Below are positions 1 through 35,220 of a stretch of DNA of 35,220 nucleotides, piece after piece; the stretch's first letter is position 1; the number at the start of each line of letters is the position of its first letter. The notes below the pieces were generated by a model, which had not been told where the DNA came from, did no database searches, and saw only the letters and a program-made list of their open reading frames with translations. This DNA is from Saprospiraceae bacterium (lineage in GTDB: Bacteria > Bacteroidota > Bacteroidia > Chitinophagales > Saprospiraceae), in contig JAIPBL010000067.1 of assembly GCA_021739645.1 (NCBI GenBank), positions 1-35,220 on the forward strand. Reading direction: 5' to 3'. Position numbers and translations under genes: made by a program.

Positions 1-125
1 CATAAAAGGAATTGTAGTGTCGGACGAAGCGCTTGAAAAGGTGAATTTGACAGAAGCTAAATTTCATGGGGAATGGAACTATAGTATCGCCCCAAATCAA
101 AAATATAAGTAGGAAGTTATTTTTG
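1..125. mobile_element. Right end of an ISAzo13-like insertion sequence
   Basis: The partial transposase stops at 112. The opposite-strand LRR protein ends LGFAQK, and related proteins as remembered continue GF-YAPQ at this place. The IS boundary is therefore placed near 123-127, so the last two LRR codons and its stop would be IS sequence. The boundary is inferred. The other end and any target duplication lie outside the window. Confidence 0.5.
2..112 (+). CDS. ISAzo13-like transposase, C-terminal fragment (runs off left edge)
   Basis: An open frame enters from the left edge and stops at TAG 110-112, giving 36 residues. It contains VVSDEALEKVNL followed by FHGEWNYSIAP. From memory this is the ending of ISAzo13-family (Rhodopirellula-type DDE) transposases, in which a SDEEL..L..... 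stretch precedes FHGEWNYTI-P. The enzyme would catalyse cut or copy and paste of its IS. Only the tail is visible, so intactness cannot be judged. It converges on the leucine-rich-repeat gene, whose stop codon lies only 4 bases beyond the transposase stop. Confidence 0.7.
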   Translation: MKGIVVSDEALEKVNLTEAKFHGEWNYSIAPNQKYK

Positions 126-1871
126 CGCAAACCCTAAGTTTCCAGAGGAAATGAGGTCAGAAAAAGTGAAGAAGTTGTTGGGAATCTTGAAATTAATAAG
201 GTTTGATAAAACAGGAATTTCGCCGCTGAGTTGATTATTTGACAAAAGCAGAATTTTTAAATTCGGCGAATTGGAGAAAACAGGAATTTCGCCGCTGAGG
301 TAATTATTGTGAAGCCATAACGACTCTAAATTCGGCGAGCTGGAGAAATCTGGTATTTCCCCAATAAGCTGATTGGAGTAGAGGTATAGTGTTTTTAGCT
401 TGGGCGAGTTTAAAAAGCCAGGAATTTCGCCGCTGAGTTGGTTGTTGTTGAGCCATAACGACTCTAAATTCGGCAAGTTGGAGAAATCTGGTATTTCCCC
501 AATAAGCTGATTGGAGTTGAGGTATAGTGTTTTTAGCTTGGGCGAGTTTAAAAAGCCAGGTATTTCGCCGCTAAGTTGATTATAGTAAAGCACTAAGATT
601 TCTAAATCCTGCAAGCTTGAAAACGGAGGTATTTGGCCTGTAAGCAGATTGGAATAAAGTAATAGTTCATTTAATTTAGGCAAGCCAAAGAAGTCGGGTA
701 TTTCACCAATAAGTTTGTTCTTGTCGAGCCTTAATTTTTCCAAATTTGGTAAATTGGAGAACGAAGGTATTTGACCCGTGAGCTGATTATCGGAAAGGTA
801 TAGATGTTTTAACTTCGGCAGGTTCGAAAAATCAGGTATTTCGCTGTTGCACTGATTGCCGTTGAGCCAAAGCCATTCTAAATTCGGCAGGTTTGAAAAA
901 TCCGGTATTTCGCCGTCAAGCTTGTTGTTGGAAAGCTCTAACCAATACAGGTTTGGCGAGCTTGTGAAATCCGGTATTCCGCCCGTGAGTTGATTCGATG
1001 CAAGGTTTAAGGCACTTAGCTTCGGCAAGTTTGAGAAATCGGGTATTTCACCAATGAGTCCGTTAGAGTAAAGGTATAAACCCAATAAATTTGGCAAGTT
1101 TGAGAAATCAGGTATTTCACCAATAATTTGATTACTATTAAGGCCTAAGCCTGCTAGCTTGGGTAAATTCGAAAAATCGGGTATCTCGCCATCGAGATTA
1201 TTGTTGGGTAAGATTAATTGTCCTAAATTCGGCAAGTTCGAAAAATCAGGAACCTGGCCGACCAGTTGATTGAAGTTAAGGTACAATGAATTTAACTTCG
1301 GCAAGTTCGAAAAATCCGGTATTTCGCCACTGATATTGTTGTTCTGAAGATATAAGATTGCCAAGTTCGGCAAATTGGAGAAATCGGGTATTTCGCCATT
1401 GAGCTGATTTTGCGTAAGCCATAAGGTTTCTAAATTCGGCGAGTTGGAGAAATCCGGTATTTCGCCGCTGAGTTGATTTTCCGACAGCCTTAAGTATGTT
1501 AAATTCGGCAAGTTGGAGAAGTCCGGTATTTCGCCGCTAAGCTGATTGGAGGCGAGGTTTAAACTGCCTAAATTTTGCAGGTTGAAATCAAGCACCGCTC
1601 CCTTTAATTGATTGGAACTAAGCGTGATATCAACTACGCAACCCTCCGCATTAACTGTAATCCCGTACCACGAACCGACCGGCATCCCCGGCTCCAGCCA
1701 ATGGGTATTGTTCGTCCAATTGTCTCCTTCAAAATTCTGATAGAAAGTCACCAATTCAAGGCTATCCGCTACTGGATTACAGGCGCAGGCTGGGGATGTG
1801 GGATTAGCAAGAAGAGAATTTTTCCCTACGAAAATGGAGAGGGCGATAAAAAATAATTGGAAGTTCTTCAT
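117..1871 (-). CDS. Secreted leucine-rich-repeat protein, probably truncated by an IS
   Basis: The start is set at the ATG at 1871 (MKNFQLFFIALSIFVG), because it begins a clear signal peptide; the frame is also open 19 codons further upstream. After a Cys-rich linker there is a bacterial LRR N-cap (NFEGDNWTNNTHWL..... WYGI). About 21 repeats of 22-23 residues follow, with consensus NLPNLxxLxLxxNQLxGEIPDFS, the plant-type LRR spacing. Such surface proteins probably bind proteins or glycans, but no ligand can be named. Proteins of this class usually carry a short beta tail and a T9SS sorting domain; here the chain stops within FTFSDLISSGNLGFAQK. The stop is 4 bases from the end of an inward-facing transposase, so the 3' end has most likely been removed by insertion. 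The truncated product would be exported but not anchored or secreted by T9SS (inference). Confidence 0.85.
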   Translation of the reverse strand: MKNFQLFFIALSIFVGKNSLLANPTSPACACNPVADSLELVTFYQNFEGDNWTNNTHWLEPGMPVGSWYGITVNAEGCVVDITLSSNQLKGAVLDFNLQNLGSLNLASNQLSGEIPDFSNLPNLTYLRLSENQLSGEIPDFSNSPNLETLWLTQNQLNGEIPDFSNLPNLAILYLQNNNISGEIPDFSNLPKLNSLYLNFNQLVGQVPDFSNLPNLGQLILPNNNLDGEIPDFSNLPKLAGLGLNSNQIIGEIPDFSNLPNLLGLYLYSNGLIGEIPDFSNLPKLSALNLASNQLTGGIPDFTSSPNLYWLELSNNKLDGEIPDFSNLPNLEWLWLNGNQCNSEIPDFSNLPKLKHLYLSDNQLTGQIPSFSNLPNLEKLRLDKNKLIGEIPDFFGLPKLNELLLYSNLLTGQIPPFSSLQDLEILVLYYNQLSGEIPGFLNSPKLKTLYLNSNQLIGEIPDFSNLPNLESLWLNNNQLSGEIPGFLNSPKLKTLYLYSNQLIGEIPDFSSSPNLESLWLHNNYLSGEIPVFSNSPNLKILLLSNNQLSGEIPVLSNLINFKIPNNFFTFSDLISSGNLGFAQK

Positions 1872-1914
1872 AACAAGAAGGTTGTGTGAATTAAGGGTTG
1901 ACATGCAGTTGGTA

Positions 1915-1948
1915 GTGCCGTATCCCAATACCTATTGGGACACGGCAC
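1915..1948. repeat. Palindromic hairpin, GTGCCGTA family
   Basis: There are 16-base arms (1915-1930 and 1933-1948) with one mismatch and a 2-base loop, beginning GTGCCGTA and ending ACGGCAC. It lies between the stop of the upstream CHAT gene (2007) and the LRR start, so it may help end transcription of the CHAT gene. The same GTGCCGTA/TACGGCAC arms occur in the larger palindromic elements near 31 kb and 34.9 kb. Confidence 0.7.
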
Positions 1949-2006
1949 ATTTCAACCCCAATTTGCAAAAGGTTAGTAATAATTAGGGTATTCACTTGAG
2001 TTACGC

Positions 2007-4838
2007 TCATTTCAACAAAACAAACCCCGCCCATTTCACAGGGTAAAATACGCTTTCTTTCATCATTTTCTGCGTGGCGTAGAAGGCGTTTTCAATGGTC
2101 ATGCCCTTTTCGAGATAGTTTCGGTAAAAATCCGTCATAAAAACCTTGGTGTCCCGGTCGTCCACTTTCCAGAGACTCATGATGATGTACTCCGCCCCTG
2201 CGATTTTAAAGGCCCGTTGCATTCCGTAAACGCCCTCGTTTTCATAGACCTGCCCAAGCCCGGTGTCGCAGGCCGACAGCACCACCAAATCTGTTTGGGA
2301 CAGTTCCATCTCGCTGATTTCAAAAGCGGTGATGAGCGCATCCCCACTTTCTGCGGCATTGGCGTTGGCCAGTACCAGTCCGCTTTGGGTAAGTTCGAGG
2401 TTCGTTTTGTCCACGTCAATTTTGGATTTCACCTGCAAGAGGTCTTCCGTCGTAAAAAAGCCGTGCGTGGCAAAATGGATGAGTTGCAGGTCCGGATTCT
2501 GGCTGACATGCTCTTGCAGGCTGTGTTTTTGCGGGGCTTCGCCTTTCAGAAGCAGGGTGGAGTAGCCTGTTTTTTGAAGAATGCCCGAAATTTCGTCCAC
2601 TTCCTTTTCCGTCCAGGGCAGGTCGTTCCATGCGCGGCGGTTGTTGCGGTCGCCGCGGGTGCCCCCGCTATCGCTGCCGTATTTCAAGCCGCCCATCAGC
2701 AGGGCTTTTTTCTTCTTTTGGGAGTAATCAATTTTCTTTTTCAAAATGAGGTTTCGGAAAGAAGTCATCTGCAAAAACTGGATTTTGTCAGACACCACCG
2801 AATCCAAGGCGGTCGGAATGGCGTGTAGGGCGAGGTTGTGCAGGATGCCGTCGCTCACGTAATAGATGCGCCCGATGCCGTCCAAATGCGGCGCTAAAGG
2901 TTTCAAAATTAGGTCGTAGAGTGAAACCGGGAGCAGCGTGTCGAGTGGAGTGGCGCTCCGTTTCGGCCAGGAGTAAAGCCGCTGTATGAGGCCGTCACTG
3001 GTGGTGAGTTTCTTATCGAAGTACTTCGTCAGGTCAGATTCCAAGAACAGTGGAACAAAGACAGGCGCTTCAGCATTGGACAAAATGAGCATGGCGGCGT
3101 ACAAAAAATCCGCCCCGCTTTCGGACTGAAAACGGACGAAATCAATGGCCGCCTCCGAGTCCGACAACTCGAACCGGACAAGGTCCCAACTGAGTTGCTC
3201 GTCTTCCTGCCGAAGCCTGCCGAGACTCCGGGACATTTCAACTTCGACGGAGGCAATTTTGTCCTGTAAAGCGGCTATCCTGACATTATCCTTCTCCTCC
3301 TTGTCCAACTCTTCTGATAGATTGAGTTTCTGTTCGGTCAACTGTTCCGAATAATCGGTGATTTCTTTGGACTGCTTGATCGCCTTTTTGATTTTCAGCA
3401 TGGACTCAAGTACGAACCCCTTGTAAAAAAGAGAGCAATCCAAGGCCTTTGAGGTGAGCACCTGGTTGCCGGGGTTCAGGCTGGTCAACGAGAGTATTTG
3501 CTGGAAATAATCGTGGTACAAGGCCGTGATTTCGACAAGCTCCCGGATAGAAAGGTACTTGGCGGCATCCACGATATGCTTGGTGATGATGTTGTCTATC
3601 TGCTGGATTTTCTCGATGGCCTGGCTGTATTCTTTGGTTTTTTTGAGAAACAGGAAATAAGCGTATTCCGATTTGAAATACTCGATGTGGTTCCGGGAAT
3701 ATTTCTGGGAAATAATGGCACTTGCCGTTTTGTACATGGCTTCCAATCCGGTGGTTTCCCCTTTTTTTAAAAGAAGGTCTGCCTTTTCGATGAGGGCTAA
3801 TGCATAATATGGATGCTTCTCTCCGTGGATTTTTTTAAAAATATCTACTGCCTCGGCACACAATTCAAGGGCTTTTGGCAGGTTGTCCGATTCAGCGTAC
3901 AGATTGCTGAGGGCTAACAGCACCTTGGCATAGTTGGAGCTTTTTTCCTCTTCGTAGGTCAGCTTGTTTTGGAGGATTTCCTCGTAAAGGGAGGTAGCTT
4001 TCTGCTGCTTGTTCATATCCTTCAGCAGAGAAGCTTTTATTTGCCTGTAACCATCAAGTTCTTCTGTTCTCGCATCGTCTTTCAGTCCAATGGCAATGGC
4101 TTCGTCAATTTTTTCCAGGGCATTTTGGTCTCGCCCCATAGCTTGCAAGAGCATTGAATAATTGAACAGCCCTTTCGCATAATCGTTGTTTTTTCCACGG
4201 GTAGATTCCTTCACTTTCAAAGCAGCGGCAATGCATTCTTCCGCCTCCTGGAACTTGTTGAGGCGGGTGTAGCCATTTCCCAACTGGTTCAGGATGCGCC
4301 CGTATTGCACGTCGAAAACCCCGTTTTTTTCCTTAATGCGCCGGGCTTCCAGCAGCACTTTTTCTGCTTCCTTGTATTCACCCGAAAACTGGTAGCCGAA
4401 GCCGAGCGAGTTGAGCGCTTTGGTGTATTCGATGGACTGCGCTCCCTGCGAGGCTGCATAGGCCGCCGCAGCATGTTTGTTGCATTCCACAAACTTCTCC
4501 ATGTTTTGCGACCTCATATAAGCGTTGCCACACTCGAAATAACAATCTCCCAAATCAGGATGTCCGGCAGGCAGGTACGCCGCCAGTGATTCATACGATG
4601 CGATGCATTCAGGGTATTTTCCTTGGTAATAATGGATGCGGGACACCAACAGGTGGGCTTCGGCAAAGGCGGATGTGTCTGCCGGCAGGATGGCAGGCAG
4701 CAAGGTGTTCAGGACTTGCCCGGCTTCCTCGTACTTTTTTTCTTTTACCAAGGCCGCTACATCATCCAGCTTTTGCTGGGCAAAACCGGTCGAGAACGAG
4801 AGGGCCAAAAACAACAGAAGGGCATAGTTTGTTTTCAT
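2007..4838 (-). CDS. Secreted TPR-CHAT domain protein (caspase-like peptidase fold)
   Basis: It has 943 residues. A signal peptide (MKTNYALLLFLALSFSTGFAQ) precedes TPR units over roughly residues 25-400. A helical linker with coiled-coil character (about 490-550) leads to a C-terminal CHAT domain (about 630-943). CHAT domains belong to the caspase/separase clan. The expected dyad is visible as HFATHGFF (His about 792) and VVLSACDTG (Cys about 857), followed by the usual GVYGMQRAFKIAGAEYIIMSLWKV and WAGFVL ending. It should be an extracytoplasmic protease or protein-binding scaffold; the substrate is unknown. A second CHAT gene lies 88 bp upstream on the same strand, with a separate promoter-like pair between them, so the two may be transcribed separately or together. 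Confidence 0.9.
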   Translation of the reverse strand: MKTNYALLLFLALSFSTGFAQQKLDDVAALVKEKKYEEAGQVLNTLLPAILPADTSAFAEAHLLVSRIHYYQGKYPECIASYESLAAYLPAGHPDLGDCYFECGNAYMRSQNMEKFVECNKHAAAAYAASQGAQSIEYTKALNSLGFGYQFSGEYKEAEKVLLEARRIKEKNGVFDVQYGRILNQLGNGYTRLNKFQEAEECIAAALKVKESTRGKNNDYAKGLFNYSMLLQAMGRDQNALEKIDEAIAIGLKDDARTEELDGYRQIKASLLKDMNKQQKATSLYEEILQNKLTYEEEKSSNYAKVLLALSNLYAESDNLPKALELCAEAVDIFKKIHGEKHPYYALALIEKADLLLKKGETTGLEAMYKTASAIISQKYSRNHIEYFKSEYAYFLFLKKTKEYSQAIEKIQQIDNIITKHIVDAAKYLSIRELVEITALYHDYFQQILSLTSLNPGNQVLTSKALDCSLFYKGFVLESMLKIKKAIKQSKEITDYSEQLTEQKLNLSEELDKEEKDNVRIAALQDKIASVEVEMSRSLGRLRQEDEQLSWDLVRFELSDSEAAIDFVRFQSESGADFLYAAMLILSNAEAPVFVPLFLESDLTKYFDKKLTTSDGLIQRLYSWPKRSATPLDTLLPVSLYDLILKPLAPHLDGIGRIYYVSDGILHNLALHAIPTALDSVVSDKIQFLQMTSFRNLILKKKIDYSQKKKKALLMGGLKYGSDSGGTRGDRNNRRAWNDLPWTEKEVDEISGILQKTGYSTLLLKGEAPQKHSLQEHVSQNPDLQLIHFATHGFFTTEDLLQVKSKIDVDKTNLELTQSGLVLANANAAESGDALITAFEISEMELSQTDLVVLSACDTGLGQVYENEGVYGMQRAFKIAGAEYIIMSLWKVDDRDTKVFMTDFYRNYLEKGMTIENAFYATQKMMKESVFYPVKWAGFVLLK

Positions 4839-4869
4839 ATTCCTTTGGGTTTGAGGGTCTTGTGATTTT

Positions 4870-4900
4870 CAAAGGTAAGAAATCGCTGCGCCTGTACAAA
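4870..4900 (-). promoter_or_regulatory. Bacteroidota-type promoter of the downstream CHAT gene
   Basis: On the minus strand a TTTG (-33 box, 4897-4900) is followed after 19 bases by TACCTTTG (-7 box, 4870-4877), matching the TTTG-N19-TAnnTTTG consensus. It lies about 30 bases upstream of the start at 4838. Confidence 0.65.
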
Positions 4901-4926
4901 GCTTCATTCCAGAGGGGGCAGGCGCA

Positions 4927-7900
4927 TCACTCCACTAGCACAAACCCCGCCCACTGGTACGGATTAATGAACCGCTCCCGCATCTCCTGCTGCGTAGTGC
5001 GGAAGGCATCGGGAATGCTCATTTTCCCTTCCAACCAGTTTTTGTAAAAAGTGGTCATAAACACCGAAGTCTCCTGGTCGGGCACTTGCCACAGCGACAT
5101 GACGAGGTACTTCGCCCCGGCAATCTTGAAGGCCCGTTGGAGGCCGTACACGCCTTCGTTTCCTTGGATGTCGCCAAGCCCAGTCTCACAGGCGGAGAGC
5201 ACCACCAGTTCCGTATTCGAGAGGTTCATCTGGCTGATTTCGTAGGCGGTGAGGATGCCATCGTCCATGCCCGGCTTGAGCGGCTTTCCGGTTTGCCAGG
5301 CGTGGTTGCCCCCGGTGAGGATAAGGCCGGAGCGTATCATGGGGTGGTCGGAGATTTTGAAAACAGACTCATCCGATTGCGGATTTCGGATTGCGGATTG
5401 CGGGTCGGGGAAGAAGAAGCCGTGGGTGGCAAGGTGCAGGATGCGTGGGGATGGCTTGTCTTTCCCGATGGTTTTGAAGGATTCTTCTGAGGCCGCATCG
5501 CTTGAAAACATTTGCGATGAAAATTTCGACTTTTGGAGGAGCGAATGGATGCTTGAAACTTCTTTTTCCGTGCCCGGCAGGTAGCCCCAACTTTCTCCTC
5601 GTTGCGGTAAACTGCGGTCGGCGTAGGTGAATGAAAGTTCTGAATGTGCCGTCAACATATCTTGCGATGTCGAATTCTGCACAAAAAAGGTTGTGTCCAT
5701 TTCATATTGGATGCCGCCGAAAAGTAATGCCTCGTTGGTTGCATCAGATTTGGTCAAATCCGGTACGACCAATGAACGGGTGCTGCCAAGCCGAACGAGT
5801 TGGAATTGGTCTGAAAGGATACCAACCCTTTTTCCCTCTTTAAGGGAAGGTATTGGAACCGCATCGAAGTTTATGCGGTGCAGCAAGCCGGAAGGTGAGA
5901 AATAAACTGTTTTTACATTTTTAAGCAAGCTATCCAATGGCTGCCAGATGAGTTCATATAAACCTGTAAGCTGAGTCGTTTTTAGCGGCTGGGCACCCCG
6001 GCTGTAGATTTGGGCGAACAGTTCGCTGCGTTGCTCTTTGTTGTCAGGTGTAAGCACTGCGGTCAGTTGTTTTTCCTCAAAGAGCGGGATGAACAATGGT
6101 TGTACCTCTCCCGGTCGCAGCAGCAGGGCAGCGTACATCGTGCTGTCGGTTTGTTTTTTATCCCAGTAACGATAATGAACAAATTCAATGGCCGCCTCAC
6201 CCGTTTTTAGGGTAGCCTGCACCTCTTGCCAGTTTACCTGTCGCCGGGCCTCGCCGAAACCCGCCACGGTACGGGTAAGGTCTTTTTCGAGCTGATCGGC
6301 TTTCTCTTCGAGGCCTGCTATTAAACTGTTGTCCCTGTCGGAGACGGGCAGGGAATACTGAGCGGCAAGTCGGCGTCCGTAGCCTTTCAGTTGATTGAAT
6401 GATTCGGTAGCTTCCGGACTTGAATTTGCCAAATTTCTCAGATGATTGGAGGCATTGAGCAGGAACCCTTTGTAAAAAAGGCTGTTGTCAAAACACGCAG
6501 CGGTTAGCATTCCCCTGCCGGATAGTTGGTTAAAAGAAAGTGTATGGTGCTGGTCTTCTGAAAAGGTGTTCAGGTAATTGTTCAATTCCTGTTCCGATAA
6601 GTGGAGCAGGGCCTTTGCTATCAGGGTTTGATTGACAGTGGATAGCTCCAAATAGTAAGGTTTGCCTTTTTCGTATTGGCCCATTGCCCCATACAGATTC
6701 GCCAAGCCGTTCAGGCTTACTGCATAATCGGGATGTTCCTTTCCCAAGGCTTTTTCACGGATGGCTTTGGACTCGAAAAATAATGGTTCAGCTTTTCCGT
6801 ATTGGCCCATGTTCGAGTACAGAACCGCCAGGTTGTTCAGGCTTCCTGCATAAAGGGGATGTTCCTTTCCCAATGCTTTTTCCCGTATGGCTTTGGCTTC
6901 GAGGTAGCGTGTTTCGGCTTTTCCGTATTGGCCCATGTTATGATACAGGCTCGCCAGGTTATGCAGGCTTTGGGCATATTCGGGATGTTCCTTTCCCAAT
7001 GCTTTTTCTAGGATGACTATAGCTTCGAGGTAGAGCGGTTCAGCTTTTTCGTATTGGCCCATGTTATGATGCAGAACCGCCAGGTTGTTCAGGCTTTGGG
7101 CATAATGTGGATGTTCCTTTCCCAATGCTTTTTCCCGGATGGTTTTGTCTTCGAGGTAGAGCGGTTCAGCTTTTTCGTAGTTACCCATGTCCGAATACAG
7201 ATTCGCCAAGGCGCTCAGGTTTCTGGCATAATCGAGATGTTCCTTTCCCAATGCTTTTTCCCGGATGGCTTTGGCTTCGAGGAAGAGTGTTTCGGCTTTT
7301 TCGTATTGGCCCATGTCCTGATACAGATTCGCCAGGTTGTGCAGGCTTGCTGCGTAATCGGGATGTTCCTTTCCCAATGCTTTTTCCAGGATGGTTTTGG
7401 CTTCGAGGTGGGGTGTTTCGGCTTTATCGTATTGGCCCATGTACCAATACAGACTCGCCAGGTTGTTCAGGCTTGCTGCATAAAGGGGATGTTCCTTTCC
7501 CAATGCTTTTTCCCGTATGGCTTTGGCTTCGAGGTAGAGCGGTTCGGCTTTTTCATATTGGCCCATGTTCTCATACAGGTTCGCCAGGTTGTTCAGGCTT
7601 TGGGCATAATCGGGATGTTCCTTTCCCAATGCTTTTTCCCGGATGGCTTTGGCTTCGAGGTGGAGTGTTTCGGCTTTATCGTATTGGCCCATGTGCCAAT
7701 ACAGACTCGCCAGGCTGTTCAGGCTTGCTGCATAAAGGGGGTGTTCGTTCCCTACCGTTTTTTCCCGGATGGCTTTGGCTTCGAGATAGAGTGTTTCGGT
7801 TTTTTCGTATTGGCCCATGTCCGAATACAGATTCGCTAGGTTGAGCAGGCTTCCTGCATAATCGGGATGTTCCTTTCCCAATGCTTTTTCTCTGATGGCT

Positions 7901-8319
7901 TTGGATTCGAGGTAGAGTGTTTCGGCTTTATCGTATTGGCCTATGTCCCTATACAGAATCGCCAGATTGTTCAGGCTCCAGGCATAATCAGAATGATACT
8001 TGCCCACGGCTTTTTCCCGGATGGCTTTGGATTCGAGGTACCATTTTTCTGCTTCTGGGTAGTCCCTTTTGAAATACAATACTCTTCCGTGGTTAAAACA
8101 GCAACTCCCATACCCCGCCGACTCCCGCCCCAGTTTTTCCAGAGCCAGTTTCTCCGCAGCGGCATTGACTTCGAGGGCTTTGTCAAAGTCGCCTTGTCCA
8201 GTAAGGGTTCTGGAGATTTGGATAAGGCTGTCCACCTGCTTTATCACGGTGGAGTCGGGGGTTTGCGCAAGCGAAAAAAGTGGGAGGAGGGAAAGGGAAA
8301 GGAGGGTAAACGTTTTCAT
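4927..8319 (-). CDS. Secreted TPR-CHAT protein with twelve 42-residue kinesin-light-chain-like TPRs
   Basis: It has 1130 residues. A signal peptide (MKTFTLLSLSLLPLFSLAQ) is followed by about twelve consecutive 42-residue units (residues about 62-566) of the form ALGKEHPDYAxSLNNLA.LYxxMGQYEKAE, the TPR_10/TPR_12 type. A helical linker then leads to a CHAT domain (about 790-1130). The candidate dyad is HLATHGFF (His about 966) and VVLSACETG (Cys about 1044). The TPR solenoid is expected to bind a protein partner and the CHAT domain to cleave or recognise it outside the cytoplasm; the partner is unknown. The end resembles that of the neighbouring CHAT protein closely, which suggests duplication. 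A short in-frame insert after HGFFF (DPQSAIRNPQS) looks like a dispersed microrepeat. It is divergent from the Uma2-family gene. Confidence 0.92.
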   Translation of the reverse strand: MKTFTLLSLSLLPLFSLAQTPDSTVIKQVDSLIQISRTLTGQGDFDKALEVNAAAEKLALEKLGRESAGYGSCCFNHGRVLYFKRDYPEAEKWYLESKAIREKAVGKYHSDYAWSLNNLAILYRDIGQYDKAETLYLESKAIREKALGKEHPDYAGSLLNLANLYSDMGQYEKTETLYLEAKAIREKTVGNEHPLYAASLNSLASLYWHMGQYDKAETLHLEAKAIREKALGKEHPDYAQSLNNLANLYENMGQYEKAEPLYLEAKAIREKALGKEHPLYAASLNNLASLYWYMGQYDKAETPHLEAKTILEKALGKEHPDYAASLHNLANLYQDMGQYEKAETLFLEAKAIREKALGKEHLDYARNLSALANLYSDMGNYEKAEPLYLEDKTIREKALGKEHPHYAQSLNNLAVLHHNMGQYEKAEPLYLEAIVILEKALGKEHPEYAQSLHNLASLYHNMGQYGKAETRYLEAKAIREKALGKEHPLYAGSLNNLAVLYSNMGQYGKAEPLFFESKAIREKALGKEHPDYAVSLNGLANLYGAMGQYEKGKPYYLELSTVNQTLIAKALLHLSEQELNNYLNTFSEDQHHTLSFNQLSGRGMLTAACFDNSLFYKGFLLNASNHLRNLANSSPEATESFNQLKGYGRRLAAQYSLPVSDRDNSLIAGLEEKADQLEKDLTRTVAGFGEARRQVNWQEVQATLKTGEAAIEFVHYRYWDKKQTDSTMYAALLLRPGEVQPLFIPLFEEKQLTAVLTPDNKEQRSELFAQIYSRGAQPLKTTQLTGLYELIWQPLDSLLKNVKTVYFSPSGLLHRINFDAVPIPSLKEGKRVGILSDQFQLVRLGSTRSLVVPDLTKSDATNEALLFGGIQYEMDTTFFVQNSTSQDMLTAHSELSFTYADRSLPQRGESWGYLPGTEKEVSSIHSLLQKSKFSSQMFSSDAASEESFKTIGKDKPSPRILHLATHGFFFPDPQSAIRNPQSDESVFKISDHPMIRSGLILTGGNHAWQTGKPLKPGMDDGILTAYEISQMNLSNTELVVLSACETGLGDIQGNEGVYGLQRAFKIAGAKYLVMSLWQVPDQETSVFMTTFYKNWLEGKMSIPDAFRTTQQEMRERFINPYQWAGFVLVE
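5372..5404 (-). repeat. In-frame GCAATCC microrepeat inside the CHAT domain
   Basis: Three tandem, slightly varied copies of a GATTGCG/GATTTCG unit code for the QSAIRNPQS stretch just after the catalytic-His motif. The neighbouring CHAT paralogue has no such residues. Strings of this kind recur in many Bacteroidota genomes (memory, not checked). Confidence 0.55.
6620..8135 (-). repeat. 126-bp tandem coding repeats (12 TPR units)
   Basis: The DNA repeats with a 126-bp period, for example the recurring cttTCCcaatgctttttc block, coding for the 42-residue TPRs. Units 3-11 are highly similar at DNA level, so copy number can vary by recombination and short-read assemblies may collapse here. Confidence 0.85.
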
Positions 8320-8356
8320 AATTGTTAGTTTTTAATGAAGGATTAATCGAACCCAA

Positions 8357-8364
8357 CAAAGTTA
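8357..8364 (-). promoter_or_regulatory. -7 box upstream of the 12-TPR CHAT gene
   Basis: The minus-strand reading is TAACTTTG, matching TAnnTTTG, 38 bases upstream of the ATG at 8319. No clear -33 box is seen. Confidence 0.4.
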
Positions 8365-8385
8365 ACCCAAAGCAGAAAAAATTGG

Positions 8386-8393
8386 TATTTTTG
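8386..8393 (+). promoter_or_regulatory. -7 box of the Uma2-family gene
   Basis: TATTTTTG matches TAnnTTTG and lies 13 bases upstream of the ATG at 8407. It is divergent to the CHAT promoter in the same short gap. Confidence 0.5.
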
Positions 8394-8406
8394 TAAAAAA
8401 ACATCC

Positions 8407-9051
8407 ATGTCCGCAGCCACGTTGCAACGCAGAAAAGATTTGACATTTGAAGAAATGGTGCTCAACTATGGGCCTATCGAGCTGCAAAGTCCATTGAGCA
8501 AGGAGGAGTTTATGGCGTTGGCCGAGCGTCATCCCGACTTCCGCATGGAACGTGAAACGGACGGCTATGTCACCATTATGTCCCCAGTAAAAAGAGGCTC
8601 CAGCAAACGAGAATTCAACTTGAGCGGCCATTTTTTTATGTGGCACTACCAAACCAAGTTGGGCGAACTACACGGCTCGTCCGGCACTTTTGATTTGCCT
8701 GACGGCGCTATCAAGATGCCTGATGTGGCTTGGATTTCTCCTGAGCGGCTTGCCGCATCAAATGACAACGACGAGGAAAAATTCGTGCAAATCGTCCCCG
8801 ATTTTGTGGCCGAAGTGCGCTCCGGTACTGACCGTTTGGCCAAGTTGCAGCGCAAAATGAAAAACACCTGGATGAAGAATGGCGTCCGCCTCGCTTGGCT
8901 GATTGACCCTTACGAAGAGAAGGTGCATATTTACCGCACGGGGCAGCCAGAACCGGAAATCATCACGGGCTTTTCTGGCGAAAAACTCTCCGGCGAGGCC
9001 ATCATGCCGGGCTTCGAACTGCCACTCGATGACATGAAGCGGCAAAAATAA
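8407..9051 (+). CDS. Uma2 family (DUF820) PD-(D/E)XK nuclease-like protein
   Basis: It has 214 residues, somewhat longer than the usual 180-200. The N-terminal part (LSKEEFMALAERHPDFRMERETDGYVTIM) and the core match the Uma2 family. Core motifs are a GTFDLPDGAIKMPDVAW strand with Asp106, FVAEVRS with Glu136, and a lysine-rich helix (residues 143-153) before the GVRLAWLIDP strand. The fold is that of restriction-type endonucleases. Biological targets of Uma2 proteins are not established, and they are often numerous in genomes with many mobile elements. The family's usual EV-S motif is present, so activity is plausible. It stands alone between the divergent CHAT gene and recG, with its own -7 box. 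Confidence 0.88.
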   Translation: MSAATLQRRKDLTFEEMVLNYGPIELQSPLSKEEFMALAERHPDFRMERETDGYVTIMSPVKRGSSKREFNLSGHFFMWHYQTKLGELHGSSGTFDLPDGAIKMPDVAWISPERLAASNDNDEEKFVQIVPDFVAEVRSGTDRLAKLQRKMKNTWMKNGVRLAWLIDPYEEKVHIYRTGQPEPEIITGFSGEKLSGEAIMPGFELPLDDMKRQK

Positions 9052-9064
9052 TTCTCACCTGTCC

Positions 9065-9072
9065 TATCTTTG
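9065..9072 (+). promoter_or_regulatory. -7 box candidate for recG
   Basis: TATCTTTG matches TAnnTTTG 71 bases upstream of the recG ATG. The motif alone is weak evidence. Confidence 0.3.
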
Positions 9073-9143
9073 CCCTACCTCGACTTTGATGGCAAACACA
9101 ATCCCCGACTGCCGACTGCCAACTGTCGAACTACAAACTCAAA

Positions 9144-11243
9144 ATGCTCGACACCGCCATCGAATACCTCCGGGGCGTCGGTACCGTGAAGGCCGACATG
9201 CTCAAAAAAGAACTCGCCATCCACACCTTCGGCGACTTGCTACATGCGTTCCCGTACCGATACGTGGACAAGACCAAGTTCCACAAAATCAATGAGTTAA
9301 GTGAGGAAAGCGGCGAGGTGCAACTCAAGGGCATCCTCCGCAAACTGGACATCCTCGGCGAGGGCGGAAAGCGGCGGCTCGTCGGGCGGCTGCGGGACGA
9401 GACGGGCGTCGTCGAGCTGGTCTGGTTTCAAGGAGTTTACTGGCTGGAAAAGAACCTGAAAGTCGGTGCGCCGTATGTTGCCTTCGGCAAAATCAACAGC
9501 TTCAACGGGTTCATCAATATCACCCACCCCGAACTGGAGGAGGTGAACGAGGAAAACAAAGCGGCCGACCTGACCTTCGCCCCGGTCTATCGCAGCACGG
9601 ACAAACTGAACGCCAAGGGCCTGGAAGCCAAGGGCCGCCGTCGGCTCACCGAGGCGCTCTTCGAGAAGCTGACCCCAGCATTTTTACCCGAAAACCTGCC
9701 CGATTATCTGCTCCAAAAAATGCACTTGCCCAGCCGCTACGATGCGCTGCGCTGGATTCATTTTCCCCCCAGCCAAAAAGAACTGGACGCCGCCACCAAC
9801 CGCCTGAAATTCGAGGAGCTTTTTTTCCTCCAAATGCGCCTGTTGCAGAGCAAACACCGCCGCAAGGCCGCCATCAAGGGCTATGTCTTCGGAAAAGTCG
9901 GCGAGCATTTCAACCAATTTTACAAGGAAAAACTGCCGTTCGAACTCACCGGCGCACAGAAACGGGTCGTCAAGGAAATTCGTGCCGACCTTGGCGCTGG
10001 CATCCAGATGAACCGCCTCGTGCAGGGCGACGTGGGCAGCGGAAAGACCGTTGTGGCGCTGCTCTCCATGCTGCTGGCGCTCGACAATGGCTACCAGGCC
10101 TGCCTCATGGCGCCCACCGAAATCCTTGCGCAGCAACACCTCATCGGCATCAGCGAGCTGGTGGAGGGGCTGGGCATCCGGGTGGACTACCTCAGCGGGA
10201 GCATCAAGGGGAAGAAGCGAGAAAAAATACTGGCCGACCTCAAAAATGGCGAAATCCACATCCTCATCGGCACGCACGCCCTCATCGAGGACTGGGTGGA
10301 GTTCCAAAACCTCGGCCTCGCCATCACCGACGAGCAGCACCGATTCGGGGTGGCACAACGGGCTTCCCTTTGGAAAAAAAGCAAGCCACTGCCCCCGCAC
10401 GTGCTCGTGATGACGGCCACGCCCATCCCCCGCACCCTCGCCATGACGCTCTACGGCGACCTCGACGTTTCGGTGATTGACGAGCTGCCGCCGGGCCGCA
10501 AGCCCATCACCACCACCCACCGCACGGAGAACCACCGGATGCGGGTCTTCGGTTTTATGAAGGAGGAGATTGCGAAGGGCCGCCAGATTTACGTCGTGTT
10601 CCCGCTCATCGAGGAGAGCGAGAAGATGGACCTGAAAAACCTGATGGAAGGCTACGAGGTGCTGAGCCGGGAATTCCCCATCGAGCACTACCAAATCAGC
10701 ATCGTGCACGGCAAGATGAAGCCGAAGGACAAGGACTTCGAGATGCAGCGCTTCGTGCGGGGCGAGACGCAGATCATGATTGCGACCACCGTCATCGAGG
10801 TGGGGGTGAACGTGCCGAACGCCAGCGTGATGGTCATCGAAAACACCGACCGCTTCGGACTCTCGCAACTGCACCAGCTACGGGGCCGGGTGGGCCGGGG
10901 TGCCGACCAGAGCTACTGCATCCTCCTAACCGATTTCAAACTGAGCACCGACGCCCGGGAGCGCATCGCCACGATGGTGCACACCACCGACGGCTTCGAA
11001 ATCGCTGAGGCCGACCTGCGCCTGCGTGGCCCCGGCAATATCGAGGGCACCCAACAAAGCGGCCTGCTCAACCTGCACATCGCCGACCTGGGGCGGGATG
11101 GGGAAATCCTGAAAACGGCTCGGGAACTGGCCCTGCGGATTTTGGAGAAGGACCCGGAATTGCTGCATCCGCTGAACGGGATGATGCGGGAGCAGTTGGA
11201 GAAGGATACGAAACGGGGGAAGCATTGGGGGAGGATAAGTTGA
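9144..11243 (+). CDS. recG: ATP-dependent DNA helicase RecG
   Basis: It has 699 residues, the normal length for Bacteroidota RecG. The N-terminal wedge/OB domain (residues about 1-230) recognises branched DNA. The helicase motor has Walker A GDVGSGKT (295-302), motif II DEQH (396-399), motif III MTATPIPRT, motif V MIATTVIEVGVNVPNA and motif VI QLRGRVGRG. The C-terminus reads LRLRGPGNIEGTQQSG ... LNGMMREQLEKDTKRGKHWGRIS. RecG remodels stalled replication forks and recombination intermediates in the cytoplasm. The start is the ATG at 9144, which gives the standard MLDTAIEYLRGVG beginning. The last 78 bp are duplicated 5.4 kb downstream (16561-16638), marking the gene end as an insertion boundary. 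Confidence 0.97.
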   Translation: MLDTAIEYLRGVGTVKADMLKKELAIHTFGDLLHAFPYRYVDKTKFHKINELSEESGEVQLKGILRKLDILGEGGKRRLVGRLRDETGVVELVWFQGVYWLEKNLKVGAPYVAFGKINSFNGFINITHPELEEVNEENKAADLTFAPVYRSTDKLNAKGLEAKGRRRLTEALFEKLTPAFLPENLPDYLLQKMHLPSRYDALRWIHFPPSQKELDAATNRLKFEELFFLQMRLLQSKHRRKAAIKGYVFGKVGEHFNQFYKEKLPFELTGAQKRVVKEIRADLGAGIQMNRLVQGDVGSGKTVVALLSMLLALDNGYQACLMAPTEILAQQHLIGISELVEGLGIRVDYLSGSIKGKKREKILADLKNGEIHILIGTHALIEDWVEFQNLGLAITDEQHRFGVAQRASLWKKSKPLPPHVLVMTATPIPRTLAMTLYGDLDVSVIDELPPGRKPITTTHRTENHRMRVFGFMKEEIAKGRQIYVVFPLIEESEKMDLKNLMEGYEVLSREFPIEHYQISIVHGKMKPKDKDFEMQRFVRGETQIMIATTVIEVGVNVPNASVMVIENTDRFGLSQLHQLRGRVGRGADQSYCILLTDFKLSTDARERIATMVHTTDGFEIAEADLRLRGPGNIEGTQQSGLLNLHIADLGRDGEILKTARELALRILEKDPELLHPLNGMMREQLEKDTKRGKHWGRIS
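11166..11243 (+). repeat. recG 3' end, left copy of a 78-bp direct repeat
   Basis: It aligns with 16561-16638 at 73 of 78 positions, including 44 identical bases (11169-11212 against 16564-16607). Both copies end at the recG stop codon. It may be an attachment-like boundary of the accessory island. Confidence 0.9.
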
Positions 11244-11250
11244 GGGGCAA

Positions 11251-12465
11251 ATGAGTAGCAATGTACCAATCTCGTACAAATTGAAATTCTTAATCACAAA
11301 TGATACTCTTAATTGCTTTAAAAGCCAAGCGATGGACATTTCAATCAAACCAGTAGATTTTCGACTGCCTGGGTGCAATTTCTTATTAATTTATAACGAA
11401 ACCTTATGTGTCATTTCTAACAATGAAACTTATGCGAATTTGCTTTTAATTGATACTGTGTCCTACCAAGAAATAGGAAACATTTCTATCCCAGTATCTT
11501 ATGACATCACAAAAATGGATGACAATTTGGTGATAAGGCATCAAAAGGCAGGCATAACCATTATCGATGCTCATGATTATCACGCGGTTGAGTTTGACGA
11601 TGAAGTCAGTTTCCGCCAGCCTATCTTGTTTAATGGAATATGGATAGCCCAAGTTTCACTACCAAATCATTACGACTGCAAGTTCGCATTCTATGATTTT
11701 GAAACAAAGAACTTGTACTTTAAGGATATTCCCTACAGGGTTCATCAAGGTATTATTTATAGAAATAAGAAAGTTGAGGGGCGGAACTATATTGAAAGAT
11801 ATGATGAAAAAACACAACATCGTCTTTGGGAGTTTGAACTTTCACAGTTCGATAAAATTGTTAGAAATCAAGAAAGACCGGGACACTGTTTAATATTTGA
11901 AAGAGTTGACAACATAATTTTAGCCGACACACTCAATGGAACCATCATAGCTTTAGATGTAAATACAGGCCAGCTTATCTGGCATATTGATACAGAATCT
12001 GACCCTGTCCTATCTGCTTACCCGGCCACGAAAGAAGGGAGATATGTCAAAATTAGCGACGGATTATCTCATGGTTACCTTCATATTAGTCCGGATGGTA
12101 AAAAATTGATGAGCCTGATAGGTTGTTATTATGTTGAGATAAATGTTTACTCCGGGATTGTTTCAAAAGTCGTAGACAAAACGAATGAATGGGCGCCGAA
12201 AAACTATTTTGTGTATCAAGGTTTTGCGGTGGAAAACAACTACTTTTATTTCTATTCACATCACGGCGTTGGCATCTTCGATACAGAAACATTGGACATT
12301 TCCGCCTATTACGATGCGGAAGAAACAATGAAGCCATTACGGACAGAGTTTATGAAAAATCAAGGTGGGCCTGTTTATCACGACAAAAAAATCTACATTG
12401 TTAATTCAGAACAAGAACTTCAATTTTTCGAAATCGAAGACTTACTAGTACAAACAATTGAATAA
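11251..12465 (+). CDS. Cytoplasmic PQQ-like beta-propeller protein, function unknown
   Basis: It has 404 residues and no signal peptide or membrane segment. Short beta-rich blocks recur, the clearest being NGTIIALDVNTGQLIWHIDTES (about residues 230-250), typical of a PQQ/WD-like propeller blade; other blades are degenerate. It begins 7 bases after the recG stop. An alternative start at 11332 (MDISIKPVDF) would drop a 27-residue weakly conserved-looking leader. The gene is clearly richer in A+T than recG, which suits acquisition from elsewhere. Comparable stand-alone propellers occur as immunity proteins in polymorphic-toxin loci, but nothing here proves that role. A hairpin just after the stop may end its transcript. 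Confidence 0.65.
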   Translation: MSSNVPISYKLKFLITNDTLNCFKSQAMDISIKPVDFRLPGCNFLLIYNETLCVISNNETYANLLLIDTVSYQEIGNISIPVSYDITKMDDNLVIRHQKAGITIIDAHDYHAVEFDDEVSFRQPILFNGIWIAQVSLPNHYDCKFAFYDFETKNLYFKDIPYRVHQGIIYRNKKVEGRNYIERYDEKTQHRLWEFELSQFDKIVRNQERPGHCLIFERVDNIILADTLNGTIIALDVNTGQLIWHIDTESDPVLSAYPATKEGRYVKISDGLSHGYLHISPDGKKLMSLIGCYYVEINVYSGIVSKVVDKTNEWAPKNYFVYQGFAVENNYFYFYSHHGVGIFDTETLDISAYYDAEETMKPLRTEFMKNQGGPVYHDKKIYIVNSEQELQFFEIEDLLVQTIE

Positions 12466-12479
12466 TAAAGGAACCCGTT

Positions 12480-12502
12480 GTGGCCAGTTTGCAACTGACC
12501 AC
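12480..12502. terminator. Hairpin after the propeller gene
   Basis: Arms GTGGCCAGTT and AACTGACCAC (one mismatch) with a 3-base loop begin 15 bases after the stop. No T-run follows. A partial copy (GTTGTGGTCAGTTTGAACT) lies near 13834-13852, so this may be a dispersed repeat. Confidence 0.45.
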
Positions 12503-12533
12503 CGCAGTCCACATGAACTATCCCTTTTTCCCT

Positions 12534-12541
12534 TACTTTTG
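12534..12541 (+). promoter_or_regulatory. -7 box of the first toxin-antitoxin pair
   Basis: TACTTTTG matches TAnnTTTG and lies 19 bases before the ATG at 12561. Confidence 0.5.
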
Positions 12542-12560
12542 CTAAAACAAAGTTTCAGAA

Positions 12561-12776
12561 ATGCAACCCAACCCAACCATAAAAGAAATCAGCAACTTGG
12601 TCTCCCAGCTTTCCGAAGCCGACCAAGCGGCGCTGCTCAAAGCGCTAAAAGCACAGGTGCTGCTTTTACAAGCCCGTCGCCTTGATGAATCCGTGAAACC
12701 GAACCAATTGGAGATGGAGAAGATAGTGGAGGTGGTTCGCAAAGTCCGCCAATTCCACTCCGATGCAGCCGCTTGA
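12561..12776 (+). CDS. Putative antitoxin of a PIN-domain toxin
   Basis: It has 71 residues, mostly helical, with a conserved-looking EISNLVSQLSEADQAALLKALKAQVLL stretch and a basic/acidic helix at the end. It overlaps the following PIN gene by 14 bases, the arrangement expected for translationally coupled antitoxin-toxin pairs. No DNA-binding motif is recognisable. The assignment rests on position, size and overlap, not on a named family. The antitoxin would bind and block the PIN ribonuclease and perhaps repress the promoter at 12534. Confidence 0.65.
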   Translation: MQPNPTIKEISNLVSQLSEADQAALLKALKAQVLLLQARRLDESVKPNQLEMEKIVEVVRKVRQFHSDAAA

Positions 12777-13188
12777 AGTCGTACTCGATACCAATATCTG
12801 GCTTAGGTACATTCTCAAATCGCAATTGGAGAAACTCACCTTGCTCATTTTGGAAAATGACTTGACCGTTTATTCCTCTGAGCGCTTTATCGCAGAATTG
12901 GAAGATGTACTGAAATACCCGGAAATTGCCAGCCGTTTGACCCTGCCTGCCAGCGAGTATGTTCACTTTCATCGAAATCTTGCCGTTGTTTCCCCTGTGA
13001 TGTATGCTTTTCGTGGCTGTCCAGACCCGAAAGACGATTTTTTGTTTGACCTTGCCATTTCCGCAAGTGCCACCTATCTGGTAACAGAGGATAAGCTATT
13101 GCTCGGACTTGGCTTTGTGCGGAACGTAAAGGTGATTTCACTTGCTGAGTTTTTTGACTTGCTGGAAAAAAGAAAGCCCTTCCAATAA
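12763..13188 (+). CDS. PIN-domain toxin (COG1569-like ribonuclease)
   Basis: It has 141 residues. PIN-fold acidic residues are in place: VVLDTN (Asp9), AELEDVL (Glu45), CPDPKDD (Asp91/92) and YLVTEDK (Asp110). The pattern 'DTNIWLRY ... CPDPKDDFLFDLAI ... YLVTEDKLLL' is typical of the putative PIN toxins grouped in COG1569. Such enzymes are Mg-dependent RNases that cleave tRNA, rRNA or mRNA; the target cannot be predicted. It is coupled to the preceding antitoxin gene and appears intact. Confidence 0.82.
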   Translation: MQPLEVVLDTNIWLRYILKSQLEKLTLLILENDLTVYSSERFIAELEDVLKYPEIASRLTLPASEYVHFHRNLAVVSPVMYAFRGCPDPKDDFLFDLAISASATYLVTEDKLLLGLGFVRNVKVISLAEFFDLLEKRKPFQ

Positions 13189-13225
13189 CCAGTCCTTCCA
13201 AGTCTCCCACTGCCCCAAAGCTCAA

Positions 13226-13250
13226 GCAAGTTTAGCGCAGCGTAACTTGC
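13226..13250. repeat. Palindrome with GCAAGTT/AACTTGC arms (convergent gene ends)
   Basis: A 7-base perfect inverted repeat with an 11-base loop containing AGCG lies between the PIN gene stop and the stop of the minus-strand small operon. It may be a bidirectional terminator, but no T-run is seen. It resembles the palindrome at 13860-13892. Confidence 0.5.
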
Positions 13251-13261
13251 GCCCCACACCC

Positions 13262-13525
13262 TCACGCTGCCTCCGCCATCTCCACCTGCAACGAATACCC
13301 CAACTGCTTCATCAAAGACTGGCAATCCTCCCAAGTCAAGCCAAAGCTGCGCACGTCAGCAACGCCCAACCTGCCCAGCACATCCATCAGTACATCCATA
13401 TCTTTTTCGGCAAGGTTTCCTTCCATGATGGCGTTCTCCGACCAGTCCACCAGTTTTTCAAGCGACAGCTTGTGGTTGAGATAGGCGAATATTTTCTGTG
13501 CGGCGATTTTCTTTGTTACCGTCAT
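13262..13525 (-). CDS. Small protein of unknown function, second gene of a two-gene operon
   Basis: It has 87 residues, helical and acidic (KIFAYLNHKLSLEKLVDWSENAIMEG...). I do not recognise a named domain. Its start overlaps the stop of the preceding gene by ATGA, so the two are translated as a unit. The size and tight coupling resemble toxin-antitoxin pairs; with a helical acidic sequence it would be the antitoxin-like partner, but this is inference. Confidence 0.65.
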   Translation of the reverse strand: MTVTKKIAAQKIFAYLNHKLSLEKLVDWSENAIMEGNLAEKDMDVLMDVLGRLGVADVRSFGLTWEDCQSLMKQLGYSLQVEMAEAA

Positions 13526-13773
13526 GATTCTTTCAATTTTTGATGCCCAGTGTCCACTGGATATTTCTGATGGATTTCAACGAGCACGTCATTTTCATCG
13601 TAAATCTCCTGTCGGAAAATCAGGGTTTCCTCGGCAGCATCCACTTCTTTCACGTACCGGGCTTTCCAGCCATGTTTTCCCGCAATCTCAAACCAATAGA
13701 TTCTGCCGCCGGTTGGCGTTTCATCCCAGTTTTTGAACTGTTTCTCGTTTTGTTGTTGCTTTTTGAAATCCAT
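13522..13773 (-). CDS. Small conserved-looking protein of unknown function, first gene of a two-gene operon
   Basis: It has 83 residues. After a charged leader the core GGRIYWFEIAGKHGWKARYV-KEVD, ETLIFRQEIYDE, LVEIHQKYPVDTGH is beta-rich with conserved-looking aromatic, Lys and His residues. Proteins with the ending EIHEKYPVDxGH are, as I remember, scattered in Cyanobacteria and Bacteroidota without a function. It is coupled to the 87-residue gene by a 4-base overlap. A small basic beta protein beside a small acidic helical one, inside a toxin-antitoxin cluster, makes a new toxin-antitoxin type possible but unproven. Confidence 0.65.
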   Translation of the reverse strand: MDFKKQQQNEKQFKNWDETPTGGRIYWFEIAGKHGWKARYVKEVDAAEETLIFRQEIYDENDVLVEIHQKYPVDTGHQKLKES

Positions 13774-13859
13774 TGAGGGAGCAAATTAATGAATTCTGGT
13801 AAAACAAGTTTGGTCGAAATTGGATTTATCTCAGTTGTGGTCAGTTTGAACTATCTGTC

Positions 13860-13892
13860 GTCGCAAGTATCAAGCGAAACGCCACTTGCGAC
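13860..13892. repeat. Palindrome with GTCGCAAGT/ACTTGCGAC arms
   Basis: A perfect 9-base inverted repeat with a 15-base loop lies in the gap between the minus-strand small operon and the DUF433 gene. Its arms and AGCGAAACG loop resemble the palindrome at 13226-13250, so the two bracket the two-gene operon. Confidence 0.6.
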
Positions 13893-13952
13893 TTTTCAAT
13901 TCTTCATCAGACTCGACAAACCCAGGAACTTTCCAACCTCGCCCCTCCTTCC

Positions 13953-13960
13953 TATATTTG
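13953..13960 (+). promoter_or_regulatory. -7 box of the DUF433 gene
   Basis: TATATTTG matches TAnnTTTG and lies 14 bases before the chosen ATG at 13975. This supports that start over the longer open frame beginning at 13789. Confidence 0.5.
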
Positions 13961-13974
13961 TAAAAAATTCCGCC

Positions 13975-14283
13975 ATGAATCCACTGCTTGAACGCATTTC
14001 CGTCAACCCGAAAATCTGCTTCGGGAAGCCTTGCATCAAAGGCCATCGCATCTGGGTGTCTCTTATTTTGGACTTCTTGGCTGCTGGGCATGACATTGAG
14101 TACATCCTTGAAAATTACCCGCAGCTCAAGCGGGAGGATGTGCTAGCCTGCCTTGCCTATGAAGATTTGCTTGGTCAAGCCAGACACCTTGATGCTTCCG
14201 TAGAACCTATGACCGAAGAAGAAGCTGAAGATTTTGTTAGAGGCATGGAAAATGAATTCAACCAAATAGAAGGTAGATGGTAA
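13975..14283 (+). CDS. DUF433 family antitoxin (orphan)
   Basis: It has 102 residues from the ATG at 13975, where the family consensus begins: LLERISVNPKICFGKPCIKGHRI, then a winged-helix-like region VSLILDFLAAGHDIEYILENYPQLKREDVLACLAY. The frame is open 62 codons further upstream, but that part is unlike the family and includes a palindrome and the promoter box. DUF433 proteins are antitoxins usually followed by a DUF5615 Mut7-C/PIN-like toxin. None is visible: the next 87 bases hold no such gene and RhuM follows. The C-terminal tail (EPMTEEEAEDFVRGMENEF) is acidic. Confidence 0.85.
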   Translation: MNPLLERISVNPKICFGKPCIKGHRIWVSLILDFLAAGHDIEYILENYPQLKREDVLACLAYEDLLGQARHLDASVEPMTEEEAEDFVRGMENEFNQIEGRW

Positions 14284-14370
14284 TCAAGCGTTCAGTTTTG
14301 AGGTTAGCCATTTTTAGTTGAGCCAATATCAAAACCATCAAGCACAAACACTCAAGCCAGAAAAGCTAAA

Positions 14371-15375
14371 ATGCAAGACCAAAACCCACCCAACCTCATC
14401 ATCTACAACACCGCCGACGGCAAGGCTTCCGTGTCCTTACTTGCCAAGGACGGGCAGGTCTGGATGAACCAAAGCCAGTTGGCCGAACTTTTTGACACCT
14501 CAGTCCCAAACATCAACATCCATATCTCCAATATCCTGAAAGAGAAAGAGTTAGGTGTAGATTCAGTTATTAAGGATTACTTAATAACTGCCGCAGACGG
14601 CAAGGAATACAAGGTCAAATTTTATGCACTCGACATGATTCTCGCCATCGGATTCCGGGTGCGGAGCAAGCGGGGCACACAGTTCAGGATTTGGGCAAAC
14701 CGGAATTTGAAGGAGTACATGGTGAAGGGCTTCGTGATGGACGACGAGCGTCTGAAAAACCCAGACGGCAGGCTCGACTATTTTGACGAGCTGCTCGAAC
14801 GCATCCGGGACATCCGTGCTTCCGAGAAACGCTTCTACCAGAAAGTACGTGACCTGTTTTCCCTCAGCAGCGACTACGACCCCACCGACAAAGCCACGCA
14901 AATGTTCTTTGCCGAAACGCAGAACAAGCTCCTGTTCGCCGTTTCCGGCCAGACTGCCGCTGAAATCATTATATCCCGAGCAGACGCCGAAAAACCCAAT
15001 ATGGCCTTGACTTCTTGGAAAGGCTCCATCGTGCGCAAACAGGATATTTTTACCGCCAAGAATTACCTGACGGAAGATGAAATTGACACGCTGAACCGCT
15101 TGGTGGTCATCTTCCTTGAAACGGCGGAACTTCGGGCGAAAAACAGGCAGGACATACCCATGTCGTTCTGGCGAGAAAACGTGGATGGGATTTTGGCATT
15201 CAACGATAAGAAAATCCTTACTAGGGCTGGTTCCATCAGCCATTTAGCGATGGAAGAAAAAGTGCTGGAGATTTACGGCCAGTTCGATGCCCGGCGAAAA
15301 GCGTTGGAAGCCTCCACCGCCGACAAAGAAGATTTGGAGGAGTTGGAGAAGCAGGTTAAGTTGCGGAAAAAATGA
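14371..15375 (+). CDS. RhuM family protein (Virulence_RhuM)
   Basis: It has 334 residues. The N-terminal signature IIYNTADGKASVSLLAKDGQVWMNQSQLAELF-DTSVPNIN followed by VIKDYLITAADGKEYKVKFYALDMILAIGFRVRSKRGTQFRIWAN is that of RhuM proteins, first noted on a Salmonella pathogenicity island. The N-terminus looks like a DNA-binding domain of the phage antirepressor sort. The middle (residues about 135-290) has a Fic-like helical look in related proteins, but no Fic HPFx motif is seen. The function is not established; the family is common in mobile and defence islands. The C-terminus is a charged helix. A fragment of a second RhuM start follows at once. Confidence 0.9.
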   Translation: MQDQNPPNLIIYNTADGKASVSLLAKDGQVWMNQSQLAELFDTSVPNINIHISNILKEKELGVDSVIKDYLITAADGKEYKVKFYALDMILAIGFRVRSKRGTQFRIWANRNLKEYMVKGFVMDDERLKNPDGRLDYFDELLERIRDIRASEKRFYQKVRDLFSLSSDYDPTDKATQMFFAETQNKLLFAVSGQTAAEIIISRADAEKPNMALTSWKGSIVRKQDIFTAKNYLTEDEIDTLNRLVVIFLETAELRAKNRQDIPMSFWRENVDGILAFNDKKILTRAGSISHLAMEEKVLEIYGQFDARRKALEASTADKEDLEELEKQVKLRKK

Positions 15376-15464
15376 TAGTACCTCTGTTGAATCCTCGAAA
15401 AGGCCAGGTTTGGAGGAACCAAACCCAGTTAGCGGAGTTTTTTGACATTTCTGTTTGCAATTTC
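15372..15464 (+). pseudogene. Fragment of a second RhuM N-terminus
   Basis: The frame from 15372 reads ...RKGQVWRNQTQLAEFFDISVCNF. This aligns with KDGQVWMNQSQLAELFDTSVPNI of the intact neighbour (positions about 14446-14512) but differs at many codons. The similarity stops near 15464 and the frame soon runs into a non-matching tail. It is therefore a decayed or recombined remnant of another rhuM gene, not a fresh duplication. Confidence 0.7.
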
Positions 15465-15511
15465 AGGCTTCATTTTCGGCAACAATTTTTCGTTTATTTC
15501 GTTTATTTCCT

Positions 15512-15519
15512 TATTTTTG
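15512..15519 (+). promoter_or_regulatory. -7 box of the HTH/PIN toxin-antitoxin pair
   Basis: TATTTTTG matches TAnnTTTG, 19 bases before the ATG at 15539. A run of three GTTTATTTC-like units lies just upstream. Confidence 0.45.
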
Positions 15520-15538
15520 AACTTCAAACTTGTTTATC

Positions 15539-15994
15539 ATGAAGACATTCGAAAATATCGAAAGGCCCACCAAGCAAGAACAGGAGACCGCCTTGGCCTC
15601 CTACGATGCCCTCAATGCCATGCTCAATGAACTGGACATTGATGCGCCGGAGATTGAAATTGAGGAGACCGGACAAAAGATAAAAATCCCCTTGCGGGCG
15701 CTGAAGCTGCTTGCCAAGATACTGGAAGCAACAAGCAAGGGCCAGCCCATATCAATTGTCCCGATAGCTACGGAACTTACCACGCAGGCTGCGGCGGAAA
15801 TGCTCGGCTGTTCAAGGCCACACCTCGTCGCCCTACTCGAATCCGGTGAAATCCCATTCACAAAAGTTGGAAAGCACAGAAGGGTCAGGTTTGAGGACGT
15901 GAAAAACTATAAGGCGAAACTGCGCCAGAACCGGAAGGCAATCCTGGTCGAAATGATGCAAGGAGACGAAGAATACGGGCTGTATGATTCATAG
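15539..15994 (+). CDS. HTH (excisionase-type) antitoxin
   Basis: It has 151 residues from the ATG at 15539; the frame also opens at a TTG three codons earlier. Residues about 80-135 form a helix-turn-helix of the MerR/excisionase type: TTQAAAEMLGCSRPHLVALLESGEIPFTKVGKHRRVRFEDVKNY. The first half is a helical region with VPLRALKLLAKIL-like packing that probably binds the toxin. It overlaps the downstream PIN gene by 11 bases. This antitoxin type with a longer PIN toxin is a recurring pair. It likely represses its own promoter. Confidence 0.88.
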   Translation: MKTFENIERPTKQEQETALASYDALNAMLNELDIDAPEIEIEETGQKIKIPLRALKLLAKILEATSKGQPISIVPIATELTTQAAAEMLGCSRPHLVALLESGEIPFTKVGKHRRVRFEDVKNYKAKLRQNRKAILVEMMQGDEEYGLYDS

Positions 15995-16547
15995 CATAAG
16001 GTTTACCTGCGTACTGGATACGAACGTCATCTATCCGTTCGAAGTCCGGGATATGCTGCTCTGGTTTGCGCACTACGAGCTGTTCACACCGAAGTGGAGC
16101 AAGCACATTTTCGATGAATGGGAGGATGTGATGAGGAGGCATAACGTACCTGAAGATGTGATAGCCAAACGCATTCAAGCGCCGAACAAGGCGTTCCCCG
16201 ATGCATTGGTCACTGACTATGAAGTCCTCATTGATTTTTTGGACTTGCCAGACCCGAAGGACAAACATGTGCTTGCCGCCGCCATAAAGTCCAACGCCAA
16301 TATTATCGTTACGAACAACCTGAAAGACTTCCCATCCGAATTACTGGAAACTTATGGCTTGTCGGCAAAAAGTCCAGATGATTTTTTGACCGATATTATT
16401 GACCTTAACCATGAGATTGCCGCAAGCGCTTTCAGGGAACTTGTTTTATACCGAAGGAACCCTGATTTGGATGAATTTCAGGTGTTGGAACGTTTGCGGA
16501 AAAATGGACTAAGGGATACAGCAGATTATCTTCATGCCATTCTCTAA
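15984..16547 (+). CDS. PIN-domain toxin paired with the HTH antitoxin
   Basis: It has 187 residues. PIN residues visible are FTCVLDTNVIYP (Asp12), HIFDEWEDVM (Glu45), DLPDPKDKHVLAAAI (Asp93) and IIVTNN (Asn111 region, where the third acidic residue of many PINs is replaced). The extra C-terminal helices (residues 125-187) are usual for this longer PIN group. It would be a Mg-dependent ribonuclease held inactive by the overlapping HTH antitoxin. Its stop is followed after 13 bases by the duplicated recG 3' end, so the gene sits at the island edge. Confidence 0.85.
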   Translation: MIHSIRFTCVLDTNVIYPFEVRDMLLWFAHYELFTPKWSKHIFDEWEDVMRRHNVPEDVIAKRIQAPNKAFPDALVTDYEVLIDFLDLPDPKDKHVLAAAIKSNANIIVTNNLKDFPSELLETYGLSAKSPDDFLTDIIDLNHEIAASAFRELVLYRRNPDLDEFQVLERLRKNGLRDTADYLHAIL

Positions 16548-16560
16548 GAAGCCGTTTGAA

Positions 16561-16638
16561 CACCCGCTGAACGGGATGATGCGGGAGCAGTTGGAGAAGG
16601 ATACGAAGCGGGGGCGGCATTGGGGGAGGATTAGTTGA
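16561..16638 (+). repeat. Duplicated recG 3' end, right copy
   Basis: It matches 11166-11243 at 73 of 78 positions and in the same orientation. It still codes for HPLNGMMREQLEKDTKRGRHWGRIS and a TGA. Weak similarity extends a little upstream (AAGAAGCCG against AAGGACCCG). The four residual codon changes are mostly silent or conservative, so it probably comes from a related recG allele and not from a recent copy error. Confidence 0.9.
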
Positions 16639-16648
16639 AAAAAGTGAC

Positions 16649-16656
16649 TATTTTTG
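16649..16656 (+). promoter_or_regulatory. -7 box of the third toxin-antitoxin pair
   Basis: TATTTTTG matches TAnnTTTG, 14 bases before the ATG at 16671 and 10 bases after the recG fragment stop. Confidence 0.5.
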
Positions 16657-16670
16657 TGAAAACTTCGAGC

Positions 16671-16922
16671 ATGACAGAAATTGCGTTGTATCAATCCGTT
16701 TTGCAGAAACTTGGGCAGATTACGCCCCAAGACATGCCTGTATTGGATGCCTTTTTGACGAATCTGGTTAGTAAAGAAAAGCAGGCAAAGAAGAAGCCTC
16801 AAGCATTAAAATCACCTACTTACTGGCTGGAGCAACTTGCCAAATCAGGTGCCTTTGCCGACATCGAAAACCCCGTGGAATGGCAGCAACAGCTACGCCA
16901 AGACCGCCAACTTTCAAGATAA
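16671..16922 (+). CDS. Putative antitoxin upstream of a frameshifted VapC
   Basis: It has 83 residues from the ATG at 16671 (MTEIALYQSVLQKLG); the frame is open 12 codons further up but would then include the promoter box. The helical N-terminal part leads to a C-terminal YWLEQLAKSGAFADIENPVEWQQQLRQDR segment, the sort of tail that wraps round a VapC-type PIN toxin in Bacteroidota pairs. The next gene starts 6 bases after its stop. If the toxin is dead, this antitoxin is now orphan and may persist as an anti-addiction factor (inference). Confidence 0.7.
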   Translation: MTEIALYQSVLQKLGQITPQDMPVLDAFLTNLVSKEKQAKKKPQALKSPTYWLEQLAKSGAFADIENPVEWQQQLRQDRQLSR

Positions 16923-16928
16923 CCCACC

Positions 16929-17311
16929 ATGCTGATTGACAGCAATATTATCATTATCGTTCCAAGCTGACCAATATTGGGGTCTTGAATTATTTGAGGA
17001 CACATGAAGGCGACCTTTGTGTGTCCATCGTATCAAAAATCGAAGTCTTGGGTTATCACCAATTGAAGCAGGTGGAAAAGGAGTTCCTGAACAATTTTTT
17101 TTATTCAATACCCATTCTACAACTTGATACCGCAGTTGCTGAAAAGGCCATTGAATTGCGGCAGCGGAAGCCAATGTCGCTAGCAGATTCCATATTGGCT
17201 GCCACAGCCCTTGCCAACAACTTGCCGCTTTTTACGGACAACATCAAGGACTATGCTGGAATCAAAGGGTTGAAGCTAATTTCTGTAGCAGATGCCTTAA
17301 AAGAAAGTTAG
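16929..17311 (+). pseudogene. VapC-like PIN toxin, frameshifted near its start
   Basis: The ATG at 16929 begins MLIDSNIIII, the classical VapC start with Asp4, but this frame stops at 16968-16970. From about 16955 another frame continues YRSKLTNIGVLNYLRTHEGDLCVSIVSKIEVLGYHQL (Glu of IEVLGY), then PMSLADSILAATALANN (Asp) and LPLFTDNIKDYAGI (Asp), and ends at 17311. One missing T in the ATT-TAT junction near 16955 explains the break. The rejoined product would be about 128 residues, normal for VapC. It is either a true inactivating mutation or a sequencing error; no standard slippery heptamer is seen. Confidence 0.82.
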
Positions 17312-17520
17312 TTTTTGGGAGAAGAACCCGGTACTCCAGCACCTGCTGAATGTGTTGTACTAGCTACCTAAATGCGCCCAATTATAGCGGTCCAATGTCG
17401 GGAGACATGCCTTTTTCGATGTGCATTCTTGGCGGTGACAACTTATCATTCACTCATTACTAAACCGCTTCACCCGCCGCAGATTGAACCTGCCCACCAC
17501 TAGACTATCTTTAACAGGCC
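17312..17520. other. Gene-free stretch between convergent units
   Basis: Between the broken vapC and the terminator at 17521 I see no supported gene or RNA. Short open frames here do not resemble proteins. The full gene-free gap runs to 17621. Confidence 0.5.
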
Positions 17521-17585
17521 AAAAAAAGCTGACATGGCCTGTACAAAACGCGACGGCATTTATCCGTGTATTTGTACAGCCCATG
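17521..17585 (-). terminator. Rho-independent terminator of the HYR/T9SS gene
   Basis: Arms 17571-17585 and 17533-17547 pair at 14 of 15 positions round a 23-base loop. On the minus strand the stem is followed by TCAGCTTTTTTT. It lies 37 bases after the stop at 17622. Confidence 0.75.
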
Positions 17586-17621
17586 CCATCAATGCTTGCC
17601 GAATAGTACCAATCCTTAGTG

Positions 17622-20600
17622 TCAGTGCGTGTATCCTGCTGCATCCAAAACTACAAACTTCAAAGCACGGCGCTTGTCTTGCACTTGGATATTCAGCCAG
17701 TAGATGCCATCCGGGTACCTGTTCAGTTCAAACGTCACCGGTTCCATTGGCAATGAATCAATCCGGCGCTGTTCGACTACCACGCCCTGCCCATTCACAA
17801 TCTGAAAGGTTGCGTTTTTGCCAGTTTCGGACGGTAACAGCACGTTCACTCTATCCCGGGCGGGGTTCGGAAACACGGCATATTTACCTGACATTTCCCA
17901 CTGTAACCCGTCCCTTATACTTCCCACAGGAGAATGCTCATCTCGTTCGTCCACGTCTGGGTCGGAGGTGGTGGCGTTGTCCTCCGTTCCGACCATGTTG
18001 GTCAGTGGCGGCAGGAAGGGGCATTCCGAAGCGACCCAGTTCCAGTACACGTATTCTTTCGAGTCCACCTTGTTGGCGATAAAGAGGCCAGTCATGGAAG
18101 TAGGAGTATTCACTGCCCCCTTCTCCACCTGGAGATTCTTTTCCGAGTAGATATTGATGGCGATGCTGCTACCCTCGCCGATTTTTACATCATCCTCCAC
18201 GAAGAGCCATACGGTGTGCCCGTTGTTGGAGATAGTTACTTTTTTGTCGCAATCCAGTTTCTTGTCAATCAGTAAGTTGGTGCTTTGCGCAAATAATACC
18301 GTCGAATTTTCCTTTAGCTTCAGTTCTTTCAACTTAACGCTAGCATTGCCAGAGAACGTAACAGTGGTGTTCTTGCCTACCTCAATCTTACCATAACAGG
18401 CCAGGCTCAGGGTAACAGGAGCACTGTTGTCTGGGATGTCCACGTCATTGTTGCACGGCGCAGTGTTCGGCTGGAAAACTGGCAGGATGCCAGATGCGAC
18501 CTTCCCGGCGTAGTAGGTCGTTACCTGACTGCCGGTCTTGAGGTCGAGGATGGGGGCTTTGACGAAAGTGTTCGCCGCCGTGACTAGTGTTACTTGCTCC
18601 AGGGTTGCCTTTTTACCGGCACTCACCACCCCCACACCGCCGCTCAGTACCTTGCTCTTTTTCATTTTCACATCTTCGAAGCCGATGACGGTGTATGCAT
18701 ACAGCAGTCCAGGGTCACCCGTCTTGTTCACGGTGACGGTGAAGGAACAGGTCGCTATATTGCTTGATGGGTCGGTGGCCTTCCAATTATTGGTGGTAAT
18801 CCCCACGGGGAACGGTTCCCCGGAGGGCAACCCGCCCGTATTCGACAATATGGATGAACAGTTGTCGGTATGTGTCACCGCGGTGTAGTTCACCACGGCG
18901 CTGCACTGGCCAGGGTCGTTGATGACGGTGATGTTGGCAGGGCAGGTGATTGACGGGTTTTCGTTGTCCTCCACGGTGACCGTGGGGGTGCAAATCGAAA
19001 AATTGTTGTGCCCGTCCGTTGCTATGAGCGTTACCTGTTTTGCTCCTAAGTCGGAGCAAGTAAACGAATTCGGGTAAACGCTGAGGAGGTTGACCGTACC
19101 GCAGTTGTCGCTGCCACTTTGCAGAACCTGCGCAGGAGTCAGGTCAAAATCACCAGTAGCACTCAACGAGATGCTAATGTTTTTACAAATAATCACCGGC
19201 GAGATAGCATCATTCACGGTGACAGTAGCGGTGCATTCGCCGGTTTTCCCGTCGGCGTCTTCGGCGGTCAGCGTCACCGTGTTGCTGCCGAGGTGTGAGC
19301 AGTTGAAAGCCGTTTGCGAAAGCGAAAAGGATTCAATGCCGCAGGGAGCATGGCTACCGTTGTCCACGTTGGCTGGTACGAGCGTGGCATTCCCGATTGC
19401 ATCCAAGTTCAGCGTGGCGGTTTTGCAAATGGCAGTTGGCGGCGAGGGGTCCACCGTGGTGCTTACCAAAATGATACCTCCGCAAGGGGGTAAACTTTTT
19501 GAATTTTCTGCCTGGCTGAGCCAGACAGGTGGGGTTGAATCTATGGAATTGGATAACTTATTGTCCGGTTTGATTGCACTTGCCGCTTCTATAACGACGG
19601 GGCAGCCCTTGAGGATGGGGCAACCGATGGCGTTCAAGCCTTCATAGTGATAAACGCCTTCCACCGCAGCGCCGAATGTTTCACCCGTGCCAACTTCCAC
19701 ATTGTTCAAAAACCAAATGACCGAAGAAACGCCACCATCGGCTCGTAGGCACAAGCTGCCACCGGGTTGCAGTTCGAGCATTTCTGGGGCACATTGTTCA
19801 ATTAAAAAAATGACTTCCGCAATGTCTTGCTTGTCAGTGTGCTGGCAGTCGGTAGCAGAAAACAATCCCCGCTGTTCGCCCGTCCAGTCATCCTTCAGAA
19901 CGGTGGTCGTCCATTCGCCAGTTGGCGAAACATTGACGAGAATGGGCGCAAAATCAACTGCCACCGGTTGGCCGAAGCTTCCTGCCGACCCTGCGGGGAG
20001 GAAACTCATGCCTGTCTCTTTTTCATGTAAGTACTGCCGGGTGGCGTCGTAAAATTTCATGGTGATTTCGCCGGAGCCGACGTTTGCCAAGGTCAGGAAG
20101 TAAAGTTCCTTGCCTGCCACCATCTGTGGGGTTGCCACGCCAGCCAATTGCCCCCCGACGAAACCTGCCAGCTTGTTCGCAGCACCTGTTACAAGGTCGC
20201 CACCGAATTCTGCCTGTACCACCAAGCTCATGGAGCCAGAATTGCTGTTCGGCTGCTGCCACACAGGCATTGGTGCGGTGCCTTCGGGCAATGCGAGTTC
20301 GACCGCATATTCCAGACAATTGCCGCCGAAGGTCAGCCGGTCGTTGAGGTTACCGCTTGGGAGCGGAATGTTGCTCTGCAAAAACTCCACTGGGAAATCT
20401 TCGAAAGATGGCGCTGCGTAATCAGGATTTATGGTAAAACTCACGTTTTGCGAAGCGGAAAAACCATTTGGTGTGCCGGTCTCCGTGGCGGTGACCAGCA
20501 GGTTTTCTGTGCCTGTCCAAGAAGGATTGATGGCACTGACCTGGAGTATATTGCCTGCTCCGATTGTTCCGGTCAGGTTGGTGCCGCCACTGACCGACCA

Positions 20601-21122
20601 CGAAACGGGGTCATTGTCCTGCGAAACCAAATAGTCGTCGAGGGCTGTTTCCGGAATTGGGTAGCCTGCCAGCGTCGTTGCCCCAGCGATGGGTAACAGA
20701 GAAATCGGGAAGTCGTTTGTCGCTGAAATGTTGACGCCGAAGCCGCCGGGATAGCTTCCCAATTGGGCATTTTTCACAAAAGGCGTTTGTTCAAGTGCCG
20801 GATAAATTTCGTCCGAAGCGGCGAGGTAAACCTTGAAACTGATGGTTTCTCCAGAGACGACGTTTGAATAAACGTTTAGAAAATAATACGCTTTGCCGAG
20901 GATGAGCATGGGAGAAGCAACGCCCCGTAGCTCGTTTCCAGCAAATGCACCGAGCAAGTTTGCCCCGCTGTTTTCTTCACTCCCATCCAAATAAATCTGG
21001 GCGGTGATGTTGATGCTGTTGGAAAAAGCCGCCGGGTTTACTGTCCAAGCGGGAGCTTGGGCAGCTATTTTTGCACAGCTCACGAACAGAATAATCAAGG
21101 CCGTAATATAATTTTTGTGCAT
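17622..21122 (-). CDS. T9SS-secreted protein with Ig-like/HYR domains and two unnamed 'W-x-NP' domains
   Basis: The start is the ATG at 21122 (MHKNYITALIILFVSCAKIAAQ), which gives a clean signal peptide; the frame opens 18 codons earlier. In order it has: a domain starting WTVNPAAFSNSINITAQIYL with GAFAGNELRGVASP and YYFLNVYSN (about residues 45-160); a cadherin/Ig-like stretch; a second copy of that domain (WQQPNSNSGSMSLVVQAEF, LAGFVGGQLAGVATP); and several Cys-containing HYR-like repeats (DNENPSITCPANITV...DNCSS). A beta-helix-like region follows (KIEVGKNTTVTFSGNASVKLKELKLKENS). The end is a type-A sorting domain (AVFPNPARDRVNVLLP ... YPDGIYWLNIQ) recognised by the T9SS. It is a cell-surface or released adhesin-like protein of unknown ligand. 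Confidence 0.85.
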   Translation of the reverse strand: MHKNYITALIILFVSCAKIAAQAPAWTVNPAAFSNSINITAQIYLDGSEENSGANLLGAFAGNELRGVASPMLILGKAYYFLNVYSNVVSGETISFKVYLAASDEIYPALEQTPFVKNAQLGSYPGGFGVNISATNDFPISLLPIAGATTLAGYPIPETALDDYLVSQDNDPVSWSVSGGTNLTGTIGAGNILQVSAINPSWTGTENLLVTATETGTPNGFSASQNVSFTINPDYAAPSFEDFPVEFLQSNIPLPSGNLNDRLTFGGNCLEYAVELALPEGTAPMPVWQQPNSNSGSMSLVVQAEFGGDLVTGAANKLAGFVGGQLAGVATPQMVAGKELYFLTLANVGSGEITMKFYDATRQYLHEKETGMSFLPAGSAGSFGQPVAVDFAPILVNVSPTGEWTTTVLKDDWTGEQRGLFSATDCQHTDKQDIAEVIFLIEQCAPEMLELQPGGSLCLRADGGVSSVIWFLNNVEVGTGETFGAAVEGVYHYEGLNAIGCPILKGCPVVIEAASAIKPDNKLSNSIDSTPPVWLSQAENSKSLPPCGGIILVSTTVDPSPPTAICKTATLNLDAIGNATLVPANVDNGSHAPCGIESFSLSQTAFNCSHLGSNTVTLTAEDADGKTGECTATVTVNDAISPVIICKNISISLSATGDFDLTPAQVLQSGSDNCGTVNLLSVYPNSFTCSDLGAKQVTLIATDGHNNFSICTPTVTVEDNENPSITCPANITVINDPGQCSAVVNYTAVTHTDNCSSILSNTGGLPSGEPFPVGITTNNWKATDPSSNIATCSFTVTVNKTGDPGLLYAYTVIGFEDVKMKKSKVLSGGVGVVSAGKKATLEQVTLVTAANTFVKAPILDLKTGSQVTTYYAGKVASGILPVFQPNTAPCNNDVDIPDNSAPVTLSLACYGKIEVGKNTTVTFSGNASVKLKELKLKENSTVLFAQSTNLLIDKKLDCDKKVTISNNGHTVWLFVEDDVKIGEGSSIAINIYSEKNLQVEKGAVNTPTSMTGLFIANKVDSKEYVYWNWVASECPFLPPLTNMVGTEDNATTSDPDVDERDEHSPVGSIRDGLQWEMSGKYAVFPNPARDRVNVLLPSETGKNATFQIVNGQGVVVEQRRIDSLPMEPVTFELNRYPDGIYWLNIQVQDKRRALKFVVLDAAGYTH

Positions 21123-21248
21123 GGTCATCAGCATTTGTAATTGTGGCTTATGGCGGGGTACAATGAAACCCGCCAATTTTTAGACAGTCGAAATAATTAT
21201 TTCCCCCTCTTTGGCGCCTTGGGCAGAGCGCTTCGGGGGAGGGAAATT

Positions 21249-21271
21249 TTGGGGCGGCACAGCCGCCCCAA
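21249..21271. terminator. Perfect GC-rich hairpin
   Basis: 10-base perfect arms (TTGGGGCGGC and its complement) with a 3-base loop lie in the gap between the giant LamG gene stop (21396) and the next start (21122). The minus-strand side has only a short T-run (AAAATTT). It is a probable terminator. Confidence 0.6.
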
Positions 21272-21310
21272 CCCCCTATTAATCACGTTAACCTCTCATA
21301 AGCCGTGATT

Positions 21311-21390
21311 TTCTCCTTCGTCATGCCCGAAAGGAATTTACGAAGCGTCAGATGACGTTGCAGATTACTAACGGGCATGACAAAGGAGAC
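21311..21390. repeat. Nested palindrome with GTCATGCCCG arms
   Basis: The outer arms 21311-21329 and 21372-21390 pair at 17 of 19 positions. Inside lies a second small inverted repeat (GCGTCAgaTGACGT). It begins 5 bases after the stop of the giant gene. The layout resembles a REP/MITE-type dispersed repeat; it may also serve in termination. Confidence 0.6.
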
Positions 21391-21395
21391 AATGG

Positions 21396-24300
21396 TTATC
21401 GTTCCAAAACCACTTTTTCCGTCAGTGTAGCTCCGGCTGTTTCCACCTTCACGAAATACACGCCAGATGGCAAACCGGCTGCGTCCCACTTGATGCTGTT
21501 CCACCCGGAGGTGGCGTCCAACTTAAAGTATTCTGCCAGTCTGCCAAAGGCGTCAATAACCGTGATGGAAATTTCCCCGGCAATTACTGTCTTGAAGCGA
21601 ATCGTCGTGCTTTGGTTGAACGGATTCGGCTGCACCAGCAGGCGGTTTGGTGATGCGAATGATTCCGTCGAAGCGTTGACAGGCAGGGTGAGCGGCATCG
21701 GTGCTTCCACCGAGCCTTCTTGTCCGTCAATGGTGAACAGCGTCCCTTCTTGCAGGTCGCTGATTTCTCCGGTGGCCTCGTCGTGCAGCTTGAACTGCAG
21801 CGGCTCGCCCGATCCGTTGGAATAGGCGGTGAGGAAGAACAGCCATTCGTCGAGCGGCTCGACATAGATGGCCGGGCTCACGCCACGCACCTCGCCATTG
21901 GCGAAAGCGCCGAGCGTCATCCCTTCCTTTGTGACATTTTCGCCATTTTCAGCAAGCATTCCCACCATTATCATCGTGTGTTCGAACTGGGCTGGGTTCA
22001 CCATCCAGGGCGAGAAGTTCACGCCACCAGCGTTGCGGTCTTCGAGCGGAATTGTGCCAGTGAAATTGGCCGGATAAGTCAGCGTACCGGGATTGGCCAT
22101 TTTCAGCAAGTAGCCTTCGGGGGCCTGCATGTATTGGAGGTTGCCCAACCAGCCGAAGCCCGCCACGAACTGGGCAAAGGCGGTTTGGTTCTTGATGACG
22201 TCGCCATTGAGCGGTGTCAACGAACTCAAAGCATCATTGACCAACTGCGGGTTTTGCGGCAAGTAACTGATCCAGTTCCAGCCCGCCACCACGGGGATGT
22301 CGGTCGCCTCCACATCAATGGGGTTTCCAAGCAGGGAAATGGTATCGGGCACGTCGGCCCTGTACTGGTACATGCTGGTGTTGCCCAAGTTCGCCAATGA
22401 GCCAATCCAACTGTTGACCGGTGCGGCAGAGAAGCTGGCAAAAGATGTTTGGTCTTTCATCAAATCATTCTGCGGGTGGTCAAGACTTGAAAGCGCTGCA
22501 TTCAGGGCAGGGTCGGGGAAGCCGAGATTGAACGAAATCCAGTTCCAACCGCTCTTCAAGGCGATTTTGCGGAGCAACAGGTTGTTCGTGTGCAAGGTAA
22601 CTGGCACGTTGGGCGTTCCCACCAATTCGTCGGAAGTGAAGGTGTAGGATTCGAGTACCTCACCGTAGAGCAGGCACTCGGAAGCGTCCCAAATCTGGAA
22701 CGTGACCGTGCCGCCTGTGAAATCATTGCTGTAAACAGTGAGGAATGCCTCGAAAGTGTTCACTCCGGGAACGTGTTGTATATAAGCCTTACCTCGAAGC
22801 TCGCCGTCAACGAAGGCAGCCACGATGTCCTGCTTGTCTTCCGACAGGTCGCCCTCGATGTCCAGTTCGACCGTAAAGTTCATGCTGTATGTCCAGGCAG
22901 CAGGGTTTACTTCCCACTGCGGCGAGCGGCAGAGGTTGCGGAAGTCAATGGGCAGCGGCTCGTCGCCCAGCGCACCCTCCATGAAGATGGTGTCAACGAA
23001 GGCCCCGATGACCATGCTGCTGTCGAACTCGAAGGTGATGGCTTGCTGCTGACCCGGTGCGAGTATCCCCGTTTTCGGATAGACCTCTACCCAAGTTGGT
23101 ACGCCCGTTATGTTGTAAAATTCAGCGTTGCCGCCCGTGTTGACAATGGTCTTGTAAACGGCCTTGAACTGGTCTTCGTATTTGAAATCTTCAATCTCGG
23201 AGGCTTGCCAGCGGAGTGGGTTTCTGTCCACGAAAAACTCCCATTGTGCATGGACAAAGGTGTTGCCAGCCAGGTCCTGGATGTTGTCAATTTCCACCCG
23301 CAGGATTCTGTTTTCGATGTACTGGTTGGGCACATTGGGCACGATGACGATTTTGTCGCCATTACAGGTGACGATGGCATCCACCAAGTCGCCGGTCTGC
23401 GTGTCGTATAAGCCCACGTTGTTGTTGTCGAAAAAATCAGCTTGGATGAGCAGGTCGCACCGTATCGGTTCGGTGAAGGTGATGCTGATTTCATCGCCTG
23501 CATTGAGCACGCCGTCCGCCGGTTCGGGGGTGCCGAAGATTTCCGGAGCTGTGCGCTCGATTTTGCCTTTGATGACATGCGAGATGCCCGGGTTGAGCGC
23601 CCCGCTGAAGCACTGCGTCACTGCCCTGATTTCGTACAGACCGTCCTGCAGGCCTTGTGTGTCCCAGCCAGTGATGGTGAAAACAGGGCCGAGGTCGGCT
23701 TTTTGGATTTCTGCAATGTTTATCCAGGCGCCGTCGCCCTGGGTACGGCGGTATTGGACGCGGATGAGTTCAAGGTCCGGGTCACTTATGTCGTAAGAAT
23801 TCGTAGTAATATTCAGAATGTTACCACCAGCAGGCGTAAGCACCCAATCTTGTAATGGAAACCCAATGTCAATTGAACTGCAAGGCTCAAGGAAATGGAC
23901 GTCGAACTCAAGCTCTTTGTAAAATTTTGGATCTATGCCGGAGCGGGGGATGCCCAGTGCAGCTGCATGGTTGAATTCGCAACTGGAGTACCAGGCTAAG
24001 CGGAGGTTTTCATACGAATATTCGGCAGCCCCCCGAAATACAGCTATTTGAATGTCAAGCCCTTCGTTTGCGTTCACCTGATAACCCAGCGGAGCTGCCA
24101 ATGCATCCCCATTGACAGTTACGAGCGCTCCAAACTGATTGCTTTCTGGCACTAGTTCAAGCGTGTAAAATCCGATGTCACCAGATGGGGCAATATTTCC
24201 GAGTGTCAGGTTGAAAATTGCTGCATCGTTTTCGCCTACATTCACCGCGACTAATTTGTCAGACACAATAGACACCTCTTCGCGAGGTTGGGTATTGGGT

Positions 24301-27300
24301 TCGTGCGGGCAGGAAGATTGACCGCTTACCAGGTCAAAAACCGGTGTCCCGTAAACTTGGTCTTTTTTGACGTTGACAGAAAAATTATCGTAGATGTCAT
24401 CATCTGAAAAGACGTAGCCGACCGTTCGGGACCTATTTTCTGAATTGCCTACCGCGGTCGAAACGGAGGTTGAGAGGCCTATCTTGATACCGCCCACTAC
24501 ACCCACCCCGTTGGCAGTCACACCAAACGCTGAACTGAAGGCAGCACTGACATCAAGGGTCGCCTCAAAGTTGAAAGACTCGGAGGTTTCAGTGGTCGAA
24601 GACTGCTCGTAGGTAATGCCAGCGTCGAAGGAAATATTTTTTTCAAAGACGGCAGCTGACTTTAGTTGATTGTTGTAGGCAATAATTTCCTCCCACCTTT
24701 GAGCGCTTGCCAAGTCGCCAATCGTAATAAGGTTAGGTATCACTACTGAATTGATATGTTTCTCAGAGTAAACAAAAGTAGTGGCAAAACCTTTCGGGAA
24801 AACGGTGAGTCCTTTGTCTAAGAAAAAATCACACATTGATGTATCGAACTTCAACTCATCCGTGATTCCAAAGATATAGTTCATGGCTCCTCCCATAAAG
24901 ACATCGCCCCCCATGCCGCTTCCAACAACGACATCATTGTCGCCGGTAGAAATAACCTGGGTAGTGGTGATACAGGTCTCAGATTCGTTGGTGGTGAGGA
25001 GGTTGAAACCCAAGCTCATTTCAAAACCCAAATCGCTCGTATTGTCAACCTCAACTTCTACTTCGGCACCTACCCCGACACTGGTCGTGAAGTCTGGCGC
25101 CAAAGATACCGTAGCGGACTCCTCGAAAGTTGCGCCGATGCCTGCTGAGAAGGACCACGTTTGGCAATTCGTCGCCCCCGCTTCCATATAGGCATAACTG
25201 CCGTCGCCAGGTGGGTCACGCAGTATTAGGCTAGGTATTTCCGGTGCGGTGGTGGCAAATGTGGTCTGTCTCGCCCGTTTTCCCAATACCACAGCACTCT
25301 GGTCAATTGTGGCCTGTTCGTCGTGTGCCTCGGCTGTTACCTGGAGTATCTTTTCATAAGGAGAAACAATGTTCGGGCCGCCTGCTTTGAAACGGTGGAC
25401 AAGGGTGCCCTCCGTCATCAAGGTGTCGAACTGGTCGAGGTCAGCTATTACGTTGTTAATCGTCAGCAGTGCCGTATCTAAATAGCACTTGCCTCCATCG
25501 TATTGCTCATAGACTTTGATGGTCGTTTTGTAAGAGCCAGCCTGACTGAGCATGGGGTAGCCACAAAGGTTCGTGTCGAGCTGCGTCATTTCTACCACTG
25601 GCGGAGCGAAATAGATGAAATCGGTCGAATCGCTTTGGAAACGAAGGTCGAGCGTGGCACCGCCGAGATTTTGGAAATAAGTGTAAATCACAGGGTTGGA
25701 GTGTTCAATGATCGCCACTGTAACTGAATCGGGCGGCACACCGTTGAAAACAAATTTACCGTTGCCTGTCAACTCTTGTACTTGCTCATAGCACCCATTC
25801 AGGGTGGCCACCTTCACTTTTACAATAGCTCCGGTAGGTATGATAGACTTGCGGCAAAAACCTCCCGCTACCTGACCAGAAACACTGCGCGTGGTCTGGT
25901 TCCGGAAAAGGATGCCAGCGACGGGTGTTGACAAGGAAGGCAGCTCCCAGAAGGCCGGATAAAAAGTATGGTTCTCGAACTTTGGGGTCAGGACAACATC
26001 CTTGCCCGGTTCGAAGTCGGCGGTAAATTTTCCGTCCACATTGGTGTAAATGGCCGGGGAGTGAGATACGCCGTTTACTAAAATCTCTACTTTCCGTTGG
26101 TAACAGCTCGTTCCGTCAAACCTTACATAACCGCTGACGGGGATGGTGCTTTGGTCGGTAAAGTCCAATTGGTCAACACTCGTGCTGCTGGGGTTCAGCG
26201 TCAGCAACCTCGAAGAAGGCAAAAATTCATGTGGCAACACTTGTGAGACATCGGCCTCAGTGCTCCAGCCAGTACCATGTGTAGTGCCGTTGCCGGAGAG
26301 GCTGGTGCCCATGTCGTGCAGTTCCGTGCCCTGGCCTTCGTTCAGGTTGAAATAATTGGTCAGCGCAATATGGCTGGCATTGGTGCCAATATTGGCAAAG
26401 GCTTGAATGTCGGATAGTGGTAGCAAGGCGTTAAAAAATGCCGCTTCATCCACCAACCCGGTTAAGTAGCCAGTGTGACCGCCGCCGTCCGCTTTTGCCC
26501 CCAGCTTCCAGGGTAGCCCCGACCAGTCGGCAGGCATGCCAGCAAAAGTGTGGCTACCAGCGAGCGTTCCATCCACATAAAGCGTGGTTTCGAGCGAGCC
26601 GCCATTTTGCAACATCGTCAGCGCCAAGTAATGGAAGCCCATGCCGAGCGCCCCAAAGGTGTGCGTCGTGCCGCCTGCGATGAGGTCGAGGTTGCCATTG
26701 TTGAGACAAAGCACGAAGACGTTGTCGGTGCCGTTCGACTTGCTCAAAATCGCCTGGTTCCCACTGAAATCAAATGCTTTGACAGTGACCGTAACGGACG
26801 AAGTGTCGGGCAAATCGAAGTCGGTGAGGTCGGCGTAAGTCTGGTTTACGCCATTGAATTCGAGCGATTGGTTGAAGTAAAAATTCTTCGATGGTGTGGC
26901 AGTGAAAGTCGTGCCACCGCCGTAGTTGATGCCAGCGATTTCATAAAAACCCGTTTCGTTGGTGATGCCTGCGTTGACGACGTTAGGTTTGTCGCTCGTC
27001 CAGGCAGCGCCGCAGAGGTAGCTTTTGGTTTTGTTGGCGGTCTGGTCAAAGCCCTTCGAGCCAACGCCCTCGTCAAATTTCCAGTAAACCTGCAACCCTT
27101 CGGCATTGGCTGGTACGGTGCGGTTCATGAACATTTGTAGTTCAGTCTGTGCCAGTTGTCGGTCATAGACGCGCACTTCGTCAATCTTACCGGTGAGGTT
27201 GCCAAGCCCGTCGCCCCGTCTTCCCATAAAAAAAGTCATGGCGTCTGTCTGCATCGAGCCGACCGCCGTTGTGATAAGTTCGCCGTCCACGTAGAGCAGT

Positions 27301-28223
27301 AGTGAAGCGCCATTGTAAGTGGCAGCGACATAATGCCAATCATTGGCAGTGGCTGCCGCAAACTCGTGGCTGAGGGTGGTGGTGCTGCCCACGCCGTTGC
27401 CCATGCTGAACGCCACGCCCTTCGTACCTGCCCCGGTGGTATGCAGCCACCAGTTTTTTCCGATGCTGCTGCCGAGGTCGAGGATGCCCGAGTCGTCGTT
27501 GCCGTCGCCCAGTTTTACCCAACAGCTCACGGTGAACTGGCTGGGTGAAAGCGAGGGAACGTAGGGTGTAAACAACATGCTGTTGCCATCGAATTCAATC
27601 GCCCTGCCGATGGTGGGTGACAGCGTGACCGATGCGCCCGGCACGGGGTTGCCGCTGAAGGTTTTCACCTGCCCGGTAACGACGCCGTTGGGGTTGAGGA
27701 AGCCGAGCACCGCGCCTTTGTAGCCTTCGCCAAAGTTGTTCACGCCTGCCACTTCGTAGGTGTAGAACTTGCCCGCCAGTACGTTGAAGTCAATGAACGA
27801 ACGGGTATCGGGGTCCACGTGCGCCAGCAGCGCCTCGTTGCGATAGATGTTAAAACCGCCGGAAGCAGGGGGCGAAAGCGGGTCGGGCCTCCAGTCCACC
27901 TGAACACGGTCTTCGAGGTCGCCCTCTGAGGCGGTGACGACCGGAGCGTTTGGTGGCAGCAGGAAGCGGGTCCAGAAGCCGAAGCCGCCGGTGAAGTCCT
28001 GCCCGAAGTTGGTGCCGACGAGGGGTTGGCCGACAGTAAAACTGGTGCGGGTAATGGAATTGAAAGCATTGGACATGCTTCCATAGTTGAAGAATACTTC
28101 GCCGGTGAAGTAGTTCTCGTCGCTGACGGCGGCACAGTTGGGGGAGGTGTTTTGGCTATGCAAACTACCTGTCAGGAGAAGAAACAACACCGGCAATATG
28201 AGGTGTTGGTTGATATTTTTCAT
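21396..28223 (-). CDS. Giant T9SS-secreted LamG/Ig-like multidomain surface protein
   Basis: It has about 2275 residues from the ATG at 28223 (MKNINQHLILPVLFLLLTGSLHSQ, signal peptide). Order by residue of the longer frame: Fn3-like (about 90-180); LamG lectin-like domain 1 (about 215-400, FDGNSMLFTPYVPSLSPSQFTVSCWVKL); LamG domain 2 (about 455-640); carboxypeptidase-regulatory-like and Ig folds (about 690-950). A long Ser/Thr-rich beta region follows (about 1050-1300), then a SbsA Ig-like domain (about 1550-1660). Next come the unnamed W-x-VNP domain (about 1772), two GWNWIS(F/Y) modules (about 1897 and 1988) and a second W-x-VNP domain (about 2077). The end is a T9SS sorting domain (VQPNPFNQSTTIRF ... 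SGVYFVKVETAG). LamG modules suggest polysaccharide binding; no catalytic domain is recognised. It is downstream of the S74 gene and separated from it by a strong hairpin. Confidence 0.88.
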   Translation of the reverse strand: MKNINQHLILPVLFLLLTGSLHSQNTSPNCAAVSDENYFTGEVFFNYGSMSNAFNSITRTSFTVGQPLVGTNFGQDFTGGFGFWTRFLLPPNAPVVTASEGDLEDRVQVDWRPDPLSPPASGGFNIYRNEALLAHVDPDTRSFIDFNVLAGKFYTYEVAGVNNFGEGYKGAVLGFLNPNGVVTGQVKTFSGNPVPGASVTLSPTIGRAIEFDGNSMLFTPYVPSLSPSQFTVSCWVKLGDGNDDSGILDLGSSIGKNWWLHTTGAGTKGVAFSMGNGVGSTTTLSHEFAAATANDWHYVAATYNGASLLLYVDGELITTAVGSMQTDAMTFFMGRRGDGLGNLTGKIDEVRVYDRQLAQTELQMFMNRTVPANAEGLQVYWKFDEGVGSKGFDQTANKTKSYLCGAAWTSDKPNVVNAGITNETGFYEIAGINYGGGTTFTATPSKNFYFNQSLEFNGVNQTYADLTDFDLPDTSSVTVTVKAFDFSGNQAILSKSNGTDNVFVLCLNNGNLDLIAGGTTHTFGALGMGFHYLALTMLQNGGSLETTLYVDGTLAGSHTFAGMPADWSGLPWKLGAKADGGGHTGYLTGLVDEAAFFNALLPLSDIQAFANIGTNASHIALTNYFNLNEGQGTELHDMGTSLSGNGTTHGTGWSTEADVSQVLPHEFLPSSRLLTLNPSSTSVDQLDFTDQSTIPVSGYVRFDGTSCYQRKVEILVNGVSHSPAIYTNVDGKFTADFEPGKDVVLTPKFENHTFYPAFWELPSLSTPVAGILFRNQTTRSVSGQVAGGFCRKSIIPTGAIVKVKVATLNGCYEQVQELTGNGKFVFNGVPPDSVTVAIIEHSNPVIYTYFQNLGGATLDLRFQSDSTDFIYFAPPVVEMTQLDTNLCGYPMLSQAGSYKTTIKVYEQYDGGKCYLDTALLTINNVIADLDQFDTLMTEGTLVHRFKAGGPNIVSPYEKILQVTAEAHDEQATIDQSAVVLGKRARQTTFATTAPEIPSLILRDPPGDGSYAYMEAGATNCQTWSFSAGIGATFEESATVSLAPDFTTSVGVGAEVEVEVDNTSDLGFEMSLGFNLLTTNESETCITTTQVISTGDNDVVVGSGMGGDVFMGGAMNYIFGITDELKFDTSMCDFFLDKGLTVFPKGFATTFVYSEKHINSVVIPNLITIGDLASAQRWEEIIAYNNQLKSAAVFEKNISFDAGITYEQSSTTETSESFNFEATLDVSAAFSSAFGVTANGVGVVGGIKIGLSTSVSTAVGNSENRSRTVGYVFSDDDIYDNFSVNVKKDQVYGTPVFDLVSGQSSCPHEPNTQPREEVSIVSDKLVAVNVGENDAAIFNLTLGNIAPSGDIGFYTLELVPESNQFGALVTVNGDALAAPLGYQVNANEGLDIQIAVFRGAAEYSYENLRLAWYSSCEFNHAAALGIPRSGIDPKFYKELEFDVHFLEPCSSIDIGFPLQDWVLTPAGGNILNITTNSYDISDPDLELIRVQYRRTQGDGAWINIAEIQKADLGPVFTITGWDTQGLQDGLYEIRAVTQCFSGALNPGISHVIKGKIERTAPEIFGTPEPADGVLNAGDEISITFTEPIRCDLLIQADFFDNNNVGLYDTQTGDLVDAIVTCNGDKIVIVPNVPNQYIENRILRVEIDNIQDLAGNTFVHAQWEFFVDRNPLRWQASEIEDFKYEDQFKAVYKTIVNTGGNAEFYNITGVPTWVEVYPKTGILAPGQQQAITFEFDSSMVIGAFVDTIFMEGALGDEPLPIDFRNLCRSPQWEVNPAAWTYSMNFTVELDIEGDLSEDKQDIVAAFVDGELRGKAYIQHVPGVNTFEAFLTVYSNDFTGGTVTFQIWDASECLLYGEVLESYTFTSDELVGTPNVPVTLHTNNLLLRKIALKSGWNWISFNLGFPDPALNAALSSLDHPQNDLMKDQTSFASFSAAPVNSWIGSLANLGNTSMYQYRADVPDTISLLGNPIDVEATDIPVVAGWNWISYLPQNPQLVNDALSSLTPLNGDVIKNQTAFAQFVAGFGWLGNLQYMQAPEGYLLKMANPGTLTYPANFTGTIPLEDRNAGGVNFSPWMVNPAQFEHTMIMVGMLAENGENVTKEGMTLGAFANGEVRGVSPAIYVEPLDEWLFFLTAYSNGSGEPLQFKLHDEATGEISDLQEGTLFTIDGQEGSVEAPMPLTLPVNASTESFASPNRLLVQPNPFNQSTTIRFKTVIAGEISITVIDAFGRLAEYFKLDATSGWNSIKWDAAGLPSGVYFVKVETAGATLTEKVVLER

Positions 28224-28262
28224 ATTGAATTGCAATTGAAAAGGTGAAGGAAAAGGACGGCA

Positions 28263-28360
28263 CCCACCCCGCCCCTGACCCCCTGAAGGGGGACCTAACC
28301 TGCCACATTTTTGGGTGTTTGCAAATTAGGTTCCCTTTCAGGGGGGCAGGGGCGGGTGGG
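28263..28360. terminator. Long imperfect inverted repeat (about 35-bp arms)
   Basis: Arms 28263-28298 and 28326-28360 pair at nearly every position (core CCCCTGAAGGGGG type), with a 27-base loop. It lies 14 bases after the stop of the S74 gene and upstream of the giant LamG gene. It is a very strong hairpin, suited to terminating the S74 transcript; it may also belong to a dispersed repeat family. Confidence 0.7.
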
Positions 28361-28374
28361 CGGGCTTAGTGCGA

Positions 28375-29808
28375 CTACTTCTGCGCAGTGCCCGTTGCCA
28401 GGTTCTCCAATTTCAAAAGCCGGCTTTCGATGCCGTTCAAATCGCTGCGCAGCCCACCATTTTCCTGGCGGAGGGCAGCATTCTCCTTTTCAAGTTGCTC
28501 CACCCGGCTGGCGAGTTCCTGCGTGGCCGACACGTTCAGGGTGTGGATGCGGTCGTAATCCACCTGCCGGAAATCGTCCACTTTTTTGCCGTAGGCAAAG
28601 ACCCATTCGGGTTGTGCATCTTTCCAGCCTTCTACTGTGAAGGTGTTTTCATCGGAAACAGCAGCCACTTTCAGTTCTTTTTGTCCAGAGGCGAGCATCA
28701 GGCGCACTTCGTCGCCTGCTTTCAAGCCATGATTTTTGGACAAAACAACCGTCAGGTTTTCACCCGCAAGGCTGCACGAGGTAGTTTTTTCATAAATATC
28801 GGGGATAAATCCGGCCGATTTTGTCACGGCTTCGGGGAATACTTCTTCTACTTCCTGCGCGATGAAGCCTTTTTTATAGTCAGCGCCGTTGGCGATTTCG
28901 TCCACGTGGCGGTAGTCGGTCACGCGGAGTTTTTTCAAAATATCGAGGTCGCTGTGATTGTCGGTAAGGCGAAAGTCTTTTTTGATGCGGCGGTCGGAGT
29001 GAGCATTGAATTCCGTGCCACTCACTCGACTTGCAGCCGCAAACGAATAGTTGTTGGTGCCGCCACCGGTACCTGTACCACCGTTTGAGTTAAGCCACCC
29101 AAAACTACCGTAGTAAACACCACTACTCCCATTACCATATACCGTCCCTTGGAAAGTGCCGCCCGATGATGAAAAACCGGAGGACAAGCCACCTGCTGAG
29201 GAGGCGTAATTTGCTGAGCTGGCTGAGCTTGCGTAGCTTGCTGAGTTGGCTGAGCCGGCTGAGTTCGCATAATTGGCATTACCTGTAATGCTACCATTGA
29301 TTGTGTTGCTCACGGTCAGGTAAGTGGCGGTCAGTGCGCCGATCACTCGTGCCGAGCCGTTCACGTCCAATTTGTAACTGGCCGAGGGGGTGGCCGTGCC
29401 TATGCCGACCGTCCCGCTTGAAGGGAAAATATTGTCCTGCCCTATCAACGAAAGTGCATACGGTGCGGAAGTCAGGCGGGCGCGGGGCGTCATTTCTGTA
29501 CCGCCGTCCACTGCCACACCGAGGTAGTAGGTCGTGTTGAAGCCAACGGTAAGTGGCTCGACTGAGCCGAGCAAGGCGCTGTATATACCGCCTGTGACGG
29601 GCAGTTGGCTTTGGTCTTCCGTCCAGAGGGCGGTGCCACCGGATGTAGCGGTGTAGAGTTTGAAGGTGAGGTCGTACTTGCCATTATCCACGGCGGAGCC
29701 GTCGGAGTTTTTGATGACGCCCTGCACGGAAAGCGTAGCTCCCTGGGCGATGAGGTTGGCACTAAGTGCAAACGAACAAAGGAATAAAGTGTAAATAAGC
29801 CTTTTCAT
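28375..29808 (-). CDS. Secreted fibre-like protein with a C-terminal S74 self-cleaving chaperone domain
   Basis: It has 477 residues. A signal peptide (MKRLIYTLFLCSFALSANLIAQ) precedes a beta N-domain (VQGVIKNSDGSAVDNGKYDLTFKLY), then GTATPSASYKLDVNG, a low-complexity NSAS(S/Y)A-rich region (about 170-215) and a Gly/Ser linker. The peptidase S74/intramolecular chaperone domain begins EFNAHSDRRIKKDF. Ser271 and Lys276 are spaced like the Ser911/Lys916 dyad of phage endosialidase. KGFIAQEVEEVFPEAV and a final coiled coil (LASRVEQLEKENAALRQENGGL) follow. An insert of about 80 residues (SCSLAGENLTVVLSKNHGLKAGDEVRLML...) separates the two halves. Such domains trimerise beta-fibres and then cut themselves off. 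A trimeric surface fibre is likely. Confidence 0.88.
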   Translation of the reverse strand: MKRLIYTLFLCSFALSANLIAQGATLSVQGVIKNSDGSAVDNGKYDLTFKLYTATSGGTALWTEDQSQLPVTGGIYSALLGSVEPLTVGFNTTYYLGVAVDGGTEMTPRARLTSAPYALSLIGQDNIFPSSGTVGIGTATPSASYKLDVNGSARVIGALTATYLTVSNTINGSITGNANYANSAGSANSASYASSASSANYASSAGGLSSGFSSSGGTFQGTVYGNGSSGVYYGSFGWLNSNGGTGTGGGTNNYSFAAASRVSGTEFNAHSDRRIKKDFRLTDNHSDLDILKKLRVTDYRHVDEIANGADYKKGFIAQEVEEVFPEAVTKSAGFIPDIYEKTTSCSLAGENLTVVLSKNHGLKAGDEVRLMLASGQKELKVAAVSDENTFTVEGWKDAQPEWVFAYGKKVDDFRQVDYDRIHTLNVSATQELASRVEQLEKENAALRQENGGLRSDLNGIESRLLKLENLATGTAQK

Positions 29809-30077
29809 TTTGATGAGATTTTATTTGTGTAAAAAAATGAATCGAATACCGCCGGACTGGCTCTCGCCAACCTCGTCGACTTGAGGAGATAAATAATTAA
29901 TTCAAGTGTTGGCAGGGAACCAAACCGGTAAGGATGATTGTCCGTTCTGCCAGTACTTTCAGATAACTTTTCGGGTCAAAATTACCTGCCAAGCCAGGCC
30001 CATTTCAAGAAATGCGGTGAATGGAAAGAATGATGCGGTGAATGTGCCGGAATTTGCGGTGGGTGGGTGTGAGCTTC

Positions 30078-30848
30078 TTAGCTCACCTTCCGAATGCTCT
30101 CTTTCAGTTGCAGCCCTTTTTGTTTGTTCATTGGCAAGGTGCGGCCAGCCATGATGAGGGCAGCTTCCTGAAAATCAATGCTTTGAATTTTTTTCAAGTT
30201 CACGATGAAGCTGCGGTGTATCCGCATGAAGGTATCGCCGGGCAAGAGTTCTTCCATTTGGGAGAGGCTGCAGCGGGATATGAATTTTTCATTTTCATCG
30301 AGGTAAGTCAGTACATAGTCTCCGTCTGCTTCGAGATAAAGTATGTCATTCACTTTTATTTTCTGGAAAACGTTTTTCTGCTTGAAAAAAAGGGAGTCTT
30401 TGGAAAAGAACTTGATAGCTGCGGCATTATCGTCTTCATGGGCGGCGGTTTCGGCAACTGCCGACGCCCCGCTTTGCAAGCTTTTGATGGCAAGGGTAAT
30501 GGAGGACTTCAGGGTGAACCTGCTCAATGGTTTCACTAAATAGCCGATTAAGTGTGTGGCCTCGGCCAGGGCGTAACTGGCCTGGTCGTCGTAGCTGGTA
30601 ATGTAGAGGATGGGAATTGCTAAGTGCTTGATTTGTTGGCCTATTTCCAGCCCGGTCATCTTGCCTTTGATGTCAACGTCCATCAGGATGAGGTCGGGGT
30701 TTTCAGAAAAAATAGCTTCGAGCGCCTCAGCGGAGTTGTCCACCACGTCAATGACTTGATAGCCGGTTTCTTTGACGAGCATTTCCAGTTCCACCCCGAA
30801 GAGCGGGTCATCTTCGACAATGAGTATTTTGAGCGAAAAATTTGCCAT
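30078..30848 (-). CDS. LytTR-family response regulator
   Basis: It has 256 residues. The receiver domain (1-125) has acidic Asp13/Asp14, phospho-acceptor Asp57 (LILMDVDI), Thr84 (YITSYDD) and Lys106 (YLVKPLS). A linker leads to a LytTR DNA-binding domain (about 155-256) with VNDILYLEADGDYVLTYL, FISRCSLSQMEELLP and FMRIHRSFIVNLKKIQSID. It is a cytoplasmic transcription factor. The Reg_prop sensor kinase lies upstream on the same strand, 354 bases away. The two probably form a two-component pair although a MITE-like element now separates them. The downstream surface-protein genes on the same strand are possible targets. Confidence 0.93.
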   Translation of the reverse strand: MANFSLKILIVEDDPLFGVELEMLVKETGYQVIDVVDNSAEALEAIFSENPDLILMDVDIKGKMTGLEIGQQIKHLAIPILYITSYDDQASYALAEATHLIGYLVKPLSRFTLKSSITLAIKSLQSGASAVAETAAHEDDNAAAIKFFSKDSLFFKQKNVFQKIKVNDILYLEADGDYVLTYLDENEKFISRCSLSQMEELLPGDTFMRIHRSFIVNLKKIQSIDFQEAALIMAGRTLPMNKQKGLQLKESIRKVS

Positions 30849-30873
30849 AGTTGTTTGGTCAAAAAGTGTTGGA

Positions 30874-30881
30874 CAAACTTA
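30874..30881 (-). promoter_or_regulatory. -7 box of the response-regulator gene
   Basis: The minus-strand reading is TAAGTTTG, matching TAnnTTTG, 25 bases upstream of the ATG at 30848. No -33 box is visible, because the upstream side enters the palindromic element at 30898. Confidence 0.45.
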
Positions 30882-30897
30882 GTTGAATTTACGTATT

Positions 30898-31107
30898 CCT
30901 GAGTGTAATGGATGGTAGTGACGAGTTGCCTTATTGCCCCGTAGGGGCATTATGTCGGTAGTGGTATTGCCCGAAACTCCGCTTCCGTGCCGTAGGTACG
31001 GGAAACACATCCCGTACCTACGGCACGGAGTCCAAGGGATGATTTGCATTTCTACCGACATCTCGCCCTCTACGGGGCAGCCATCACTTCCATCCGTTAC
31101 AGTCAGG
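30898..31107. mobile_element. MITE-like palindromic element with flanking direct repeats
   Basis: It is 210 bp long. The terminal inverted repeats (CCTGAGTGTAATGGATGG... and its counterpart ending at 31107) match at about 21 of 24 positions. The whole element folds on itself. Inside are GCCCCGTAGGGGC (30936-30948), ATGTCGGTAG arms, and a central stem with perfect 20-base arms (30984-31003 and 31010-31029) round a 6-base loop. It is flanked by CGTATT(CC) on both sides (30892-30899 and 31108-31115), which looks like a target-site duplication. It carries no gene, and the rest of the 354-bp gap shows only the regulator's -7 box. Confidence 0.8.
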
Positions 31108-31202
31108 CGTATTCCAGCCTAACAGGCAAAGCTGGCCAAAACTGATCCGCCATCCGGTATTTTGCGGTGAAGTGCCTCATTCTTGCGATGGACAGACGCA
31201 CA

Positions 31203-34200
31203 TCAAGCGGCAGGAAGCCAAGCGGTAAAGATAGCTCCTTCACCCAGTTTACTCTCAATTTCCAAACGCCCGCCGTTGGCGAGCAACAATTCTTGAGCGA
31301 GGTATAGTCCCAGGCCAGTGCCCTTTTCTCCTGCCGTGCCCTTTTCGCTTTTCGCTATGCCAAGCTGGCAGATTTCGTTCATTTTTTCTTCGGGAATGCC
31401 CTCTCCTGTATTCTTTACCCGGATGCCAATACTGCTACCCTTTCGCTCGGCAGAAAGGCTGATGGTGCCGGATGTCGGCGTGAATTTAACCGCATTGTCC
31501 ACCAAATTGCGCACGATGGTGGAAACGGCATAAGGGTCGGCGAAGAGAATGGTGTTTTCTTCCACCTCGTTCAAAAGTTGGATTTCCTTGACGGCGATGG
31601 GTCCCTGGAAGATGTCGAGCACATCGGCTATTGTATCGCTAATATCTAAGCTGGTAGGGTGTGGGGTAAGCTCCCCTTTTTGCGCCAATGCCCAGTTGAA
31701 GATGTTCTCGGTCAGGCTGTAGAGGGAGTTGGCGTCGCGTTCGAGGTAAACGGCGATTTTTTGCAGCAAGCTCAGGTCTTGCTTCTCGATGAGGTAGGCT
31801 AGTTTTTTGGACAGTCCCCGAAAGGCCAGCGCAGGCTTGCGTAGGTCGTGACCGAGGATGGTAAAAAGTCGGTCTTTGAGCTTATTGAGGCTGGTGAGTT
31901 CTGTCAATTGTTGTTCGATGAGGAGTTTGTCCTGCCCTATCTTATCGGTGGCCAATTTCACCTGGCTTTCCAGTTCGGCCTTGTGCGCTTTCAGGTTGCG
32001 AAGCCGCAGTTTGTAAATGCCGAAGATAAAACCGAGGAACAACGCTGCCGTTGTCACTAAGAACCAGTTGGCGAGGTAAAAAGGTTTTTCAACAAAAATG
32101 TCCAGGTCGAGTTGTGCTAACACTTGGTTGGAGCCGGTCAAACGACCCTGTACCTGGAGGACGTGATGGCCATAAGGCATACGGTTGAGGAGGAGATTCC
32201 GGCTTCGTTGGACGAACCAATTTTCTGAAAAATCCTGCACCCGATAAGCATAGCTAATCAAATCGGTTCGGCCATAGTCCAATACGGCCACATCCAATGT
32301 CAGGAAAGGATTGTTAGGAAGCATGACGATGGTTCTGCTTTGGCGCAGCTCTCCGGTGCGGTCTTCCCACTTCCCGCTTTTCTCATTGAAAATACGGAAG
32401 TCCGAGATGAACATTTTAGAGAACTGTGGAACGCTGTCGGCCACCAAAAAATCAGTAGGCCGAAAACTGGTGACGCCGTTCATGCTGCCAAAATAGATGG
32501 TGCTGTCCGGAGCTTGGTAATGCGAAATCCGGTTGAACTCCAAGGCAGTTGTTCCGTCCCCAGGCAGGTAGGTTTGGACGGTATGTGCAACCTGGTCGAA
32601 CCGCATGATCCCGTGGTCGCTGCTCATCCAAAGATATTTGTGGCCGTCAGGGTACACCGCATAAATGTTGTTGTCCGATAGCCCGTTCTGCGTGGTGAAC
32701 TGTTCGAATTTCTTAGCCTGATAGTCCCAGTGAATCAATCCTTCGGTGGTGGCAAGCCAGAGTGTGCCGTCAGAATCGTGATAAATATGCTGAAAGCTAT
32801 TGGACGGAAGAAAATGTGAGCCCTCGAAATCCATTCCGTACCCTTCGAGCACCTTGCGTGCCAAGGGGTCGAAAAGATAAAGCCCCTGATTGGTACAGAG
32901 CCATATCCGCCCGTTTGGCGCTTCATGCAGGTACAGGACAAAAGCATTGGCTAAAGAGGCAAACCGGCCATAGTCCCGAAACACCCGCATGCCCGGTTCT
33001 CCGGCTTTTTTGTAAACCAGCCCGTTGCCCGTGCCTATCCATAGTACCCCGGCAGGCCCAGAATAAAGCGACCACAAGTCTATCGGGGTTTCCGTGCCTT
33101 CCGACGGCAGGTAGCCGAACTGTTCGATTTTCCCGGTATTTCTGTCAAAAAGGCGCAAAAAATTCCGTCCACCTATCCAAAAAGCTCCATGCCCGGCTGC
33201 CAACAGTGGCCGGCTCCAGTATTTGTAACGGCCGTTGGTGGGTGGTTCACCCTCGTAGATGCCAAGGCTACGGTTGAGCAATTGGAAATCATTCGTGGGC
33301 CTATTGGCAGAAATACTCACCAAGCCCCCCATTTCAAAGTTCACCGAAAGTTCATCCCCATCCACTACCATCCCACGGGCTGAGTTGTTGAAGGGCCTTT
33401 GGTTTTCATCGTTAAAATAAAAATGCCGTTGGAATTTGGTGGGCCTGACGTCTATGCTTATTAGCCCGAAATCGGAGCCTATCCAAATCAGACCGGACTT
33501 GTCCGTGAAGATGTGGTTGAAGCCATTGTCCAATTTGCCGGGCAGGTCTTTTGAACTCAATGTCAGCAACAGCTCACCGGGTTCTGACCAAACCTCATAT
33601 CCATCCGCTCTATTTATCCAAAGTTGTTTTAATACAGGGTTGATAAATTCCAAGGTAACTGGTTCTTTGAGGTTATTCCTATCCTCATTTTGACCAGGCA
33701 CCGAAAATTCTGGCATTCCTTTTTCAAAAAAGTTGGCCAAATAGCGCTTTGTCAACAGCAGGTCTTTAGGGTTTGGCATGGGGATAGGCACCTTCATGCG
33801 CTCAATCACCCTACCTTTTTCATCCATCTTCAAAATCATCGTTCTTCCATCGTATCCCCAAACATGGCCGGTTTTGTCAATGTCTGCTATCTCAACAAGT
33901 TTGGCACCTTCCACCACATGTTTTTTGAACCCTTCTTTCGAGTGAAAGGTGAAAAACGCACCGCTGGTGTTGGACAGGTACAGGCGCCCCGCTGCGTCGG
34001 AAGGAATGGAGCGGACATCCCAATATTTCCAAGACCGCTGCGCAATCAGTTTTGGGTCAAAAGGCAAATCTTGGCCAAACCGTTCTTTGGGTGTATAAAA
34101 CTTCTCCGTGACGGGGTCGAGAAACAGGATGCCCTTATGGTTCCACAGCCAAAGCATGCCCTCATCGTCCTGACCTATCCGGCTGATGAAATTGACGCCT

Positions 34201-34550
34201 TGACCATGGCTTTCTGCCTGCCACTTCTTGAACTGATACCCGTCAAAACGATTCAACCCGAAGCGAGCACCAACCCAAATGGCGCCATCCCTGTCCTGGA
34301 ATATGCATTGCACCTCCCGATGGGACAAGCCTTTTTCAAGGCCGTAGTGCTGTATCTCAGCGCTGTGATTTTGCGAAAAAACAGGAAATGAAATATTCAG
34401 GCAAATACCCCAGGCAATGAGATGGAAGCCAGACAGTCCAGCCGATCGTTTGAATAAATTGGCAAGGATAAGTAGGGTGCTGTTGATGAAAGAAGCCCGG
34501 CACAACAGCAAAATAGGAAAAGCAAAACGACTCAAATACTTGTTCCTCAT
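31203..34550 (-). CDS. Reg_prop/Y_Y_Y sensor histidine kinase
   Basis: It has 1115 residues. An unusually long hydrophobic leader (residues 1-60, ending VFSQ) acts as signal or anchor. About twelve Reg_prop propeller motifs (such as GLSHREVQCIFQDRDGAIWVGARFGLNRFDG) form two periplasmic propellers, followed by a Y_Y_Y domain (about 735-815). A transmembrane helix (WFLVTTAALFLGFIFGIYKL, about 825-845) and a coiled coil lead to the HisKA helix with HDLRKPALAF (His about 904). The HATPase domain follows, with NLVDNAVKFTP (N box), GEGIPEE (G1) and GTGLGLYLA (G2). Unlike classical hybrid (HTCS) proteins it has no fused receiver or AraC domain; the LytTR regulator downstream likely serves in trans. 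Such sensors often monitor glycans or cell-surface state. Confidence 0.93.
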   Translation of the reverse strand: MRNKYLSRFAFPILLLCRASFINSTLLILANLFKRSAGLSGFHLIAWGICLNISFPVFSQNHSAEIQHYGLEKGLSHREVQCIFQDRDGAIWVGARFGLNRFDGYQFKKWQAESHGQGVNFISRIGQDDEGMLWLWNHKGILFLDPVTEKFYTPKERFGQDLPFDPKLIAQRSWKYWDVRSIPSDAAGRLYLSNTSGAFFTFHSKEGFKKHVVEGAKLVEIADIDKTGHVWGYDGRTMILKMDEKGRVIERMKVPIPMPNPKDLLLTKRYLANFFEKGMPEFSVPGQNEDRNNLKEPVTLEFINPVLKQLWINRADGYEVWSEPGELLLTLSSKDLPGKLDNGFNHIFTDKSGLIWIGSDFGLISIDVRPTKFQRHFYFNDENQRPFNNSARGMVVDGDELSVNFEMGGLVSISANRPTNDFQLLNRSLGIYEGEPPTNGRYKYWSRPLLAAGHGAFWIGGRNFLRLFDRNTGKIEQFGYLPSEGTETPIDLWSLYSGPAGVLWIGTGNGLVYKKAGEPGMRVFRDYGRFASLANAFVLYLHEAPNGRIWLCTNQGLYLFDPLARKVLEGYGMDFEGSHFLPSNSFQHIYHDSDGTLWLATTEGLIHWDYQAKKFEQFTTQNGLSDNNIYAVYPDGHKYLWMSSDHGIMRFDQVAHTVQTYLPGDGTTALEFNRISHYQAPDSTIYFGSMNGVTSFRPTDFLVADSVPQFSKMFISDFRIFNEKSGKWEDRTGELRQSRTIVMLPNNPFLTLDVAVLDYGRTDLISYAYRVQDFSENWFVQRSRNLLLNRMPYGHHVLQVQGRLTGSNQVLAQLDLDIFVEKPFYLANWFLVTTAALFLGFIFGIYKLRLRNLKAHKAELESQVKLATDKIGQDKLLIEQQLTELTSLNKLKDRLFTILGHDLRKPALAFRGLSKKLAYLIEKQDLSLLQKIAVYLERDANSLYSLTENIFNWALAQKGELTPHPTSLDISDTIADVLDIFQGPIAVKEIQLLNEVEENTILFADPYAVSTIVRNLVDNAVKFTPTSGTISLSAERKGSSIGIRVKNTGEGIPEEKMNEICQLGIAKSEKGTAGEKGTGLGLYLAQELLLANGGRLEIESKLGEGAIFTAWLPAA

Positions 34551-34808
34551 TACAATGAGATTGAGTTTTCGATTTTGTTCAAGAGGGCTGCCACCAGATT
34601 ATTTTAAAATGTGAGCATTTCCAACATTCAGAAAACTGGGTAGATTAACCATACTTTCAAACAGTAAAAAGGGGGTAAATCGTAATTGAGACTAACTTTT
34701 CGCAAGCACGCAGCTGTGCCCTAATAACCACTGGAAATGTCTATTTTCATGCCAACGCCAAGGTAATGAAATATTGTATGGTAACTGCTCCCGGAAAGTC
34801 GCCATGTT
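34551..34808. other. Gene-free upstream region of the kinase
   Basis: No supported gene, RNA or clear TAnnTTTG box on the minus strand is seen here. The kinase start codon lies in a small CTCAT-TACA-ATGAG palindrome. Confidence 0.4.
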
Positions 34809-35043
34809 GGGCTTTCTTATAAAAATCGTGCATGCCCGCTTAAGGCCCCATCGGGGCGAAATGTCGGTAGCTATTGCCCCGAACCATTGCTTTCCGTGCC
34901 GTAGGTACGGTATATTTCCGCCGAATGTCCCTCCCGGTAGCTATCGGGATACGGCACGGAGTCCCCTTGATAATGAAATTGCTACCGACATCTCGCCCCG
35001 ATGGGGCGCCAATAGTAACAAGGGAATTTTTATAAGAAAGCCC
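34809..35043. mobile_element. MITE-like palindromic element with perfect 18-bp terminal inverted repeats
   Basis: The termini are GGGCTTTCTTATAAAAAT (34809-34826) and its exact reverse complement (35026-35043). Further in are matching arms of 27 bases with one mismatch (34845-34871 and 34981-35007), each holding GCCCC-N3-GGGGC and ATGTCGGTAGC. The core has GTGCCGTAGGTACGG and, on the other side, GATACGGCACGGAGTCC. The inner blocks have the same order and direction as in the element at 30898-31107, but the outer termini differ. No target duplication is evident. Short open frames across it are a by-product of the palindrome. Confidence 0.75.
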
Positions 35044-35220
35044 TTGTAATAAGTGTTTGGCTCTGCCATTGCCTTTCCATTTTTCTCTACCGTACACTTT
35101 TTTAAACCGTAGAAATAAAGCAGTTCTTTGAAAATGAAAAAACAATTTCAATTGCGTGTTTAAGGCAGTATTGGACCAACTTTTTGCCAATGGTAAAAAT
35201 GGATAAATCCATTCTGTCTT
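35044..35220. other. Right-edge stretch, no supported gene
   Basis: Only short frames are present: a nine-codon frame from 35134 (MKKQFQLRV), and a plus-strand frame MVKMDKSILS that runs off the edge from about 35190. Either could be the start of a gene outside the window, but too little is visible to call. Confidence 0.3.

Follow-up and report, generated by a model that had tools for sequence, protein, structure and literature searches.

Predicted toxin-antitoxin cassettes between leftover gene ends at recG and uvrA in Saprospiraceae

In integron arrays small cassettes stand in a row, each closely followed by a repeated element, and their order depends on the strain. Integrative elements that enter the 3' end of a gene keep that gene whole and leave a copy of its end at their far side. 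Homology-facilitated illegitimate recombination was reportedly the subject of work by de Vries and Wackernagel in 2002 and by Prudhomme in 2002. Excerpts of a further paper (PMC3240628) describe the process from transformation and conjugation experiments, and in passages of Kirchberger et al. 2017 (PMC5361080) it is proposed for the T6SS orphan immunity-gene arrays of Vibrio cholerae, which the authors there liken to integrons. Here we describe, in uncultured Saprospiraceae, arrays at two DNA-repair genes, recG and uvrA, whose layout looks like the record of foreign DNA repeatedly caught at one spot; our literature search turned up no earlier account of arrays of this kind at housekeeping genes.

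The window analysed is the whole stretch of 35,220 nucleotides from a Saprospiraceae bacterium (assembly GCA_021739645.1, contig JAIPBL010000067.1). Its recG is intact and encodes a 699-aa RecG (NCBIfam equivalog, 883 bits against a cut-off of 711), the last 25 codons and stop of which form the left copy of a 78-nt direct repeat at 11166-11243 and 16561-16638, the one repeat family in a direct-repeat scan of 10800-17200. The original prediction had placed this repeat at the recG stop and again downstream, and we confirm it, with 73/78 (94%) identical positions, a run of 44 identical bases, a spacing of 5395 and TTGA (stop codon) at the end of both copies. The second copy is not a chance match, because its BLAST E-values are 1e-28 to 8e-30; the 44-base core (up to 3 mismatches) occurs just twice in the 6.16-Mb assembly. 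We call such 3' ends tails, and the features are as follows.

9144..11243, plus strand: recG, the anchor gene (NCBIfam RecG equivalog)
11166..11243, plus strand: tail 1, recG 3' end, repeat copy 1 (repeat scan)
11251..12465, plus strand: 404-aa protein with a weak match to a beta-propeller family (PQQ_2; 24.3 bits against a cut-off of 27.6)
12561..12776, plus strand: small partner of the PIN gene, possible antitoxin (no Pfam match)
12763..13188, plus strand: PIN_3 protein, predicted toxin (Pfam; TIGR00305)
13262..13525, minus strand: second gene of a two-gene unit (no Pfam match; similar DNA in G001, L033 and L034)
13522..13773, minus strand: first gene of the two-gene unit (no Pfam match)
13978..14283, plus strand: DUF433 protein (Pfam)
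14371..15375, plus strand: RhuM family protein (Pfam)
15372..15468, plus strand: start of another RhuM gene, reduced to a 5' stub (by eye)
15539..15994, plus strand: HTH_17 protein, predicted antitoxin (Pfam)
15984..16547, plus strand: PIN_3 protein, predicted toxin (Pfam)
16561..16638, plus strand: tail 2, second copy of the repeat, a leftover recG 3' end (repeat scan, BLAST)
16671..16922, plus strand: small partner gene of the TA-b unit (no Pfam match; the unit follows recG in G001)
16930..17311, plus strand: PIN gene of TA-b (the PIN match is that of the 127-aa protein of G001)
17313..17357, plus strand: tail 3, partial recG 3' end, shortened on its own 3' side (BLAST)

Accessory, mostly TA-like DNA does lie at the 3' end of a whole recG, as had been claimed. 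A Pfam scan of ten window ORFs found PIN_3, DUF433, RhuM, HTH_17 and a second PIN_3, so that the predicted cargo list holds apart from the beta-propeller, which stays weak; what had been taken for a RhuM fragment is, by eye, the 5' part of another RhuM gene, and it stops where similarity to the post-recG sequence of G011 starts (15469). The frame of the TA-b PIN gene is disrupted near its start relative to the 127-aa PIN protein of G001. In the window and its relatives a toxin-type domain and a small partner share one unit (PIN_3, HTH_17 with PIN_3, ParE_toxin), and from these domains and layouts we regard the cargo pairs as predicted type II toxin-antitoxin systems. An HNH pair is TA-like by layout only, and HicB-like and XisI genes stand without a scanned partner. 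The predicted lack of an integrase agrees with our scan, in which none of the ten window ORFs (those from the 404-aa protein gene to the small partner gene of TA-b, the stub apart) has a recombinase or integrase domain; nor has any array protein scanned from relatives an integrase, the exception being a Y1 transposase in Flexithrix.

The locus had been read as one island bracketed by two recG ends, and this we revise: the bracketed DNA is one unit of an array. BLAST places a third, 3'-truncated recG tail at 17313-17357, behind the next PIN pair, and the structure therefore reaches about 17357. This tail is 82-87.5% identical over 40-45 bp to the recG of G011 and G006, and G001 has a fuller recG tail behind its TA-b pair (L033, 1506-1609). 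We rejected a single integrative element on account of this third tail and of the arrays with several tails in relatives. As in integrative elements of gene 3' ends, the gene is intact on one side and a copy of its end lies on the other; unlike them, the arrays have small units, many copies, a variable repeat and several genes, with no integrase found. One trait of a displacement array is present, namely an anchor and then non-homologous modules with leftover anchor 3' ends. The T6SS arrays are alike, as far as passages of PMC5361080 describe them, in a conserved anchor with each new module inserted beside it and older units displaced downstream, in units of foreign origin and, in one case, in a leftover 3' end. 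They differ in cargo (effector and immunity there, TA-like pairs here) and in phylum, and our anchor is a housekeeping repair gene that lies outside the cargo and is restored intact, with several anchors in one genome.

Extra recG tails are present in 4 of the 14 genomes of the genus (besides the gene, two in the window, t2 and t3; three in G001; two in G003; one in G011). Outside the genus they occur with different cargo in a second genus (G134, G145) and in Flexithrix dorotheae, with one recG tail each in G134 and Flexithrix and a contig with two recG ends in G145; weak recG-tail matches of G065, G066, G092 and G100 were left out of these counts, the G100 contig having no recG beside its match. 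Comparison of the recG-downstream regions bears out the expectation that cargo differs among relatives, and modules occupy different positions in different species. For instance, TA-b follows tail 2 in the window and recG directly in G001, and the short flanks behind the recG tails are in reversed order between G134 and G145. The empty site sought in relatives did not appear: in the downstream stretches of 18 other sequences, several of them short, the right flank of the array has no blastn match (E<=1e-6). Most Saprospiraceae records are draft assemblies, most of the relatives are MAGs, and contigs of G145 and G021 break inside tails, all of which would suit an artefact from the assembly or binning of metagenomes; we find such an artefact scarcely credible, given that assemblies made independently share junctions (window and G011; window and G001) and that one case lies in a named isolate, F. 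dorotheae DSM 6795.

The layout of gene, predicted TA pair and gene tail is found also at uvrA, in this genome and in relatives (extra tails: two in G000; three on C29 and two on C530 in G001; one each in G005 and G006), and an SNF2-type helicase gene has one extra tail in G000, alone among 14 genomes. From proteins read by eye, the uvrA arrays in G000 share an HNH pair with those in G005 and a PIN pair with those in G001. Among the matches listed for uvrA ends in 46 family genomes, short extra tails occur in G000 only and an inverted copy in G035. A 1290-aa gene of G003 also has a downstream tail (left edge -73), and G096, of another genus, has one candidate (L277, 53 bp at 85%, cargo read by eye). 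These survey hits were not counted: L235 and L247 (T9SS C-terminal domains), L230 (a 46-bp tandem), L266 (a repetitive protein with 30 matches) and L258 (a 73% match). The layout occurs at recG, at uvrA and at a helicase gene within a single genome, which speaks for a process belonging to the lineage and not for a chance event. Because there are several tails per locus, also at uvrA and the SNF2 helicase gene, with differing left edges, we do not regard the 78 bp as a dedicated attachment site of one element; of the two mechanisms that the original prediction had offered, recombination at recG is the better reading.

The right copy had also been suggested to be a foreign recG allele. In the window the two origins are about level, with a difference of one base (tail 2 is 94.9% identical to the recG of G008/G012 and 93.6% to its own), and tail 2 and its own recG share LNG for LNV, a change that the aligned relatives do not have. 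Foreign tail alleles are clearer in G001 and G011. Six tails were compared: three are nearest to another species' recG (L033_c of G001, 86% to G012 against 73% to its own; L033_b of G001, best match G003; L044_t, 92% to G012/G008 against 86% to its own), one is tied within one base, and two, L036_d and L033_a, are nearest to their own. These last two, the Flexithrix copy at 99% identity to its own recG and the LNG shared in the window would be expected if the gene end had been duplicated locally, by slippage or tandem duplication, and cargo inserted later by unrelated events. The foreign tails L033_b, L033_c and L044_t already weaken that explanation, which in view also of a cargo-plus-tail unit common to several species we hold to be very improbable.

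With some reserve, we lean towards serial capture at the gene's 3' end as anchor, in which one side of the incoming DNA joins by homology and the other illegitimately, with later exchange via the tails. We infer the following course of events. Linear DNA would arrive from a related bacterium, carrying a recG (or uvrA) end together with a TA pair or other genes, and would recombine homologously within the resident gene, while its far end, having no homology, would be joined illegitimately inside the last 50-250 bp of the anchor gene. The donor's 3' end would thereby complete the anchor gene again, while that of the recipient would persist as a tail whose length varies, and earlier downstream DNA would be shifted rightwards. 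From then on, with a tail on each side of a cassette, ordinary recombination via the tails could insert, remove, convert or rearrange cassettes between species, and TA pairs would pile up at the array because their loss is costly. As in homology-facilitated illegitimate recombination, one homologous and one illegitimate end would join foreign DNA to the chromosome.

In favour of serial capture are the many tails, the several anchor genes, the foreign alleles, the relocated modules and the varied left edges, which lie, in bases before the stop, at about -53, -78, -104, -107, -110, -112, -156, -209 and -250 for recG, at about -57, -64, -82, -84, -87, -124 and -126 and in one case beyond -190 for uvrA, and at -125 for the helicase tail. 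The right edges are at or near the stop codon, which fits, as this is where homology between species would end, and the RhuM 5' stub has the look of cargo whose end was joined illegitimately. A further point in favour is that Kirchberger et al. 2017 propose this process for the T6SS arrays. Against it, some left edges coincide, which random joints would not predict, and cargo ends near the tails are more compact than random ends, since in 13 of the 18 measurable units about 40 bp or less separate the cargo stop codon from the tail. Nor does the window recG, compared with 10 relatives (one partial), show any switch of identity in its last 110-300 bp to a foreign 3' part, and we rejected a mosaic recG here. 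The two tails nearest to their own recG and the tied one are what local duplication would yield likewise, and tail b of G001 has decayed further than tail c, although c is the more distal of the two, a finding that speaks against a strict order of older units to the right.

The coinciding edges concern four recG tails in two genera (G001 and G134 among them), whose edges span about 9 bp (-104 to -113), and three uvrA tails in G001 that begin at about one base, two of them sharing a 12-bp gap behind different cassettes. A fixed att site was considered for these and not adopted, as other edges differ, and one enzyme with one att site is disfavoured because several anchor genes carry tails. Alternatively, a recombinase encoded elsewhere might target the recG or uvrA end and, acting in trans, insert cassettes that lack an integrase and come with a copy of the gene end; the shared edges, the toxin stop codons near the tails, the restored gene and the integron-like appearance would agree with it. 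The widely different left edges elsewhere, the different anchor genes and the absence of an integrase domain from the subset of array ORFs scanned make us think it unlikely. Integron arrays are indeed alike in their small cassettes, each closely trailed by a repeat, and in variable order; they are unlike in that the repeat here is a locus-specific piece of variable length from the upstream protein gene, the separators being recG or uvrA coding ends, and in that this upstream gene is recG, uvrA or an SNF2-type helicase gene and not IntI, the array ORFs scanned showing no integrase domain.

Circular cassettes, each a gene tail with a TA pair, might instead enter the gene end by a single homologous crossover and exit likewise, which would account for compact units and for recurrence of edges within one lineage and would fit tail alleles that vary along one array. 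No circles were seen, however, and their formation requires an additional step. The recG-tail pattern has no match in IMG/VR. Matches at 60-80% came from 25 plasmid and 6 phage records; those listed (10 of the plasmid records and all 6 of the phage records) are to RhuM, PIN, HTH-type or unannotated genes, and none has a recG tail. We consider circles decidedly doubtful, and a carrier element matching the pattern in these sources was likewise discarded.

There is little to explain how TA genes spread in chromosomes with neither transposases nor integrases, and serial capture at gene ends offers a testable answer, in which the ends of housekeeping genes would be the anchors and the tails would mark captures and sometimes the donor species. 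A gene end repeated downstream of its own gene is a simple signature with which capture of foreign DNA might be counted elsewhere. More tentatively, we speculate that the Saprospiraceae possess an integrase-free cassette system in which the 3' ends of recG and uvrA are standing landing sites: TA cassettes carrying some 50-250 bp of gene end would renew the gene and push older cassettes outward, via tail recombination or a recombinase in trans, and the tails would be the record of past 3' ends.

The predicted 78-nt direct repeat at the recG stop codon was borne out, with 73 identical positions, and its 44-base core occurs only twice in the whole 6.16-Mb assembly (up to 3 mismatches allowed). 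Both recG copies of the original prediction stand, but two is not the full count: with relatives' recG ends as queries, a third and partial leftover end (such leftovers are here called tails) was found further downstream.

9144-11243, forward strand: intact recG
11166-11243: left repeat copy, the 3' end of that recG
16561-16638: right repeat copy, tail 2
17313-17357: tail 3, partial

Tail 3 begins directly after the PIN gene of TA-b, the small partner gene and PIN gene behind tail 2; relative to its counterpart in genus relative G001, this PIN gene has a frame broken near the start. Stop codons, gaps or truncations affect tail 3, tail b of G001, and tails of G006 and G011, so these are not maintained as coding sequence. 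Two short palindrome-like intergenic sequences with CAAGT/ACTTG (13217-13250 and 13858-13893) were seen by eye between the accessory genes. Away from the array, a 68-bp repeat (79%) at 30936-31001 and 34840-35220 is perhaps an interspersed intergenic repeat.

Extra recG tails occur in 4 of the 14 genus genomes (G000, the source of the window, G001, G003 and G011); among the other 10, G005 and G012 have either nothing or about 100 bp after recG, G013 lacks a recG end, and G002, G006, G008 and G009 offer only 2-3 kb 3' of the gene. In G001, TA-b stands directly behind recG (86% DNA identity to the window pair) and is followed by a fuller recG tail (1506-1609 of locus L033) and two additional ones (2095-2199 and 3572-3681), the units between tails encoding PIN, XisI, HicB-like and DUF6932 proteins. 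TA-b pieces are also present in G012 (71%) and G006 (83%, 113 bp), and G003 carries two recG tails, roughly 51 bp (76%) and 250 bp (92%) long. The HTH/PIN pair of the window lies with a recG tail on G011 contig C484, and contig C512 of that genome has recG followed by the start of the same unit; modules occupy different places in different genomes. A further 131-codon recG end in G001 (C213, L034) could represent either a long tail or the recG of a second strain, and was left out of the tail count. Downstream of recG in G006 (C79; L039 3114-4365), pieces resembling the start of the window PIN pair, DUF433, RhuM and TA-b appear in a different order.

Across 90 recG loci (73 of them followed by 5 kb or more of sequence; at least 6 genomes duplicated; 11 loci excluded as no recG end was located), a search for each gene's own tail picked out G001, G003, the window and Flexithrix dorotheae. 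In the last of these, an ORF of 127 aa and a gene for a Y1 transposase lie between recG and its 209-bp tail (99%). GC-rich palindromes lie near both sides of that transposase gene (L161 12083-13300). A recG-end profile search of 110 family genomes added one genus through G134, with a tail of 111 bp (97%) whose left edge is at -112 relative to the stop codon and whose cargo, two minus-strand genes, does not look TA-like by eye. In the same genus, a 4068-bp contig of G145 starts inside one recG end and stops just past another, the flanks (about 16 and 22 bases past the stop codons) being in reversed order relative to G134; the first copy is either recG itself or a tail, and contig ends of this kind fit assembly-breaking repeats. 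Two G021 contigs (end of L169 and start of L168; C199 and C385) have exactly 55 bp in common, up to the recG stop; this branching of the assembly may point to a further recG tail. Saprospiraceae records are mostly MAGs, and the genus counts come from 14 genomes, some with short contigs.

Other genes have tails as well. A survey of G000 for gene ends repeated downstream (753,762 bases, 451 ORFs 150 aa or longer, including the window, which was picked for its repeat) yielded recG, uvrA with two tails, and the gene of a 1386-aa SNF2-type helicase with one (125 bp, 90%), two doubtful genes being set aside; each uvrA and helicase tail is preceded by a small gene and then an HNH, PIN or ParE gene. 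The control with gene starts gave 2 matches, the first next to the gene it came from and the second within another ORF. Surveyed likewise with its recG locus put in deliberately, G003 (406,689 bases, 272 ORFs) had tails of recG and of a 1290-aa gene, and 1 gene matched in the start control; outgroup G096 (400,000 bases, 229 ORFs) gave 1 candidate tail and 7 gene-start matches from 3 genes. With numbers this small, the difference between gene ends and gene starts is no more than suggestive. Judged by eye, the 1290-aa gene may have a second tail, now decayed, from 6048 of L263 (G003:C19), after a 155-aa ORF.

The uvrA-end search of the 14 genus genomes found extra tails in G000, G001, G005 and G006, and no match at all in G013; at the DNA level G008 has a weak tail (49 bp, 78%) and G004 one behind a uvrA-like gene (89 bp, 97%). 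Reading the array proteins revealed an HNH pair common to G000 and G005 and a PIN pair common to G000 and G001. Among the matches listed for family genomes is an inverted uvrA end facing the gene (G035:C47:12132-12446). Gene ends in G000 also have a compositional trend. In 328 ORFs no shorter than 250 aa, C at third codon positions falls from 0.34 to 0.14 and G rises across roughly the final 100 bp before the stop, and the last 30 bp hold G-rich runs at about four times the frequency seen further upstream. A similar trend is seen in G096, and the recG and uvrA tails are located in this C-poor, G-gaining zone.

How might such tails arise? Left edges differ between lineages. Right edges are at, or close to, the stop codon, the point at which between-species homology would end. 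In a comparison of six recG tails from the genus, three had their closest match in another species and two in their own recG, the sixth being a tie to within one base. These variable left edges, the partly foreign alleles and the relocated modules fit capture, which we consider somewhat the likelier course of events: incoming DNA would be anchored by homology inside a gene end, an illegitimate joint would form at its far side, and modules could subsequently be exchanged through the tails. The strongest fact against capture is that several tails have left edges in common. In G001 and G134, recG tails start at -104 to -113; in G001, a left edge is also common to three uvrA tails, two of them with an identical 12-bp gap behind different cassettes. 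Cargo also ends within about 40 bp of a tail in 13 of 18 units measured from ORF lists, a count that omits G145, G008, G004, the third G001 uvrA tail and the G011 locus L044, whose junction is that of window tail 2. A recombinase acting in trans, or circles recombining through the tails, would better account for the coinciding edges, the identical gaps and the nearby cargo ends; overall we think the recombinase unlikely and the circles quite improbable.

A TA function of the cargo pairs is predicted from sequence, domain scans having covered part of the array ORFs. Our literature search, largely at abstract level and reaching few subscription journals, found no publication on arrays of gene tails at either recG or uvrA. 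A process like the capture favored here has been proposed by Kirchberger 2017 (PMC5361080) for immunity-gene arrays, whose resemblance to integrons is noted there.
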